The notes below the pieces were generated by a model. It was given only the letters and a program-made list of their open reading frames with translations. It was not told where the DNA came from and searched no databases. A program made the position numbers and the translations under genes. From Lentisphaerota bacterium (GTDB taxonomy: Bacteria > Verrucomicrobiota > Lentisphaeria > Victivallales > Victivallaceae), in contig SUWF01000006.1 of NCBI GenBank assembly GCA_015061575.1, positions 1 through 64,000 of the forward strand: 64,000 bases of DNA, written 5' to 3'. Shown piece by piece: positions 1 through 64,000 of the stretch. Each line of letters begins with the position of its first letter. The stretch's first letter is position 1.

Positions 1-85
1 TTTGAAGCGCACTATGCGACTTCGTTGTTCTTGGATTAACATAAATCCGTTTTTATCAAGAGGCAAACCACTTTTTGTTTTCAGT

Positions 86-117
86 GCAAAAAATGAGAGA
101 CCTCTTGTGTCTCTCAT
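86..117 (-). terminator. Intrinsic terminator of the macrodomain gene
   Basis: A perfect 9-bp inverted repeat (93-101 with 109-117, 7-nt loop) is followed on the minus strand by a T run (complement of the A run at 88-93). It lies 14 nt past the stop of the macrodomain gene, so it is a good rho-independent terminator for it. Confidence 0.75.
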
Positions 118-130
118 AATATCTTTGATT

Positions 131-640
131 TCAAGGATTCACGTTCATCTTTGCGTAAATCATCCGGTAGATTTCGGCGTCGGAGTCGGAGAAGCAGCAG
201 AAAATTACTTTTTCGATGGGGGCGTTAAGGTTGCTCAAAACTGTTTCAAGGGCAATTTGTGCGGCTTGTTCTTTCGGGAAATGGTACACTCCGGTCGAAA
301 TGCACGGGAATGCGATTGTTTTGCAGTTGTTCTCTTTTGCCAGAGCAATTGAGTTTATATAGCAGTTTTTCAAGAGTTCGGCTTCGTTGCAGTTGCCGCC
401 GTACCAGACCGGGCCGGGCGTGTGGATGACAAACTTGGCCGGAAGTCTGAATCCGGGAGTAATGCGGGCTTCGCCGGTTTTGCAACCGTTGAATTTGCGG
501 CAGGCTTCGAGCAACTCCCCGCCTGCCGCCCGGTGGATCGCTCCATCCACGCCACCACCACCCAAAAGCGAACAATTAGCGGCATTGACAATGGCATCAA
601 CTTCCAGTTTGGTGATATCGGCGGTTATTATTTCAATCAT
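131..640 (-). CDS. Macrodomain O-acetyl-ADP-ribose deacetylase (YmdB-like)
   Basis: A 169-residue single-domain macrodomain protein. The family hydrolyses O-acetyl-ADP-ribose and can remove ADP-ribose from proteins. Visible motifs are the ADP-ribose-binding Asp8 in ADIT, the VNAAN segment (residues 18-22) followed by the [14 protein letters not shown] loop (27-40), and the phosphate-binding STGVYHFP loop (115-122). The [10 protein letters not shown] signature places it with the MacroD/YmdB class. The ATG at 640 has a CAGGAG ribosome site. It is a single gene with its own downstream terminator, upstream of which lies a 467-bp gap. The cellular role is not predictable from neighbours. Confidence 0.93.
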
Positions 641-884
641 ATTGCACTCCTGTTTTTTTGATTCCGTTGAAAAATAATATGCTTTTTATACAAAATCAAG
701 TTCAGAGGTGGAATAATTCCGCAAAAATGCGGAACAATTTCAAATTACTTTGATATTATAATCACACCCTTAAAATGGATGGTCAGAATTGCTGTGTACT
801 CTTGCCCGGTTTGAGGAACGGGTTTTATCTGCAAGATAAATCAGTACATCTGGAACTATTTGATCCATTTACTGGCGGAAAGAA

Positions 885-929
885 TTTGAAAAAATAAAGC
901 TCCCAGCCACTTCAGCAGCAGCCGGGAAC
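885..929 (-). terminator. Intrinsic terminator, minus strand
   Basis: On the minus strand a 7-bp stem (901-907 with 921-927, one G-U pair) is followed by GCTTTATTTTTTC, the usual U-tract. It lies about 250 bp upstream of the macrodomain start and about 180 bp beyond the FKBP gene, so it probably ends a separate short transcript. Confidence 0.6.
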
Positions 930-1052
930 CTGGCGCAAATGGCTAAACCTTTATCAGGTACCTCTATTGAGGTATGCCGGTAATGGTCCCTTACAGGACT
1001 TGAGCAAACCATCAGCTCAGCTGGTGATCTTGATCGTCCTCCTGCAGAACAA
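885..1052 (-). ncRNA. Candidate structured small RNA, family not recognised
   Basis: The segment is bounded on the minus strand by one terminator upstream (1051-1097) and another at its end (885-929), which would give an RNA of about 165 nt. It contains hairpins such as TACCTC/GAGGTA around 957-975 and ATGGT/ACCAT around 984-1013. I compared it by eye with SRP RNA, 6S, tmRNA, 5S, TPP, cobalamin and c-di-GMP motifs and found no match. A -10-like TATAAT lies at 1060-1065 (minus), but its -35 is poor. It could also be an untranslated tail or a leader. Confidence 0.3.
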
Positions 1053-1097
1053 AAAATATATTATAAGCCCCCCAAAGCCTCTCATAATATATTTTTC
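1051..1097 (-). terminator. Terminator of the pyrH-lpxA-FKBP operon
   Basis: A perfect 13-bp inverted repeat, all A/T (1052-1064 with 1084-1096), encloses a 19-nt loop and ends in a T run on the minus strand. It starts 11 nt after the FKBP stop codon. The stem is symmetrical and could also act on plus-strand transcripts. Confidence 0.6.
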
Positions 1098-1107
1098 TGC
1101 TTGGACG

Positions 1108-1728
1108 TCAGACTATGGCCAGCAGCTCTACGTCAAAGATCAATGCTGCATCCGGCGGGATCGCCTGACCGGCGCCACGGGAACCGTACCCCAGCTTGGC
1201 CGGGATAAACAGACGGTATTTGCTGCCCACACTCATAAGCTGCAAACCTTCCGTCCAACCCGCAATCACCTGCGTAAGCATAAATTCCAATGGTTCACCG
1301 CGCTGGATGGAACTGTCAAAAACTTCGCCGTTGAGCAAACTGCCCTGATAATGCACCCGCACTTTGCTGTTCATAGCCGGTTTGGGGCCGTTGCCTTCCT
1401 GAATAACCTTGTACTGCAATCCGCTGGCAGTTACCTGCACGCCTTCGGCCTTGGCATTTTCGGCCATAAATTTGGCTTCGGCTTCCCGGTTGGCGGCACT
1501 GACGGCTTCCAGTTCCTTTTCGCCGGCGGCCCGCATAAGTTCCTGCAGCTTCTGCATGGCTTCCTGATATTCATTCGGGTCAAGTTTGGTGTTGCCGCCC
1601 AGATAATCCGCCAGACCGGCAGCTACCAATTTGCCATCCATTTTGACGGCCATCTGCTCGACGTATTCGCCCATATTCATGCCCACGGCATAGGCAAATT
1701 TTTCCATGTCGCTTTTGAAATCACTCAT
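1108..1728 (-). CDS. FKBP-type peptidyl-prolyl cis-trans isomerase (FklB/Mip-like)
   Basis: A 206-residue prolyl isomerase that speeds cis-trans isomerisation at proline bonds. Residues 1-95 form the helical N-terminal dimerisation region, and residues from about 98 form the FKBP barrel, with VRVHYQGSLLNGEVFDSS, VIAGWTEGLQ and the tail LGYGSRGAGQAIPPDAALIFDVELL. There is no signal peptide, so it is probably cytoplasmic, and length and layout match E. coli FklB. A longer reading frame starts at 1788, but the ATG at 1728 is preferred because AAGGA lies a few bases upstream and family similarity begins there. It is the last gene of the pyrH-lpxA operon, 43 nt after lpxA. Confidence 0.92.
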   Translation of the reverse strand: MSDFKSDMEKFAYAVGMNMGEYVEQMAVKMDGKLVAAGLADYLGGNTKLDPNEYQEAMQKLQELMRAAGEKELEAVSAANREAEAKFMAENAKAEGVQVTASGLQYKVIQEGNGPKPAMNSKVRVHYQGSLLNGEVFDSSIQRGEPLEFMLTQVIAGWTEGLQLMSVGSKYRLFIPAKLGYGSRGAGQAIPPDAALIFDVELLAIV

Positions 1729-1771
1729 TTTTATATCCTTAACATTTATATTTGGAGCAAACTGCTCCGGT

Positions 1772-2581
1772 TTACAACTCTTCGTCAAACAAAAATCCGG
1801 CCAGTTCGCTTTCTCCGGCCATGATGCCGCGTTCCGATCCCCGGATAAATTTCACAAAATGTTCCACTTCCGGTGTCATGGGTTCGCTTTCGATCTCCGT
1901 CAGCGCATTGCTGCCGTTCAAATCCTTAAAGAAGTAGGTTTTGATCGCTTTGCGGATCGCCAGCCGCGCCTCGGATTCCAACCCGGCCCGCCGCATACCG
2001 ATGACGTTGGGGCCGCAAACCCGGCAGTTTTCCGCCAGCATACAGTATGGCGGCACATCCTGCGTAAGGATCGTTCTGCCGCCGATCATGGCCAGCTTGC
2101 CGATGCGGCAGAATTGATGGATCAATACATAACCGCTCAAAACCGCCCCGTCTTCGATGATCACATGCCCGGAAACCGCCGTTTGATTAGCTACAGTAAC
2201 ATAATTGCCGATCTGCGCATCGTGCCCGATATGCACAAACGCCATCAGCAAAGTTCCGTCGCCGACCCGGGTAACTTTATCTTCAAAGGGCGACCGGTGG
2301 ATCGTTACATACTCCCGGATGACCGCATTTTTGCCGATTTCTGTATAGCTGCGGATGCCCGGCACAAAGCGGTGATCCTGCGGCTCCGTACCGACCAATG
2401 CCCCAAAATAAATGCGGGTACCTTCGCCAACGGTGGTGAATTCACACACTTTGGCGTGAGCATCGATCCAGCAATTATCGCCGATCACACAATTATTTTC
2501 GACCACGGCGTAGGGGCCGATCTCGACATTTTTGCCGATTTTCGCCCCCGGTGCCACTGCTGCAGTGGGATGAATGGCCAT
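1772..2581 (-). CDS. lpxA: Acyl-ACP--UDP-N-acetylglucosamine O-acyltransferase
   Basis: A 269-residue LpxA that catalyses the first step of lipid A synthesis, moving a hydroxyacyl chain from ACP to UDP-GlcNAc in the cytoplasm. The N-terminal two thirds are left-handed parallel beta-helix hexapeptide repeats beginning IHPTAAVAPGAKIG. The catalytic-His motif AFVHIGHDAQIGN and the C-terminal helical part with NVIGMRRAGLESEARLAIRKA are present. Length matches the family. The start lies immediately next to the pyrH stop, so the two are co-transcribed. A Gfo/Idh/MocA dehydrogenase lies divergently beyond pyrH, which raises the question whether the acceptor sugar is the normal or the 3-amino form. 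Confidence 0.96.
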   Translation of the reverse strand: MAIHPTAAVAPGAKIGKNVEIGPYAVVENNCVIGDNCWIDAHAKVCEFTTVGEGTRIYFGALVGTEPQDHRFVPGIRSYTEIGKNAVIREYVTIHRSPFEDKVTRVGDGTLLMAFVHIGHDAQIGNYVTVANQTAVSGHVIIEDGAVLSGYVLIHQFCRIGKLAMIGGRTILTQDVPPYCMLAENCRVCGPNVIGMRRAGLESEARLAIRKAIKTYFFKDLNGSNALTEIESEPMTPEVEHFVKFIRGSERGIMAGESELAGFLFDEEL

Positions 2582-3301
2582 TTAGCGCACCACCGTTCCC
2601 GCCGAAGTATCGCCGGAAACCACCCGCTCCAGGCTGCCGGCTTCAAAGAAATTGAACACCACAATGGGCAGATCGTGTTCACGGCAGAGCGAAAACGCCG
2701 CTGCATCCATGACTTTAAGCTGCCGGCTCAAAGCTTCTTCGTAGCTCAAAACCTTGTAGCGCACTGCATTGGGATCCTTGAAAGGGTCAGCAGTGTAAAT
2801 ACCGTCAACCTTGGTGGCTTTGAGCACGGCATCACACTGAGTTTCCAACGCCCGCAAAGCGGCAGTGGTATCGGTCGTAAAGAACGGGCTGCCGGTACCT
2901 CCGGCAAAGATCACCACTTTTCCAGCTTCCAGATCCCGCATGGCCCTGGCCCGGTCAAACTGCGGTATGGCAGTACCAAAAGCGGTGGAGCCGTAAACCT
3001 CAGCACTCAAACCGTTGGCATTGCAGTATTCTTTGAGGCACAGACCGTTCATCATAGTTCCCAGCATCCCCATGTAGTCGCAGGAAACCGGATCCATGCC
3101 GGTATTGGCACCCATCACGCCCCGCCAGATGTTGCCGGCGCCGACTACAATGGCTACTTCAAGCCCCTGATCGACCAGCGGCTTGATCCGGGCGACGACC
3201 GCACGGACCGCATCGGCATCATAGCCATGATCAAATTTACCCTTGAGAGTTTCTCCGCTAAGCTTGAGCAGAACACGATTGTAGACAAAATTACCGGACA
3301 T
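2582..3301 (-). CDS. pyrH: UMP kinase
   Basis: A 239-residue uridylate kinase of the amino-acid-kinase fold. It phosphorylates UMP to UDP in pyrimidine nucleotide synthesis. Motifs: KLSGETLKG near the N-terminus, GAGNIWRG for phosphate and nucleotide binding, DYMGMLGTMMNGL, and AGGTGSPFFTTDTTAALRA. A GTG nine bases upstream (3310) is in frame but overlaps the ribosome site GAAAGG, so the ATG at 3301 is preferred. It is the first gene of pyrH-lpxA-FKBP, which groups nucleotide supply with UDP-sugar use. Its promoter is at 3342-3370. Confidence 0.96.
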   Translation of the reverse strand: MSGNFVYNRVLLKLSGETLKGKFDHGYDADAVRAVVARIKPLVDQGLEVAIVVGAGNIWRGVMGANTGMDPVSCDYMGMLGTMMNGLCLKEYCNANGLSAEVYGSTAFGTAIPQFDRARAMRDLEAGKVVIFAGGTGSPFFTTDTTAALRALETQCDAVLKATKVDGIYTADPFKDPNAVRYKVLSYEEALSRQLKVMDAAAFSLCREHDLPIVVFNFFEAGSLERVVSGDTSAGTVVR

Positions 3302-3341
3302 AACGGGCACCTTTCGTTAGTTTTTGCATTAATACTTTGTA

Positions 3342-3370
3342 AATATAACCCGGAATTTGATTTCTTGCAA
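3342..3370 (-). promoter_or_regulatory. Sigma70-type promoter of pyrH-lpxA-FKBP
   Basis: On the minus strand TTGCAA (3365-3370), a 17-nt spacer and TATATT (3342-3347) precede pyrH by about 40 nt. Confidence 0.65.
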
Positions 3371-3378
3371 GAAAAAAC

Positions 3379-3407
3379 TTGGAGTTTTGGCAAATAGTGG
3401 CTATATT
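3379..3407 (+). promoter_or_regulatory. Sigma70-type promoter of the Gfo/Idh/MocA-priA operon
   Basis: TTGGAG (3379-3384), 17-nt spacer, TATATT (3402-3407), 45 nt before the ATG. It is back-to-back with the pyrH promoter, the two -35 hexamers being only 8 nt apart. Confidence 0.6.
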
Positions 3408-3451
3408 ATTATTAAAATCAACAACAATTACCTAACGGAAAGAGGAAAAAG

Positions 3452-4477
3452 ATGGAAAATCCGGAAAAATCCCGTAAACTTAAAGTCGGGGTCATTGGCG
3501 TTGGAGCGTTGGGCAGACATCACGCCCGACTCTATAACCTCAGCGAAAATGCCGAAGTCGTGGGCATCTTTGACACCACCAGTGCCACAGCCCGGGCGGT
3601 CGGCGAAGAGTTCGGTCTGAAAGTTTATGACACCTGGCAGAAGCTGGCCGCCGAGTGCGATGCTCTTTCAGTGGCAGTACCGGCGACTTTTCACCACACC
3701 ATGACCATTCCGCTTTTGGAAATGAAAAAACATGTGCTGGTGGAAAAACCCATTGCCGCTTCTGTCGAAGAAGCCGAAGCCATGGTCGCCGCCGCCAAAG
3801 CCAACAATGTAGTGCTGGCCGTCGGCCATGTGGAACGCTTTAATCCGGCAATGGATTTTCTGGAAAAATACAAAGCCAACACCCGCTTTATCGAAGCACA
3901 CCGCCTGGCGAATTATCCGCCGCCGCGCCCGGGCAGCTATCGCCGGGGAACAGAAGTAAGCGTGGCACTGGATCTGATGATCCACGATATCGATTTGGTG
4001 CTGACCATGGTCGACAGCGAAGTGGAACACTTTGACGCAGTAGGTATTCCGGTCATGGGCGACACCGAAGATATCGTCAGCGTACGCATCAAATTCAAAA
4101 ACGGTTCGGTCGCCAACATGACCGCCAGCCGGGTCAGTCAGGAACCCATGCGCCGTTTCCGGGTGTTTCAGGATGACTGCTACCTTTCCATGGACTACGG
4201 CAAACACTCCGGCGTGGTGCTCAAGCGCAACCGCATCGGGCTGGCCCGCAAAGATATTGCGCTCAACGAAAAGAATGCGCTGGCGGCAGAACTCGAAGAT
4301 TTTATCGCCGCAGTCAAAGCCACGCAGGATTCCGGCAGCGTGGTGCAGGCCAAAGTTTCCGGCGAAGCCGGTCTGAAGGCCCTCAAGCTGGCTACGGATA
4401 TAGAAAAAGAGATCCGCAGCTACAACGAACGTTACGGCTTCAAGTTCCGTACTCCGCCGGCGGTGGAAGATTGCTGA
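3452..4477 (+). CDS. Gfo/Idh/MocA family NAD(P)-dependent sugar dehydrogenase
   Basis: A 341-residue oxidoreductase. Residues 10-130 are a Rossmann domain with GVIGVGALGRHH and the family signature VLVEKPIA. The C-terminal alpha/beta domain has VGHVERFNPA and DLMIHDIDLVLTMV, where the His/Asp motif usually lies at the active site. There is no signal peptide. The neighbourhood (lpxA on the other side of a divergent promoter) resembles arrangements in other Gram-negative bacteria where such an enzyme sits among lipid A genes. A role like GnnA, which oxidises UDP-GlcNAc at C3 before transamination, is possible, but no GnnB-like aminotransferase is in the window. Ribosome site GAGG precedes the ATG. 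Co-transcribed with priA. Confidence 0.88.
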   Translation: MENPEKSRKLKVGVIGVGALGRHHARLYNLSENAEVVGIFDTTSATARAVGEEFGLKVYDTWQKLAAECDALSVAVPATFHHTMTIPLLEMKKHVLVEKPIAASVEEAEAMVAAAKANNVVLAVGHVERFNPAMDFLEKYKANTRFIEAHRLANYPPPRPGSYRRGTEVSVALDLMIHDIDLVLTMVDSEVEHFDAVGIPVMGDTEDIVSVRIKFKNGSVANMTASRVSQEPMRRFRVFQDDCYLSMDYGKHSGVVLKRNRIGLARKDIALNEKNALAAELEDFIAAVKATQDSGSVVQAKVSGEAGLKALKLATDIEKEIRSYNERYGFKFRTPPAVEDC

Positions 4478-4481
4478 AAAC

Positions 4482-6734
4482 GTGCTGATAGCTCAAGTCA
4501 TCGTTGAACTTTCGCTGGATCGGAAATTTGATTATCTGATCCCGGAGGAGCTATCCGCTGCGGTACGGCCGGGCGTGCGGGTGGAGGTGCCTTTCGGCAA
4601 ATCCACCCGGGTCGGCTGTGTCTTGAGCGTAAGCGAAGTGGAAAACTTTTCCGGGCGCTTTGAACTTAAACCGGTGCTGGCGGTCAAAAGCAACTCGCCG
4701 CAGCTCCCGGAAAAGCTGCTTCAGCTCGGCAGCTGGATGGCCGATTATTATTGCTGCAGCTACGAACAGGCGGTCAAGGCCCTGCTCCCCGGAGCGGTGC
4801 GCCGGGCCAAAAGCAATCGCGGCAAAAGGCGTTTTGCGCTCAACGATCTGGCGGCGGCAGATGAATTTATCCGGCAAAACAGCAGCAAAAAAACTGCCGC
4901 CAAACGTATAGCTGTCCTGCAAACACTTATGCAGGAAGATGATTTGACTGCCGATGAAATAGAATTGCGCTGCGGCGCCACTGCTTCGGTGATCAAAGGC
5001 TTGCTGGAGTTGGAACTTCTGGTCATCAGCTCAGTAGATGCGCTCAAACGCCGGAAACATCGCAAATTTGCCGTCGCCCCCGACAAACCCCGCACACCTA
5101 CAGCTGAGCAGCAAGCTGCGCTGGATGGCATCTGCCAGCTGCTTGATCACCCCGAATGGGATGTACGCACCGGCTTATTGTTCGGCGTGACCGGTTCCGG
5201 TAAAACCGAAGTATATTTGCAAAGCATCGCCCATGCGCTCAAGCTGGGCAAAAGTGCGATCGTGCTGGTGCCGGAAATATCGCTTACTCCGCAGACCGTG
5301 CGCCGCTTCCGGGCCCGCTTTGGCGATGCGCTGGCCGTGCTGCACAGCCGTCTGAGCGATGCCGAACGCCGGGAAGAGTGGCAAAAAATCTACAACGGTC
5401 AGGCTCAAATCGCTATCGGAGCAAGATCGGCACTTTTTGCGCCGCTGGCCAATCTGGGGCTGATCGTGGTCGATGAAGAACACGAAAATTCCTACAAACA
5501 AGCCGAAGCCCCCCGCTACTCAGCCCGGGATGTGGCAGTAATGCGGGGAAAAATCGAAAATGCCGCCGTGGTGTTGGGCAGTGCGACCCCGGCTTTGGAA
5601 ACTTATTACAACGCCTTGAACGGCAAATATAAACTCTGGAAACTCGAACACCGGGCCGAAGATTCTCCACTGCCGGAAGTGCGGGTCGTGGATCTGGCTC
5701 TGGCCCGGGAACACGCTAAAGAGCATCCCGGTGCAGGCAGCACACTGTTTACTCCGGAACTTATCAGTGCCATCAAAAGCCGCCTGCATTGCCGTGAACA
5801 GGTGATATTGTTTTTAAACCGCCGGGGGTATGCCCGGGAGCTGGCCTGTCCGGAGGAACTATGCACCTGGGTGGCGGAGTGTCCGGATTGCTCCAAATCA
5901 TACATTTATCACCGTTCCCGGCAGATGCTTTCGTGCGGGTTGTGCGGCCGGATCGTCCCGGCGCCGGTGCATTGTCCGGTCTGCAACGCTGAAGTGCTGC
6001 GCACCCGGGGCGTGGGGACGGAGCGGATCGAAGATATTGCCCGGCGCATCTTTCCGCATGCCCGGATCGAACGCATGGATTCTGATACCATGCGGGGGGC
6101 CGACGCCCACGAAATTACGCTGGAAAAATTCCGCCGGGGCGAACTTGATATACTCATTGGCACACAGATGATCGCCAAAGGGCTGGACTTCCCCAACGTT
6201 ACACTGGTGGGAGTCATCAACGCTGACTCCGGCTTGAACATTCCCGACATCCGGGCTTCAGAGCGGACTTTTCAGCTGTTGACCCAGGTTGCGGGACGGG
6301 CCGGACGGGGCGATAAACATGGCGAAGTGATCATCCAGACTTTCAGCCCTTACAACGATGTTATCCGCTACGCCGTGGCGCAGGATTTTCCGGCCTTTTA
6401 CGAATACGATGCGGCGGTGCGGCAAGTTTTGAATTATCCGCCGTTCGGCCACCTCATAGCCTTGTACGCCCGGGGCGAAAACGAAAGCGAAGTATCTGAA
6501 GTGATCAATGCAGTTTTTCTGAAAGCCAAAAGTTTCTGCCATGCCAGCGTCATTGCCGTGGAACCGGCTCCGGCGCCGCTGGCCCGGGTCAAAGGCAAAT
6601 ACCGTTATCTGGCGACTTTCCGGGGCGAAAAAATTTCCAGCGTGCGCCGGGCTCTGCGGCAGATGGTGCTGCATGAAGTATGGAAAAACTCCGTCGAATT
6701 ATATCTGGATATGGACGCTCAGACTTTGATCTGA
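4482..6734 (+). CDS. priA: Primosomal replication-restart helicase PriA
   Basis: A 750-residue PriA, the 3'-5' DNA helicase that reloads the replisome at abandoned forks. In order: the N-terminal DNA-binding domain with FDYLIPEEL, a winged-helix region, helicase lobe 1 with Walker A GVTGSGKT (235-242) and DEEH, GSATPALETYY, the zinc-binding insertion (about 450-500), and lobe 2 ending with QVAGRAGRGDK. The first zinc pair reads CPEELC (C-x4-C) instead of the usual C-x2-C; the other pairs CPDC, CGLC and CPVC look normal. The start is GTG, four bases after the preceding stop. Translational coupling is likely. It converges on the next gene with six bases between. Confidence 0.96.
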   Translation: MLIAQVIVELSLDRKFDYLIPEELSAAVRPGVRVEVPFGKSTRVGCVLSVSEVENFSGRFELKPVLAVKSNSPQLPEKLLQLGSWMADYYCCSYEQAVKALLPGAVRRAKSNRGKRRFALNDLAAADEFIRQNSSKKTAAKRIAVLQTLMQEDDLTADEIELRCGATASVIKGLLELELLVISSVDALKRRKHRKFAVAPDKPRTPTAEQQAALDGICQLLDHPEWDVRTGLLFGVTGSGKTEVYLQSIAHALKLGKSAIVLVPEISLTPQTVRRFRARFGDALAVLHSRLSDAERREEWQKIYNGQAQIAIGARSALFAPLANLGLIVVDEEHENSYKQAEAPRYSARDVAVMRGKIENAAVVLGSATPALETYYNALNGKYKLWKLEHRAEDSPLPEVRVVDLALAREHAKEHPGAGSTLFTPELISAIKSRLHCREQVILFLNRRGYARELACPEELCTWVAECPDCSKSYIYHRSRQMLSCGLCGRIVPAPVHCPVCNAEVLRTRGVGTERIEDIARRIFPHARIERMDSDTMRGADAHEITLEKFRRGELDILIGTQMIAKGLDFPNVTLVGVINADSGLNIPDIRASERTFQLLTQVAGRAGRGDKHGEVIIQTFSPYNDVIRYAVAQDFPAFYEYDAAVRQVLNYPPFGHLIALYARGENESEVSEVINAVFLKAKSFCHASVIAVEPAPAPLARVKGKYRYLATFRGEKISSVRRALRQMVLHEVWKNSVELYLDMDAQTLI

Positions 6735-6740
6735 AGCAGC

Positions 6741-8570
6741 TTATTTGAGTACCGCCAAAGCCGTATGGACATTCCCGAACGGCGCACTGACCTGCACCCC
6801 GGCTACCGCATGACGGATGGAATCGATACATTCCCGGGCAATGGCAATGCCCGCCGCTTTCTGCGCATCTTTATCCACAAAACTGCCCATGCGCTGCATG
6901 ATCGAATCCGGCACTACCACGCCGGGCACTTCTGTACGCATGAATTCAGCGTTGCGCAGACTCGCCAGCGGCCAGACTCCGGCGATCACCGGCAAGTGCA
7001 AATGCCCGATGCGCTGAAGGAAACTGAGCAATTTTTCCGGATCAAACACCGGCTGGGTAACAATAAAATCTGCTCCGGCTTCCACTTTCTGGCAGATCCG
7101 GCGGTATTCCCGTTCCTGATCGATGGCGTTGGGATCCAGCCCCACCCCGATCACGGCGGCGGTCTGCATTTTCAGCGATTGGCCGCCCAGATCGATACCG
7201 CAGTTGAGTTTTTTCTGCATTTCGGTCAAACCGATGGCATCCACGTCAAAAACGCCGCTGCTGGCCGGAAAATTGCCCAATTTGGGCGGATCGCCGGTAA
7301 TAAAAAGCAGATTGCGGATCTTTTCGCAGGCACAGCCCAAAAGTTCGCTCTGCAGTCCCAGCAGACTGCGGTCACGGGCGCAGATGTGCAGAGTTGTTTC
7401 AATATCCACATTGCGTTCGATCTCTATGGCCGTGATCATCGAAGCGATCCGGCTGCTGGCCCGGGGGCCGTCCGGCAGATTGATTATATCCACTCCGGCG
7501 GCGGCGCAGATGCGGGATTTTTCGATCACACCCGAAAGATCAAACCCCGGCGGCGGCGTGATCTCCACACACGTTATCCACTCTTTATTGGCCAGTTTGC
7601 GCCCCAGGCGGGAGCGTTCAGCAAGCGGCACTTCCGCCATAGCCTCAACTCCGGCAGCGATTTCGATCACCGGCTTGGCACTGGCGGCGTTGCCCTTGGC
7701 CAGCGGTCTTACCGAGCGGGCCATTTCGGCGATCTCCGCCGGGCCGATGCCGCAGCAGCCGCCGATACCTTGGGCGCCCAGATTGGCGTAACGGATGGCA
7801 TAAGTAGTAAAATACTCCGGACTGTTCATGTACATGGTGCGGTTGTCGATCTTGCGCGGTTCACCGGCGTTGGGCTGGACGACCCAGGGCAGATTGGCAA
7901 GATTCCGCACTTTTTCAAAACAGCTTAAAGTCGCTTCCGGCCCGTTGCCGCAATTCAATCCCAGCGCCGCCGGCGGATTACTTGTATTCATCAGCGCAGA
8001 CAGCAAATCAGTAAAGGCGATCCGGCTGTTGATGCCGCAGCCGTTTTCGTCCAGCGCCATACTTACTATGTAGGGTACATCCAGCTGCAGCGACAGTTCC
8101 GCCACAGCACGGGCATCTTCCAGAGTTTCCAACGATTCAAAAATGATAAAATCAGCTCCGGCCCGGGCCATGATCTGCGCCGGGGCGGCCAGTAATTGAG
8201 TACGGTCACAATTTTTATACGCTTCCGTAAGTTCTCCGGCAGGGCCGACCGAACCGGCAATGAGCGTATCGCTGTGAGCGCATTTTCTGGCGAGTTTCAC
8301 AGCCGCAGTGCAGATATTTTCCAGCTGATCGGCCAAACCATGGCGCGAAAGCTTGTTGGCGTTAGCGCTGAAAGTGTTGCATGTAAGTACATCACAGCCG
8401 CTGTCGATGTAGCTCTGGTGGATGCTCTGCACCACATCCGGCGCCGTCAGCACCAGATTTTCAAAGCAGACATTGACAAAGAAATTTTTCCGGTAAAGTT
8501 CCGTGCCGGTTGCGCCGTCAAAAATCAACAGCCCGTTGTTCAAACGTTCGCTTAAAACAGATGTACCCAT
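6741..8570 (-). CDS. Bifunctional homocysteine S-methyltransferase / methylenetetrahydrofolate reductase
   Basis: A 609-residue fusion. Residues 1-290 are a homocysteine S-methyltransferase barrel, starting FDGATGTELYRKN, with zinc ligands in GLNCGNGPE and the CC pair in GGCCGIGPAEI. Residues from about 315 are a MetF-like flavin barrel with CVEITPP, HICARDRS, LLFITGDPPK and FIVTQPVFDPEKL. It makes 5-methyl-THF and methylates homocysteine to methionine, as in the YitJ type found in Firmicutes and others. The ATG has AAAGGC upstream and begins 12 bases after the gatB stop, so it is in an operon with gatB. It feeds methionine to metK, encoded far downstream. Confidence 0.93.
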   Translation of the reverse strand: MGTSVLSERLNNGLLIFDGATGTELYRKNFFVNVCFENLVLTAPDVVQSIHQSYIDSGCDVLTCNTFSANANKLSRHGLADQLENICTAAVKLARKCAHSDTLIAGSVGPAGELTEAYKNCDRTQLLAAPAQIMARAGADFIIFESLETLEDARAVAELSLQLDVPYIVSMALDENGCGINSRIAFTDLLSALMNTSNPPAALGLNCGNGPEATLSCFEKVRNLANLPWVVQPNAGEPRKIDNRTMYMNSPEYFTTYAIRYANLGAQGIGGCCGIGPAEIAEMARSVRPLAKGNAASAKPVIEIAAGVEAMAEVPLAERSRLGRKLANKEWITCVEITPPPGFDLSGVIEKSRICAAAGVDIINLPDGPRASSRIASMITAIEIERNVDIETTLHICARDRSLLGLQSELLGCACEKIRNLLFITGDPPKLGNFPASSGVFDVDAIGLTEMQKKLNCGIDLGGQSLKMQTAAVIGVGLDPNAIDQEREYRRICQKVEAGADFIVTQPVFDPEKLLSFLQRIGHLHLPVIAGVWPLASLRNAEFMRTEVPGVVVPDSIMQRMGSFVDKDAQKAAGIAIARECIDSIRHAVAGVQVSAPFGNVHTALAVLK

Positions 8571-8582
8571 TTTTATTGCCTT

Positions 8583-10031
8583 TTATTGCAGCTTGGCGTT
8601 CAATATTTCGCTGACCAGCTTGGGGTTGGCCTTGCCGCGCGAAAGCTTCATGACCTGTCCGACCAGGAACTGCAGCACTTTGGGGTTGCCGGCCTTGAAC
8701 TGTTCGACCTGAGTCGGGTTGGCAGCGATCGCCTGATCCACAAAGCCTTCGACTGCTCCGGCATCGCTGACCTGCGCCAGACCTTTTTCTTTGATGATGT
8801 CGTTGGCACCTTTGCCGGTGGCGAACATTTCGCTCAAAACATCTTTGCCGATCTTGCCGGAAATCGTGCCGCCGTCTACGGCGTTGACCAATTCCGCAAA
8901 GGCCGCCGGAGTTACCGGCGATTCAGTAATATCCAAACTGGCGGCCGCAAGTTCCCGCAAAAGTTCCGAAATGATCCAGTTGGCCAATATCTTGGGATTT
9001 TTCACCGCTGTGGCCGCTTCATCGAACCACTTGGCCAGATGGCGGTCAGCGGTGATGACCGATGCGTCATACTCAGTCAGACCGTTGCTGACCAAACGGC
9101 TGCGCATGGCAGCAGGCAATTCCGGCAGATGGGCTTTGAACTCATCGATCTCTTCGTCTGTAAAAGTCACCGGCATCAAGTCCGGATCCGGGAAGTAACG
9201 GTAGTCGTGCGCCTGCTCCTTGGTACGCATCAGATAGCTTTCGCCGCTGTCATCGTTCCAGCCCCGGGTTTCCTGCCGCAGCGTGTGTCCGGCATCGAGT
9301 TCCTGCGCCTGCCGCCAGATCTCATATTCCAAAGCCCGGTGGACGGCCCGGAAACTGTTGAGGTTTTTAAGTTCGATCTTGGTACCGAAGGGTTCGTTGG
9401 GACCTTTGCGCAAAGATATATTCACATCGCAGCGCATCTGGCCCTTTTCCATATCGCAATCGCTGATGCCGCCATACTGCATGATCTCTTTGAGTGCGGT
9501 CAAATATGCGTAAGCTTCGTCCGGCGTGCGCATATCCGGCTCCGACACCGTTTCCATCAGCGGCACTCCGGCGCGGTTGTAGTCCACACCGCTGGCACCG
9601 TGCTGGTGGTTGAGTTTGGCGACGTCTTCTTCCAGATGGATGCGGGTGATACCGATATATTTTTCGGGCAGCGGTTCACCGGAAAAACCTTTGACATTTT
9701 CGCCGCCGATGCGGATGCGTCCGGCACTGCAGAACGGCAGATCATACTGGCTGATCTGGTAGTTCTTGGGCATATCCGGATAAAAATAGCTTTTGCGGTC
9801 AAATTTGCTGAAACGGGCGATTTCGCACTCCGTAAGCAGTCCGGCGATGACCGTCTTGCGGATCGCTTCCTGATTGGGTACCGGCAGCACCCCGGGATAG
9901 CCCATGCAGACGGGACAGACTTTGGTATTGGGTTCAGCGCCGAAAGTATTGGCGCAGGAACAAAACATCTTGCTGGCAGTGCGCACCTGGACATGCACTT
10001 CCAAACCGATCACAGCTTCGTAATTAGCCAT
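8583..10031 (-). CDS. gatB: Asp-tRNA(Asn)/Glu-tRNA(Gln) amidotransferase subunit B
   Basis: A 482-residue GatB, the kinase/amidotransferase subunit that converts misacylated Glu-tRNA(Gln) or Asp-tRNA(Asn) to the cognate form together with GatA and GatC. The family starts with IGLEVHVQVRTASKMFCSC and contains the PROSITE-type stretch DRKSYFYPDMPKNYQISQ, GVPLMETVSEPD and CDVNISLR. The C-terminal YqeY-like helical domain (about 330-482) contacts tRNA. GatA and GatC are not in the window. AAGGAC lies upstream of the ATG. It implies the indirect pathway to at least one amide aminoacyl-tRNA. Confidence 0.97.
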   Translation of the reverse strand: MANYEAVIGLEVHVQVRTASKMFCSCANTFGAEPNTKVCPVCMGYPGVLPVPNQEAIRKTVIAGLLTECEIARFSKFDRKSYFYPDMPKNYQISQYDLPFCSAGRIRIGGENVKGFSGEPLPEKYIGITRIHLEEDVAKLNHQHGASGVDYNRAGVPLMETVSEPDMRTPDEAYAYLTALKEIMQYGGISDCDMEKGQMRCDVNISLRKGPNEPFGTKIELKNLNSFRAVHRALEYEIWRQAQELDAGHTLRQETRGWNDDSGESYLMRTKEQAHDYRYFPDPDLMPVTFTDEEIDEFKAHLPELPAAMRSRLVSNGLTEYDASVITADRHLAKWFDEAATAVKNPKILANWIISELLRELAAASLDITESPVTPAAFAELVNAVDGGTISGKIGKDVLSEMFATGKGANDIIKEKGLAQVSDAGAVEGFVDQAIAANPTQVEQFKAGNPKVLQFLVGQVMKLSRGKANPKLVSEILNAKLQ

Positions 10032-10206
10032 AAAAAAGTCCTTACATGTTGAATTAGTCTAATATTAATCACCAGTAATATATCACAACAGAGCTGTTTT
10101 TGCCACTTTGAAAACCGGATTATTTTAACAATCATTCCCGGATGCTGTCAACTTGCCGCTTACTGTTTTTTTTGCAAATAAATACGCCGGGAGCGACACT
10201 TGGAAT

Positions 10207-10235
10207 TTGACGCAGCCGCTGCGGCGTGTTATATT
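10207..10235 (+). promoter_or_regulatory. Sigma70-type promoter of glnN
   Basis: TTGACG (10207-10212), exactly 17 nt, TATATT (10230-10235), 47 nt before the glnN ATG. No sigma54 GG-N10-GC element was seen here. Confidence 0.7.
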
Positions 10236-10282
10236 ATATACAAGTATATAATTTTTACAGCTAATGAAAGGTACTGCGCATT

Positions 10283-12418
10283 ATGAGTAAAAGCGATTTC
10301 CGCAGCGGTGCGATCGACTCCGTGGCCAAACTGCATACCCCGGCGGGGGTGGCGGCTGCGCCGGTTGGTATGGAATATTTTTCTGAAGATGTTTTCAACG
10401 ATCAGGCTATGCGCAAGTATCTGCCCGAAGCGGTGGCCGCCAAATTGCTGGCTACGGTCAACGATGGTGCAGCTCTGGATCCGGCGATCGCCGCTGATGT
10501 GGCACACGCTATGAAACATTGGGCTATGGATCGGGGCGCAACGCACTTTACCCACTGGTTTCTGCCGCTGAACGGTTCGACGGCGGAAAAACATGACTCG
10601 TTTCTGGAGATCCAGAACGGTCAGGCGATCATGGCGTTTTCCGGCAAAAATCTGATCATGAGCGAACCGGATGCCTCCAGTTTCCCCTCCGGCGGGCTGC
10701 GCAGCACTTTTGAAGCCCGCGGCTACACGGCCTGGGACCCCACCAGTCCGGCTTTTATCAAACGCCACAGCAACGGGGCCACGTTGTGTATTCCCACAGC
10801 CTTCTGCAGCTACACTGGAGAAACGCTGGATAAGAAAACCCCGCTGCTGCGCTCCAATCAAGCTCTGACCAAGGCGGTCAAACGCCTGATGAAGTGCTTT
10901 GATCTGCCCGATGCCAAAGTGGATATCACGCTGGGGGCCGAACAGGAATATTTTTTGATCGACAAGCACTTTTATCTGCACCGGCCCGACCTGCTGCAGA
11001 CCGGACGCACGCTTTTTGGTGCCCCGCCGGCTAAACATCAGCAGCTGGAAGACCACTATTTCGGTTCGATCAAGAGCCGGGTGCTGAGCTTTATGACCGA
11101 GGTGGAAAGCGAACTCTGGAAACTGGGGATCCCCGCCAAAACCCGGCACAACGAAGGGGCTCCGGCGCAGTTTGAGCTGGCTCCCATCTTTGAAAAAGTC
11201 AATCTGGCAGTCGATCACAACATGCTGGTCATGGAAGTTCTGCGGCAGGTGGCCGACCGGCATTCGCTGGTCTGTCTGCTGCACGAAAAACCCTTTGCCG
11301 GAGTCAACGGATCCGGCAAACACAATAACTGGAGCGTCAGCTACGGCGATTTGAATCTGCTCAAGCCGGGCAAAGATCCGGAACAGAATGCGATCTTTCT
11401 GACCGTGTTGTGCGGGATCATCCAGGCGGTCGATCTGCACAGCGATATATTGCGGGCCACGGTTGCCGGAGCCGGCAACGATCACCGTTTGGGAGCCAAC
11501 GAAGCTCCGCCGGCGATCATTTCCATCTACGTTGGCGATCAGCTCAACGAGGTGATCGAACAGTTGGAAAGCGGTACCCGCAAAGTGGGCAAAAAACTGG
11601 GCAAAATGCAAATCGGCGTCGATACGCTGCCGCTGCTGCCCCGGGATGCCACTGACCGCAACCGTACCAGTCCTTTTGCCTTTACCGGCAATAAGTTTGA
11701 ATTCCGGGCTCCGGGTTCCAGCCAGTGCTGCGCCGGGCCGATGATGATACTTAATACGATCGTGGCGGATGCGCTGGACAAGATCGCTGCCGAGCTGGAA
11801 AACTTTGACCGCAAAGATTTTAATAATCAACTGCAAAAACTGCTGCAGCGGATCATCAAAACCCACAAACGGGTGATTTTCAACGGCGACAACTACACCG
11901 CCAGCTGGCGCAAAGAAGCCGCCAAACGCGGTTTGCCCAATGCCGAAAGTACGCTGGAAGCGTTGGAAGCGTTCAGCAATCCGGAAAATATCGAACTGTT
12001 TGCCCGTCACGGCGTATTTACCGCCAAAGAAATGGAGTCCCGGCACGAGATTTTCGGCGAAGAATACCGCCGCAAGATCTGCATCGAAGGTCAGGTGGCT
12101 CTGGAAATCGTCCGGAGCATGATCCTCCCGGCGGTGACGGCGGATTTCAACGATGCCCTGGCCGCACTCAACGGAGCCAGAAATTCCGGTGTGACTGCCG
12201 GTTGCGCCGGGCTGCGCCGGACTGCCGACAAGCTGGGCGAAGGTATCGACGAATTGGTCAAACGTTCGGAACGTTTGAGCGATGCCTTTACCGGTGACGG
12301 CAGCGATATATTGCCGGCATTGGGGGCCTTGCGGGAAACGGTCGATACGCTGGAAGGCATCGTTTCGGACAGCCGCTGGCCGCTGCCCAAGTACCGGGAA
12401 ATGCTGTTCATCTACTGA
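10283..12418 (+). CDS. glnN: Glutamine synthetase type III
   Basis: A 711-residue type III glutamine synthetase, a dodecameric ATP-dependent enzyme that makes glutamine from glutamate and ammonia. Length is typical of GSIII and far above GSI. Motifs include HWFLPLNG, the glutamate/metal segment GAEQEYFLID, the ammonia-site ARHNEGAPAQFE region, NGSGKHNNWS and FEFRAPGSSQCC. The ATG has GAAAGG upstream and is preceded by a good promoter. It is transcribed alone, divergent from gatB. A 605-residue open frame on the opposite strand is only its shadow. No PII gene is adjacent. Confidence 0.96.
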   Translation: MSKSDFRSGAIDSVAKLHTPAGVAAAPVGMEYFSEDVFNDQAMRKYLPEAVAAKLLATVNDGAALDPAIAADVAHAMKHWAMDRGATHFTHWFLPLNGSTAEKHDSFLEIQNGQAIMAFSGKNLIMSEPDASSFPSGGLRSTFEARGYTAWDPTSPAFIKRHSNGATLCIPTAFCSYTGETLDKKTPLLRSNQALTKAVKRLMKCFDLPDAKVDITLGAEQEYFLIDKHFYLHRPDLLQTGRTLFGAPPAKHQQLEDHYFGSIKSRVLSFMTEVESELWKLGIPAKTRHNEGAPAQFELAPIFEKVNLAVDHNMLVMEVLRQVADRHSLVCLLHEKPFAGVNGSGKHNNWSVSYGDLNLLKPGKDPEQNAIFLTVLCGIIQAVDLHSDILRATVAGAGNDHRLGANEAPPAIISIYVGDQLNEVIEQLESGTRKVGKKLGKMQIGVDTLPLLPRDATDRNRTSPFAFTGNKFEFRAPGSSQCCAGPMMILNTIVADALDKIAAELENFDRKDFNNQLQKLLQRIIKTHKRVIFNGDNYTASWRKEAAKRGLPNAESTLEALEAFSNPENIELFARHGVFTAKEMESRHEIFGEEYRRKICIEGQVALEIVRSMILPAVTADFNDALAALNGARNSGVTAGCAGLRRTADKLGEGIDELVKRSERLSDAFTGDGSDILPALGALRETVDTLEGIVSDSRWPLPKYREMLFIY

Positions 12419-12470
12419 GGAACTTGTAATTCAATTTCCGGAAAATCTTATTTATTTACCATGCTTTTTC

Positions 12471-12499
12471 CCCGGTTGGCATCTGTGATGTCAGCCGGG
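12471..12499 (+). terminator. 13-bp hairpin after glnN
   Basis: CCCGGTTGGCATC (12471-12483) pairs with GATGTCAGCCGGG (12487-12499) over 13 bp with two G-U pairs and a 3-nt loop. It lies 53 nt beyond the glnN stop. The downstream sequence is only mildly T-rich, so termination is probable but not certain; it also sits in the leader of the MATE gene. Confidence 0.5.
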
Positions 12500-12527
12500 T
12501 ATTTCAGATTGGAGTCATATTGTTTTT

Positions 12528-13910
12528 ATGAAACTGTACAAAAGTGATTTTTTGGCCAATGACGGCAGTTTGCTTAATGTACTGCGGGTTGCGCTGCCGC
12601 TGATTTTATCCAGTTCCTGCCATGCGGTGAATATGTTTATGGACCGTTTGATGCTGACCCGTTATTCCCAACCCAGCGCGGCGGCGGCGTTGACCAGCGG
12701 CTTGACCAGTTTTACATTGCAGTGCTTTTTTGTGGGAGCCGTGGGCTATGCCGGAACTTTTGTGGCGCAATATTCCGGAGCCAATCAATCCCGCCGGGTG
12801 GGAACTGCGGTCTGGCAGGGGATTTTTATGGCTTTGGCCGGGGCAGTGTTTATGGCGTTCTGCTGTTTGTGGGTACCGTATTTGTTTGCTGCGTTGGGGC
12901 ATGAACCGGCCGTGGAGGAGCAGGAAAATATCTATTTCAGGTATCTGGCACTGGGGGCCGCAGTATTTCTACTGCAGCAGGCACTTTCCTGTTTTTGGAG
13001 CGGCCGGGGCAAAACTACTATGGTGCTGATGGTTTCCATATTTGTAACCTTGCTTAATTTGCCCTTGAACTACATGTTTATTTACGGCAAATGGGGTGCG
13101 CCGGAAATGGGCACGGCCGGAGCAGCATTGGGTACGATTCTGGCGGCATTGGGCGGGTTGATCATCTACGCAGTCGGATTTTTTGCGCTGAAAAGCTCCC
13201 GGCGGCACTTTGGCACCTGCAGCAATATCTGGGATTGGGAGATGCTCTGCCGGATGCTCAAATACAGTTCGCCCAACGGCGCACAGCTGCTGATGGATCT
13301 GGCGGCATTCAATGTGTTTATTCTGGTGCTGTCGCTTTACGGAGTCAAGGTGCAGGAGGCCAGCAGTATCGTATTCGGGATCAACAACCTCTCGTTTTGT
13401 CCGATCATGGGTATCGGCATGACTGCCAGTATTCTGGTGGGTCAGGCGGTCGGTGCCAAAGATATACCGCACGCCAAAAAATCGGTGCGCAATGCAAGGA
13501 CTTTGATGCTTATATATATGTCACTGATGATGGCGCTGTTCATCTTCTGGCCGGAAATCGTGCTGGACCCCTTTGTGCGTACCGGCGATGCTGAGCAAGT
13601 GGAAGTCATCCGCCTGGCCAAAGTGATGCTGCTGTTTGTGGCGGCGTATCTGTTCGGCGACGGATTGGTATTGGTCTACAGCAATGCCGTGCGGGGTGCG
13701 GGTGATACCAAATACATCATGAATCTGACCATCATTATGGCCTGGGGTGTTTTTGCCATTCCCTGCATTATAATGCGGCTGCTGGGGTGTTCGGTCTGGT
13801 ATCTGTGGGGATGTATGTCCTTTTATGTGCTGCTGTTCGGATTGTTCTGCTATCTGCGCTACCGGGGCGGCAAGTGGACTAAGATGAAAGTCATCGAAGA
13901 TGTTGATTAA
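12528..13910 (+). CDS. MATE family multidrug/metabolite exporter
   Basis: A 460-residue integral membrane protein with about 12 predicted membrane segments in two MATE repeats. The family exports drugs or metabolites in exchange for Na+ or H+. Family features are VLRVALPLILSSSCHAVNMFMDRLMLTRYS at the start of repeat one (TM1 with a D in FMDRLML), GTFVAQYSGANQ, and GMTASILVGQAVGAKD and NAVRGAGDTKY in repeat two. A GGAG site lies about 13 bases before the ATG. It stands alone and converges with the next gene. The substrate cannot be inferred. Confidence 0.9.
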   Translation: MKLYKSDFLANDGSLLNVLRVALPLILSSSCHAVNMFMDRLMLTRYSQPSAAAALTSGLTSFTLQCFFVGAVGYAGTFVAQYSGANQSRRVGTAVWQGIFMALAGAVFMAFCCLWVPYLFAALGHEPAVEEQENIYFRYLALGAAVFLLQQALSCFWSGRGKTTMVLMVSIFVTLLNLPLNYMFIYGKWGAPEMGTAGAALGTILAALGGLIIYAVGFFALKSSRRHFGTCSNIWDWEMLCRMLKYSSPNGAQLLMDLAAFNVFILVLSLYGVKVQEASSIVFGINNLSFCPIMGIGMTASILVGQAVGAKDIPHAKKSVRNARTLMLIYMSLMMALFIFWPEIVLDPFVRTGDAEQVEVIRLAKVMLLFVAAYLFGDGLVLVYSNAVRGAGDTKYIMNLTIIMAWGVFAIPCIIMRLLGCSVWYLWGCMSFYVLLFGLFCYLRYRGGKWTKMKVIEDVD

Positions 13911-13923
13911 AGCAGCCGTCTGA

Positions 13924-15276
13924 TCAATATTTTTGCTGATAATTTTGTTCAGCTTCGTCCAGAATTTTTTTGACCTTCCCCGGCAGCACTGCCGGCGGCG
14001 CACTGCCCTCCAGACTGAATCGGTATTCATAAAGCAGCGGCGTGCGTTCTTTTTCGTGCCGGATCAGCATTTTTTCCACCTGCTCAAGCTTGCTGATCTT
14101 GGCTTCCAACAGCTGCAAAGAACTTTTGATCCCGTCTTTAAGAGCAGCGGCGGGCCGCAAAGATATATCGCTAAGCAAGGTAGCCAGATTGAATATATCG
14201 CTGCGCAGCTGCAAGGGGGCAATAGCGGCCAATTCGTTGAATTGCTGCAGTTTTATCCGGGGCAAATTGAGGCAGCTGTCATATTTTTCCACCAGCTCCG
14301 GCAGATCCGAAAGCGCCGCCTGCATTTCAAAACTGCCCCGTGAATGGGTGTAATTTACTTGCTTGATCGGCTCCAAACGCTTCCTGATACCCGCTGCTGA
14401 CATTGGCACATAATTGGAAAAAAGCGAACGCATCGCCAGCAAACTTAACGCTTTATAACTCAGCTGCGCTTCTGTCACTTTCCGGTCAGACTGCCAGCTG
14501 CCCGGCATCATCCGCTTGCGGGCAGCGGCGCCGAACGATTTAACAAAACACTCCGGAACGGGCAGTTTGCCGCCCATGATCAAAAAACAATAGTCTTTGA
14601 TCGGGTAATTGCGGTTGCTGCTGCCCAGCGAGCGGGCAACTTCCAGCATCAGCTGCGCCCGTTCACAATACAGCGTCCACTCCGCTGACCCCGGTCGGAT
14701 CCTGGGAGGAGCTTGCAAGGTTTGGCTGCTCAGATAAATATCGTCGCCCAGCTCCGCAACATTGCGCAAACCCGGCAGCCAGGTAAAGCGCAAAATCCGC
14801 TGGCCGGCTCTTTCGCGCTGCACAAATTCGGCCCACAATCCATCGGCGATCCATAACAGCGGCTCCGGCAGCGGCTGCAGCGGCGGATTGCCCAGACGGC
14901 TTTGCAGCACTGCACTGCTCAAACGCCGTCCCAAAACCGGATCATTCAGCCAGCTGCGATAGTCGGCAGGGAGCGTGAGTACGGCCGTCTTGCGCTGGAG
15001 TGTAAATTTATCCGGCGCCAGCGTCTGTTCGCCGGGTGCAGTCAGCTCCAGCCGCAAATCGGAGGCAGCTGCGGAGTTTTCCAGCCGGCCAACCTGCCGG
15101 ACGATCCGCTCGTAGCGGCGCAAAAACTCCAGCAGCGGCGTCTGATGTCCGGCGGCATCCGGGATCGCCGCCGAGATATTCCCGACTACTTGCACGATGT
15201 GTTTTTCTGCACTGTACATCGGGCAGATGATCCAGCCCAGCAGTATAGATGTAAAAAAGATACGGCCCAAATTCAT
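13924..15276 (-). CDS. Exported protein of unknown function
   Basis: Not recognised. The 450 residues begin with a clear export signal (hydrophobic IFFTSILLGWIICPMYS, likely cleaved near YSA-EK). The middle has LPEPLLWIADGLWAEF, which resembles the P-x-W-hx-EGLAEY segment of gluzincin (peptidase MA-like) proteins, but no HExxH motif is present before it, so peptidase activity is unlikely. The C-terminal quarter is charged and helical with a probable short coiled coil (about 380-415). Nearly half of the protein has no recognisable motif. It faces the MATE gene tail to tail with 13 bases between. Confidence 0.75.
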   Translation of the reverse strand: MNLGRIFFTSILLGWIICPMYSAEKHIVQVVGNISAAIPDAAGHQTPLLEFLRRYERIVRQVGRLENSAAASDLRLELTAPGEQTLAPDKFTLQRKTAVLTLPADYRSWLNDPVLGRRLSSAVLQSRLGNPPLQPLPEPLLWIADGLWAEFVQRERAGQRILRFTWLPGLRNVAELGDDIYLSSQTLQAPPRIRPGSAEWTLYCERAQLMLEVARSLGSSNRNYPIKDYCFLIMGGKLPVPECFVKSFGAAARKRMMPGSWQSDRKVTEAQLSYKALSLLAMRSLFSNYVPMSAAGIRKRLEPIKQVNYTHSRGSFEMQAALSDLPELVEKYDSCLNLPRIKLQQFNELAAIAPLQLRSDIFNLATLLSDISLRPAAALKDGIKSSLQLLEAKISKLEQVEKMLIRHEKERTPLLYEYRFSLEGSAPPAVLPGKVKKILDEAEQNYQQKY

Positions 15277-15364
15277 TTTTTATCCTCAATTTGTTATAAT
15301 ATTTATCCGCAATCGCAGAAATGCAAATTATTTTGCCGAAAAGCTTGATTTGAGATTAGTTTTT

Positions 15365-15392
15365 TTGTCTTTTCCGGATTATATTGTATGAT
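15365..15392 (+). promoter_or_regulatory. Possible thiD-amidase promoter
   Basis: TTGTCT (15365-15370), 16-nt spacer, TATGAT (15387-15392), 23 nt before the thiD start. No TPP-riboswitch core was found in the leader. Confidence 0.4.
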
Positions 15393-15415
15393 GTATAAAA
15401 AGAAAGGTCGATGAA

Positions 15416-16297
15416 TTGAAAAAACAACAAGAAGAGTTTTATCCCGTGGCTTTGACCATTGCCGGCAGTGATTCCGGCGGCGGAGCCGGTATTCAGGCGG
15501 ATCTGCGGACATTCAATGCCGCCGGGGTTTACGGCTGCTCGGTGATCACGGCAGTCACGGCGCAGAATCCCCGTCAGGTGGCGGCGATCCGGGTCATGGA
15601 TCCGGAAATAGTTCAGGCGCAGATCGAAAGCGTGCTTTCTGCGCTGGCCGTCAAGGCAATAAAAACCGGTATGCTGGGCAACGCCCCGGTCGTCAAGGCC
15701 GTCAGCACTGCGCTGAAAAAATATAAATTGCCGCTGATCGTCGATCCGGTGATGATCTCCAGCAGCGGCAGCAAGCTGCTGGACGAAGCCGGTTTGCAGG
15801 CCATGATCGAAGATCTGCTGCCGCTGGCGGATTTGATAACGCCCAATTTGCCGGAAGCAGAATTTTTGCTGGGCAAAAAACTGGCCGATCCAACTGAATA
15901 TGCGGTAGCAACCCAGGCTTTGGCCGAAAAGTTCCAGTGCAATTGTCTGCTCAAAACCGGTCACGCCCTCAGCGGCGATAAGGTCAGCGATATAGCTGTG
16001 CTGGATGGCAAAGTTCTGCTGCTTACTTCTCCCCGGGTGCATGATTTGGAGGCAGTGGCCACCCACGGAACCGGCTGTACGCTTTCCAGTGCCATAACAG
16101 CCATGACCGCCACCGGCAGCAGTTGGCGGGATGCACTTTACGCCGCCAAGGCCTACGTTTACGGTTCGTTGTGCGAAACCGCCCATATCGGCAAAAATCT
16201 GGATGGGATGTATCCGCCGCTGGAAGATTACAGCAAGCTTGTTTCGCTGCGCAGTTATCAACCTGCCGGGAGCAGAAAGGGCAAACGCAATGCCTGA
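15416..16297 (+). CDS. thiD: Hydroxymethylpyrimidine/phosphomethylpyrimidine kinase
   Basis: A 293-residue ThiD of the ribokinase fold, which phosphorylates HMP and HMP-phosphate in thiamine synthesis. It shows ALTIAGSDSGGGAGIQADL at the N-terminus, KTGMLGNAPVV, PNLPEAEFLLG, and the catalytic anion-hole motif HGTGCTLSSAI. The start is an unusual TTG at 15416: an ATG five bases upstream is in another frame and stops at once, while AGAAAGG sits eight bases before the TTG. The frame overlaps the amidase start by eight bases. No other thiamine genes are nearby, so it may serve salvage. Confidence 0.93.
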   Translation: MKKQQEEFYPVALTIAGSDSGGGAGIQADLRTFNAAGVYGCSVITAVTAQNPRQVAAIRVMDPEIVQAQIESVLSALAVKAIKTGMLGNAPVVKAVSTALKKYKLPLIVDPVMISSSGSKLLDEAGLQAMIEDLLPLADLITPNLPEAEFLLGKKLADPTEYAVATQALAEKFQCNCLLKTGHALSGDKVSDIAVLDGKVLLLTSPRVHDLEAVATHGTGCTLSSAITAMTATGSSWRDALYAAKAYVYGSLCETAHIGKNLDGMYPPLEDYSKLVSLRSYQPAGSRKGKRNA

Positions 16298-17285
16298 CAA
16301 GCTGCTGATCACCATTTTGTGCAGTATCCTGCTGTTCTGCACAGCATTTACCCACGTTCTGCCGGCAGCACCGTTCAAAGACAGTACCGGATTCACCTGC
16401 GAATATGTGTCAGGACGCAAATATTACCGGGCGTATGATATAGCCCGTCACATGCGGCTGCGGATCGTTAAACAAAACAAACGCTACGAGCTTTATGGAG
16501 CGGCCGGAAAAATGGTTTTCAACCCCGATAAACGCTACGGCAGCTTCAATAATGTGGTGATCAATTTTAATTTTGCTCCGGTGGAAAAATATGGGCAGTT
16601 GTATATAAGTTCGAGTGATTTTTTCAGCCATGTGCAAGTATTGTTCAATCCCCGGAGTCTGCGTCCGGTCGGCGTGCGCACTATCCTGATCGATCCGGGG
16701 CACGGCGGCAGCGACCGGGGGGCCGCCGGACAGCGCTACACCGAAAAAGCTTTGACTTTACAAGTGGCCAAACGTCTGCAGCGTATCTTGAGCAAGATGG
16801 GCTACCGGGTGCTGATGACCCGGGTAAATGACCGGCGCATTGAACTCAGCGACCGGGCCCGTGCCAGCAACAATGCCAGGGCCGATTTGTTTATATCCAT
16901 CCACATGAATGCAGCGTCAAACCGTTCAGTCAGCGGTATCGAAACCTTTGCTTTGACCGTGCCGGGAGCGCCCTCCAGCGGCGGCAGCAAAGTACAATAC
17001 ACACAATACCCCGGCAATGCGGCGGTCAACAACTCCATGTCTTTGGCCTGGAACGTACAGCACGAACTTGTCCGCAACCTCCGGGGCAATGACCGGGGCG
17101 TAAAACAGGCCCGTTTTGTGGTCTTGCGGGAAACCCGCTGCCCGGCAATATTAGTGGAGTGCGGATTTATTTCCAACCGCAAAGAAGAAAACAAATTGGG
17201 CAATGCCTCATATCAGGAAAATCTGGCCGTGGCCATTGCCCGGGGGGTATATAACTATCACCGCAATCTGCGCATCAGACAATAA
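16290..17285 (+). CDS. N-acetylmuramoyl-L-alanine amidase (AmiC-type, exported)
   Basis: A 331-residue exported zinc amidase that cuts the bond between MurNAc and L-Ala in peptidoglycan, usually during cell separation. Residues 1-25 are a signal peptide (LLITILCSILLFCTAFTHVLPA). Residues 30-120 are an uncharacterised N-terminal domain, perhaps targeting. Amidase_3 follows from about 128, with zinc/catalytic residues in LIDPGHGGSDRG, the Glu of YTEKAL, ISIHMNA and LVECGF. The ATG lies inside the thiD end (8-base overlap) with AGAAAGG upstream. A longer frame beginning at 16131 lies inside thiD and is rejected. Confidence 0.93.
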   Translation: MPDKLLITILCSILLFCTAFTHVLPAAPFKDSTGFTCEYVSGRKYYRAYDIARHMRLRIVKQNKRYELYGAAGKMVFNPDKRYGSFNNVVINFNFAPVEKYGQLYISSSDFFSHVQVLFNPRSLRPVGVRTILIDPGHGGSDRGAAGQRYTEKALTLQVAKRLQRILSKMGYRVLMTRVNDRRIELSDRARASNNARADLFISIHMNAASNRSVSGIETFALTVPGAPSSGGSKVQYTQYPGNAAVNNSMSLAWNVQHELVRNLRGNDRGVKQARFVVLRETRCPAILVECGFISNRKEENKLGNASYQENLAVAIARGVYNYHRNLRIRQ

Positions 17286-17287
17286 AA

Positions 17288-17327
17288 TAAGCTGTCTGCA
17301 CCGGGAAAAATCCCGGGCGGCAGCTTA
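17288..17327. terminator. Bidirectional terminator hairpin
   Basis: TAAGCTG (17288-17294) pairs with CAGCTTA (17321-17327), and an inner CCGGGA/TCCCGG stem closes an A-rich loop. It separates the convergent amidase gene and the 212-residue gene and has AAAATTT on one side and TTATTTTATT on the other strand. Confidence 0.65.
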
Positions 17328-17386
17328 AAATTTGCTGTATCCTGTCAACCGCCGTTTTATCTTCCGGCAGCCGCACAGGTTATTTT

Positions 17387-18025
17387 TTACTTGCCGACCG
17401 ACTTCAGTACAAGATTGCTCAGCTGCAAACCGCCGGGATTCACTCCGCTTACGGCAATACGCATCAAGCTGGCATCCGCCAGATCGCTGTTGATCCGGGC
17501 GACTTCCTTATTGTTCCAGCTTACGACATAAAGCGACTTGGTGCGGGTAACGCGCAACACCCCTTTGGCGGGGGCTTTTACGGTAACGGGAGTGCTTTTC
17601 AGCAGCTGGCTCTGATGGCCCTGACGGCCGGAAACCTTGAATTTTTTACCGTCTTCACTGCCGGCAAGATTCACCCGGAAAAAGCTTTCGCCATTGGCGT
17701 TGGATACTGATATAGTGTAGCCGCCGGAAATTTCGCCCTTGCCGGAAAGATACTGAACATTGCAGGTAAATTCCAAATCGCCGCCGATTTCGCCAATGAA
17801 CCGGTCATAGGAGGCGTTGGCCCCGGCTTTAGCGTTTTTCAAGCCATTGATCGTCAGAGTGTTGTTTTTCACTGTGCTGTCAATAGTATCGCACTTTTCC
17901 TGCCAGAAGATCTGCCACTCGTCAGCCAGTTTGCTGCCGTTGAATTTTTCGACAAACTCCGCACTCCCAACGCTGCCGGCAGCAGCGGCCAGCAGCGTTA
18001 CTGCGCTGAATATAAATTTATTCAT
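17387..18025 (-). CDS. Exported single-domain beta-sandwich protein
   Basis: A 212-residue protein with a signal peptide (about residues 1-22, ending GSVGSA-EF). The rest looks like one concanavalin/LamG-like sandwich: FVEKFNGSKLADEWQIFW at the start and VLRVTRTKSLYVVSWNNKEVARI near the end, as in DUF1080-like sugar-binding folds. The same layout (DNF-GG-F-W start, ER-GNKYTF-NG end) occurs twice in the neighbour upstream, so they are probably homologous. The start codon overlaps the upstream stop by four bases (ATGA), so translation is coupled. A carbohydrate-binding accessory role is inferred. Third gene of the minus-strand operon that begins at 21471. Confidence 0.75.
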   Translation of the reverse strand: MNKFIFSAVTLLAAAAGSVGSAEFVEKFNGSKLADEWQIFWQEKCDTIDSTVKNNTLTINGLKNAKAGANASYDRFIGEIGGDLEFTCNVQYLSGKGEISGGYTISVSNANGESFFRVNLAGSEDGKKFKVSGRQGHQSQLLKSTPVTVKAPAKGVLRVTRTKSLYVVSWNNKEVARINSDLADASLMRIAVSGVNPGGLQLSNLVLKSVGK

Positions 18026-20559
18026 TCAGCACTCCCTTCCAAGCGGAACAGCAGACCGCCGCCGGGCGGCAGATCGACTTTGACCTTGGAGGAACCCAGC
18101 TTGCTCCAAGTGCCTTTGAGCGCATCAAAGCGTTCCAGATTGCCCGGCGCAGTCAAAGTGGTGGAAACCGCATCTTTGTAGTCAATATTGACCACCAGCA
18201 CATGAGTAGCTTTATTGTTTTTGCCGAAGTAACCAAGTACATAACCGGTGATACGGGGCAGCACTTTGGAGGCGTTGTTGGCAATATTGTTGTCGTAGCT
18301 CGGAGCAACGGTACCCTGAGGTTTATTTTCCAGTTTAGGTTCCAGCTGGAAGATGCCGTTTTCGGGCAAAACTTCCACACCGAAGGGGATCGTGCCGGTG
18401 TGATAGGCAGCAATGGACTTCAAATCCATAAGTTCAGTAGCGATCGCCACAAATGCCCGGTTGAGCGTTTTGGCTTCTTCGTACAAATGAGTGGTTTTCT
18501 GCGTAGCATAGTCACGCATACCGCCCCGGTGCCCCCGCCAGCTGTAGACATAGCAGCTCAAGCCCTGTGAGCCGTAAGCCAGCGACGAGTAAGCCAGATA
18601 GCGGTACTCTGCCGCCGTCGGGATGCGGTGGATCGGCCGCCAACTGCAAGCCTGCACAATGTTCATGGAAGGAATGTTGCGCTGCAATGCCGCTTTGCGG
18701 ATGACCGCCTGATTGTTGAAGAAGTTGGCACTGTCGCCATTGACCCGCAAGTGGTAGGCATCGTAGCTCAACAGCTGGGGAGTCAAACGGGTGCAATAAT
18801 CTTCGATGTGCGCAGCATAGGCTTCCATCTTATCCAGACCACGGTTTTCGCCGAAAAACTGCATATTGCTGGCGCCCATGGGGTACATATTGTTGAAATG
18901 CAGCACTTCCGGAGCATTTTCTTTCATAAAATTGACCCGGGCCTGCGCCTTCAGCATCCGCTTGCCGTAGCCGGGTTCGTCACCACAGCTTACGCCCAGC
19001 AACGCCGGGTGGAACCGTACACTTTCCAGCCAGCACTTGAGCTTGACCGCATCCGCCGGCTTGCGGGGATCGCCGGGCATCCAGAGCATCCCCCGGATAC
19101 CATATTTGTGCATGATATCCAAATCAAACATATTTTTGCCGAAAGCCACATTGAATCCGGCGGCGGCCAGTTCTTTGGCAAATTCTTCGCTCATATCCGG
19201 CCCGGCCCAGTACCAGATGATCGGCTTGGTGTGTTTCCAGGTGGTGCGGGCTGGCTTGCGGGGGGGCGGCAGCGGAGCAACTCCGGGACAGAAAGCGATT
19301 TCCCGGATGTAAACATTTATTTCGTGCGCCGGCGGGATATTTTTCTTGGCATTCCCGGCATAACCTCTTTTGCTGTAGATCAGCCGCAGCGCTGCGGCCG
19401 GAGCATCGGACCCTTTGCCGACGATAAACTTCCAATCCCGTATCCGGACGGTATATTCGCCGTTGCGCCGTTCAATAAGCAGCTTGCCTCCAGCTTTGAA
19501 CGGCATGGCAAACATGGTTTTGGCCCGTTCTTCGCCAATGCTGCCCAGCGCCTGCGCAGCTCCGGCGACCCAGGTATCATGCAGACCGCCTTCGACCAAC
19601 ACTTTGCCGTTGTTGTCCAGAACCTGCAGCACAACTTCGCCCATGGCGGCTTTACTGATTTGATCCCAATCCATATCAATTGCGGCGGTAAAATCGCCGC
19701 TGCAAGGTTCAAGCTTGCGCTCCATAACAACTTCTGCAGCACCGACTTTTTGGGGCGTCCCCGTAAAACCTTCGATCGCCAGAACGCCGTTCTGGAATTT
19801 GCTGTTCAAACCGCTGGCGCCGGAAACACTGACCATCCGCCAATCATTCCAGAAGTTGTCAGCAGCCTTAGCGCTGACTTTTGCCGCCCGGTCAAAGGTT
19901 TTGATCTGAACATTTTTGACCTCAAAAGTACCAAAATGGCTGGGGGGCAGTTTATCGTTGCCTTTGTAGCGGCTGTGCTGGAACTGCAACCGGAATTTGG
20001 TGATCGTATCCGCATCAGCCAGAAAATCATACATCACACTGCCATTGCAGCTGAATGTATACTTATTGCCGCTGCGTTCCATGGCAAATACCGCTTCGCC
20101 CGAATTTTTCAATCGGTTTTTGCCCTTGCGCTTGGTTTTGGGCGTAGGCTTGACAACGCCGTATGCCAGTGCGCCCTGCGCAATCCAGCTGTCCAGCAAG
20201 CCGCATTCAGCAATAACTTTATTGTCATCGCCCAATGCCTGCAGCGATACGATCCCCATGAAAGCGGCATCTTTGAGGTCAAAATTCAGCGTAAAACCGG
20301 CCGCAAAATCGCCGCTGATATTTTCAACTTTGCGCTCATAGCTTACGATATTGATTTTCTTGAGATTTTCGGCTGTAAAACCGGAAATTTTAACCCCGCC
20401 GGAGGGATTTTCCGCAAAAGCCAGATCCTTTGCGCCCAGCGCAACGATTTTCTGCCAATCGCCGGAAAACTTTCCGCCGGTAAAATTATCAGACACCTCC
20501 AATGCCGACACCCCTGCAGCACCTAACAGTGCAGCAGCCAACAACCAACTTTTTTTCAT
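18022..20559 (-). CDS. Large exported protein: two beta-sandwich domains plus glycoside-hydrolase-like barrel
   Basis: An 845-residue exported protein. Residues 1-19 are a signal peptide (ALLGAAGVSA-LE). Residues 20-220 and 230-420 are two similar sandwich domains, each with a W and ER-G-KY/YTVRI pattern. Residues 430-760 look like a TIM barrel: PIIWYWAGPDMSEEFAKELA, GMLWMPGDP, and GVSCGDEPGYGKRML near residue 525, where the D-E pair could be catalytic. A small C-terminal beta domain ends the protein. I cannot assign a GH family. It follows a pseudopilin gene by 42 bases and overlaps the next gene by four bases. Polysaccharide degradation is inferred from architecture and context. Confidence 0.78.
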   Translation of the reverse strand: MKKSWLLAAALLGAAGVSALEVSDNFTGGKFSGDWQKIVALGAKDLAFAENPSGGVKISGFTAENLKKINIVSYERKVENISGDFAAGFTLNFDLKDAAFMGIVSLQALGDDNKVIAECGLLDSWIAQGALAYGVVKPTPKTKRKGKNRLKNSGEAVFAMERSGNKYTFSCNGSVMYDFLADADTITKFRLQFQHSRYKGNDKLPPSHFGTFEVKNVQIKTFDRAAKVSAKAADNFWNDWRMVSVSGASGLNSKFQNGVLAIEGFTGTPQKVGAAEVVMERKLEPCSGDFTAAIDMDWDQISKAAMGEVVLQVLDNNGKVLVEGGLHDTWVAGAAQALGSIGEERAKTMFAMPFKAGGKLLIERRNGEYTVRIRDWKFIVGKGSDAPAAALRLIYSKRGYAGNAKKNIPPAHEINVYIREIAFCPGVAPLPPPRKPARTTWKHTKPIIWYWAGPDMSEEFAKELAAAGFNVAFGKNMFDLDIMHKYGIRGMLWMPGDPRKPADAVKLKCWLESVRFHPALLGVSCGDEPGYGKRMLKAQARVNFMKENAPEVLHFNNMYPMGASNMQFFGENRGLDKMEAYAAHIEDYCTRLTPQLLSYDAYHLRVNGDSANFFNNQAVIRKAALQRNIPSMNIVQACSWRPIHRIPTAAEYRYLAYSSLAYGSQGLSCYVYSWRGHRGGMRDYATQKTTHLYEEAKTLNRAFVAIATELMDLKSIAAYHTGTIPFGVEVLPENGIFQLEPKLENKPQGTVAPSYDNNIANNASKVLPRITGYVLGYFGKNNKATHVLVVNIDYKDAVSTTLTAPGNLERFDALKGTWSKLGSSKVKVDLPPGGGLLFRLEGSAE

Positions 20560-20601
20560 TAACGAGATCCTTTCATTTGATAAAAAATCCTCTAAATACT
20601 T

Positions 20602-21471
20602 TTATTCACTTAAACCCTGGCGGAACGGCTTGTTATTATTTTTGTTGATCTGATCGGTGGAAATCACATCCACATGGCCGTCAACAAAACAAGCAGGAAC
20701 CGCTTTTTTATCGCCGTGATAAATATTCAATGCATTATCTCCATCCCAGTCCATACTGCCGCGGGAAGCAGTAGCACTGCTGGTTTTAGTATCATTCATC
20801 TTGCAGCAGACATGGGCCAGCATCTCAGACGGGGTTTCAATACTTGCCAGCGTCCGGGGTTTATAAGTAGCATTTACCCAGGAGTACCCCAGCCAGACAT
20901 TCTGGGCATAATTGCATCCCTGCAGACCGAATTGGCCGCGATTATAAAAATCACTGGCCTCCGGTACAGGCGGTGCCCAGGTTTCGGCCGGGCAGCGGAA
21001 ATTGTACATTGCATCGTTTTCGTTACCATTGATGGAGCCCTTTTTCCGGTAAGCAAAACTATTTCCCTCATAAGTGTAGCCCAGATACCCGCCGATAAAG
21101 TTCGGATACCAACGGCCGTTGCCTTTTTCCGTATCCCGGGCCGAATAACACCATTCGGCATTGTCTGAACTGTAAAGCGGAATACAGTTGCCGATGGATT
21201 TGAGCTGAGAAATACAACTGGCTGTCTTGGCCCGTTCGCGCGCCGCCGAAAGCGCCGGCAGCAGCATTGCCGCCAGAATCGCAATAATGGCAATTACAAC
21301 CAAAAGTTCAATAAGGGTAAAGCGTGCTTTACCCTGCCCATGGGCAGGATTTTTGCGGCCGCAGCAGAGCTGTGCCTGTTTCACCGGAATTTCACTCAAC
21401 ATCTCTGCGGTAAAATACTTTGACTTAACATTAACTCCCAGCTGGATACAACTTTCACAAAAAAACCCCAT
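20602..21471 (-). CDS. Pseudopilin-like protein with prepilin cleavage/methylation start
   Basis: A 289-residue type II secretion/type IV pilin-like protein. The prepilin motif [20 protein letters not shown] is preceded by about 50 residues, far longer than a normal 5-25 residue leader. The start at 21471 has AAAGGG upstream; an internal ATG (residue 24, near 21402) would still leave a long leader. After the hydrophobic helix and [10 protein letters not shown] comes a Cys-rich extracellular domain. The C-terminal end [18 protein letters not shown] is close to the H-X9-DG element (spacing 11). It is the first gene of an operon with two exported carbohydrate-type proteins, behind a consensus promoter. 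Confidence 0.88.
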
Positions 21472-21527
21472 AAAAATGCCCTTTTTTTTAGGTTTATAGT
21501 TTAACAGCGCCTAACAGCATATAATAC

Positions 21528-21556
21528 ATTATAACATAAAACCATCACTTTGTCAA
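21528..21556 (-). promoter_or_regulatory. Full-consensus sigma70 promoter
   Basis: On the minus strand TTGACA (21551-21556), a 17-nt spacer and TATAAT (21528-21533) match the bacterial consensus at all twelve positions. It lies 57 nt before the pseudopilin start and would drive the three-gene operon 21471-17387. Confidence 0.8.
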
Positions 21557-21691
21557 GAGTACCAACGTCAAAAATCCGAAAAAAATCCGCCGGCAGCTTG
21601 ACACAGTTTATATCCGGAATTAAATTATTTACCGCAGATAAAACATAGTATTCACCGTTTAAAATACAGGAAAAATCAACCATGGCCGTTA

Positions 21692-22219
21692 ATGAAACTC
21701 TTTGACAAATACTTCCAGCCTTATGCGGAATACTGTTTGCGGACAACTTTTTCGGAAGATGAATTGAAAGAAGCTCTTGCCAAAGAATGTCCGGCAACAT
21801 CGGATATTCTCTCGTGGCAGGCTTTTAAAGCCGCAATGGGTTTGAGCAAGACAATTGTGTTTTCCTGCAACCCGGATGATCCGCTGCATTTGCATCCGAT
21901 CAAAGCATACCGTAACACTTCCCGGGGAGATATATTCATCCGGTGCAAAAAAGCATCGGACGAAGAAACGATTTTGCATATTTCAATCGCTCAAAGCGGA
22001 AAATACAAATACCTGTTGTACGGAATTTGTATCTTTGCCCTGTTCTGGGGGATTGGTGCATCGTTTGTTATTTGGTGGGGAATATTTCTTTCTGTAATTT
22101 TTATCGGACTTGTTTTCATCATCTTGGAGTCTTGCCACGCTATGGCGATGGATGAAGTTCCGCAAATCCGGCAGGACTTTGAATACATGTTGCGAATGTT
22201 GGAAAGAAAAGATCGTTGA
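21692..22219 (+). CDS. Small membrane protein of unknown function
   Basis: Not recognised. The 175 residues have a soluble N-terminal part (about 1-108) followed by two closely spaced hydrophobic segments (about 109-126 and 128-147: YLLYGICIFALFWGIGA, then WWGIFLSVIFIGLVFIIL) and a short charged tail, suggesting an inner-membrane hairpin with both ends in the cytoplasm. Codon use fits a real gene, but the ribosome site before the ATG is weak. It stands alone between two divergent loci. Confidence 0.6.
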   Translation: MKLFDKYFQPYAEYCLRTTFSEDELKEALAKECPATSDILSWQAFKAAMGLSKTIVFSCNPDDPLHLHPIKAYRNTSRGDIFIRCKKASDEETILHISIAQSGKYKYLLYGICIFALFWGIGASFVIWWGIFLSVIFIGLVFIILESCHAMAMDEVPQIRQDFEYMLRMLERKDR

Positions 22220-22384
22220 GCTTTTTACATAATGACAGATTTGAGCAAAGCAAATTGCTTAAAAACTAACCGCTGACTGTGGATTTTCTGCCCGCCATTT
22301 TATCCTTCTGCAGCTGAACTGCCAAGCCGGACGATGGACGCATACTCCAAAGTCATATTGTCCAGTTTTTTATTAAAATATTTA

Positions 22385-22413
22385 TTGCATACCCGGATGT
22401 TGAGGAGTATATT
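22385..22413 (+). promoter_or_regulatory. Sigma70-type promoter of the pyruvyl transferase-AraC pair
   Basis: TTGCAT (22385-22390), 17-nt spacer, TATATT (22408-22413), 40 nt before the ATG at 22454. Confidence 0.65.
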
Positions 22414-22453
22414 ATAATCGTTTGATCGATTTTACATATAATAAGGATGGTTG

Positions 22454-23827
22454 ATGTTGAAGATAAACTGCCGCCAGTTGCCGAAAAACGGAATAAACAG
22501 ATTTCTGTTCAAACTGGGGATCGTAATTATCATATTATCCATGTTGCCTGCTCTGCTGATGGCCGCTGCTGACCGCAGCGTGACTGCCGCCGGAGCTGCC
22601 GACAGTCAGCTTAAACATCAAAAAGAAAGTGTGAAAACTCCGATGAAAAAAATCCGGATCCTGCTGCGGGACTTCCGCAAAGTTGTCAAAGATGGCCAAG
22701 TGGTCAACTTTAATATCGGCACCACCGCCCACGGCCCGGGGGCGATCACGGTGCTGGAAAAGTTTGTGCCGGAGTGTGAAGTTATTGTCTGGGCTACGGC
22801 TCCGCTTTCGGAACCCATGCAGCGGATGATGCAGCGGCGTTTTCCGGAAGTTAAAATCGTTTACGGCCGTCTGGACGAAGGAACTCCGGCGGTGGAAGCG
22901 GCGGCCCGCTGGTGCGACTTGCTGCTGATCGGGCCGGGTACCGGTATTGCGGTGCATCGGGATGTGGAGGCGTTTACCCGTTTTTGCGACAAACCTTACG
23001 CCGCTGCCGGGATCGGCTTTGCCGCCAAAGATGTGGCAAAAATGCGCCGGAGCGATTTTATATTTTTACGGGATACGGTTGCGCTGGCGGCGGCAGAAAA
23101 AGCGGAACTGGGCGTGCCCACAGCGTTCGTACCCGATGGAGCTTTTCTCTTTGATGCTGCCGACGATACCGGAGCGGCGGAATTTATGCGGCGGCACGGT
23201 TTGGAAAATGGCAAATTCGTCTGCTGTCTGCCCCGCTACCGCTATACGCCAACGTGGGAATTTTGCCCGGGCGAAACTTATCCGGAAGATCGCATAGCTT
23301 ACAATAAAAGCATGGTCAGGCAGGATATGGAACCACTGGTGAAAGCCGCCTGCCGTGTGGTGCGGGAAAAAGGTTGGAAGGTGCTGCTTTCGCCCGAAAC
23401 TGAACCGGCGATCCGGCTTTGTAAAAATGAACTTTTGAGCATGTTTCCAGCGGATGTCAAACCCTTTATCGTAGTGCCGGATCATTTTTGGGAAGCCGAT
23501 CTGGCGTTGGGTGTATACAAGCAAAGCCGGGGCTTGTTCGGCATAGAAATGCACTCGCAAGTCATGGCCGTCGGCAACGGTATACCGGCCATGGTCTGCC
23601 GCACCAAAGAATTTGGCAGCAAAAGCCAAATGTGGGTCGATATCGGTCTGAAGGATTGGCTCTTTGACTTTGATCTGCCCGGCGACCGGGAGCGTTTTCC
23701 CGAAGCAGTCATGCAAATGCTGAATAATGAAGAAGATTCGGCAAAACAAATAAAACACGCCCAAAGTATATTGCAGGAGCGGTTTGAATTTTTCGGCAAC
23801 TTTATGCGTGAGCATTACGGCAAATGA
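22454..23827 (+). CDS. Polysaccharide pyruvyl transferase-like protein with N-terminal membrane/export segment
   Basis: A 457-residue protein whose residues from about 64 match the polysaccharide pyruvyl transferase (CsaB) fold: an N-terminal Rossmann-like half, LLIGPGTGIAVHRD, a DTVALAAAEK segment, and a C-terminal half ending with GIEMHSQVMAVGNGIPAM, the family's donor-site region. Such enzymes add ketal pyruvate to surface glycans in the cytoplasm. Oddly, residues 15-37 form a hydrophobic segment (LGIVIIILSMLPALLMAA) followed by a linker, which would export or anchor it. ATG at 22454 has AAGGA six bases upstream; an internal ATG at 22643 would make only the soluble domain. Followed by an AraC-type regulator. 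Confidence 0.8.
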   Translation: MLKINCRQLPKNGINRFLFKLGIVIIILSMLPALLMAAADRSVTAAGAADSQLKHQKESVKTPMKKIRILLRDFRKVVKDGQVVNFNIGTTAHGPGAITVLEKFVPECEVIVWATAPLSEPMQRMMQRRFPEVKIVYGRLDEGTPAVEAAARWCDLLLIGPGTGIAVHRDVEAFTRFCDKPYAAAGIGFAAKDVAKMRRSDFIFLRDTVALAAAEKAELGVPTAFVPDGAFLFDAADDTGAAEFMRRHGLENGKFVCCLPRYRYTPTWEFCPGETYPEDRIAYNKSMVRQDMEPLVKAACRVVREKGWKVLLSPETEPAIRLCKNELLSMFPADVKPFIVVPDHFWEADLALGVYKQSRGLFGIEMHSQVMAVGNGIPAMVCRTKEFGSKSQMWVDIGLKDWLFDFDLPGDRERFPEAVMQMLNNEEDSAKQIKHAQSILQERFEFFGNFMREHYGK

Positions 23828-23867
23828 TGCTGCAGCCGGGTAAAGATTTTTTCCGGAGGTCATGACT

Positions 23868-24680
23868 ATGGATTACTTCAAAGATTTACAGTTTATTCAA
23901 GGTGCCAATTTGCCTGACCGCCGGTCGTATCACGCCTTGCGGACGTTTGATAATTACTACACGATCCACTATTGTCATGCCGGAGAGTTTTTTCTGCAAG
24001 TCGATGACAGTGCCGAACTTGCCAGCAGTATGCCATGTGCATTTCTGGCCTTTCCCGGAGCAAAATTCACTTATGGCAATCCGCATGAGCCTTATCACCA
24101 TCTTTACGTCTGCTTCCGGGGGGAGCTGGCGGAAACGTGGCGGGCCGGAGGGCTTTTGCGCTGTCTGCGTAAAGATATGCTGATACCGATTTTCAACTCG
24201 GCGGATTTTTTCAATAAATTCGCCCGGCTGATCCAGCTTTTGCAGTCGCCGCACCGCAACCGCAGCCATGCCCGGGCGGTACTGCTGCTGGCGGAACTTT
24301 TGCTGCAGATGGCCGAACAACAGCAGCAGCACTTCAACCGCAGCAATCCCTTTGCGCCAAAAATGAACGATTTGATAAAGAAAATCCACCGGACTCCGGA
24401 ACAGGAGTGGGATTTCCGGCACGAAGCAAAGCAAATGAATATTTCTTACTCATATTTCCGCAAAGTCTTTGAAGAACTCTACCAGGAACCGCCCCACCAC
24501 TATCTGCTGCAATGCCGTTTGCAAAAAGCAGAATATTTATTGATAGACAACGAGTTGACAATATACGAAGTTGCGTTGGCTTGTGGTTTTCAGGACGAAT
24601 TTTATTTTTCAAGACTGTTCCGGAAAAACTATGGTGTTTCGCCTCTGAAATACCGCAAAGAACGCCTGATCGAACTGTAA
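23868..24680 (+). CDS. AraC family transcriptional regulator
   Basis: A 270-residue regulator. Residues 1-150 form a cupin-like sensor domain (HYCHAGEFFLQVD, AFPGAKFTYG). Residues from about 172 hold two helix-turn-helix units of the AraC/XylS type: QMNISYSYFRKVFEELYQ then LTIYEVALACGFQDEFYFSRLFRKNYGVSPLKYRK. An ATG at 23862 lies only 2 bases from GGAGG; the ATG at 23868 is 8 bases away and preferred. It is 40 bases after the pyruvyl transferase-like gene and upstream of a phosphatase/GH locus, which it may control in response to a sugar. The effector is unknown. Confidence 0.9.
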   Translation: MDYFKDLQFIQGANLPDRRSYHALRTFDNYYTIHYCHAGEFFLQVDDSAELASSMPCAFLAFPGAKFTYGNPHEPYHHLYVCFRGELAETWRAGGLLRCLRKDMLIPIFNSADFFNKFARLIQLLQSPHRNRSHARAVLLLAELLLQMAEQQQQHFNRSNPFAPKMNDLIKKIHRTPEQEWDFRHEAKQMNISYSYFRKVFEELYQEPPHHYLLQCRLQKAEYLLIDNELTIYEVALACGFQDEFYFSRLFRKNYGVSPLKYRKERLIEL

Positions 24681-24797
24681 AAAAATCCGGAACCAGCACC
24701 GCATTGATCCTGTTGCTGACCGATGCTCAATATGTTGATTTATAAGGATGTTATACTGTAAAAAGTTATTTTGTCCATATTTTTATTAAATTATACA

Positions 24798-24826
24798 TTG
24801 TACATTGCCGGAATTTTGAGTATATT
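24798..24826 (+). promoter_or_regulatory. Sigma70-type promoter of the phosphatase-pseudopilin-GH locus
   Basis: TTGTAC (24798-24803), 17-nt spacer, TATATT (24821-24826), 42 nt before the ATG at 24869. Confidence 0.65.
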
Positions 24827-24868
24827 TGCAGCAAACGAATATGAAGATGATAAAGGAAGATGGGTTTT

Positions 24869-26467
24869 ATGAAAAAGTCGCTCCTCTGCGCATTGTTTAT
24901 GCTGGCTGCTGCCGCAACAGCCTGGGCCGACGCCCCCAGTGCCGGCAATAAAAAAGTGCTTATGATCCTGCTGGACGGAGTGCGGGCGGATGCTGTGCTG
25001 CATGGTGATATGCCCACCTTGCACAGTTTGATCAATGGCTCTTGGCAGAAAGAATACAAAGCCGCCTCCACCGATGCCGGAATGGTAGTGCAGGATGCGC
25101 CGCCGCATAGTGCCCCCAATCATGTTTCCATGGCTACGGGAGTCACTGCGGTCAAACATCGGGTTTTTACTAATGGAATGACTCAAAAGGGCAAATACAA
25201 AAGATATCCGCATTTTCTTGGCCGCTTGGCTAATGCTTTTCCGGAGTTCAAATGCGGGTATTTTTATGTCTGGAAACACGCCGCTAATATATTGAGCTTC
25301 AATGACAGAGTAATATACAAACGGGCCGGTGATCCTAAAATGATCAATGAGGCCTGCGAATTTCTCAAAAATGGTGATGCAGCGGCAGTTTCCATCAATC
25401 AGCCTGATTATTATGGACATAAAGCGCAATATTACCCCCGCAATCCAAGTTATATGATGGGGTTGGCGTCGGTTGACCGCTATATCAAACAGCTGCTTGA
25501 TACGATTGTTAAACGGCCCAATTTTGCCCAAGAAGATTGGCTGATAACTATTGCTGCTGATCACGGCGGATACCACTACCGGCACGGCGGCAGACCCGAC
25601 AGCGGCAACATGACCACCATCCCGATCGTGATCGTTGGCAAAAATGTCAAGCAGGGAATGATCAAAGGTACTGCATATCCGCAGGATATAGCTGTGACTA
25701 TTCTTAAGTACTTCGGGATCAATACAAGAAAGCTCGATGGACGCAAACTCGGTGATGAAGTGCAAAATATTTCCTGCAAGCCACTCAAAGATGATTTGGC
25801 ATTCTACTTTGATTTTGACAAAAATGCGCCAGAATTCAACCAGAAAACTCTGATTCGGGAAACTTTGAGCGGTTTTTCTGTTTCCATGACCATCAAACAA
25901 GGCGTCTGGCAGATTCCGGGGTCTGAAAAACTCAAGCTGGCCAATGGCAACAATTTTACGCTTACATTCTGGGCTAAGATCCCCAAAGAACTGCCGGCAG
26001 AGGCTATCATTATCGGCAATAAGGATATGAAAAATCCCGCCAATCCCGGTTTGGCGGTCATTGCTTCGCGAGTGGGTGATGAACAGAAGGACAAAACAGC
26101 CCCCGGTATCTGTCTTTCGATCGGCTGTCAGGATGGCAAATCCATTGAATTTGGTCAGTTTGACCGCACTGATGGCTGGAATTTTTATGCCGTTACCATC
26201 AACGAAAACGGTACGATGTATTTCTGCAACGGCGCCGAAAGCGGTTACTTCTATCACATGGCGTTTGACGGCAGCAAAGCTGTTATTGACAGCAAACTGC
26301 CTTTCTTTATCGGGCAGGACGGCACCGGAAAACATCCGGCGGCGTTCTCCGGGGAAATCGACGATGTTGCATTTTGGAACCGGGGCATGAGCCGGGCTGA
26401 ACTGCAGAAAATCTTTGAAGCCGGCCGCAAAGGTAAAGATATTGCCCGCAGCCTTGCTGAAGATTGA
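24869..26467 (+). CDS. Exported alkaline-phosphatase-superfamily enzyme fused to a LamG domain
   Basis: A 532-residue fusion with a signal peptide (MKKSLLCALFMLAAAATAWA). Residues 25-300 are a type I phosphodiesterase/alkaline phosphatase-superfamily domain: metal Asp in LMILLDGVRAD, nucleophile region APNHVSMATG, and metal ligands in ADHGGYHYRHGG. Residues 310-525 resemble a LamG/concanavalin sandwich (NNFTLTFWAKIP, GWNFYAVTINENG, GEIDDVAFWNRGMS). No sulfatase Cys/Ser-x-Pro-x-Arg motif is visible, so a phosphodiester or phosphoglycan substrate is more likely than a sulfate ester. An ATG nine bases upstream lies too near the AAGGA site. Co-oriented with a pseudopilin and GH-like gene. Confidence 0.85.
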   Translation: MKKSLLCALFMLAAAATAWADAPSAGNKKVLMILLDGVRADAVLHGDMPTLHSLINGSWQKEYKAASTDAGMVVQDAPPHSAPNHVSMATGVTAVKHRVFTNGMTQKGKYKRYPHFLGRLANAFPEFKCGYFYVWKHAANILSFNDRVIYKRAGDPKMINEACEFLKNGDAAAVSINQPDYYGHKAQYYPRNPSYMMGLASVDRYIKQLLDTIVKRPNFAQEDWLITIAADHGGYHYRHGGRPDSGNMTTIPIVIVGKNVKQGMIKGTAYPQDIAVTILKYFGINTRKLDGRKLGDEVQNISCKPLKDDLAFYFDFDKNAPEFNQKTLIRETLSGFSVSMTIKQGVWQIPGSEKLKLANGNNFTLTFWAKIPKELPAEAIIIGNKDMKNPANPGLAVIASRVGDEQKDKTAPGICLSIGCQDGKSIEFGQFDRTDGWNFYAVTINENGTMYFCNGAESGYFYHMAFDGSKAVIDSKLPFFIGQDGTGKHPAAFSGEIDDVAFWNRGMSRAELQKIFEAGRKGKDIARSLAED

Positions 26468-26535
26468 AAAATATTATTGTCTGTTCCGGATAACGTTTAA
26501 GAATATAAAAAACAAATAACCAAGGAGATATAAAT

Positions 26536-27231
26536 ATGAAAAACAGCAAAAAATCTTTTACTTTAATTGAACTGCTCGTGGTAATTGCCATCATTGCGAT
26601 TCTGGCAGCTATGCTTTTGCCGGCACTTTCTTCGGCAAGAGAAAGCGCCCGCAACAGCAGTTGCTTGAACAACCTCAAAAGCTGGCACATTATGTACCGG
26701 CTTTACTGCGATGATAACAATGAGTGGGCACCTTATCCGCATACCAGCAAAGTGCCGCCCAATCCCCCTGAAGGCAACCCCATGCGTTATGTGTGGACGC
26801 TGTATCTTTACGACCTTTACTATCAGGAAATTGAAAACCGGGCTAAAACGGTGAACAGTCTTGAATGTCCAAACTACCGGGAAGATGTGGGCGGTAACAG
26901 CATGAACTATAACGGGTACAGCTGTCATCTCTGGTTGTTTACGAGGTCCCAAACGGAAGTATGTTTCCCGGATAAAACTCCTATTCTCATCGAAACCTAC
27001 CAGAAGAGCTGCTACGACTATGAAGTAGCTACTTCCAGAAGCAAGAAAAATATCTATCCGAATCATGCCCGTAAATACGGTGCCGGGGAAGGACAGCACA
27101 TGGTCTTTTCGCACAACGACCGCAACAACCAGGTTTATGTGGATGGTCACGCCGAAGGCCGCACCTATCAGGAAGTACCCAACGATATATCCCGCTGTTG
27201 CTTCTTTTATTACCTTGACCGCGATTATTGA
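26536..27231 (+). CDS. Pseudopilin-like protein with H-X9-DG end
   Basis: A 231-residue prepilin-type protein. It starts [19 protein letters not shown], so the leader before the Phe is short and positively charged as expected for prepilin peptidase. [18 protein letters not shown] follows. The C-terminal end [16 protein letters not shown] fits H-X9-DG exactly. AAGGAGA lies before the ATG. It is 68 bases after the phosphatase gene and 31 bases before the GH-like gene, so it is part of the same transcription unit. Function is unknown; family members look like type II secretion minor pilins. Confidence 0.9.
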
Positions 27232-27262
27232 TAAAATGTAACATAGGAAAGAATAAGATTTT

Positions 27263-30109
27263 ATGAAGAAATTATTTGTTGCGGCAATGCTTTTGGCATT
27301 TGCTATATTCCCCGCTGCGGCCGAAAATAAATTGGAAGTGCTGGAAATCAAGGCGCCCAAAGAGGTCGCTCCCGGTCAGCAGGTAGCCGCTCACATTACG
27401 CTGAAAGTATTGGAATTTGAGGGCAAACCCCATCTGCGCCCCGGCGGTTATTACAACTTTGCCCAAAGTAAACACAATGGCAACATACCACGCACCCAGA
27501 CTACTCCGTGGCGGCTGAAGGATTTCAAGGTGGGCGATATTCTTAAATACACGGCCAAGATTACGGTACCCGAAAATGTTATCGCCGGCGAAAAAGGTAT
27601 GATCGCTTTCCGGATGTCCCAGCCGGGAGCCAAAAAATTTATCAAGCTCGTTGGTTCCAACAAGGCTAATTTTACGGTAAAAGCTCCCGAAAAGGTGGAT
27701 TTGTCCAGCCCGGTGACACTTACTGATATTCCGGTGGCGTGCGTGCCGTTTACCGATGAAGTTATTACTATTGACGGCAAATGCGATGATCCGGCGTGGA
27801 AAAAAGCCGCCATTCTGCCCGTAAATCTCAACAGTGCCAGCGGCAAAAAAGCTGACCGCAGTGCAGAACTTAAAATCACTGCTGACGGCAAATATATCTA
27901 CGTGGCAATGGTTGCTGATGCGCCGGATGCGGCCAAACTTGAAGTGCGCAAATTCCCCATGCACGACAGCAAAGTCTGGCTCAATGACTCCCTGGAGTGT
28001 TTCTTTGTGCCCGATATATATTTGAATGAATACAAGCACTTTATTACGGATATGGCCGGGCAGCATTTCGATGATGATAACGGCGATTATCACGGCTTCA
28101 ACCCGGTGTGGAAAACCGCTTCCAGCCGCAGCAGCAACAGCTGGACGATCGAAGCCGCTATTCCGGTCGATGCCATTACGCAAAACAAAATCACTGCCGG
28201 AACGCTCTGGCGGGGCGGATTTTTCCGCTACAGCGAACGGGCGCACAACAACAGCGGCTGGACTGCTGCCATGGGCAGTCACAACAGTGTATCCCGCTAC
28301 GGATATATCTTTTTCGGCACGCTCGGCGATGTGCTGGATAAACAAAGTGAATTTATCAAAAGCGTAAATGATAAATCCTCTCCGGAACTCATTAAACTTG
28401 CCAAAGAAGTAAAGGCTCTCTGCAACGGTTCTGCCCGGAAAAATGCCGGAGAACTGCCGGGAGTTTTGAACCAGCTTACTGAAATGCGGAAGCAGTTTGA
28501 AAAATTGGAATTTTCTGAACGCTTTGCCAAGTCCAAACTGCCGCTGATCATTCAGAATGTATTCCCCTACAGTAACAACGTTGCCCCTGACAGCAAGCTG
28601 CAAGTTTCCGCAGTGCAGCAGAGCTTTTTCCCCGGCGAAGTGCAGGATTTGGCATGGAATCTTACTAATGTAAGCAATAAAACCATCACCATCCACGCCG
28701 GTTTGTTTGGGGTGGAAGCCGATAAATTTGCTCATAACCGCAAATCACGGGATTTTTTGCTGCAAGGTATCCCCGGATTCCCGGCCCAAATGTTTGCTCC
28801 CGCTCCGGTGGCGGCGTTTGACGGCAGATGTGTTTACGATGTATTGGCTCCCAATCCTGCCGGGGTGTGGCGCATTGCCCCGCAGGAAACAGTACAGATA
28901 TATTTGCGTGTCCAAGCCGATGGCAGCAGCAAAAGCGGAGTCGGTTCGCTGGTTATTGAAGGTATCGACAATGGTGCGATGACCGTAACCGCACTGCCGG
29001 TGCGCTTTGACTTGGTAGGCGATACCACCTTGAGCCAAGTAACCAAACCCTTTGTGTTCGGTTGGGATTATATACCCGAAAAGTTCGCATCCCAGCGGCC
29101 GGAACTGGTTCGCAATCAGTATAAAATGCTGCGGGAATACGGCTTTAATGCAGTCATGCTGTCCGGACTGCGGCAATTCCCCCGGCCCCAAGCCGATAAG
29201 CAGGGCAAATTGCGTGAAAAATTGGATTTTACACTGCTTAATAATCATTTGAACCGTATCGGAAAAGATTTTGATTACATTTATTGGGATTTGGCGATTT
29301 GGGAAAAGAAGGTGTTGCGTAAAGACCTTTTCGGGCTGGATTTTTACTCGGATGCTTACGAAAAAGCTTTTAAAAGCTGGTTCAAAGCTTGTGCCGATGC
29401 GCTGCAGGCTGCCGGTGTACCCAACGAAAAAGTGCTGGTCTGCCCCATTGACGAGTGCAGCGATAAACGGGCCGAACGGATCGCCCGCTGGATCAAAGAA
29501 TGCCGCCCCGAAAGCCGGGTGATTCTGGATTCATCCCGCACCGATATGGTGCAAGTCAAGAGCATCGACCGTTATGTGGATGTATGGATGCCCAACATTC
29601 GCACGCTGCATCAGGATGCGCTGCAGGAGTTTCATGAATTTCTGAATAAAAAAGGTGCTATGAAACTGCTCTATTATTACAGTTCCGGCGGCAACGAAAA
29701 GCTCAAAAGTCCTTATACTGATTACATGCTTAAATTCCATGCGGCCTTTGCCCGGGATTTCAGCGGAATCGGTTTTTGGGCCGCCGGGCAGTACTACGGT
29801 TCGCCGTGGTATCGGCGCGCCTATGAACGGGTTTACGATACTGCTTTGGTATATACGGTGGAAAACGGTACCATCCCCTCCCGTCGGCTGGCGGCGTGGC
29901 ACCGGGGCGTGCAGGATCTGTGGCTGCTGCGGGAAACCGCCTTGCGCTATCAGGATAATACAGAAATCCAGGCCAAATTGCGTAAAGCCGCCCAGAGTGC
30001 AGTCGATTACCCCAACGATCACCAGCGCACTGAAGCGTTGCGCAAGTATTGCCGGGAACTTTTGGCCTCCGCTCAAAAAAAAATGATTTCACCGGAAAAA
30101 AACAGGTGA
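27263..30109 (+). CDS. Exported CBM9-like and GH-like multidomain protein
   Basis: A 948-residue exported protein. The signal peptide covers about residues 1-20 (LLAFAIFPAAA). An immunoglobulin-like domain follows (about 25-150). A carbohydrate-binding family 9-like domain spans 165-355, with VITIDGKCDDPAWKKA, VWLNDSLECFF and SWTIEAAIPVDA. A further beta domain (430-590) leads to a barrel-like region (590-900) with CPIDECSDKRAERIARW, DVWMPNIRTLHQD and AAWHRGVQDLWLLRET, the last resembling DUF4091-type glycosidases. I assign no GH number. Its stop overlaps the acetylesterase start by one base. Likely acts on a plant or host polysaccharide outside the cell. Confidence 0.8.
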   Translation: MKKLFVAAMLLAFAIFPAAAENKLEVLEIKAPKEVAPGQQVAAHITLKVLEFEGKPHLRPGGYYNFAQSKHNGNIPRTQTTPWRLKDFKVGDILKYTAKITVPENVIAGEKGMIAFRMSQPGAKKFIKLVGSNKANFTVKAPEKVDLSSPVTLTDIPVACVPFTDEVITIDGKCDDPAWKKAAILPVNLNSASGKKADRSAELKITADGKYIYVAMVADAPDAAKLEVRKFPMHDSKVWLNDSLECFFVPDIYLNEYKHFITDMAGQHFDDDNGDYHGFNPVWKTASSRSSNSWTIEAAIPVDAITQNKITAGTLWRGGFFRYSERAHNNSGWTAAMGSHNSVSRYGYIFFGTLGDVLDKQSEFIKSVNDKSSPELIKLAKEVKALCNGSARKNAGELPGVLNQLTEMRKQFEKLEFSERFAKSKLPLIIQNVFPYSNNVAPDSKLQVSAVQQSFFPGEVQDLAWNLTNVSNKTITIHAGLFGVEADKFAHNRKSRDFLLQGIPGFPAQMFAPAPVAAFDGRCVYDVLAPNPAGVWRIAPQETVQIYLRVQADGSSKSGVGSLVIEGIDNGAMTVTALPVRFDLVGDTTLSQVTKPFVFGWDYIPEKFASQRPELVRNQYKMLREYGFNAVMLSGLRQFPRPQADKQGKLREKLDFTLLNNHLNRIGKDFDYIYWDLAIWEKKVLRKDLFGLDFYSDAYEKAFKSWFKACADALQAAGVPNEKVLVCPIDECSDKRAERIARWIKECRPESRVILDSSRTDMVQVKSIDRYVDVWMPNIRTLHQDALQEFHEFLNKKGAMKLLYYYSSGGNEKLKSPYTDYMLKFHAAFARDFSGIGFWAAGQYYGSPWYRRAYERVYDTALVYTVENGTIPSRRLAAWHRGVQDLWLLRETALRYQDNTEIQAKLRKAAQSAVDYPNDHQRTEALRKYCRELLASAQKKMISPEKNR

Positions 30110-30876
30110 TGAAAAAGCTGGTTCTGCTGGCCGGGCAATCCAATATGTCCGGTCGGGGTTATCTGACAGAAAATGATGTAAGTAAATTGCCGGGGATCAC
30201 CGCTTTGCGGTGGGACAAAGTGTGGATCCCCGCTGTTGATCCATTCAACTACGACCGGATCAACCAGTTGGGCTTGAATGAGTCCCAAGATCCCTTTGAA
30301 GAAAAAGCTCTGGATGTAAACAACCAGCGCCGCTGCGGTGTCGGCCCGGGCCGGACTTTTGCCAAACTTTTGCAGGAAAAATTCCCCGGTTCAGAAATCG
30401 GTTTGATTCCGGTGGCGGTCGGCGGTACGCCCATAGCCGCATGGATGCCCGGTGGAGCAGATAAATACAGCGACCGCCACCCTTATGATGACGCTTTAGA
30501 TATGGCCCGCCATGCCATGCAGTTCGGGCAAATCGAAGTGATCTTGTGGCATCAGGGCGAAAGCGACGCCAAATTCAAAACCCCTGATTATAAAGAAAAA
30601 CTTATTACCGTAATAAACAATTTCCGGCGGGATCTATCGCTGGAGAACGTGCCGGTGATTCTGGGCGAAATCGGGCATTTTCTGGATGAAAAACGTTTTG
30701 CCGTAAAGGAATATAACGAATATATCCGTCAGGCGGCAGCTGAACTCTCCCTCGCCGGAGTCGTTTCCGCTGCAGAACTGACTGACCGGGGCGACAGAGT
30801 ACATTTTAATACCACCAGCCAATATGAGTTGGGCAAACGCTATTTTAAAGAGTATTGCCGGTTGACCGGACAGTAA
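30109..30876 (+). CDS. Sialate O-acetylesterase / SASA-type carbohydrate esterase
   Basis: A 255-residue SGNH-fold esterase that removes acetyl groups from sugars (CE6-like). Motifs: LLAGQSNMSGRG with the nucleophile Ser, the Gly block VAVGGTPIAAW, the Asn/Glu block ILWHQGESDAK, and the catalytic Asp-His pair GDRVHFN near the C-terminus. There is no signal peptide, so it seems to be cytoplasmic and would act on imported oligosaccharides. A longer frame begins at 30049, but the ATG at 30109 (overlapping the upstream TGA, TGATG) begins at the family start. It is the last gene of the locus. Confidence 0.88.
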   Translation: MKKLVLLAGQSNMSGRGYLTENDVSKLPGITALRWDKVWIPAVDPFNYDRINQLGLNESQDPFEEKALDVNNQRRCGVGPGRTFAKLLQEKFPGSEIGLIPVAVGGTPIAAWMPGGADKYSDRHPYDDALDMARHAMQFGQIEVILWHQGESDAKFKTPDYKEKLITVINNFRRDLSLENVPVILGEIGHFLDEKRFAVKEYNEYIRQAAAELSLAGVVSAAELTDRGDRVHFNTTSQYELGKRYFKEYCRLTGQ

Positions 30877-30889
30877 CACTCCTGCAATA

Positions 30890-30917
30890 GCGCGAATTAA
30901 AAATCGGATTTTTGCGC
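30890..30917. terminator. Possible bidirectional terminator
   Basis: AAAAAT (30899-30904) pairs with ATTTTT (30908-30913), and outer GCGC tetramers can pair across a 5-nt bulge. It lies between the convergent acetylesterase and pyruvyl transferase genes. Confidence 0.4.
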
Positions 30918-30934
30918 TCCCTGATAAATCCGGA

Positions 30935-32080
30935 TCAGGCCAGATCTTTGAGGTAACTTTCGCTCTGCTTTAATCTGGTCAGCATCCGCTCGCGCACGGA
31001 TTTGGCCCGTTCCGGAAAATCCGGATCGCAGATCCAGCGTTCACACTCGCTCATCAAATCATTAAAGTTGATGTCGCTCTGATTGTTGAATACCGGCAAC
31101 CCAAACATGCTCAAGCAGTTGGCTATCTTGCTTGAATTAGCGATCCCGATCCCCGGCACCAGCGAGTTCAATGCCATGATCGTCAGCTGCAGACGGCCGC
31201 TGATCAACAGACTGCAGACGCTGATCGCCTGCTGGATCTCGTCGGGTTCAGTACAATCCAGCAGCAGTTTGTTGTCGGCATCCGGCAGCTTTTCGTACAA
31301 CGCAAGCATCAACTGCCGGTCGCTGCCGGTCATGGGAATAAAAACCAAACGGACATTGAGTTTTTGCTGGAGCATTTGCAGAAAGTCCAACGCCTGCTGG
31401 AATTTGCGCTTGTTGAGTTTTTCGGCAATACATATACCAACTGAACGGCGCCCGGCGGCATCCGGAGTCAACACAGTCCGCTCGGAACTCTTTTGCAACA
31501 CCACGGAGTCAGCTCCGTAAAGTGCCGCCGGAAATTCGCCGGATGTGTGCAGTTCGATTAAACTGGGCTGATCACGCAAAATGACCAGATCACAGCGGCT
31601 TACACATACTTGCAGCCGTTCGCGCATTCTTTTTTCCAGTATTTTTTCCCAATAGCGGGTGATGCCCAGCAAATCGGCGATTTTTTGTTTGCGCCCGTGC
31701 AGCTGAAAGTGATCCGGGTTGAGTTCTCGATTCATGCCTACCTGCCAAATCACCGTTTTCAGCCCCAGCTTCTGAGCGTTTTCCAGCAAACTTGCCCCGA
31801 TGTGCGGATAGTCCGAAAGTCCGCATCCTCCTGCCCAGACAAACATGTCAAAACCCCGGGCAGCCCGCCGGAAATCACGCATAGTCAAGTTGCTGTCAAA
31901 GCCGAATGGCGGCAGGGTGTTGACCTGATATTTCTGACGGGTGAGCTCGCCGGCAGCAGTGGCAACGGTCAATTCCGCATCCGGGAAATTGCGCCGGAAA
32001 ATACCGATTACGCAGTTGAGGATGGCTTCGTCACCAATGTTGCCTTTCCCGAAAGGCACTCCGCCAAGCAGGATCTTCAT
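30935..32080 (-). CDS. Polysaccharide pyruvyl transferase family protein
   Basis: A 381-residue cytoplasmic protein of the CsaB/WcaK fold. MKILLGGVPFGKGNIGDEAIL matches the family N-terminus (GNIGD motif), followed by AGGCGLSDYPHIG, YRWEK-like helices, DLVILRDQPSL (discriminating segment before the second domain) and ISGRLQLTIMALNSLVPGIGI at the donor site. Known members add pyruvate ketals to cell-wall or exopolysaccharide sugars from PEP. The canonical donor-site His in SGRLH is Gln here (SGRLQ), which may mean altered activity. It begins 12 bases after the kinase gene stop and is the last gene of the MotA/MotB-like operon. Confidence 0.85.
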   Translation of the reverse strand: MKILLGGVPFGKGNIGDEAILNCVIGIFRRNFPDAELTVATAAGELTRQKYQVNTLPPFGFDSNLTMRDFRRAARGFDMFVWAGGCGLSDYPHIGASLLENAQKLGLKTVIWQVGMNRELNPDHFQLHGRKQKIADLLGITRYWEKILEKRMRERLQVCVSRCDLVILRDQPSLIELHTSGEFPAALYGADSVVLQKSSERTVLTPDAAGRRSVGICIAEKLNKRKFQQALDFLQMLQQKLNVRLVFIPMTGSDRQLMLALYEKLPDADNKLLLDCTEPDEIQQAISVCSLLISGRLQLTIMALNSLVPGIGIANSSKIANCLSMFGLPVFNNQSDINFNDLMSECERWICDPDFPERAKSVRERMLTRLKQSESYLKDLA

Positions 32081-32092
32081 AACAATAAACCT

Positions 32093-34729
32093 CTACTCTC
32101 CGACAACGCAGCGGAACCCTACATCCGAAAGATTGGAGGCGTAGGCATGAGCCGCCGCCCGGGCAAAACGCTGCGACAGATTGAAACTCGACCCCTTTAC
32201 CGTATAATACTGCCAGGAGCCGGGATTGGTCACCAATTCCCGGGCGTTGCCGGTCAAATCATACACCCCGTAAACCGAACAATCGGTCGGATAACTGCCG
32301 ATATCAGACGGCAGATTACCCGGTGCCGCCTGATCCAACTGATTGATGCAGGCGTAGTTGGGGTAGTAATCATTCCCCCAGACATATTCCCGTCCATCGA
32401 CTCCCCGGGCAGCTTTTTCCCACTCCAATGCTGTGGGGAGGCGGTATTTGAAATTGGTCTTCTGGCTCATGTAACGGCAATAATCTTCCATCGCCGCCGC
32501 CGTGATACCGATAACGGGCATCTTGCCGGAATACGGCACTAAAATATTGCCTTTATCGTCCCACAGCGGCATCAATTTACGGCCCTGATTGGCCGTATCG
32601 TCCACATAGGCCCGGTAGCGTTCACGCAGTTCCGGCGAAGCGATATTTTTCCAATACTGCAGATATTCGGCAATGGTCACTTCGTGGCGGCTGATAAAAA
32701 ATCCCGGCAGATAGGTGCGGACAAATTGATCGTCAAAAGTACGGTCGCCAAAAACAAATGTCCCGCCGGGGATGTAGGTCATCCCTTCCGGATAGCGTTC
32801 CGGCAGCTCAACTTCCACCGTTTCAAGCAAATTGCGGTGGACGGATACCGGAAAACGCACCTCCCGCCGTCCCGGCATGGAAACGGTCAGCAAATAGCAG
32901 CCCGCTTTGAGCTTGTTGCTGCCTTTTTGAAGCTGGAAAATCACATTTTCCTGCAGATCATTTTCCTGCCCAGTTTCTCCGGAGCGGTGATCCGGCTGCC
33001 GGAGCGCACTTATCTTTACATCGGGCTGCTGACATTTGATCAGCAATTCGCCCATATTCTGCTTGAGCATAGCCATCTCGCTGGCCAGCTGCGGGGATTT
33101 GCTGTAAACTTTTGTGCGAATATTTTCCGGCAGCAGCTGCAGCCGGTCACCGACCTGCGTAAGCATAGCATCGTTGCCAACTGCCAGCGCAAACTTCAGC
33201 TGCCCGGTCAGCAGTTCGGCCAGCATCTGGCTGGCGGCTTCAGCGTTGGTATCAAGCTGCAGAAAGTGCATCAAATGATCCCAGATGTTGTTGCAGGCTA
33301 AAGTAAATTCGTTGCTGTAGCGCAAGTAACGACTGCGCAGTGCCATGCCGCTGCCCACGGTTTCGGTCTTGCCGGTCTGAGTGTAAAGCTCGTGCAGTTT
33401 GTTGCGGGTGCTGATCGCAGTATTGCGGGCACTGTTGCAGTCGTTCTGCAAATTATTGATCACGCTCATCAGCGAAGTGGATTCCATGTAATTGCTCAAT
33501 GCTGCTGTTCCCCGCCATATACCCAGCGTCATCAACGCCGCCAGCAGCGTCACCGGCACCAGCGGCCGCCGCCGGATAAATTTGTACAGCCGGTAGAGCG
33601 GCTGCGGAGAATAGGCCGATACCGGGTATTTGGCCATATAGTTACGCACATCCGCCAGCAGCGAGATCACGGAGTCGTAACGCTGCTTTTTATCGCTCTG
33701 CATGGCTTTGAGAGTGATCGCCTCCAGCTCGTAAGGTATCTTGCGGCGGGGCGCCCGGCGGCGGGGGCGCAGATACTTGCGGCTCACAACGTTGCGCATG
33801 ACTTGCGTTACTGTGGAAGCGCCTTCAAAGGGCGACTGTTCCCAAGTCAATATCGAATAGAGGATCGTACCCAGTGCATAAACGTCGGTTTGACAATCAA
33901 GCTGGTCATCCTGCCCGGTGACTTGTTCCGGAGCCATAAAAGCGGGAGTGCCGCTGACTTTTTTGCTGCGGCCGCTTTCGGAAACTTCTTCCTTAATATC
34001 CGGCAGTTCACCCAATTCGATCTTGCGGCGGCTCTGGGAGTTATCGTCTTTTTCGCGGTAGAGGGCGATCCCCCAGTCGGCAATAAACACCTCCCCGTAG
34101 TTCCCGACCATGATGTTGGCCGGTTTCAAATCCCGGTGGATGATACCTTTGCTGTGGGCAAAAGCCACGCCGTTGCAAATAGATATAAAAATTTCCAACA
34201 ACCGCTGCCGGGTGTAAGTTGCGATCATTCCGGCATCGTTTTCTTTAAGTTTACGCAAGATATACGCCAAAGTCACGCCTTCGACCCGCTTCATGGTAAA
34301 GTAAGTCCCGGCGTCCTCAAAGACCCCCAGCCGGTGTACCGGTATGACGTTGGGGTGGTCGATCTGGGCAGTGATACGCGCTTCCCGGATAAAACTGGTC
34401 ACATAATTGAGCTGGTTGCGGTAGGCCGGTCGCAGGATCTTGATGGCGATTTCCCGGTGCAGCACCGGGTCGTGGGCCGAAAACACCGTTCCGATGCCGC
34501 CCATGCCGATGTTGGTCATATTCTGCAGACAGCCGATGGTCGGTTCGCTGGCGGCGCCGACCAATTCGTTCAATTCTTCGTTGGATATTTCGTTGCCCTG
34601 ACTGTCCGCCAGCGGCCCCGCCAGCTGAGTATGCTCAGTAGTACCACTGATCATGCTGTCAGCATCGTCACAATTCCCGTGGGTCGGAAATCCCCACTGC
34701 TCATTTTTGGTATTGCAAATCAAAGTCAT
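32093..34729 (-). CDS. Membrane Ser/Thr protein kinase fused to an FGE/SUMF1-like domain
   Basis: An 878-residue fusion. Residues about 65-365 are a Hanks-type kinase: glycine loop IGMGGIGTVFSA, VAIK-type lysine in EIAIKILRP, HRDLKPANIM, then ADWG where DFG is usual, and GTPAFMAPEQ. A single membrane segment follows near 390-412 (RPLVPVTLLAALMTLGIW), then a helical sensor-like region, and a C-terminal formylglycine-generating-enzyme/SUMF1 fold (about 640-878): MTYIPGGTFVFGD, RLPTALEWEKAARG, LTGNARELV, and GFRCVVGE. The cysteines typical of true FGE are not seen, so it is probably a binding fold. Kinase outside-in signalling is inferred. It lies 38 bases after the coiled-coil gene. Confidence 0.88.
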   Translation of the reverse strand: MTLICNTKNEQWGFPTHGNCDDADSMISGTTEHTQLAGPLADSQGNEISNEELNELVGAASEPTIGCLQNMTNIGMGGIGTVFSAHDPVLHREIAIKILRPAYRNQLNYVTSFIREARITAQIDHPNVIPVHRLGVFEDAGTYFTMKRVEGVTLAYILRKLKENDAGMIATYTRQRLLEIFISICNGVAFAHSKGIIHRDLKPANIMVGNYGEVFIADWGIALYREKDDNSQSRRKIELGELPDIKEEVSESGRSKKVSGTPAFMAPEQVTGQDDQLDCQTDVYALGTILYSILTWEQSPFEGASTVTQVMRNVVSRKYLRPRRRAPRRKIPYELEAITLKAMQSDKKQRYDSVISLLADVRNYMAKYPVSAYSPQPLYRLYKFIRRRPLVPVTLLAALMTLGIWRGTAALSNYMESTSLMSVINNLQNDCNSARNTAISTRNKLHELYTQTGKTETVGSGMALRSRYLRYSNEFTLACNNIWDHLMHFLQLDTNAEAASQMLAELLTGQLKFALAVGNDAMLTQVGDRLQLLPENIRTKVYSKSPQLASEMAMLKQNMGELLIKCQQPDVKISALRQPDHRSGETGQENDLQENVIFQLQKGSNKLKAGCYLLTVSMPGRREVRFPVSVHRNLLETVEVELPERYPEGMTYIPGGTFVFGDRTFDDQFVRTYLPGFFISRHEVTIAEYLQYWKNIASPELRERYRAYVDDTANQGRKLMPLWDDKGNILVPYSGKMPVIGITAAAMEDYCRYMSQKTNFKYRLPTALEWEKAARGVDGREYVWGNDYYPNYACINQLDQAAPGNLPSDIGSYPTDCSVYGVYDLTGNARELVTNPGSWQYYTVKGSSFNLSQRFARAAAHAYASNLSDVGFRCVVGE

Positions 34730-34767
34730 TGCTCCATGTTTTGGGCAGTTATGTTGATTCAGCTGCT

Positions 34768-36564
34768 TTAACGGCGGCGTTTTTTGGCATCCAGCGGCAC
34801 GGCCTGTTCGAGCCAGAAGTTGAGTTTTTCGCTGAACTGCCGGTAATCGCTCTGGCCGGCGGGCTTGGTCAGACCTATCTGCTGGAGTTTTGCAACATCC
34901 GGCAACTCGTTAAAGACAAAGCAGCGGGCCTCCTGCTGACGGCCGAAATCATACTCTTCAAGCGCCACTACGATCGCCGCCAGCTCGCCCTGCTTGGTCA
35001 GCACCAGATCGCCGACTTCGGCTTTGAGTTCACTGGAAACTCTGGCGCCGTTGCGGATGTACAAATAGTCATCTTCGGATTCAAAACTCATGGAACAGCG
35101 GCTGTCCAGAATGGTGCTGTCCTTACCGAAATTATTGATCTTGAACAAATAAAGATCGTGGATCCCCCGCTGTTTGAGTTCTTTTTTGGTCAACAGATTC
35201 AACGGCTGCACATCTTTGCCGGGAACTTCCACAAGTGCCACTCGGCAGTCGTTGCTGCTTACATAGATCGGCCCCATCAACCGCGCTACCGGCGATTTGC
35301 TGCTGCCGTCGGGCTTGGAAACCAGATACTGCAGCTCCACAACCTCACTCAGCGGCGAGCTGTTCTGCCGGGATCCGGCAATGGCCCGCAAGGCCGAAAT
35401 CAGATAGTTTTTGCCATTGACCGCCACCGTCGGCAGATAAAACTCGTTGTGTTCATCCCGATCCCGCAGCAGCCGTTTTTCCCGGATATGCAGCCGCAGT
35501 TTGCGGGCGGATCTTTCGTAGCGGGTCAGCACATCGCTGCGCAGTTTGTTTTCGGCATTCTGCAGCTTGGTGCTGACGGCGTTGTAATCGCCCTTGAGCT
35601 TGGCCAATTGCGATTGCGCCTGTTCACGGCGGGCGCTTTCGCCGGCCAGCTGCTGCCGGGTTGCGGAGAGGTCGCTGACGGCATTTTTCAGCACATTCTG
35701 CATATTTTCCAACCGGGTTTGAGCCGAGGCCAGTTCGATTTCCCGGGCTTTGATGCTCTTTTCGCTGGCCAGCAGCCGGTCACGGGTGGAGGCCAGTTCT
35801 TTTTCCATAGCGTTGGCCCGGCCCCGCAGATAAGCCAGATCGTTTTCGGCGCTGCCCAGCTGTTTGCGGTAAGTATTGGCGCTGTTTTCGGCATTGCTCA
35901 ACGCCCGCCGGACGCTGCCCAGATCGGCCCGCTGGCGGTTGAGTTCCGCTTCCCGGGCGGTGATGCGTTCGTTGAGTTTGGCCACTTCGCCCACGGCGTT
36001 GGAAAGCTTCTGCTGGGCGTTTTCCAGCGAAGCCGCCCGGTTGGCCAACTCTTTGAGGGCTGCGGAGTGCTGCTGCTGGAGCTTGTTCAGATTCACATCA
36101 TTGCGCCGGAGATTTTCCTGCGAGGCAGCCAATTCGGAACGCATTTGTTCATATTTGGCCACGGCCTGATTCTTTTTGCGGATCTCCTCTTCCAGCTCTT
36201 TCTGCAATTCAGTCGGTTTCAACGGTCCGGCGTTCTGGCGGTTGAGCCGGGCGCGCCGTTCCATAAATTCCAACTTGCTGCGGGTGTTGGCCAGTTCGCC
36301 GGAAATACGGTCAAGTTCCTGCTGCCGGGCAGTATTCCGGCGCTCGTTGGCGGCTTGTTCCAAAAGTTTTTTGCGGGCGGCTTCCAACTCAATGCGCTGA
36401 TTTTCCAGCTCGGCAATGATCACATCCACCGTGGAGCGGTCGACTGTTGCCCCGCCGCCATCCTGAAAAGGCGACTCGATCGCCGAAAATCCACCGTTAA
36501 GGTAGATCATCGACGTGATGATAAAGTCGCATATAACAATAAGAATAGAGCGATTCACTTGCAA
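34768..36564 (-). CDS. MotB/ExbD-like transmembrane protein with long coiled coil and C-terminal beta domain
   Basis: A 598-residue protein with no clear family name. Residues 4-24 are a single membrane segment with an acidic residue inside it (ILIVICDFIITSMIYL); the C-D-F-x-x-T pattern resembles the proton-channel Asp of MotB (YADFMT). Residues 55-360 are an almost unbroken heptad-rich coiled coil, predicted from the A/L/E/R/K/Q composition. Residues 380-560 look beta-rich: NGKNYLISALRAIA, CRVALVEVPGKD and GDLVLTKQGELAAIVVAL resemble a degenerate trypsin-like barrel without catalytic residues. The start directly abuts the stop of the preceding gene, so translation is probably coupled. See the findings for the motor hypothesis. 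Confidence 0.72.
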   Translation of the reverse strand: MQVNRSILIVICDFIITSMIYLNGGFSAIESPFQDGGGATVDRSTVDVIIAELENQRIELEAARKKLLEQAANERRNTARQQELDRISGELANTRSKLEFMERRARLNRQNAGPLKPTELQKELEEEIRKKNQAVAKYEQMRSELAASQENLRRNDVNLNKLQQQHSAALKELANRAASLENAQQKLSNAVGEVAKLNERITAREAELNRQRADLGSVRRALSNAENSANTYRKQLGSAENDLAYLRGRANAMEKELASTRDRLLASEKSIKAREIELASAQTRLENMQNVLKNAVSDLSATRQQLAGESARREQAQSQLAKLKGDYNAVSTKLQNAENKLRSDVLTRYERSARKLRLHIREKRLLRDRDEHNEFYLPTVAVNGKNYLISALRAIAGSRQNSSPLSEVVELQYLVSKPDGSSKSPVARLMGPIYVSSNDCRVALVEVPGKDVQPLNLLTKKELKQRGIHDLYLFKINNFGKDSTILDSRCSMSFESEDDYLYIRNGARVSSELKAEVGDLVLTKQGELAAIVVALEEYDFGRQQEARCFVFNELPDVAKLQQIGLTKPAGQSDYRQFSEKLNFWLEQAVPLDAKKRRR

Positions 36565-37110
36565 TTACTCCTGCACTTGGTTGGCTTTGCCGGATGTCTG
36601 CGAAATAAGTTTGGACTTCAACGGATACATCAAAAATACCCGCAAACAGGTACAGAAGATGATCCCGATCAGCGTCGAAGAATAGGCGATCAGCTGGCCG
36701 CTGCTGGAGCTGAAGCTCATGACCATAAAGCTGGATACCGAACCAAACAAGCCGATGTAAAGCGGCAGATCCAGAAAGATATCCGCATTGGCCAGTCTGG
36801 CCAGCTTGACTTCGGCACTGTCACCGGACTTGCGGATCCCCCGGTAGACTGCCACGGCCACAAACAGCACCAGTATCTGCACGATGATGATCCCGGTAAA
36901 GATGTACAAAGCCACGATCCCGGCCCGTTCACTGCGCATACTCAAAGATTGCGCAATATTGGTTTTGCCCAGCACCTCGGTACCGCCGGGGCCGAACAGC
37001 GCCTTGAATTCGGTGCAATTTTTGTAGCAGTAAAAACATCCGGCCGCCACCGCAGCGGATATGATCAGAAAGAGAATGATATTGAGTGTTGCGATCAAAA
37101 ACTTTTTCAT
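36565..37110 (-). CDS. MotA/TolQ/ExbB-like small membrane protein
   Basis: A 181-residue integral membrane protein with four hydrophobic segments (about 3-24, 66-90, 112-133, 139-166). The last two match the MotA/TolQ/ExbB core by eye: DLPLYIGLFGSVSSFMVM aligns with the G-L-x-G-T-V-x-G-M segment, and STLIGIIFCTCLRVFLM with the following A-L-x-T-T-x-x-G-L segment. Family members form a pentameric proton channel around a dimer of MotB/ExbD-type partners, and the next gene codes for such a partner. The large cytoplasmic loop typical of MotA is missing, so it is smaller than any standard member. CAGGGAG precedes the ATG. Confidence 0.68.
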   Translation of the reverse strand: MKKFLIATLNIILFLIISAAVAAGCFYCYKNCTEFKALFGPGGTEVLGKTNIAQSLSMRSERAGIVALYIFTGIIIVQILVLFVAVAVYRGIRKSGDSAEVKLARLANADIFLDLPLYIGLFGSVSSFMVMSFSSSSGQLIAYSSTLIGIIFCTCLRVFLMYPLKSKLISQTSGKANQVQE

Positions 37111-37159
37111 TATAAAACTCCCTGTTTTGGTTCCTTGACAAAATTAGTTGTACTGTAGT

Positions 37160-37188
37160 AATGTAATATCAGTTTGGTGAATATTCAA
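37160..37188 (-). promoter_or_regulatory. Sigma70-type promoter of the MotA/MotB-like-kinase operon
   Basis: On the minus strand TTGAAT (37183-37188), 17-nt spacer, TACATT (37160-37165), 50 nt before the ATG at 37110. Confidence 0.55.
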
Positions 37189-37251
37189 ACCCGGAAAGCC
37201 CCTGAGAGTGCATTTTGTTGCAAAAAAAAGCTTTTTCAGCAAAGGTAAAGT

Positions 37252-37280
37252 TTGCCAAAAGCCCTTTTGACGTGTATAAT
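37252..37280 (+). promoter_or_regulatory. Sigma70-type promoter of the lptF-like/binding-protein pair
   Basis: TTGCCA (37252-37257), 17-nt spacer, TATAAT (37275-37280), 110 nt before the ATG. The leader between them shows no riboswitch I recognise. Confidence 0.7.
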
Positions 37281-37389
37281 ATACAGTGTGAGTTAATTTC
37301 AGGATTTCTAAAAAGCCGCTGGCGGCATAAGCTTTGAACAGGTGTTGTCCGGCACAAACAAGGACAATAAGCGGGAAAAATAAATATAT

Positions 37390-38487
37390 ATGTGGACTCT
37401 TAACCGATACATCACAAGGGATTTTCTGATTGTCTTTTCGATGGCGATCGGCATCCTGACTTTTGGTATGCTGGGCGCCCGGCTGGGCGAAGTGCTGGAG
37501 CTGCTTTCCCGGGGGATCCCGGTGGAAAACTTTTTCAAATTCATCTTTTACACCATGCCGGTGATTTTGATCTACACGATCCCCTGGTCGGTACTGGTGG
37601 CCACGATGGTGGTGTTCGGGCGGTTATCGGCGGATTCGGAGGTAACGGCCATGCGGGCGTGCGGAGTATCGCTGCTGCAAATAGTTGCGCCGCTGCTTTT
37701 GTTTGTTATCGGCATGACGGCAATCTGTTTTTATCTGCAGGTCTACGCCGGTCCGCCGATGCTCGGCAAGGCCCGGGCTTTGATGCGCAACACCGCTGCC
37801 ACTCAGCCCATGGCGATCTTTGAGCCGGGCCAGCAGATCGAATTTGAGGGCGCCGTCATTTATATTGACGACAAAGTAGGCACCGATGAATTGCGGGGCG
37901 TGCAGATCTTTATGTTTGACGACAAACTCAATCTGACGCAGGATATTTTTGCCGAAAAAGCCAAACTTACCGTCAAAGAAGATTCCATGCTCTTGAATAT
38001 CAAGCTGTTCAAATGCGTTATCGGTTCTTACGGCAGCGACAACTCCAAACAGACTTTGTTCAACGATGAACTGGAATTCAACTTTGATTACGGCAAAGCC
38101 ATCAACGAAGCCAAAGTCGGCGTACGGGCCAAATTCATGCCCGCTGACCAGCTGCTGGCCCGCATCAAGATCGAACGCAAACGCGGAGCCAGTGCCGAAG
38201 ATATGTGCGAACTGGAAGTCGAACTCAATCAGCGCATTGCTCTGGCGCTTTCGCCGATAGCGTTTTTGCTGCTGGGGCTGCCGCTGGCGATCCGTACCTC
38301 GCGGCGGGAAACTTCCGTGGGACTGTTTCTGAGCGTGATCCTCGGCGGAGTATTTTTCCTCTCGATCATTGTCTTTGAATCACTTACAAGTTTTCCGAAG
38401 CTTTATCCCCAATACCTTATCTGGCTGCCTAATCTGGTCTTTCAGGCGTTAGGCGCAACGATGCTTTACCGGGTATCGCAGCAATAA
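37390..38487 (+). CDS. LptF/LptG family LPS export permease
   Basis: A 365-residue permease of the LptBFG lipopolysaccharide exporter. TM segments 1-3 lie at about 12-115 (RDFLIVFSMAIGILTFG, YTMPVILIYTIPWSVLVAT), a periplasmic jellyroll spans about 130-265, and the last three membrane helices cover 280-360 (LSPIAFLLLGLPLAIRT). RACGVSLLQIV matches the coupling-helix region. I cannot tell LptF from LptG. The ABC subunit and partner permease are not in the window. The ribosome site before the ATG is weak. Co-transcribed with the following binding protein. Confidence 0.9.
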   Translation: MWTLNRYITRDFLIVFSMAIGILTFGMLGARLGEVLELLSRGIPVENFFKFIFYTMPVILIYTIPWSVLVATMVVFGRLSADSEVTAMRACGVSLLQIVAPLLLFVIGMTAICFYLQVYAGPPMLGKARALMRNTAATQPMAIFEPGQQIEFEGAVIYIDDKVGTDELRGVQIFMFDDKLNLTQDIFAEKAKLTVKEDSMLLNIKLFKCVIGSYGSDNSKQTLFNDELEFNFDYGKAINEAKVGVRAKFMPADQLLARIKIERKRGASAEDMCELEVELNQRIALALSPIAFLLLGLPLAIRTSRRETSVGLFLSVILGGVFFLSIIVFESLTSFPKLYPQYLIWLPNLVFQALGATMLYRVSQQ

Positions 38488-38499
38488 AGGTTCAAGGTT

Positions 38500-40362
38500 A
38501 TGAACAGACGAAGCCGTTGGGAAACAGCCTTGCTGGCACTTTTGATCGCTGCGGTGGTATTTTTTGGCATAAGCATAACCAATGCACTGGATCGAAACCG
38601 ATTGGAAATGCTTAAATTGCAAAAACTTTTGGAACAACGCAGGTTGCCCGCAGCAGCCAGCTGCCAGCCCGCCGCCGCTGTTATCGAAAACACTGCTCCT
38701 GCGGGCAATGCCAAATACTTTGACCGGCACGCCCAGTTTGGCGGAGTCATGCGGCGGGCCATTGCTGCCGATGTCGGATCGCTCAATCCGGTCATCAGTA
38801 TGGAAGCAACGGCCAACAGCATCATTGGCATGTGTACTTCAACATTGGGCACCAGAGATTTGGAACATCCGGAAAAGTTCGTGCCGCTGCTGGCCGAATC
38901 CTGGCAGCAGTCGCCGGACGGACGCCGGATAAATATCAAATTGCGCAAAAATGTGTTGTGGCAGGACTTTGTGGATCCGGAAAGTAATAAATATGTTCCG
39001 GAGCGGCCGGTTACGGCGCATGATGTGGTATTTTATGTGGATGTGATCCGCAATCCGCAGGTCAACGCCGGAGCGTTGCGGGGCTACTTCAAGGATCTGG
39101 ATACGATCAAAGCCATTTCGGATCACGAGCTGGTTCTGGAGTGGAAAAACGAGTACTTCCGCTCGCTGGAAATGAGTCTGGGGTTGATCCCGCTGCCCCG
39201 GCACTTCTACTGTCCGGACAACAGCAAATTCGATCCGCTCAAATTCAACGATGACTTCAAACGCAACGGCATGATCGTAGGATGCGGCCCGTACAAACTG
39301 ATCGAACATGTGCGTGACCAACGCTTTGTGCTGAAACGGTTTGATAAATATTTCGGCAACGCTTTGAATATCGCTCCCCCGCTGGAAAAACACGTTCTGG
39401 AAATCGTCAAGGCCGAAAATACCCGCTTGCAGATGCTGCTTTCTGGCGAACTTGACGAATTGTCGCTTTCGGCCGAGCAGTGGGAAAAAATCACCGGCGG
39501 CAAAGAGTTTTCCCGCAAGGTGCTGACCACCGGCGAAAGTTCCAAAGATTTTCCGCTGCAGCCCGGCGAAAGTTTGCGCCGGGTCAAGTATCTGGACAGC
39601 GCCTACAGCTACATCGGATACAATCTGCGCATGGAACTTTTTGCCGACCGCCGGGTGCGGCAGGCACTGACCATGCTCTGCAACCGGGAACGGATCCGCA
39701 ACGATATATCCCGGGGACACGGCCAGATCATCAGCGGGCCGTTTTATTACAACAGCCCCTACTACGATCGTACTATAACCCCATGGCCATACGACCCGGA
39801 ACGGGCCAAAAAACTGCTGGCCGAAGCCGGTTGGCGCGACAGCGACGGCGATGGCATATTGGATAAAAACGGCAAAAAATTCGTCTTTACCGCTTTGCAG
39901 GTAGCCGGCAGCACCACGCAGGAGCGGATGCTGTCGATCTTCAAAGAGGATCTGGCCCGGGCCAATATCGATATGAAAATAGCTGTCGTGGAGTGGCCTA
40001 TTTACATCAACAAGCTGGATAAACGTGATTTTGAAGTTTGTTCGCTGGGCTGGCAGCTGCCTTACGAAAGTGACCCCTATCAGGTGTGGCATTCCTCGCA
40101 GGCAAGCTCGCCGAACGGCAGCAACCATATAGGTTTTGTCAATCCGGAAGCTGACCGTTTGATCGAAGAGATCCGCAAAACCTTTGATGTAGAAAAGCGC
40201 ATCAAGTTGTGTCACCAGTTCCACAAACTTATCCACGAAGAACAGCCGTATACTTTTCTGATGGTGCCGGAGGCGTTGCGGATACTATCCGGCAAGCTGG
40301 AAAATGTGCGTTGTTTTCCGTTGGGTTTGAACAGCGAAGTTTTCTGGCTGCGGCAAAAATAA
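38500..40362 (+). CDS. Membrane-anchored ABC transporter substrate-binding protein (family 5, peptide/nickel type)
   Basis: A 620-residue solute-binding protein of the SBP_bac_5 group. Residues 12-33 are an uncleaved-looking signal anchor (ALLALLIAAVVFFGISI), and no lipobox Cys is seen. The mature part has RRAIAADVGSLNPV, LAESWQQSPDGRRINIKLRKNVLWQD, PVTAHDVVFYVD, and RQALTMLCNRERI, all typical of oligopeptide binders. A Ca-binding-like DSDGDGILDKNGKKF lies in the C-terminal lobe, as in many OppA homologues. No ABC permease or ATPase genes are adjacent. Ligand unknown; it starts 12 bases after the lptF-like gene. Confidence 0.9.
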   Translation: MNRRSRWETALLALLIAAVVFFGISITNALDRNRLEMLKLQKLLEQRRLPAAASCQPAAAVIENTAPAGNAKYFDRHAQFGGVMRRAIAADVGSLNPVISMEATANSIIGMCTSTLGTRDLEHPEKFVPLLAESWQQSPDGRRINIKLRKNVLWQDFVDPESNKYVPERPVTAHDVVFYVDVIRNPQVNAGALRGYFKDLDTIKAISDHELVLEWKNEYFRSLEMSLGLIPLPRHFYCPDNSKFDPLKFNDDFKRNGMIVGCGPYKLIEHVRDQRFVLKRFDKYFGNALNIAPPLEKHVLEIVKAENTRLQMLLSGELDELSLSAEQWEKITGGKEFSRKVLTTGESSKDFPLQPGESLRRVKYLDSAYSYIGYNLRMELFADRRVRQALTMLCNRERIRNDISRGHGQIISGPFYYNSPYYDRTITPWPYDPERAKKLLAEAGWRDSDGDGILDKNGKKFVFTALQVAGSTTQERMLSIFKEDLARANIDMKIAVVEWPIYINKLDKRDFEVCSLGWQLPYESDPYQVWHSSQASSPNGSNHIGFVNPEADRLIEEIRKTFDVEKRIKLCHQFHKLIHEEQPYTFLMVPEALRILSGKLENVRCFPLGLNSEVFWLRQK

Positions 40363-40394
40363 CTTTGATGGATGCAGCCGGTCAAACGTCAACT

Positions 40395-41648
40395 TCAAGC
40401 CAGTATCAGGCGGGAATTGGCGTTGCCGCCGGACAGCTCGGTCAAAGCCCAGACCAAAGCATCCAGCCGATCCGGACTTTTCTGGCTGCCGGGCTGATAA
40501 CTGCACATTTGATCTTCCAGCTCCGGAAAAATCCCCACATGATGAACCCGGTTGGCTTCGTATAAAGCAGCGATCGGTTCCGCCCGCAAATATTTTCCCC
40601 GCAGGGCCCGCACCGCCTTGAAAGGCAGCTCCGGAGCAGCATTGTGCAAAGCCATCGCAATCAAATCGCCGCCCTGATTGACTTCGCCCACCACCCGGTC
40701 GGCGTTGAAGCGGTAAAACAGATCCCGGACGGCATTGGCCCATTGCAGCGGCGTACCGTGCATCGTATGGTCAGCTAAAACGTAAAAGCGATTGTGTTCG
40801 TCCCGCCCCGCCGCCACGATGCCGGTCTGGTCGGAAGCGGAAGAGGCAGTTACGGCCGGGTCTACACCGATAACTATCCGCTGCAGCTCCGGCAAAGCTC
40901 CAGACAGCCGGTTGCGGTCGATCATTGCATAGTTCCATAAACCGCTGTTTATATCGTCCAGCCAAATACCTTCCATAAACCGCTGCTGCTGGCGGCGGCT
41001 CAAACTGCCCAGCGTTTCTTCGATGTATCCAGGCGGCAGATTGGCTTGATTATCAGCCGGGTTCATCAACATGCAGGCGTAATTTTCCGGATGTTTCAGC
41101 GGCAGACGGTTCTCCGGTTCGATCTTTTCGACAAAAAGTTTATAGCTCCAATGCGACTTTCCCGCCGGGTTGCAGTCGTAATAGGCCCGGTTGCGCAAAG
41201 TGGTATTCTGCGCCAGCCGGGTCAAAGCGGTGGTGATCCCCGAATAAGGTATTTCGGAACACTCGTTAAAGTAGATCGTGGCAAATTCCCGGCCCAGGAT
41301 CCGGTCGGCCCGTTCGTCGGCATCCAGCCCGCCCAGCCAGATCTCGGAGGCGTTGGGCAGCCGGAAAAAATTATCGCTCTTGATGTACTCTATACGCAAG
41401 TCAGGGAAAGCCAGCCGCACCACTTTGGGCAAAGTGTCGAACCCGACTGCATATCTGGCTCCATTGCCGTGAAAACGCAGTATGGCGTGCCGGCTGCCCG
41501 GCGCCTTTAACGCCCGCACCAGCAGAGCATATATGAGAATAAAAGTTTTACCCGACCGGGAACCGCCGAATAGCAGAATGTGCCGGGCGGGTGACTGCAG
41601 CAATTCAATGGCCCGCTGCTGAGCCGGAGTCTTTTCAAATCTTTTCAT
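40395..41648 (-). CDS. Orphan phage terminase large subunit
   Basis: A 417-residue TerL-type protein, the ATPase/nuclease that packages phage DNA. N-terminal ATPase: Walker A GGSRSGKTFI, Walker B FATIYFNECSE (N-E instead of the usual D-E), and the C-motif region. C-terminal RNase H-like nuclease: VIGVDPAVTASSASDQTG with the metal Asp, and a second acidic site SPDRLDALVWAL. All core motifs except Walker B are present, so it seems intact. The frame extends to a TTG at 41654, but the ATG at 41648 is favoured although no good ribosome site is seen. No portal, capsid, small terminase or integrase gene is nearby, and codon use resembles its neighbours. Confidence 0.85.
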   Translation of the reverse strand: MKRFEKTPAQQRAIELLQSPARHILLFGGSRSGKTFILIYALLVRALKAPGSRHAILRFHGNGARYAVGFDTLPKVVRLAFPDLRIEYIKSDNFFRLPNASEIWLGGLDADERADRILGREFATIYFNECSEIPYSGITTALTRLAQNTTLRNRAYYDCNPAGKSHWSYKLFVEKIEPENRLPLKHPENYACMLMNPADNQANLPPGYIEETLGSLSRRQQQRFMEGIWLDDINSGLWNYAMIDRNRLSGALPELQRIVIGVDPAVTASSASDQTGIVAAGRDEHNRFYVLADHTMHGTPLQWANAVRDLFYRFNADRVVGEVNQGGDLIAMALHNAAPELPFKAVRALRGKYLRAEPIAALYEANRVHHVGIFPELEDQMCSYQPGSQKSPDRLDALVWALTELSGGNANSRLILA

Positions 41649-41733
41649 AAACAAAAATATACTTGGAAGGTTTCTTTGAGCAGCCTGAGAGCTGCCTCAT
41701 AGTGATAACTATTGATTTTTTGTCAATATAAAG

Positions 41734-41762
41734 TTGTAAAAAGCTGCCGGAAAGGCTATATT
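41734..41762 (+). promoter_or_regulatory. Sigma70-type promoter of the metK operon
   Basis: TTGTAA (41734-41739), 17-nt spacer, TATATT (41757-41762), 57 nt before metK. It appears to serve the eight-gene operon to 50688. The leader has no SAM-riboswitch core that I can recognise. Confidence 0.6.
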
Positions 41763-41819
41763 ATATGTGATAGGTTGTTTTTAAATAAAGTAAATCTTTA
41801 TATTGAAAGGAAATTTTAT

Positions 41820-43013
41820 ATGAGCAAGATCAACGTTCCCCACATCTTTACCTCGGAATCCGTTTCTGAAGGGCACCCGGATAAAGTCTGCGATCAGATC
41901 TCTGACGCCATCTTGGACGCCTGTCTGGCCGATGACCCCAACAGCCGGGTGGCGTGCGAAACGCTGGCCACGACCGATTTGATCGTTATTTCCGGCGAAA
42001 TCACCACCCAGAGCAAAGTCAACTGGCAGGAAGTCGCCCTCAAAGTTGTGCGTGAAATCGGTTATGTGGATGCCAATGTCGGTTTTTCGGCCGACAATGC
42101 CAAAGTTATGGTCGCCATCCACAAGCAGTCCCCGGATATTTCTCAGGGCGTGACCGAAGGCGAAGGCATGTTCTCCGAACAGGGCGCCGGTGACCAGGGT
42201 ATGATGTTCGGCTATGCCAGCAACGAAACTCCGGAATTGATGCCCGCAACCATCCACTATTCGCACCGGATCGTGGAAGAACTCGCCCGGCTGCGCCACA
42301 CCGAACCGGCCAAGTACAGCTACTTGCGCCCCGACAGCAAAAGTCAGGTTTCCATTGCCTACGAAAACGGCAAGCCGGTCGCAGTCGAAACGGTGGTCGT
42401 GTCGCATCAGCATACGCCCGATATGGTGCGCGCTGATCTGGAAGCGCTGGTCAGGGAAGTCGTCGAACGGGTGATCCCTGCTGAATTGCGCAAAAAGGAA
42501 ATCAAATACTTTGTCAACCCCACCGGCAAATTTGAAGTCGGCGGCCCCCACGGCGATACCGGTTTGACCGGCCGCAAGATCATTGTGGATACCTACGGCG
42601 GCGTCGGTTCGCACGGCGGCGGCGCATTTTCCGGCAAAGACCCGAGCAAAGTTGACCGCTCCGCAGCTTACATGTGCCGCTACATTGCCAAAAACATCGT
42701 GGCTGCCGGTCTGGCTGACAAGTGCGAGATCCAGGTGGCCTACGCCATCGGCGTAGCCGAACCGCTGAGCATCAACGTTGCCACTTACGGCACCGGCAAG
42801 CTGGCCGATGACAAGCTGGAACAAGTTGTGCGCGAAGTCTTTGACATGCGTCCGGCAGCGATCATCGAAACCTTGCAGCTCAAGTATCCGGCCAAAAACA
42901 ACTGGAGCTATCGCGATACCGCCGCTTACGGCCACTTCGGCCGCAGCTGCTTCCCGTGGGAAAAGACCGACAAGATCGCTGATCTGCAGGCCGCAGCCAA
43001 AAAGTTCTGCTGA
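41820..43013 (+). CDS. metK: S-adenosylmethionine synthetase
   Basis: A 397-residue MetK, which makes S-adenosylmethionine from methionine and ATP. Motifs include [43 protein letters not shown] (ATP loop), [20 protein letters not shown] and [19 protein letters not shown] with the P-loop-like phosphate segment. A longer frame begins at 41712, but GAAAGGA lies just before the ATG at 41820, and family similarity starts there. It is the first gene of the metK-rsmB operon, followed at once by adenosine kinase, which fits recycling of the adenosine formed from S-adenosylhomocysteine. Confidence 0.97.
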
Positions 43014-43015
43014 AA

Positions 43016-44002
43016 ATGAGTACGCAGTTTTCGGTAATCGGAGTCGGATCGCCGATCATAGATCTGATCGCTCAGGTCGATGAAAACTTCCTGAGCAAGA
43101 TCTCCGGCGATAAAGGCGGCATGGTGATGATCGACAGCGGGGAGTTGACCCGGATATTGTCCATGCTGGAACCCGGCAGCGTCAAACGCTCGCCCGGCGG
43201 CTCAGCGGCCAATACGCTCTTTGATCTGGCGCATTTTGGCGTCCGTACCGCTTTGCTGGGTACTGCCGGCGAGGACGAAGCGGGAGCTTTTTACCGGAGC
43301 GAACTGCAAAAAGCCGGCGGCAGTATCCATGCGCTGCGCAGCAGCGTGCAAGGCACGCCGACCGGCCACTGCATCTGTCTGGTCACGCCGGATGCCGAAC
43401 GCACCATGCGCCCGGCGCTGGCGGCGGCGCTGGAATTCGATCCGGCGCAGGTGACTGCCGATGACTTTGCAGATTACACGCTGGCCCATCTGGAAGGGTA
43501 TTTGCTGGCGCACAGCGAAGAAAAACTGCGTTTTTTGATGAGTACAGCCCAAGCTGCCGGATGCAAAATAAGTCTGGATCTGGCCAGTTTTGAGGTCGTC
43601 AACGCATTCCGGCCCGCCATACTGCGGCTGCTGGAAGAATTTGTGGATATAGTTTTTGCCAACTCCGATGAAGCCGATGCCCTGCTGGGCAGAATCCCGC
43701 CGGAAGAACAGCTTGCCCAACTGCGCAAACTCTGTCCGGCGGCGGTGGTCAAACTCGGCGAACATGGCGCATGGGCCGATTGCGGAGCCGGAGCCAGATT
43801 CATTCCGGCCAATAAGGTCAACGCCGTGGATACGACTGCGGCCGGCGATTCGTTTGCAGCCGGATTTCTCTACGGATATTTATCCGGTAAAGATGCCGAA
43901 TTTTGCGGACGGCTGGGAGCGGCACTGGCGGCGGAAACGGTACAGGTTTTCGGCGCATCGCTGCCGGAAAGCAGCTGGAAAAAACTACTGAAAATGGTGT
44001 GA
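43016..44002 (+). CDS. Adenosine kinase (PfkB family)
   Basis: A 328-residue ribokinase-fold enzyme, best matched to adenosine kinases: GVGSPIIDLIAQVDENFL, RSPGGSAANTLFDLAHFG, MRPALAAALEFD, and PNKVNAVDTTAAGDSFAAGFLYG. The anion hole reads AAGD rather than the usual GAGD, a conservative change. It starts two bases after the metK stop and so is co-transcribed. It would salvage adenosine from the SAM/SAH cycle to AMP. No SahH gene is in the window. Another PfkB sugar kinase role is possible but less likely given MRPALA and the metK link. Confidence 0.85.
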   Translation: MSTQFSVIGVGSPIIDLIAQVDENFLSKISGDKGGMVMIDSGELTRILSMLEPGSVKRSPGGSAANTLFDLAHFGVRTALLGTAGEDEAGAFYRSELQKAGGSIHALRSSVQGTPTGHCICLVTPDAERTMRPALAAALEFDPAQVTADDFADYTLAHLEGYLLAHSEEKLRFLMSTAQAAGCKISLDLASFEVVNAFRPAILRLLEEFVDIVFANSDEADALLGRIPPEEQLAQLRKLCPAAVVKLGEHGAWADCGAGARFIPANKVNAVDTTAAGDSFAAGFLYGYLSGKDAEFCGRLGAALAAETVQVFGASLPESSWKKLLKMV

Positions 44003-44011
44003 TGATATTTT

Positions 44012-45019
44012 ATGGCTTTTACAAGCGAATATTTGTTGATCAATATAGTATTGTTTGTCATTGGTGTGACGGTTTTGGTCAAAGGCAGTGACTGGTTTGT
44101 GGATGCAGCAGCGTCACTGGCCAGAAGTTTTGGCGTGCCGGAGCTGGTCATCGGGCTGACCCTGGTGAGTATCGGTACGAGTCTGCCGGAACTGGCATCA
44201 AGTTTGTGTGCGGCATTTTATAATGAGCCGAACTTTATCATCGGCAATATCGTCGGCAGCAATACGGCCAATATCGCATTGATCCTCGGCGCCGGACTGC
44301 TGCTGGGCGGCGGGTTGAATTTTGACCGCAAAGTGGCGTGGCGCGATATGCCGCTGCTGCTGGCGCTGGGCATCGGTTTGATGCTCTGGTACTACTGGGG
44401 CGGCGATGCTCCGGCAGGCGCTGAACATGGTTTCGGACGTATCGGCGGAGTGATTCTGCTGGTGATTTGTGCAGTCTACAGCGTGATCCTGGCCAGCAGC
44501 GGGCAGGATAATGACGGCAAAACTGCTGAAGCCAATGATGCCGCTGAAGCTCCGGAAGCAGTTATGAGCCGGAGCAAAGCCTTCGGTCTGGCCGTGCTGG
44601 CGTTGATCATGATCACACTGGGCGCCAAACTGATGGTCGATACGGTGGTGTGGACGGCAGAACGTATGCAGGTGAATCCGCTGCTGATTTCGCTGACGGT
44701 CGTAGCTATCGGAACGAGTCTGCCGGAGCTGGCAGTAACGGTCGCCGGGGTGCTGAAAAAGCGTGATGACATTGCCTTGGGCAATATTATCGGCAGCGGG
44801 ATCTACAACATTGTGTTGATCATTGGCTGCTGCTCGGTGGTCACGCCGCTGACCGGCGATACTCAAAACAGCATTATGTCCATGATCATTATGAATCTGG
44901 TGGCGGCAGTGCTGTGGGTATTTTTGCTGACCAATAAAAAACTCTATCGCTGGCAGGGAGTGATCTTTCTGCTGGGCTATGCGGCTTTTACGTTGTGGAG
45001 TATATGCTGCGTAAAATAA
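44012..45019 (+). CDS. Calcium/sodium antiporter (YrbG-like CaCA family)
   Basis: A 335-residue membrane exchanger with about ten helices in two inverted repeats. Each repeat carries the family's alpha motif: GLTLVSIGTSLPELASSLCA with NIVGSNTANIALILG, and SLTVVAIGTSLPELAVTVAG with NIIGSGIYNIVLIIG. The two Glu in SLPEL bind the cation. A hydrophilic loop (about 165-180) lies between. Found in the metK operon, nine bases after adenosine kinase; the ion link to neighbouring genes is unclear, though c-di-AMP, made three genes later, often controls ion balance. Confidence 0.93.
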   Translation: MAFTSEYLLINIVLFVIGVTVLVKGSDWFVDAAASLARSFGVPELVIGLTLVSIGTSLPELASSLCAAFYNEPNFIIGNIVGSNTANIALILGAGLLLGGGLNFDRKVAWRDMPLLLALGIGLMLWYYWGGDAPAGAEHGFGRIGGVILLVICAVYSVILASSGQDNDGKTAEANDAAEAPEAVMSRSKAFGLAVLALIMITLGAKLMVDTVVWTAERMQVNPLLISLTVVAIGTSLPELAVTVAGVLKKRDDIALGNIIGSGIYNIVLIIGCCSVVTPLTGDTQNSIMSMIIMNLVAAVLWVFLLTNKKLYRWQGVIFLLGYAAFTLWSICCVK

Positions 45020-45038
45020 CCTCAAAACAGGAATTGAT

Positions 45039-45956
45039 ATGACCTGGGTTGCGTTTATCTTGATCCTGGCATCGGTGCTGATGCACAGCATGTGGCATTT
45101 TTTGTGCAAAAGCAGCGGCAAATCCTCGATGGCGTTTTTTGCGTTGTTTTCCACGTCGCTTTTTTTGACGATGCTGCCTTTTGCGCTCTTTTCGGGGGTG
45201 CTTGGTCAGCTGCCGTGGCGGGTGTTGGGCTTTGCGCTGCTGGGCAGCGTGTTTGCCGGCATGGGTGATCTGGGGTTGATGCTCGCATATAAATACTCGG
45301 ATATATCGTTAGCTTATCCGCTGGCCCGGGCGCTGCCGGTCTTTTTGACCATGCTGTTTACAGCTGTTTTCGGCTGGGGAAAGAGTTTGAGCATAGCTGC
45401 GCAGCTGGGCATGATGATAATTTTTGCCGGATGTCTGATGATGGCATTTTCCAACCACTCCGGCCGATTGTCGTGGCAGGAAAAGATGCAGTATATCCGC
45501 AAAGGTCTGGTCGGCATAATATTAGCGGCGCTGGCGACAACATTTTATACGATCGTGGACAGCTTCGGCATCCGTTCGATCATTGCGGAATTTCCGGAGC
45601 AGAACAAGCTGTTGCTTTCCGGAACCTATTCCTGCTGCCGGGAGTTTCCGGTGATGATAACAATGTGGGCGGCCGCCGGAGTGCGTGCTTATCAGAAGCG
45701 TGATCAGGGGTTGCTGAGCAGTTTGAGCAAAATGTGGCACCCGTATGCCGCCGGAGTATGTGCAGCGTTGGCCTATGTGCTGATATTGCTGTCTATGAAT
45801 TATGTAAATAATGTAAGTTTTGTGCAGTCGTTCCGGCAGTTGAGTTTGCCGGTAAGCGCACTGCTGGGCGCAGTTATTCTGCACGAAAAGTGTTCGCTGC
45901 TGCGCTGGAGTGCCTTGCTGGTGATCATGCTGGGCTTGATCATGAGTGTTTATTAA
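45039..45956 (+). CDS. EamA/DMT family transporter
   Basis: A 305-residue protein with ten hydrophobic segments in two EamA-like halves: half one ends with YKYSDISLAYPLARALPVFLTMLFTAVFGWGKSL, half two has NNVSFVQSFRQLSLPVSALLGAVILHEK, each with the conserved proline-rich helix. Family members export or import small metabolites. A substrate is not predictable. Located 19 bases after the exchanger gene and 18 bases before a cytoplasmic GH43, so sugar transport is one option. Confidence 0.88.
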   Translation: MTWVAFILILASVLMHSMWHFLCKSSGKSSMAFFALFSTSLFLTMLPFALFSGVLGQLPWRVLGFALLGSVFAGMGDLGLMLAYKYSDISLAYPLARALPVFLTMLFTAVFGWGKSLSIAAQLGMMIIFAGCLMMAFSNHSGRLSWQEKMQYIRKGLVGIILAALATTFYTIVDSFGIRSIIAEFPEQNKLLLSGTYSCCREFPVMITMWAAAGVRAYQKRDQGLLSSLSKMWHPYAAGVCAALAYVLILLSMNYVNNVSFVQSFRQLSLPVSALLGAVILHEKCSLLRWSALLVIMLGLIMSVY

Positions 45957-45974
45957 TATGGAAGGTGTGATTTT

Positions 45975-47405
45975 ATGAGTAACAAGATGGATTTGTATTG
46001 CAATCCGGTGCCGCTGCCGGATCTGCCGCCGGGGATGGATCGGATCTACCCGGGACGCTGCGCAACCGGATATACCGGCAAAAATTGTGATTACCGGGAA
46101 GTTGCTGACCCGGAAGTGCTCTGTTTTGAAGGCAAATATTACGCCTATTTATCCTGCCGTCAGGTGTATGTCTCCAGCGACCTTATCCATTGGGAATACT
46201 CGCCGATCGAGTTGGATGCGCCCATCGGGTACGCTCCGGCCGTGACCTGCTGCCGGGGCAATATCTATTTGACCAGCAGTATTTGCTATGCCGAAAAACA
46301 GGGCCGCATCTATGCTGCAAAGCACCCGCTGGGGCCGTTTCATACCGTGGGGGTGCCGCAAGATAAAAACGGTCAGGTGATCGGAGATTTTCTGGATCCG
46401 GCACTTTTTACTGATGATGACGGACGGCTTTATCTCTATTGGGGATACGCTCCGCTGGGCGGCGGTATTTTCGGTATGGAAGTTGATCCGGAACGCCCGA
46501 ACTGCGGTATATCGGATATCTTCAAACTTATTGACTTTGATCCCAACAACGAGTGGGAACACTTCGGCGAACATGGCGACGTGCTGGATTTCGGCTGGGA
46601 TGAAGGCGCCTCCATGTATAAATACAACGGCAAATACTATCTGCAGTATGCATCGTGCGGGACCCGTTTTCCTAATTACTCCATTGGCGTATACATGGGC
46701 GATTCGCCGCTGGGGCCGTTCAAAAAACCGGCAACCAAGCTCATCGGCAACCGCCATGGCATTGTCTGCGGCACCGGTCACGGCGGCATGTTCACCGGTC
46801 CGGACGGGCGGCCGTGGCAGGCGTACAGCGTGCTGGTGCATCGGCTGCACAACTTTGAACGGCGCATGGGTATCGACCCGGTGACTTTTGACGAGAACGG
46901 CGTTCCCACCGTTAAAGTAAGCGATGTACCGCAGTCAGTAAGTTCCGGCGATGTGGGTCTGGTCAATGCTGCGGCGTGGAAAATTGCCAAGGTATCCAGC
47001 TATATGCCCAACTGCAACGCCATGTACGCTTTTGACGAGTGCCCGCACACGGCGTGGGTACCGGATATTGCGGAAAGTGAACCGACGCTCCGGATCAATC
47101 TGGAACGTGAATTTGCCGTACAGGCCATCCGGATAATCTGGGCCGAACAGAATATCGACCGGGCGAACGGGATCGATTTTGTGCCGGTAAAATATCAGGT
47201 CAGATTCTTTGACAGCCAGCAGCAGGAACTGGATTTTATGCTGGATATGAGCAATAATGAACAGGATCTGAACATCGACTTCCGCAGTTTTGCGCCGGTC
47301 AATGCGCAATATCTTGAGCTTAAAATATTGCGTGGAAATGCCCCGCAGCATTACGGCGTGACCGATTTTGCTGTGTTTGCCCCGCCCCGGAAGATATACT
47401 CCTGA
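45975..47405 (+). CDS. Cytoplasmic glycoside hydrolase family 43-like protein with C-terminal beta domain
   Basis: A 476-residue GH43-like enzyme (beta-xylosidase/arabinofuranosidase type). The five-bladed propeller shows the base Asp in REVADPEVLCFEGKYYAY, the pKa-modulating Asp in DFLDPALFTDDDGRLYLYWG and the acid Glu in DEGASMYKYNGKYYLQY. The C-terminal 140 residues form a beta domain (AAWKIAKVSSYMPNCNAMYAFDE) resembling discoidin/CBM32 folds. No signal peptide is present, so it likely acts on imported oligosaccharides. AAGGTG precedes the ATG. It is part of the metK-rsmB operon. Confidence 0.88.
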   Translation: MSNKMDLYCNPVPLPDLPPGMDRIYPGRCATGYTGKNCDYREVADPEVLCFEGKYYAYLSCRQVYVSSDLIHWEYSPIELDAPIGYAPAVTCCRGNIYLTSSICYAEKQGRIYAAKHPLGPFHTVGVPQDKNGQVIGDFLDPALFTDDDGRLYLYWGYAPLGGGIFGMEVDPERPNCGISDIFKLIDFDPNNEWEHFGEHGDVLDFGWDEGASMYKYNGKYYLQYASCGTRFPNYSIGVYMGDSPLGPFKKPATKLIGNRHGIVCGTGHGGMFTGPDGRPWQAYSVLVHRLHNFERRMGIDPVTFDENGVPTVKVSDVPQSVSSGDVGLVNAAAWKIAKVSSYMPNCNAMYAFDECPHTAWVPDIAESEPTLRINLEREFAVQAIRIIWAEQNIDRANGIDFVPVKYQVRFFDSQQQELDFMLDMSNNEQDLNIDFRSFAPVNAQYLELKILRGNAPQHYGVTDFAVFAPPRKIYS

Positions 47406-47427
47406 AAAAATTGCCGGAGAAAAAATA

Positions 47428-48315
47428 ATGACCTTGTGGATGTTTATTGAAAATATACTGCCAGTTATCAAAGAGATACTGCGGGTAACTACGGAGTTTC
47501 TGCTGATAGCATTTGTTATCTACAAGACTCTCTATTATCTGCGGGGCACCCGTGCGGCTAACGTGCTGGCCGGTTTGATCGTATCGCTGCTGCTGCTCTA
47601 TCTGGCCGCCGAAGGACTCCAATTCAAGGTGATCAGCTGGCTGCTGCAGAAATCACTGGAACTGCTGGCGTTTGCCCTGATCGTGATCTTTCAGCCGGAG
47701 CTGCGGCGTTCCTTTGCCCAGATCGGCAGCTGGTTTTCGCTGCGCAGCCGCAAGCGGGAAACGATCTCGGATCTGGTCAGCGCCATCAACAGCATGGCCG
47801 GCAGAAAATGCGGGGCGATCGTGGTGATCGAACGGCGCATTGGTATGCGGGCCATTGTGGAAGATGCGGTCAAACTTGACTGCAAACTCAATGCGCTGCT
47901 GCTGCAATCCATATTTTATCCCAATTCGCCGCTGCATGACGGAGCGGTGATCATCCGGGAGGACCGGATCGTAGCGGCCCGGGCGATCTTGCCGCTCTCC
48001 CGGGATGCGAATTTATCCCGTACCATGGGTACCCGCCACCGGGCAGCGTTGGGCATCACCGAAGAAACAGATGCCGCCGTAGTAGTCGTCAGCGAAGAAA
48101 CCGGCGATATAAGCATCGCCTGTCAGGGCGAGATCATGCGTGGTTTAAGCGAAAACGCTCTGGTCAATGAACTGAACAAATTGCTCATGGGCAACGGCCA
48201 GAACCACGAACCGCTGACCGATATATTTGACACCTCCGATGAACAGGAAGGCGATGTAAACTTCCATGGCGATGAAGACCCTGCAAGCAACGACCCCAAG
48301 CCGGAGGCAAAGTAA
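47428..48315 (+). CDS. cdaA: Diadenylate cyclase CdaA
   Basis: A 295-residue membrane enzyme that makes c-di-AMP from two ATP. Residues 5-85 hold three membrane helices (LPVIKEILRVTTEFLLIAF, NVLAGLIVSLLLLYLA). The DAC domain (about 100-260) has the catalytic DGA in SPLHDGAVI and RHR in GTRHRAALG. The C-terminal tail is acidic. A longer frame starts at 47368, but GGAGA precedes the ATG at 47428. It is followed by a YbbR-domain gene four bases later, as in the classical cdaA-cdaR pair, but glmM, the usual third member, is replaced by an rRNA methyltransferase. Confidence 0.95.
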   Translation: MTLWMFIENILPVIKEILRVTTEFLLIAFVIYKTLYYLRGTRAANVLAGLIVSLLLLYLAAEGLQFKVISWLLQKSLELLAFALIVIFQPELRRSFAQIGSWFSLRSRKRETISDLVSAINSMAGRKCGAIVVIERRIGMRAIVEDAVKLDCKLNALLLQSIFYPNSPLHDGAVIIREDRIVAARAILPLSRDANLSRTMGTRHRAALGITEETDAAVVVVSEETGDISIACQGEIMRGLSENALVNELNKLLMGNGQNHEPLTDIFDTSDEQEGDVNFHGDEDPASNDPKPEAK

Positions 48316-48319
48316 CAGT

Positions 48320-49306
48320 ATGCAAAAAAGATCAAAATGGCAATTTATCGTTGATTTTATCAAACGAGACTGGCTGCGCAAAGTCATAGCGTTGTTTCTG
48401 ACCCTGCTGCTCTATGGGGCGATCATGCCCAAAGCGCAGGAAAAAAAGGATACCCTGCCCTATATTCCCATCAATGTAGAGCTGCCGCCCGGTTGGATGT
48501 TGAGCAAAAAAATAGATATCCACCCCTCGTTGAAGGTCGTGGCGCATCCCAGCGTGATGAAAAAAACCAAATCCAACAATGTCACGATCAACCACAAGAT
48601 CCAGCTGGAAAATATCGTTCCGGGCGAACCTTACCGTCTGCAGCTGAATAATGCTGATGTGCAGGGACTCGACAAAAATATACGCGTGGAAGAGATCTCG
48701 CCGGATACCATACTCGTGCATCTGGAAAAAGTCCTCAGCAAGGAATTGCCGGTAAAACATCCCTACGGCCCGGCCGATATGGTTTCTGGCGACTACGAGA
48801 TCAAATCGATCAAATTTGTGCCGGAAACAGTCACGGTAAGCGGTTCGGAACGGCTGTTGTCCTCGCTGGACAGCATCAATATAAGCTATATTCCGCTGGG
48901 TGGACGGCTCCGGGGCAACTTTTCTTATGAGTGCGATTTGGATATACCTGCCGGGATCCAGTGCAATCAAAATAAAGTCACCGCCCAGGTGGAAGTAAAC
49001 AAAGTGATGACCAGCAGGAATTTTCAGGCAGTGCCGCTGCTGATAACCCAGAACGCCGAACACACCCGGAAGTTTCAGGTGGCTAAAGTTGAGCCGGAAA
49101 CCATTTCCGTAAGCGCCGGCGGCACCTGGAGTACGCTCAAACAGCTGCAAAGTCAGGATTTCAATGCCTCGATCAAGCTCGATAAAGTCGATAAACCCGG
49201 CCAGTACGAATTGCCGGTGACTGTCAGCACACCAGCGGCGGTAAGCAACATAAAGATCAAAAATTTCCATCCCAAAACCGCCCGGATAACGGTGGCGCAG
49301 GAGTAA
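48320..49306 (+). CDS. YbbR-domain protein (CdaR-like)
   Basis: A 328-residue exported membrane-anchored protein. One N-terminal helix (WLRKVIALFLTLLLYGAIM, about 18-36) is followed by YbbR repeats: VNVELPPGWML-like starts, LEKVLSKELPVKHPYGPAD, SIKFVPETVTVSGSERLL and AKVEPETISVSAGG. The family modulates the adjacent diadenylate cyclase from outside the membrane. A longer frame starts at 48266 inside cdaA; the ATG at 48320 lies after CCGGAGG with twelve bases between. Gene order with cdaA supports the CdaR assignment. Confidence 0.9.
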   Translation: MQKRSKWQFIVDFIKRDWLRKVIALFLTLLLYGAIMPKAQEKKDTLPYIPINVELPPGWMLSKKIDIHPSLKVVAHPSVMKKTKSNNVTINHKIQLENIVPGEPYRLQLNNADVQGLDKNIRVEEISPDTILVHLEKVLSKELPVKHPYGPADMVSGDYEIKSIKFVPETVTVSGSERLLSSLDSINISYIPLGGRLRGNFSYECDLDIPAGIQCNQNKVTAQVEVNKVMTSRNFQAVPLLITQNAEHTRKFQVAKVEPETISVSAGGTWSTLKQLQSQDFNASIKLDKVDKPGQYELPVTVSTPAAVSNIKIKNFHPKTARITVAQE

Positions 49307-49308
49307 GC

Positions 49309-50688
49309 ATGAAAAAAAATCCCCCCGCCGGAGAGCTGACCGATAAACGGCTGTATACCCAACTGAAAAATTTACGCAATATTTTTGACCGGGCTATTTA
49401 TATGGTCATGGTGGAAAAACGGGCGCTGGATCGGTTTTTGAGCGGATATTGGCGGGAAAACCGCTGTTTCGGCTCCCGTGACCGCCGCTTGTTCAGCGAA
49501 AGCATCTTTGCATTTTTCCGCTTTTACGGCTGGCTCAAACAGCTGCTGGATGACCATGAATTAAAACTGCTGGAATCCGGCGAAAGCCGCCAGCTTGCCG
49601 GGCGCAGTACAGCCATGCTGCTGTGGACGGCGTGGCTGCTGGAGGGCTTGCCGCCCGAACCGGCGCACCAGCTGTTGTGCCGGGAATTTGAGCTGGTGAA
49701 ATATTCAGAACAATTATTACAAATGGATATTCAGCAACGATTTGCGTTTTTAATGCAGCAGTACACCCAGCAAGCCGCGCCACTGCCGGAGTTTGCCAAT
49801 TTGCAGAGTCTTTGGAGTCGGGAATTTTTGCAGGAAATGCCCGATATGAACGCATATTACGCCGCCCTGGCCCAACGTCCGCCGCTCTGGCTGCGGGTGC
49901 AGAATGCGCCGGTGGAAGCTGTGCAAAAAGAGTTATCCGCCGCCGGTTTGACCGTCAAACGCCATGCTAAATTGAGCAATGCGCTGGCCGTGACCGCCGG
50001 TTCGGTAAATTTATATACTCTGGAAGCCTACCGGTCGGGCCGGGTGGAAGTGCAGGATCTGGCCTCGCAGGTGATCGCTGCCGTGTGCGCCCCCCGGCGC
50101 GGCGAACGCTGGTGGGACTGCTGTGCCGGTGCCGGCGGCAAAACCCTGGCCTTGGCTGAACTTATGCAGCGTACCGGCAAAGTCGTAGCCGGCGATATAC
50201 GCACCTACAAACTTGAAGATCTCAAACGCCGGGCCCGGCGCAGCGGTTTTCCCAATATCGAAACCCGCCCGTGGGACGGCAACAAAGTTCCTCCCCGCAA
50301 AAGCAGCAGTTTTGACGGCATATTGATCGATGCGCCCTGCAGCTGTTCGGGTGTATGGCGCCGCAATCCGGACGGACGCTGGAACAGCTCTCCGGAGGAA
50401 GTAACTAAGGTCAACGCTATTCAGCGCACTGTATTGGAAAATGTACTCAATGCGCTCCGGCCCAACGGAGTGCTGGTTTACGCCACCTGTTCGGTATTTG
50501 AAGCCGAAAACCGGGCGATGGTCAAGGATTTTTTGAGCCGTCACCCGGAATTTGAGCTGGAAGACTTTGCCAATCCCCTGACGGGCGAACCCACCGGCGG
50601 GATGCTGATCATAACCGGAGCCAGCGAAAACTGCGACTCCATGTTCGCCGCCCGGATGCGCAAACGCAGACCCAACCAGCTGCCATAA
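49309..50688 (+). CDS. rsmB: RsmB-like RNA cytosine-C5 methyltransferase
   Basis: A 459-residue NOL1/NOP2/Sun family methyltransferase that uses SAM to methylate C5 of an rRNA cytosine, likely 16S C967. The N-terminal NusB-like helical part covers about 10-150. The SAM-binding region has VCAPRRGERWWDCCAGAGGKT, DIRTYK, and IDAPCSCSGVWRRNPD with the PCSC Cys; the second Cys is in VYATCSVFEAEN. It is the last gene of the metK operon, a logical place since it consumes SAM. Exact rRNA target not confirmed. Confidence 0.87.
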   Translation: MKKNPPAGELTDKRLYTQLKNLRNIFDRAIYMVMVEKRALDRFLSGYWRENRCFGSRDRRLFSESIFAFFRFYGWLKQLLDDHELKLLESGESRQLAGRSTAMLLWTAWLLEGLPPEPAHQLLCREFELVKYSEQLLQMDIQQRFAFLMQQYTQQAAPLPEFANLQSLWSREFLQEMPDMNAYYAALAQRPPLWLRVQNAPVEAVQKELSAAGLTVKRHAKLSNALAVTAGSVNLYTLEAYRSGRVEVQDLASQVIAAVCAPRRGERWWDCCAGAGGKTLALAELMQRTGKVVAGDIRTYKLEDLKRRARRSGFPNIETRPWDGNKVPPRKSSSFDGILIDAPCSCSGVWRRNPDGRWNSSPEEVTKVNAIQRTVLENVLNALRPNGVLVYATCSVFEAENRAMVKDFLSRHPEFELEDFANPLTGEPTGGMLIITGASENCDSMFAARMRKRRPNQLP

Positions 50689-50757
50689 AATACCTGCCCG
50701 GAAAAATGGCAGCTGGTTTTACGGATGAGCAATAGATTTTTGCAGCATATATCTACT

Positions 50758-50771
50758 TATCCCGGCCGAAA
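50758..50771 (+). repeat. 14-nt direct repeat, copy 1
   Basis: TATCCCGGCCGAAA occurs here and again at 50867-50880, on both sides of the promoter at 50818-50846. Such a pair could be an operator for the regulator gene that follows. Confidence 0.5.
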
Positions 50772-50817
50772 AACTGCGTTTATCTATATATTTGCAGCAA
50801 AAAAAAGTTTCTGACGC

Positions 50818-50846
50818 TTGAAAACTTATTCATTCTACATTATACT
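50818..50846 (+). promoter_or_regulatory. Sigma70-type promoter of the 50921 regulator operon
   Basis: TTGAAA (50818-50823), 17-nt spacer, TATACT (50841-50846), followed by a 5' leader of about 70 nt that carries the second copy of the 14-nt repeat. Confidence 0.65.
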
Positions 50847-50866
50847 TATTGCTGAAAAAGTCGAGC

Positions 50867-50880
50867 TATCCCGGCCGAAA
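50867..50880 (+). repeat. 14-nt direct repeat, copy 2
   Basis: Second exact copy of TATCCCGGCCGAAA, inside the predicted leader, about 25 nt beyond the -10 and 40 nt before the ATG. Confidence 0.5.
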
Positions 50881-50920
50881 GTGCCGGGAAGCCCCAGAAT
50901 TTCAGGGGAGTATTCCGTTT

Positions 50921-52006
50921 ATGGGTAAAGGTTTTCAGCTGGATCGCAGCACAGAAGCTGATTCCATCCATCAACAGCTGGTGGATGGTTTGAGCGCTGA
51001 ATTTGCACTTTTGCCGCCCGGGGATCCGCTGCCGGGAGCTAAAGAATTACAACAGCGCTTCGGTGTGGCTTATATGACCATCACCCGGGCATTGGATGAA
51101 TTAGTGCTGCGCAACGAAATCGTGCGGTTCCGGGGCAAAGGCAGTTTTACGGCCAGCAGCCGGGTACGCAAAATCTACTATCTGCAAATAGCTCCGGATG
51201 AAATAAAACCGTATTTTTCGCCCGAGCTGGAAGGTGCTTGTGAACAGGCCCGGATCAGCGGCATAAAAATACAGAACTTCCCCATTGCCAATTACGATAC
51301 AGTAGGCCTGGTGGATTGGGATTTGATGAAAAAGCTGCCGCTGCATGTGCCGGTGGTGATCAGTTCGCTTTCCAACTTTCACGGCGTGTTGGATTTTTTG
51401 CTGGAACGGCAGTGTCAGCTGGTGGTGCTGAACGATTTGACTGACCGCTGCCGTTTTGATGCCGAACGGATCAAACATTGTCATCAGGTAGTACGCAACC
51501 GCTTCAAGCAAATTATCAAAGCAGTGTCGATCCTTGCCGACAGCAACTGCAAAAAGATCTTGCTGATCCATGAAGGCCCCACCGTGTTCAATCCGATAAG
51601 AAGCGGCTACCAGGCTGGATTGCAGGAAAACCATCTGCAATATGATCCGGAATTGGAATTGTTCTGCCAGGATAACTACGCAGTGACCAAAAACCGCTTT
51701 GAAGTTGTGATGCAGATGCGGCCGGATATCGATGCGATCATCACCACCTATGCCTCGCAAGCTCTGGCAGTATATAATGTACTGCAAAAGCTCCGGCGCA
51801 GTGTTCCGCAGCAAATATCGCTGCTGACGCTGGAAGACTCTGCAGCGCTGGCGATGAATCAGCAAGGGATCACCAGTGTAAACATTGACCGTCACTGCAT
51901 GGGCAAACTGGCAGTGCAGCTGCTGGCGGGGAATCACCCCCAGCCAGTTTGCCGGGAAGTACCCATAGTCGTAAATTACCGGGAAACTGTCAAAGTAAAA
52001 ATATAA
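50921..52006 (+). CDS. GntR/LacI-type transcriptional regulator with sugar-sensor-like domain
   Basis: A 361-residue regulator. Residues 12-75 form a winged helix with LPGAKELQQRFGVAYMTITRALDELV. Residues 80-361 resemble a periplasmic-binding/LacI effector fold (DNYAVTKNRFEVVMQMRPDIDAIIT, GITSVNIDRHCMGKLAVQLL), so it likely binds a sugar. CAGGGGAG lies ten bases before the ATG at 50921; the frame is open back to 50849. The pseudopilin gene follows 35 bases later, then a GH-like protein. It probably controls this operon. Confidence 0.85.
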   Translation: MGKGFQLDRSTEADSIHQQLVDGLSAEFALLPPGDPLPGAKELQQRFGVAYMTITRALDELVLRNEIVRFRGKGSFTASSRVRKIYYLQIAPDEIKPYFSPELEGACEQARISGIKIQNFPIANYDTVGLVDWDLMKKLPLHVPVVISSLSNFHGVLDFLLERQCQLVVLNDLTDRCRFDAERIKHCHQVVRNRFKQIIKAVSILADSNCKKILLIHEGPTVFNPIRSGYQAGLQENHLQYDPELELFCQDNYAVTKNRFEVVMQMRPDIDAIITTYASQALAVYNVLQKLRRSVPQQISLLTLEDSAALAMNQQGITSVNIDRHCMGKLAVQLLAGNHPQPVCREVPIVVNYRETVKVKI

Positions 52007-52041
52007 TAAAAGCAACCTGATATTTAAATGGGAGAAAAATC

Positions 52042-52806
52042 ATGCAAAAATCAAAATCCACCACTGCAAAGTCAAAAATTCTGAGCTTCACCCTCATTGA
52101 ACTCCTGGTTGTGATCGCCATCATTGCAATATTAGCGGCGATGCTGCTGCCGGCGCTTTCGGCCGCCCGGGAGCGGGCCCGGCAGAGCAACTGCGTAAAT
52201 AAACTCAAGCAGATCGGGTTGGCTGCAATGATGTATGCCGAAGACTATGACGGCTGTCTGCCGGTACATGCCCTGCACAAAAATTGTACTGCCAGCTGCC
52301 AAAAATGTGTGGCCATCAGCGGTTGGAGCATTACCGGCGGAGTCAGCAACGGCGGCTCGCAGCCGCAAACCAAGTTGATTTATGGCGGATATTTCGGCGA
52401 ACTGGCCAACGATATTCTCGATAAAGTGCAAAAGTTCCAGTGTCCCAGCGATACGCAGTATTTTGATATAAGCCAAAGCAAATGTTCTTACCTTATGCTG
52501 ATCCGCAGTCACGGTAGCTGCAAAGCCTGGACTTTGAGATCGGATCGTCCGCTGGGGCCCCGTATGATCATCGGCCGGGATGACCCGATGGCTTCTTTTG
52601 CTATGGATATGGCGCCGTGGAGCGGTCAGACGATCCCCTCCGGCGGTACTCCGACAATGATCCACCCCGGCGTGGTCAACACGCTGCGGCTGGGCGGTCA
52701 CGTTACAGCAGTAAATGCCCAGGAAAGCAAAATAAAGGCTGTTATATTCCAGACGGGTATTTACACTTTGATTGAGCCGGATGTTTCCAGCAACTACAAC
52801 CGCTGA
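52042..52806 (+). CDS. Pseudopilin-like protein
   Basis: A 254-residue prepilin-type protein with a leader of 17 residues up to SF, then [20 protein letters not shown] and [10 protein letters not shown]. The soluble part contains several Cys. Near the C-terminus [13 protein letters not shown] follows the H-X9 pattern but with GG in place of DG, so the usual H-X9-DG end is degenerate. GGGAGA lies before the ATG. It sits between a regulator and a secreted GH-like gene with gaps of 35 and 16 bases. Confidence 0.9.
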
Positions 52807-52822
52807 TAAATACAGGTGATTT

Positions 52823-55800
52823 ATGACAATATTCAAAAGTACAACTGCTCTGCTGCTGACTGCTGCAGCGATGCTGCTCAACGCTTCCGGCGTGTTTGAA
52901 GTCCGGAAAAACGGTAATGATTTTGCGGTGCTTTACAAAGGCCAAACACTGATCAAATCCCTGACCAGCAGCGCCTTGAACCAAGCTGGCGATCCGGAGG
53001 TAAAGTCCACCTTTCAGACCTTGCAGGACGGCTCCAAAGTCTGGAACCTCTGGCGGGAAGATACAGATAACTGCATCCGGCAGGAGATCGTACTCAGCAG
53101 TGATGCTGCGCAGCTGGAAATTTCCATGAAAGGCGAAGCCCGCCCCAATCCCCGGCAGCCGGATCGCATCATGACGCTGCAAATACCCATGCAGCTGATC
53201 GACGGCATGGCATACCGGGGCTTGAAAGTCAACACCCGTTCCTGGAACCCCGGTCAGGGCATCTTCAGCAGCCAAAAAACTCCGCAGGGTGCGCTGGATA
53301 AGGTAACGTGGCGCTATCTGACGATCAGCGACAATAAGGATTTCAACGTGGTTTTTGACCTCAATCCCATCGGCCCCGGCGAATATATGTCGCAATACAA
53401 CCGGGGCGTTATCCGGGGGGTGTGGGACGTGGTGCGCAACCAGCAATTTCTGACGCTCCGGGGCGGATCGAATCTGGCCGGGCTGGGCGGGATGACCGGG
53501 TGCAAGATCGTTATCCGGGAAGGCGTTATGGATAAGGATTATCCGGCACATCACGCATTGAGCCACTACCATGAAATTCGGGCGCTGCAGGTCAATAACG
53601 CCTTCAGCTTCGGTTCGCTCAAGCATGGCAAAAACTTTACAACGGTGGATGATGCGCCATTCGATCCGGCTAAAAAATACGGCTGGCTGCCGGGCGCCAA
53701 ACTCCGGCGCAATGTGGATTCGCCGGAAGGTATATATTACAGCTCCATGGCGGGCAAAAATGCGGTATTCCGGTTTTCCGGATTGTATCCCGGGGTACAT
53801 ATTTTTACGGTCAGTGCCGGAAACTTTGGCGGTCATGCCAATAAATTCACGGTGTCAGTCAACGGCCGGACGATGGTCAAAGATCTGAAGGTGAAAAAAG
53901 CGCAGCTGGCGGTGGTGTCGATGGCAGTATGGGTCGGCAAAGATGGCGTGGCGGATATTAAATTTGACGGTGATTTTCTGCTTTCGGGCATTGCGTCACA
54001 GTTTTTGCTGGCGGAAGCGGAGGACTTCAGCTTCCGGCGGGGATTCTGGGTGACCGATGGCTTTGAAGCATCAATAATGTTTCAGAACCAACACTATAAA
54101 CCGGAAGCAGAACTGCCTCCGGCACTGGATCTTATCAATATGCCGATCCCCGGCAGGGAAGCTGCCGGCAAGCTCCGGACAGTGGAAAAACCCATTGCGC
54201 TGCCGCCGCCGGATGCGCCGGAACTGCACTGGCGCTGGAACGCCAACAGCTATCACCTCGGCGGTAATACGGCAACCTTGGATGAATGTCGGGATCCGGC
54301 AGATATGAAAGCGGTCTTTGACGAACTGCAGCGCGATGGAGCGCAGGCAGTTATGATCAACGGCATGATGAGCCGCCACACCTATCCGGCCCACCTTGAC
54401 CGCAGCGTGGAAATGATTGGCAAATTGGCTCGGGAAGCCCATAAACGGGGCATGAAAGTCATTGACCACCAGGATGTGATCCTGCTGTGGAACACCGACA
54501 GCGGTTTCCGGGTGATGGCCAAACGTTTGGGCGAAACTGTGCGCAGCATGGTTTCCATGACGCCCAACGGCCAGATGTGTTTGATGAATCCGGAACTCAA
54601 ACGGCAGTATTTTGACTATGCGCTGCGCACGGTCAAAGCCGGGATCGATGGTCTGCAGGCCGATGAAGCGACCTTTATGTTTGAAATCTGCGGCTGCAGT
54701 CATTGCCGCAATAAGTTTTACCGCGATACCAACTGGCAGCTGCCGTTGAACGAGCTGGATAAGCGCATCGAAAACCGCAACGATCCCTTGTGGAAGCAGT
54801 TTTTGGAATGGCGTAAGATCATGGTGGCCAACTGGTGGGTGGATTTCCGGCGCGAAGCCGATAAGATCAACCCCAATCTGGCAATCTGCATGTACAACAC
54901 TCACTGGGGATTTATGAGCCGGGCATCGTCGCTGGCGATCGGCGGCGATCTGACGCAGGAAGCCCGGGCGATCAACTACTTTGGTACCGAAATCATGAGC
55001 CGCAACTGCCTGCAGAGTTTGCGCCCGCTGCTGCCGCTGCGCAGAATGGTCAATCTGCTGAATGTGGCGTTTAATACCCCGATCTGGAGCTGGGTCTATG
55101 GCGGGTTGGACGGCGAAAAAATGTACGAAGCTTTTTACGCCGGTTGGGCCGTCTGCAACATGACCAACCAGACCGCTATGACCCGCTGGGGATATCCGCC
55201 CAAGCGGCCCAAGACGTTCAAACACTTTGAATCATCGCCGGATAACATGGATCGGTCAGTGGCCCGTCCGGTGGCGGAACTGGCGCTGCTCTTTTCGGCC
55301 TCCAGCCGGGATTGGAACAAAGATTATCACGTCTACCCGCACATGCTGGGCCTGGCGCAGACGCTGGAAACCATGCACATACCCTACGAAATCATCGGCG
55401 AAATGAGCCTGAAACCGGAAGTGCTCAAAAAATACAAGAGTCTTTCCATCAACGTCAACGGCTGTTTGAGCGATGAGCAGGTCAAGGTCATCAAAGATTT
55501 TGCCCGGCAGGGCGGCACGGTGCATCTGGCCGGAGTGGCCGGTATGCAGGATGCCATGGGCAATCTGCGCAAAAACTGGGCCTTTGCGGATGTGTTCAAC
55601 TTTACGGTCAAAAGCCCCACCCGGCGCAACATCATCACCAGTATAAGTCCCGCTCCCGACCGCCGCCAACTGCAAACTTTGCAGGGCAAAAGCATGTGGT
55701 ACCGCCTCAGCAAGCCGTTCCCCAAAAAGTCACTGCTCTGGGGCTTGAACGAAAATAATAAACTGCTGCCGGTGTTTGCCGAAGCAGCATACGGCAAAGG

Positions 55801-56272
55801 ACGTTTTTACTACGAAATCATTCCGCTGGCCCAGCTGTTGTTCTTCGACGAAGGCCGGATATTGGAGCCGTGGAGAAATCAGCTGGACGAAAAACTGGCC
55901 GCCCAATATGCACAGGCCTTGCGGAAGATCTTCAGCAACGCATTGTATTGGCAGACCGATGCCCCGCAGAAGGTATACAGCAGCATTTACCGGCAGGATA
56001 AAGCGCTGGCCGTGCATTTTCTCAACGGCATGGGCGCCCATCTGAAAAAAGGCGAACCTTTGCCGATGAGTCTGCCCAAAGTGCCGTTTCCGCCGCTGAA
56101 AAAGGATATCACATTCACAATTCCGGCGGAAAATGTGCAGAGTGTTTACGCTGTATCGCCCGACTTTGACGGACGCAAACCATTGAGTTTCAAAGCTAAC
56201 TCCGACCAGACCGTCACAATTGTTCTGCCGAAGGATTTGCTGAAAGCCTACACGATAGTCTGGATCAAATAG
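52823..56272 (+). CDS. Very large exported glycosidase-like protein
   Basis: A 1149-residue exported protein with a signal peptide of about 20 residues. Residues 25-280 are beta-rich with a supersandwich look, 285-420 include a jelly-roll (VFRFSGLYPGVHIFTVSA), and 460-800 resemble a TIM barrel, with GLQADEATFMFEICGCSHC at about residues 610-630, where D-E may be catalytic and CGCSHC is a distinctive Cys motif. Residues 830-1040 look like a class-I-amidotransferase-like trimerisation domain (SLSINVNGCLSDEQVKVIKDFARQGG) found in GH42-type enzymes. A C-terminal beta domain completes it. GH42-like or hypothetical-glycosidase architecture; no family number is claimed. Confidence 0.78.
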   Translation: MTIFKSTTALLLTAAAMLLNASGVFEVRKNGNDFAVLYKGQTLIKSLTSSALNQAGDPEVKSTFQTLQDGSKVWNLWREDTDNCIRQEIVLSSDAAQLEISMKGEARPNPRQPDRIMTLQIPMQLIDGMAYRGLKVNTRSWNPGQGIFSSQKTPQGALDKVTWRYLTISDNKDFNVVFDLNPIGPGEYMSQYNRGVIRGVWDVVRNQQFLTLRGGSNLAGLGGMTGCKIVIREGVMDKDYPAHHALSHYHEIRALQVNNAFSFGSLKHGKNFTTVDDAPFDPAKKYGWLPGAKLRRNVDSPEGIYYSSMAGKNAVFRFSGLYPGVHIFTVSAGNFGGHANKFTVSVNGRTMVKDLKVKKAQLAVVSMAVWVGKDGVADIKFDGDFLLSGIASQFLLAEAEDFSFRRGFWVTDGFEASIMFQNQHYKPEAELPPALDLINMPIPGREAAGKLRTVEKPIALPPPDAPELHWRWNANSYHLGGNTATLDECRDPADMKAVFDELQRDGAQAVMINGMMSRHTYPAHLDRSVEMIGKLAREAHKRGMKVIDHQDVILLWNTDSGFRVMAKRLGETVRSMVSMTPNGQMCLMNPELKRQYFDYALRTVKAGIDGLQADEATFMFEICGCSHCRNKFYRDTNWQLPLNELDKRIENRNDPLWKQFLEWRKIMVANWWVDFRREADKINPNLAICMYNTHWGFMSRASSLAIGGDLTQEARAINYFGTEIMSRNCLQSLRPLLPLRRMVNLLNVAFNTPIWSWVYGGLDGEKMYEAFYAGWAVCNMTNQTAMTRWGYPPKRPKTFKHFESSPDNMDRSVARPVAELALLFSASSRDWNKDYHVYPHMLGLAQTLETMHIPYEIIGEMSLKPEVLKKYKSLSINVNGCLSDEQVKVIKDFARQGGTVHLAGVAGMQDAMGNLRKNWAFADVFNFTVKSPTRRNIITSISPAPDRRQLQTLQGKSMWYRLSKPFPKKSLLWGLNENNKLLPVFAEAAYGKGRFYYEIIPLAQLLFFDEGRILEPWRNQLDEKLAAQYAQALRKIFSNALYWQTDAPQKVYSSIYRQDKALAVHFLNGMGAHLKKGEPLPMSLPKVPFPPLKKDITFTIPAENVQSVYAVSPDFDGRKPLSFKANSDQTVTIVLPKDLLKAYTIVWIK

Positions 56273-56285
56273 TCTGAGTAAAATC

Positions 56286-56323
56286 CCCGTTCCGGCGTTA
56301 CAGCTGCCGACAGCCGGAACGGG
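56286..56323. terminator. 11-bp hairpin between GH-like and MFS genes
   Basis: CCCGTTCCGGC (56286-56296) pairs perfectly with GCCGGAACGGG (56313-56323) around a 16-nt loop. No strong T run follows, so it may attenuate, or protect the mRNA of the upstream gene, rather than terminate fully. Confidence 0.45.
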
Positions 56324-56356
56324 CCAATTAGCGGCAGTTTGAATCACTGAGTTTTT

Positions 56357-57748
56357 ATGAGCGAACCTGTCAATCCGGCACCCGGAAACACTGACAATCC
56401 AAGCATTTACCGTTGCGGAACCTTGCAATACACCTTCAAGGGTTTGATCTATTTATTTGTCTGGCTGTTGTGGGGCGATTTTTGTTACACCATGATGGAA
56501 CTGCTGATCCCGACGCTGCTGCCGGTGGTACTGCGTCAGCATCAGGCCAGCAACACTTTGATCGGGCTGCTGGTCGGCAGTCTGCCGGCGGCGTTGAACT
56601 TTATCATCAACCCGATCGTCAGCACTTCCAGCGACCGCACCCGCACCAAGTGGGGACGGCGGCGTCCTTATTTGCTTTTTGCCACGCCCTTTGTGGTGGT
56701 ATTTCTGATTCTGGTGGGCTGGTCAGATGTTATCGGCCGCTGGCTTTATGATCTGGCGTGGAACGATAACGGCAATCCGGCCACTGTCATTATTACCTTG
56801 ATGGCTATTTTTGCGGTGGGGTTCCAGACTTTCAACTGGTTTGTGCAGTCGGTCTTTTTTTACATCTTTGCGGATGTGGTGCCCAAGCCGCTGGTGGGGC
56901 GTTTTCTGGCGCTGTTCCGGGTGGTGGGGACTACAGCGGGGATCATATTTTCCAAATACATTCTGCCGTTGGCGGATCAGCGTCAGATGGTGCCGTGGAT
57001 CTTCACCGGGGTGGCGCTGGTCTATTTGTTCGGCTTCAGCTCAATGTGCTGGCGGGTAAAAGAAGGGGAATATCCGCCGCCGGAAAAAATCACCAAAGTG
57101 TCGGTTTTCGGAATGGTCAGCAAATATGCCCGGGAGTGCTTCAGCATACCGTTTTTTCTCTGTCTGTTCATCGGGCTGGCGATCAATACCACCAGCAACG
57201 CCTGCCGGGTCATGTTCAACTTGCTCTTTGCCAAAGAGGAATTGGGCCTGACTATTGAGCAGTACGGGCATATCACGGCCACGGCATCGCTGCTGATGCT
57301 TTTTGCCTATGTGCCGCTGGGGTGGATCGTCGATAAACTGCATCCGCTGCGGGTGTTTATCTGCGGCGGGATATTGATCATTCTGACCAATGTGTTCGGC
57401 TTTTTTTACTGCAGAGATTACAATTCATTCTTTATTGTATCGCTCATGATCGCAGCAACTTATGTATTGCAGTCGGCCAGCAGTCTGCCGCTGGCGGTAC
57501 GGCTCTACCCGCGCGAAAAATACGGACAATTCAGTTCGGCCAATGCCATGATCGGAGCGATCACGCTGATCGTAGCCAACGCTGGCGGTGGAGTATTTAT
57601 CGATTACTTCGGCTACCGTTACATATTTGTCTGGGACTTTATCTTTACGGTCATATCTGTAACGCTGCTGCTGGTCGTTTACTGCATGTGGAAAAAATAT
57701 GGCGGCGATAAAAATTATGTGCCGCCGGTAAAAAATATTGCCTTGTGA
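56357..57748 (+). CDS. MFS transporter (sugar-type)
   Basis: A 463-residue major-facilitator protein with 12 predicted helices. The loop-2 signature reads SDRTRTKWGRRRPYLL, as in glycoside-type (SLC45/GPH-like) sugar carriers. Helix 5 contains RVVGTTAGIIFSKYILP. Its position after the 1149-residue glycosidase suggests uptake of the released sugar. The ribosome site is weak, which, with the hairpin at 56286-56323, hints at lower expression than the upstream genes. Confidence 0.88.
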   Translation: MSEPVNPAPGNTDNPSIYRCGTLQYTFKGLIYLFVWLLWGDFCYTMMELLIPTLLPVVLRQHQASNTLIGLLVGSLPAALNFIINPIVSTSSDRTRTKWGRRRPYLLFATPFVVVFLILVGWSDVIGRWLYDLAWNDNGNPATVIITLMAIFAVGFQTFNWFVQSVFFYIFADVVPKPLVGRFLALFRVVGTTAGIIFSKYILPLADQRQMVPWIFTGVALVYLFGFSSMCWRVKEGEYPPPEKITKVSVFGMVSKYARECFSIPFFLCLFIGLAINTTSNACRVMFNLLFAKEELGLTIEQYGHITATASLLMLFAYVPLGWIVDKLHPLRVFICGGILIILTNVFGFFYCRDYNSFFIVSLMIAATYVLQSASSLPLAVRLYPREKYGQFSSANAMIGAITLIVANAGGGVFIDYFGYRYIFVWDFIFTVISVTLLLVVYCMWKKYGGDKNYVPPVKNIAL

Positions 57749-57768
57749 AACTACCCTGCACTCTGCAG

Positions 57769-57810
57769 TATAAGTTACCGGGGACTGCGGCTTACTTTTT
57801 TTAAGGTAAA
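57769..57810 (+). terminator. Possible terminator after the MFS gene
   Basis: TAAG/CTTA and CCG/CGG segments can pair (57772-57803 region) with a bulge, followed by CTTTTTTT. The stem is weak but the T run is strong. Confidence 0.45.
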
Positions 57811-57838
57811 TCATTTTTAAGATTGCTGGCGGCGGCTC

Positions 57839-57867
57839 TTGACAACACTCAAGAAATGTAGTACAAT
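57839..57867 (+). promoter_or_regulatory. Near-consensus sigma70 promoter of the 57900 regulator locus
   Basis: TTGACA (57839-57844), 17-nt spacer, TACAAT (57862-57867), 32 nt before the ATG. Confidence 0.75.
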
Positions 57868-57899
57868 AATTACAGTTGGTAATATTGTGGAGTTGCCGT

Positions 57900-58967
57900 A
57901 TGCCTGTGAACGTCAAATATCAGCAGATTTGCGCTGAACTCAAGCAGCGTATAGCCGATGGGTGTTACACCGACCGGCTGCCGCCGCGGCGTCAGCTTAT
58001 GCAGGAATTTGCCGTATCCAGCCGCACTTTGCACAAAGTTTTTACTGAATTGAAAAACTGCGGCTGTATCGAGCCGGATAATCAGGGTACCCGGTTGAGC
58101 GCCATGGCTTTGAGCCGTTCCAACCGTCCGGTGCGGATCGTGCTGGTAAGTGCGCATATAGAAACTATCTACACCGTTGACCCCATAATCCAGCCGCTGG
58201 TGCAAAGCATCAGAGATGCCGGTTTTGAACTGCGTTTATGCGATCCGCTGCAGAGCAATGTACTGGAGTGCTTCCAGCAGGCGGATCTTTCGGGCGATGA
58301 TGGAGTTATATTTATTTACAGCTCGTTTTCCACTGCGGCCGTGGAGTATTTGCAAAAGCGCCATATCCCCTTTGTCAGCACCAACCGTCCGCCGGATGAT
58401 GTGCGGATAAACTGGGTGGATTGGGATCACATAGAACTGTTCAACGAATTTATCGGCAATCTGGTCATGCAGGGGATGCGTTCGCTGGATATATTCTGGA
58501 GTTTCAAGAGCTGTCTGGAGCGGGACAACCACGCCTCGATCATAGCGGAATTCCGGGCAGTCAAGCGCAGTTATTCACTTTTCAATTCTGAATTGGATAA
58601 TTTTCCGCTTAAAGATTGCGGCAATATCGAAAAATATGTGGAACATCTCTGCAGCTTGAAAAAACTGCCGGAAGTGGTCTGGGTGGTGGATGATTCCCGC
58701 AAAAAACTGGTGGAGGAATTCAATAAACGGGGCATCTACGATACGGGTTTTCTGATCACTCACGACCGCAGCCGGGCGCAGGAAAATTCAGTGGCAGTTT
58801 ACAGTACGCAAGCGTACCGGCATCTGGCTGACAAAGCGTGGAATCTGCTCTGTCACGTCCGGCGGCATCCCGACGGCGCCCCCCGGGGGATCAAGCAGCG
58901 GTGCGTGGTAAAATTCTGCGATTTCAGTGACCGGCGGAAAAACAACAAAAGTATTCAACATAAATAA
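57900..58967 (+). CDS. GntR-type transcriptional regulator with sugar-sensor-like domain
   Basis: A 355-residue regulator like the one at 50921. Residues 5-65 are a GntR-type winged helix ([33 protein letters not shown]). Residues 75-330 look like a LacI-type ligand-binding fold ([51 protein letters not shown]). The frame extends to 57876, but the ATG at 57900 follows GGAG at good distance. It is 31 bases before a pseudopilin gene, giving the same gene order as in the preceding locus. Confidence 0.85.
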
Positions 58968-58998
58968 ACATAAATATAACCCAGAAAGAGGAAGAATC

Positions 58999-59670
58999 AT
59001 GAAAAAGCAACACACTTTCACGCTGATCGAACTGCTCGTTGTGATCGCCATCATCGCCATTCTGGCGGCGATGCTGCTGCCGGCCTTGAGTGCCGCCCGG
59101 GAACGGGCCAGAAGTGCAAACTGCATTGGCAAACTCAAACAAATCGGGCTGGCTGTACACATGTATGCCGGAAACAACAAAGATTTTCTGGTAATCAGCG
59201 AAAAATCTCCGACCGCTGAAAAAGTAAATGACCGGAGCGGCGGTGGAGCTTCCGATACTCCCTGGTGGCTGCTCTATCGGGATGGCTACTTCCCCGAAAA
59301 CATGGTCAATAAAAATGTTACCGAAAATTATGCTAATATGAAGCCGTATTACCAGTGTCCTTCCGACAGCAATAATTATGCGATAAGCGGCAGCAATGTT
59401 ATGACCAGCTATTGGTACAACTTCAGCAGATATGCCAGTTTGGATGCCAAATATCACCGCTGGATGATCACCCATGAACCGGGCAACGCCATTGCTTTTG
59501 ACTGCTATCCATTCAAGGTCAACAGCTCAGTGCCGGATAATCACCCGGATGCGATCAATGTGCTGAAAATAGGCGGCGAAGTCAAGACCGGCTCCGTGAA
59601 AGGTTTCCGCAGTACCGCCCGCAATTACAGTTGGGAAGCTGCTGATTTTGATTATTTTGATGGACTTTGA
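58999..59670 (+). CDS. Pseudopilin-like protein
   Basis: A 223-residue prepilin-type protein. The leader is MKKQHT, followed by [20 protein letters not shown] and [18 protein letters not shown], nearly the same as its relative at 52042. The C-terminal [14 protein letters not shown] has H-X9-GG, not H-X9-DG. A longer frame starts at 58927 inside the regulator; AGAAAGAGGA before 58999 supports this start. It lies between the regulator and the large secreted gene. Confidence 0.92.
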
Positions 59671-59702
59671 ACCTGAATTTTCCGAAAGATGATATTGTAA
59701 AG

Positions 59703-62700
59703 ATGAAATCGTTCCGTTTGACAGTTATTGCGGCGCTGACTTTGAGTGCCTTATCAACATTGGCTGCACCGTGGAATTTTCCGGCCCGCAAAGGCGTGGA
59801 ATTCCGGAATATCCCCGATTGGGGCAAAGCCGGTTTTACGCTGGAAGTGTGGGCCAAACCGGCCGCTGATGATTGCGGATATGCCGTGCTGATGCGGGGG
59901 AGCTTCGGCTATCCGAATATCCGCAAAGCAAAAAACATTGACTGCTATTTGGTCAATTCCGGCAAGAAAAATTCCGCCGGCCGGGTCTACACGGCATTGG
60001 CTCCCGGCAAATATCACTACTATGTGCTGACCGGCGATCCGGAAAAAAGCATCGCTTACCGGGATGGCAAACTCATGCGCACCAACAAGGTTTCCGGTAT
60101 ACCGGTGTACAATGCCAAAAATACGCTGCATATCGGCCATTCGCTGGGCTGGGCCAACAATTTCAAGGGCGAAGTTGCAGTCGTGCGCATCCACAACCGG
60201 GCGCTGACTGCCGCGGAGATCAAAAATAATTACGCTGCGCTGCAGAACGATCAAGCTTTGCCGCAGGATAAATCTTTGATTTTCAACGAAGATCGCCGGG
60301 AACTTGCCAATAGCGCTTCAGCCGCCGAACCGGCCGCCGCTCCGGAGGCCGGAGAGTTGACGCTTAGCGGTGTGGAAAAGGCTCCCGCCCCGGATAATGC
60401 GTGGACTTTTCCCGCTAAAAAGGCCGTAAAATTCAACAACATCCCCAACTGGGGCAATGAGGGTTTTGCGCTGGAAGTGTATTGCCAACCGGATAAACTG
60501 CCCGGCGGATATGCAGTTTTAATGCGCGGCAGTTTCGGCTTCCCGAATTTTTACGGGGCAAAAAATATCGACTGCTACCTGATCAACAATGTCAGCAGCA
60601 AAAATGCCGCCGGACGGGTCTACACCGCCTTGACTCCCGGTAAATATCACTACTATGTGTTGACCGGCGATCCGGAAAAAAGCATCGCTTACCGTGACGG
60701 CAAAGCATTGCGTACCAACAATGAATCCGGGATCCCCAAATATGATCCCAACGGCGTGCTCAATATTGGCAACTCGCTGGGCTGGAACAAAAACTTTACC
60801 GGCAAGATCGCATTGGTGCGCATCCATAAAAAAATGCTGAGTGCCGAAGCGATCCGGCAAAATTGGCAAGCATTGCAGAACAATCAGCCGCTGGCAAACA
60901 CTGAAAGTGTGATTTTTGCGCAAGACCGGCGGGTAACGGGCAATTTCTATAAGTTCACCCCCGAAAAGAGTGCGCAAGTAAAGAGAGTGCCCGCCAATAC
61001 TCAGATATCGCTGCTGCTCAAGCCGGAAAAGTTACTGGACAGCAATATCCTCAGCTGGGGCAAACTCAATATCAGCTCCACTGCACAGGGCGATATAATC
61101 GTTAAATATGGTCAGGATAGCTTCACGGTCAAATCGCTGCTGAGCGCCAACAGCACCGTTACGCTCGCTTTTGCCTGGAACGGTACCGAAGCCGGACTTT
61201 TTGCCGATGGCAAAGCTGTCGGCAAATTGATCAAAACCACTTCTCCCGGCGGCAGTGCCGATTTAACGCTGGGCGGTAATTTTGCCGGGATCATCGGCAA
61301 GATCATGGTAAAAAAAAATGAAATAATGCCGCCAACTATCGGCAAAATGGTGAGCTGCCAACTGGATAACCGCTCTGCCGATAAAGTTGCTTATCCCCGC
61401 AGCCGTCACTTGTCCGGCAAGGTGGAAACTATCAAACCGCTGGTGACTTTTGATGATTTGACCAACTGGCAGATGAGCTACACTTCCGGCGCCGTCAAAC
61501 CGGTCATCACCCGCAGCAAAGAAGAACCGCTCTGGAGCGATTATGTATTGAGGACTGAATTTGCCAAAGGTGATTACCCCAGCAAAGATGCCAAAGTAGT
61601 GCTCACGCCGCCGGAACCGATCAAAGTTACCGAAGACTTTGATACCGTGGCCATCTGGCGGTTCGCCACCGCTTACGGCCAGCCCCGTCCGGCTTTGAGT
61701 TACAGCATCCAGTACAAAGATGCCGCAGGCAAACTGCACTGCACCGGCAATATGGGCGGTATGCTGGAAAACGGCTGGGGCATCCACATGAAACCGCTGA
61801 AAAATATGGTCAAAGCTCCGGCGGAGATCGTTTCCATAACCTTCAGCGGCTTCAACGAAGACAGGCGTGTGACCTACTTCGACAGTCTGCACGTTTACAA
61901 ACGCCCGGATGGTCCGCTGGAAGATTGCCGGGTGCTGAGCTATAAAAAGCTGGGCGTTCCCACCCGGGAGGAAACCATTCTGCCTACCGCCGGCGAACCT
62001 GCCCAAGTCACGCTGAGTGCCGATAAAAATTCCTGGCAATTTACCAGCGTAAGTGCTTCCGGCAAAAAATTGCTCTTCAAAGTCGAACCCAAGACCGGTA
62101 CTTTGAGCGATATAAGTGCTGATTACAACGGTCAGAGCTTCAAGCCGATGAATGGCGGCGGCTTTTACTGGGCGCTGGATAATGTTTATCCGGTCAAAAG
62201 CGACAGTTTGCTCGCTCCCAACAGCTCCCGGGTCAAGGCCCGGCTGCAGAAAAGTCAGGTCAACGGCAAAAAACTGACGCTGGAGTGGCTTTACACCATC
62301 GACGGCCAAACGACCTATCCGGCCAGCTGGACATTGGAAGTGATCGACAACACCTTGATCGTTGACCTCAAAAGCCCGTCAGCAATGGTCGGCGAGTTTA
62401 AATTCGGCGCCATTACCGGGATTTCCGGAAAAGTTATCGAAATACCGTATTTGAATCTGGGCCGCTGGATCCATCCCAGCAATCCGCCGGGGATCTTTGC
62501 CGGAGAAAATATCTATATATCCAGTTTTGTGGATTGGTACAACAGCGATGCCTCCGGATTGTTCGGCGAATCCAGCAGCACCCCCGGCGGCAAATTTGTG
62601 CTCAACTTGGTGACCGCCGACCACCGCTGGGTGGCCGACCCCAATGCGGGGGATCCCTCCCGGATCGTCCGGGATGTGTCGGTCATCAACGGCGGCAGTT

Positions 62701-64000
62701 ACTACTGGCCCAAAACTGACGGCAAGCGCAATCCCGCCCGGGACCGTATCATGGTCACGATCAGCGACAATATCGCAGCCGTGCTGCCCAATATACCCAA
62801 CCCCAGGCGGGAATATCTGGCAACTACCGCCGAAGAAGTCTGGGCCACGCGCATGTGGTATTGCAAACTGCCTTATATGAGTTACTTTGATGAAGAATTT
62901 GCCCAGTGGCAGGAGGCCAAAGATTACGGCATGGAAAAACTCAACGTGCGGCTGCACGGCAATATCAACCGCATGTATCACCCACGGCGGGACGGCGGGC
63001 CGAGTACCTTTATCAAAAGTTTTACCGAACCGCAGATCGGCGGCGATGCCAAACTGGCGGAATTTTTTGAGCGGATGCGCAAACTTGATTACCGCATCGG
63101 TATTTACACCGACCACATGCTGCTGAATCCGGTGGCCCGGGATGCGTGGGATCCTGATATGCTCAATCTGGACAGCAACGGCAACTGGCTTTACAGCTCC
63201 GGCAACTGCAAACAAACCAAGATGAGCCGGATGGTCGATCTGCAGAAAAAATTCAACGCCCTGTACAAAGATATGTTCAAGCCCACCTGCGCCTATCTTG
63301 ACCAGATAACCTGCCCGCCCTGTTGGCGTTACACTGACTACGATGCCCGCACGCCGGATGCCGGAAAATTTTCGGCGGCCTACCGGGTGATGGTCGAAAG
63401 TCTGCGGGCGGAAGAAGCCGATTTCGGCCCGGTGCTTTCCGAAGGCAAAACCCAGATGTTCTTTGCCGGACTCTGCGACAGCTACGCCCAGCCGCAGCGC
63501 ATGTATATGAATGTGATACCCGATTTCAATTTGCGCAAACTGCACACCATGAGCAACGATTGCGGCTATGAACTCGGGTGGATCAACTACAAGGGCGCCA
63601 AGGGCGGCGAGCCGCAAAAGTGGTCTTACAAACTGTTGGCCTATCAATATGCCTACGGCAATACCGGACATATTTTCGGCAATTACCACGGAGCGCCGCT
63701 CTCGCCGCTGCCGGATTATTTTATCCGCAGCTACTTTCTGGTGCAACCGGCACAGAAATATTATGCGCTGACTCCGGTCAAGTCGATCCTTTACAACGTC
63801 AACGGTTTGCTCAAGCCGCTGGAAAGTGCCGTTGCGGCAGATACCCTTGACCGCAATCAGGTCAAGATCGTTTACGCCAACGGTCTGGAAGTGGCGGTCA
63901 ATCTGAACGATAAAGAAAATTTCACCGTAACGCTGCACGGCAAAGAATACGTTTTGCCGCCGGAAGGCTTTGCGGCGTACCTGCCGGGCAAACTGGAGGC
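59703..64000 (+). CDS. Giant exported LamG/GH-like protein (3' end outside window)
   Basis: Open from the ATG at 59703 to the window edge (1432 residues seen, no stop). A signal peptide of about 21 residues ends near STLA-AP. Three LamG-like sandwich domains lie at about 22-190, 233-410 and 430-540; the first two are closely similar, repeated at 633-bp spacing. A beta-sandwich region (about 570-1010) leads into a TIM-barrel-like part (1045-1400) with SYFDEEFAQW, LDQITCPPCWRYTD (Asp near 1199) and GPVLSEGK (Glu near 1246), which may be the catalytic pair as in GH101/GH129-like enzymes. Family is not certain. AAGATG precedes the start. Last gene of the 57900 locus. Confidence 0.82.
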   Translation, partial: MKSFRLTVIAALTLSALSTLAAPWNFPARKGVEFRNIPDWGKAGFTLEVWAKPAADDCGYAVLMRGSFGYPNIRKAKNIDCYLVNSGKKNSAGRVYTALAPGKYHYYVLTGDPEKSIAYRDGKLMRTNKVSGIPVYNAKNTLHIGHSLGWANNFKGEVAVVRIHNRALTAAEIKNNYAALQNDQALPQDKSLIFNEDRRELANSASAAEPAAAPEAGELTLSGVEKAPAPDNAWTFPAKKAVKFNNIPNWGNEGFALEVYCQPDKLPGGYAVLMRGSFGFPNFYGAKNIDCYLINNVSSKNAAGRVYTALTPGKYHYYVLTGDPEKSIAYRDGKALRTNNESGIPKYDPNGVLNIGNSLGWNKNFTGKIALVRIHKKMLSAEAIRQNWQALQNNQPLANTESVIFAQDRRVTGNFYKFTPEKSAQVKRVPANTQISLLLKPEKLLDSNILSWGKLNISSTAQGDIIVKYGQDSFTVKSLLSANSTVTLAFAWNGTEAGLFADGKAVGKLIKTTSPGGSADLTLGGNFAGIIGKIMVKKNEIMPPTIGKMVSCQLDNRSADKVAYPRSRHLSGKVETIKPLVTFDDLTNWQMSYTSGAVKPVITRSKEEPLWSDYVLRTEFAKGDYPSKDAKVVLTPPEPIKVTEDFDTVAIWRFATAYGQPRPALSYSIQYKDAAGKLHCTGNMGGMLENGWGIHMKPLKNMVKAPAEIVSITFSGFNEDRRVTYFDSLHVYKRPDGPLEDCRVLSYKKLGVPTREETILPTAGEPAQVTLSADKNSWQFTSVSASGKKLLFKVEPKTGTLSDISADYNGQSFKPMNGGGFYWALDNVYPVKSDSLLAPNSSRVKARLQKSQVNGKKLTLEWLYTIDGQTTYPASWTLEVIDNTLIVDLKSPSAMVGEFKFGAITGISGKVIEIPYLNLGRWIHPSNPPGIFAGENIYISSFVDWYNSDASGLFGESSSTPGGKFVLNLVTADHRWVADPNAGDPSRIVRDVSVINGGSYYWPKTDGKRNPARDRIMVTISDNIAAVLPNIPNPRREYLATTAEEVWATRMWYCKLPYMSYFDEEFAQWQEAKDYGMEKLNVRLHGNINRMYHPRRDGGPSTFIKSFTEPQIGGDAKLAEFFERMRKLDYRIGIYTDHMLLNPVARDAWDPDMLNLDSNGNWLYSSGNCKQTKMSRMVDLQKKFNALYKDMFKPTCAYLDQITCPPCWRYTDYDARTPDAGKFSAAYRVMVESLRAEEADFGPVLSEGKTQMFFAGLCDSYAQPQRMYMNVIPDFNLRKLHTMSNDCGYELGWINYKGAKGGEPQKWSYKLLAYQYAYGNTGHIFGNYHGAPLSPLPDYFIRSYFLVQPAQKYYALTPVKSILYNVNGLLKPLESAVAADTLDRNQVKIVYANGLEVAVNLNDKENFTVTLHGKEYVLPPEGFAAYLPGKLE

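Follow-up and report, generated by a model that had tools for sequence, protein, structure and literature searches.

The four consecutive minus-strand genes considered here, located in a 64,000-nucleotide stretch of DNA from a Lentisphaerota bacterium (the window), raise the question whether together they specify a new ion-driven surface signalling system, as an earlier note had suggested, and if not, which of them belong together. Motors of the 5:2 type power flagella, TonB uptake, the Tol-Pal system, gliding and type IX secretion, and Zorya defence, and to our knowledge few output heads are known for them. The layout described in the earlier note, with gaps of 0, 38 and 12 bases, was recovered with the same reading frames and spacing (Table 1), while the single promoter postulated ahead of it was not: a consensus scan returned nothing above chance, and nothing 5' of gene A on the minus strand. 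The longest reading frame of gene B comprises 598 aa (34768-36564, from TTG 36564), and its true start is probably the GTG at 36558, since B proteins of relatives begin with MNRSIL. Pfam matches were obtained for the kinase (Pkinase 5e-36, FGE 1.5e-26) and the pyruvyl transferase (PS_pyruv_trans 8e-17). A and B are single-copy in their own genome, apart from a chance-level match to A (E 0.115), and the same genome holds five recognised MotA_ExbB genes.

Table 1. Features of the four-gene locus in the window (segments of protein A in residues)
Feature	Position	Strand	Description
Gene A, 181 aa	36565-37110	minus	putative divergent MotA/TolQ/ExbB superfamily member, predicted four-helix channel-like subunit
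Conserved elements of A			TM3 LPLYIGLFGSV, about 115-131; TM4 IAYSSTLIGI, about 135-165; invariant Gln78
Gene B, 596 aa	34768-36558	minus	invariant Asp in an N-terminal helix; rod of coiled coil; HtrA-like pseudoprotease domain at the C-terminus
B, transmembrane segment MNRSILIVICDFIITSMIYL	36500-36558 (approximate bounds)	minus	invariant Asp11
B, C-terminal part as modelled	34771-35604	minus	coiled-coil end and HtrA/DegS-like fold, no GxSGG motif
Transmembrane Ser/Thr kinase, 878 aa	32093-34729	minus	PEGA-like segment and FGE-like domain, presumably catalytically dead; lineage-specific companion of A-B
Pyruvyl transferase-like gene, 381 aa	30935-32080	minus	outside the system; orthologues elsewhere in the genus

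A comparison with relatives revealed that the four-gene order is not conserved: A and B are kept, often with the kinase, while the pyruvyl transferase is not. Matches to A, and likewise to B, occur in 45 of 61 relatives, the pair being syntenic in about 35, and this conservation is far beyond chance. In all sampled loci taken together, A is immediately followed by B in 151 of 152 cases, generally with a 4-base overlap (median spacing -4 bases; 141 of 145 spacings within -20 to +60). The sole A gene that has no B behind it (L206:7573-9243) is followed, 4 bases downstream, by an LpxA-like gene. The profile of A matches 125 of the 388 genomes sampled across the phylum, about a third, and 55 of 198 genera. 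For most genera of the family, the loci that were retrieved show A, B and the kinase in synteny. Moreover, both genes are present in the cultured species Victivallis vadensis (DSM 14823), where the kinase adjoins B; this match came from a scan of a genome collection with Lentisphaeria-specific patterns and says little on the distribution beyond the phylum. In the tree of A the families cluster, and the distribution of the pair is lineage-like, as expected of a housekeeping trait. On the other side of A, an lptF-like gene and a gene for an oligopeptide-binding protein (37390-40362, plus strand) diverge from it, an arrangement that recurs in several relatives (L042-L045, L056, L061-L063). Between an oligopeptide-binding protein gene and metK lies a lone large terminase subunit (Terminase_6N/6C; 40395-41654, minus strand), close to which no further phage gene was noticed. 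Genes with prepilin-type N-terminal methylation motifs lie scattered at three places of the window, 20602-21471, 26536-27231 and 52042-52806.

The pyruvyl transferase had been taken by the earlier note for a component of its four-gene surface signalling system, which would concern surface polysaccharides, and in the source genome the 12-base gap and shared strand are in line with that view. In all four same-genus relatives, however, its orthologues (67-73% identity) reside on other contigs, and therefore the gene falls outside the A-B system. Most of the family lacks it, and in the fetched loci it was never syntenic with A, B and the kinase. It is an accidental neighbour, and a four-gene system that includes it is exceedingly improbable. 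A second pyruvyl transferase-like protein with a weaker match (9.3e-7) is encoded at 22451-23827 on the plus strand of the window.

Protein A escapes the standard classifications. No assignment could be made with Pfam, NCBIfam or PADLOC, the MotA_ExbB family (PF01618) being absent even at E<=10, and a sequence search of the PDB with A gave chance matches only. The AlphaFold model of A (72 sequences, pLDDT 89.9) contains helices at residues 2-31, 50-94, 115-131 and 135-179, that is, four helices of membrane-spanning length in a MotA-like order, without the big cytoplasmic domain of MotA; the short helix 99-113 would be cytoplasmic by the topology of the model. Chains of PomA, MotA, TolQ or ExbB make up 14 of the top 50 entries in the Foldseek list for the PDB, none of them individually significant (best 0.65). 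When the profile of A was aligned with MotA_ExbB proteins of relatives together with E. coli TolQ and ExbB, GLFGTV fell on GLFGTV and TxxG on TxxG. A broader set that included E. coli MotA was aligned by hhalign over both last helices with P 1.7e-4 and a probability of 49%, where reversed profiles gave P values of 0.05-0.7 and none of 25 unrelated families did better than 0.014. Under the same profile the medians of two sequence subfamilies of the superfamily exceeded 158 of 163 and 163 of 163 transmembrane decoys, a comparison whose Mann-Whitney p-values overstate the significance because the reference proteins are interrelated; E. coli MotA alone did not stand out among the 163 decoys. Both motifs, GLxGT in the penultimate helix and TxxG in the final one, are conserved across the phylum, with a T to N change at the TxxG threonine in one family (f25). 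It is this combined evidence, namely the rank of the profile against decoys, the motifs in register, the helix order and the Foldseek list, rather than any single match, that places A, by sequence and model, in the MotA/TolQ/ExbB superfamily as a divergent member. The resemblance of its GLFGSV core to these proteins, pointed out in the earlier note, is thus borne out. Among the recognised members, those closest to A are the GFIGTV-type MotA_ExbB genes, of which the own genome has three (about 270-300 aa; G000 contigs C24, C58 and C8), and the GLMGTL/AFATTVVG-type genes of about 190 aa in relatives (L275-L279).

In many of the more distant families A forms the C-terminal part of a protein of 540-600 residues, with B directly after it. 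The N-terminal addition, about 400 residues long, sits on the presumed ring subunit and consists of a transmembrane segment, a part of about 330 residues and a second transmembrane segment (L200-L218, e.g. L203:8356-10092 and L209:7604-9316). No family match was found for this region; its 330-residue part is probably extracytoplasmic. Long and short forms are nearly separate on the A tree (2 changes).

In position and architecture protein B resembles a MotB/ExbD partner, with an Asp in a lone N-terminal helix that is followed by a rod. Its N-terminus is MNRSILIVICDFIVLS-like, and the motif search matched 98 N-termini, every one of them with the Asp; among 17 unmatched entries, most are misses of the regular expression that carry the Asp too. 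A signal peptide was considered for this segment and rejected on the argument that an invariant Asp lies in its hydrophobic core. A basic residue precedes the helix and few follow, which suggests a topology with the N-terminus inside and the C-terminus outside. The MotB-like character proposed in the earlier note therefore holds for the Asp of the ICDF motif in an N-terminal helix encoded beside A, but not for sequence similarity: against ExbD, TolR and MotB sequences, the B helix scored no better than decoys. Pfam offered no match for B and no peptidoglycan-binding, OmpA-like or TolR/ExbD domain; matches that emerged from Pfam, NCBIfam and PADLOC were rejected as coiled-coil noise, and a sequence search of the PDB returned coiled coils only. 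The coiled coil itself, estimated earlier at about 300 residues, spans about 285, and about 190 in distant families.

What had gone unmentioned in the earlier description is the C-terminal domain of B. The model of residues 319-596 (pLDDT 90.5) retrieved DegP, DegQ, DegS and HtrA1 in Foldseek (E 4.5e-6, probability 1.00). The GxSGG motif is missing from all 154 B heads, and a Ser occupies the aligned catalytic position in only 1 of 144. The head is homologous between Lentisphaeria and the distant families (hhalign 99.5%, E 3e-23); hhalign with the E. coli Deg proteases (DegP/Q/S) gave no sequence link, so that its identity as an HtrA-like domain derives from the fold.

Considering these features together, A and B probably constitute an ion-driven inner-membrane motor of the 5:2 type, a branch of the MotAB/TolQR/ExbBD superfamily. 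This reading builds on the observed pair and its conservation, the domains found in it, the missing GxSGG motif and the superfamily signal of A; we infer the pentamer:dimer assembly, the ion flow, the force output, the periplasmic rod and the coupling to the kinase. By the superfamily logic (PMC9389320, PMC12204202), the rod would be driven by a ring of five A that encloses two B, the Asp carrying the ions. More specifically, five A subunits would form a ring and two B helices its axle, the conserved Asp in each of them binding and releasing ions. Driven by the ion flow, the axle would turn and thereby swing or pull the periplasmic rod, a coiled coil of roughly 200-285 residues that could reach up to about 30-45 nm if straight, and the HtrA-fold head at the end of the rod would bind a client without cleaving it. 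The same components could also make up a static inner-membrane scaffold or tether, in which A holds the pair of B helices via the Asp, no ions flow, and B, an immobile strut in the periplasm, binds an outer-membrane or wall protein through its pseudoprotease head. The long rod and the binding-type head would suit such a strut, as would an A that is devoid of the large cytoplasmic domain of MotA and the lack, outside the order, of a recognisable outer-membrane partner gene close by. Nevertheless, the motifs of A fall exactly on those two helices that in MotA, TolQ and ExbB border the ion path, and the Asp of B is invariant, and we regard a static role as rather unlikely.

The kinase is a conserved companion of the pair in much of the order, in agreement with the kinase-FGE fusion that the earlier note had included in the set: in 83 of the 113 Lentisphaeria loci that could be scored it comes after B. 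The residues of its VAIK, HRD and DWG motifs are intact in 30 of 30 proteins, and behind a helix near residue 393 lie a PEGA-like segment and an FGE fold. The latter has a single conserved Cys, which lies outside the region that we take to harbour the active-site pair of known FGE proteins, and it is on this assumption that the domain is called catalytically dead. In Victivallales the gene for this transmembrane kinase, whose FGE-fold domain would be periplasmic, usually comes next, and the kinase is likely to read or regulate the motor. Alternatively, the B head could be a degenerate, DegS-like ligand-binding domain that senses envelope stress and signals through A and B to the kinase, ion conduction being secondary or absent. 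Such a sensor would fit the HtrA/DegS-like fold of the head as well as the intact catalytic residues of the kinase and its frequent position behind B. However, no sequence similarity between the head and HtrA could be detected, and the kinase follows B in none of the 6 scorable loci outside the order, so that the pair works without it there; we consider a stress sensor of this kind improbable. Surface signalling, as put forward in the earlier note, is thus one option among several; since every scorable locus outside the order has the pair without a kinase, the core is to be seen as an envelope motor or tether to which the kinase is an add-on.

Returning to the motor, a fuller proposal can be made only tentatively, at somewhat less than an even chance: a lineage-inherited envelope motor of the Verrucomicrobiota, new to science, in which the axle continues as a periplasm-spanning coiled coil, an HtrA-fold pseudoprotease grips an envelope client, and a receptor kinase serves as mechanical or stress readout in Victivallales. 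A literature search of open-licence papers other than bioRxiv preprints gave no description of the A-B pair, an absence that is no proof of novelty. If the reading is true, an inactive protease fold would be a new output type among 5:2 motors, and a pair present in roughly one in three sampled genomes of the phylum, and missed by Pfam and NCBIfam, would be a candidate for envelope energisation. In addition, the adjacency of the kinase renders signalling from mechanical input to phosphorylation testable, and the pair occurs in a cultured species.

Like TolQ-TolR, ExbB-ExbD and MotA-MotB, A and B are encoded as an adjacent pair, with GLxGT and TxxG in the last two helices of the A-type subunit, a lone N-terminal helix with an invariant Asp in the partner and, presumably also in B, an extracytoplasmic C-terminal part. 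Unlike TolQ, ExbB and MotA, protein A lies below Pfam detection and is almost without a cytoplasmic domain; unlike TolR, ExbD and MotB, protein B has a coiled coil of 200-300 residues and an HtrA-fold head that replaces the TolR/ExbD or OmpA-like domain. The Tol-Pal partners TolA, TolB and Pal were not recognised in the conserved A-B neighbourhood. With DegS and DegP the B head shares the chymotrypsin-like fold, whereas GxSGG and hhalign similarity are lacking and no PDZ domain was identified. Zorya ZorA-ZorB, named in the earlier note, is a defence system of the same motor superfamily as proposed for A-B, whereas the neighbours of A-B differ from ZorC/D or ZorE, no defence neighbours were noted and the distribution is lineage-like. 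PADLOC gave no match for A and only a coiled-coil-level ZorA match for B (0.029); with this result, the clustering by family and the absence of plasmid matches for B and of phage matches for A, a mobile or defence reading of the pair is unsupported.

The type IX secretion motor GldL-GldM with GldK/PorK, a proton motor, likewise combines an extended shaft in the periplasm with a partner of the FGE fold (PMC9389320; PMC12421860), and this partner, a ring protein, is a suggestive parallel to the kinase. In contrast to GldLM, no GldM-like domains, GldN or secretion genes were seen with A-B, and the FGE fold resides on a kinase. Searches for GldL, GldM and GldN gave no matches, and the FGE part of the kinase scores to GldK/PorK (1.1e-13) at the FGE level only, which may reflect no more than shared FGE ancestry. 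The nearest described relative is the family of vWA force transducers that pair with TolQ-like genes and have been reported in Verrucomicrobia (PMC12204202). There too, a B-like helix with a conserved Asp is proposed to lie inside a TolQ-like pentamer and to carry a non-canonical head. That head is a vWA domain, which was not found in B with Pfam, NCBIfam or Foldseek, whereas the pair described here combines one B per A, an A that PF01618 does not recognise, and a head that resembles an HtrA-like pseudoprotease.
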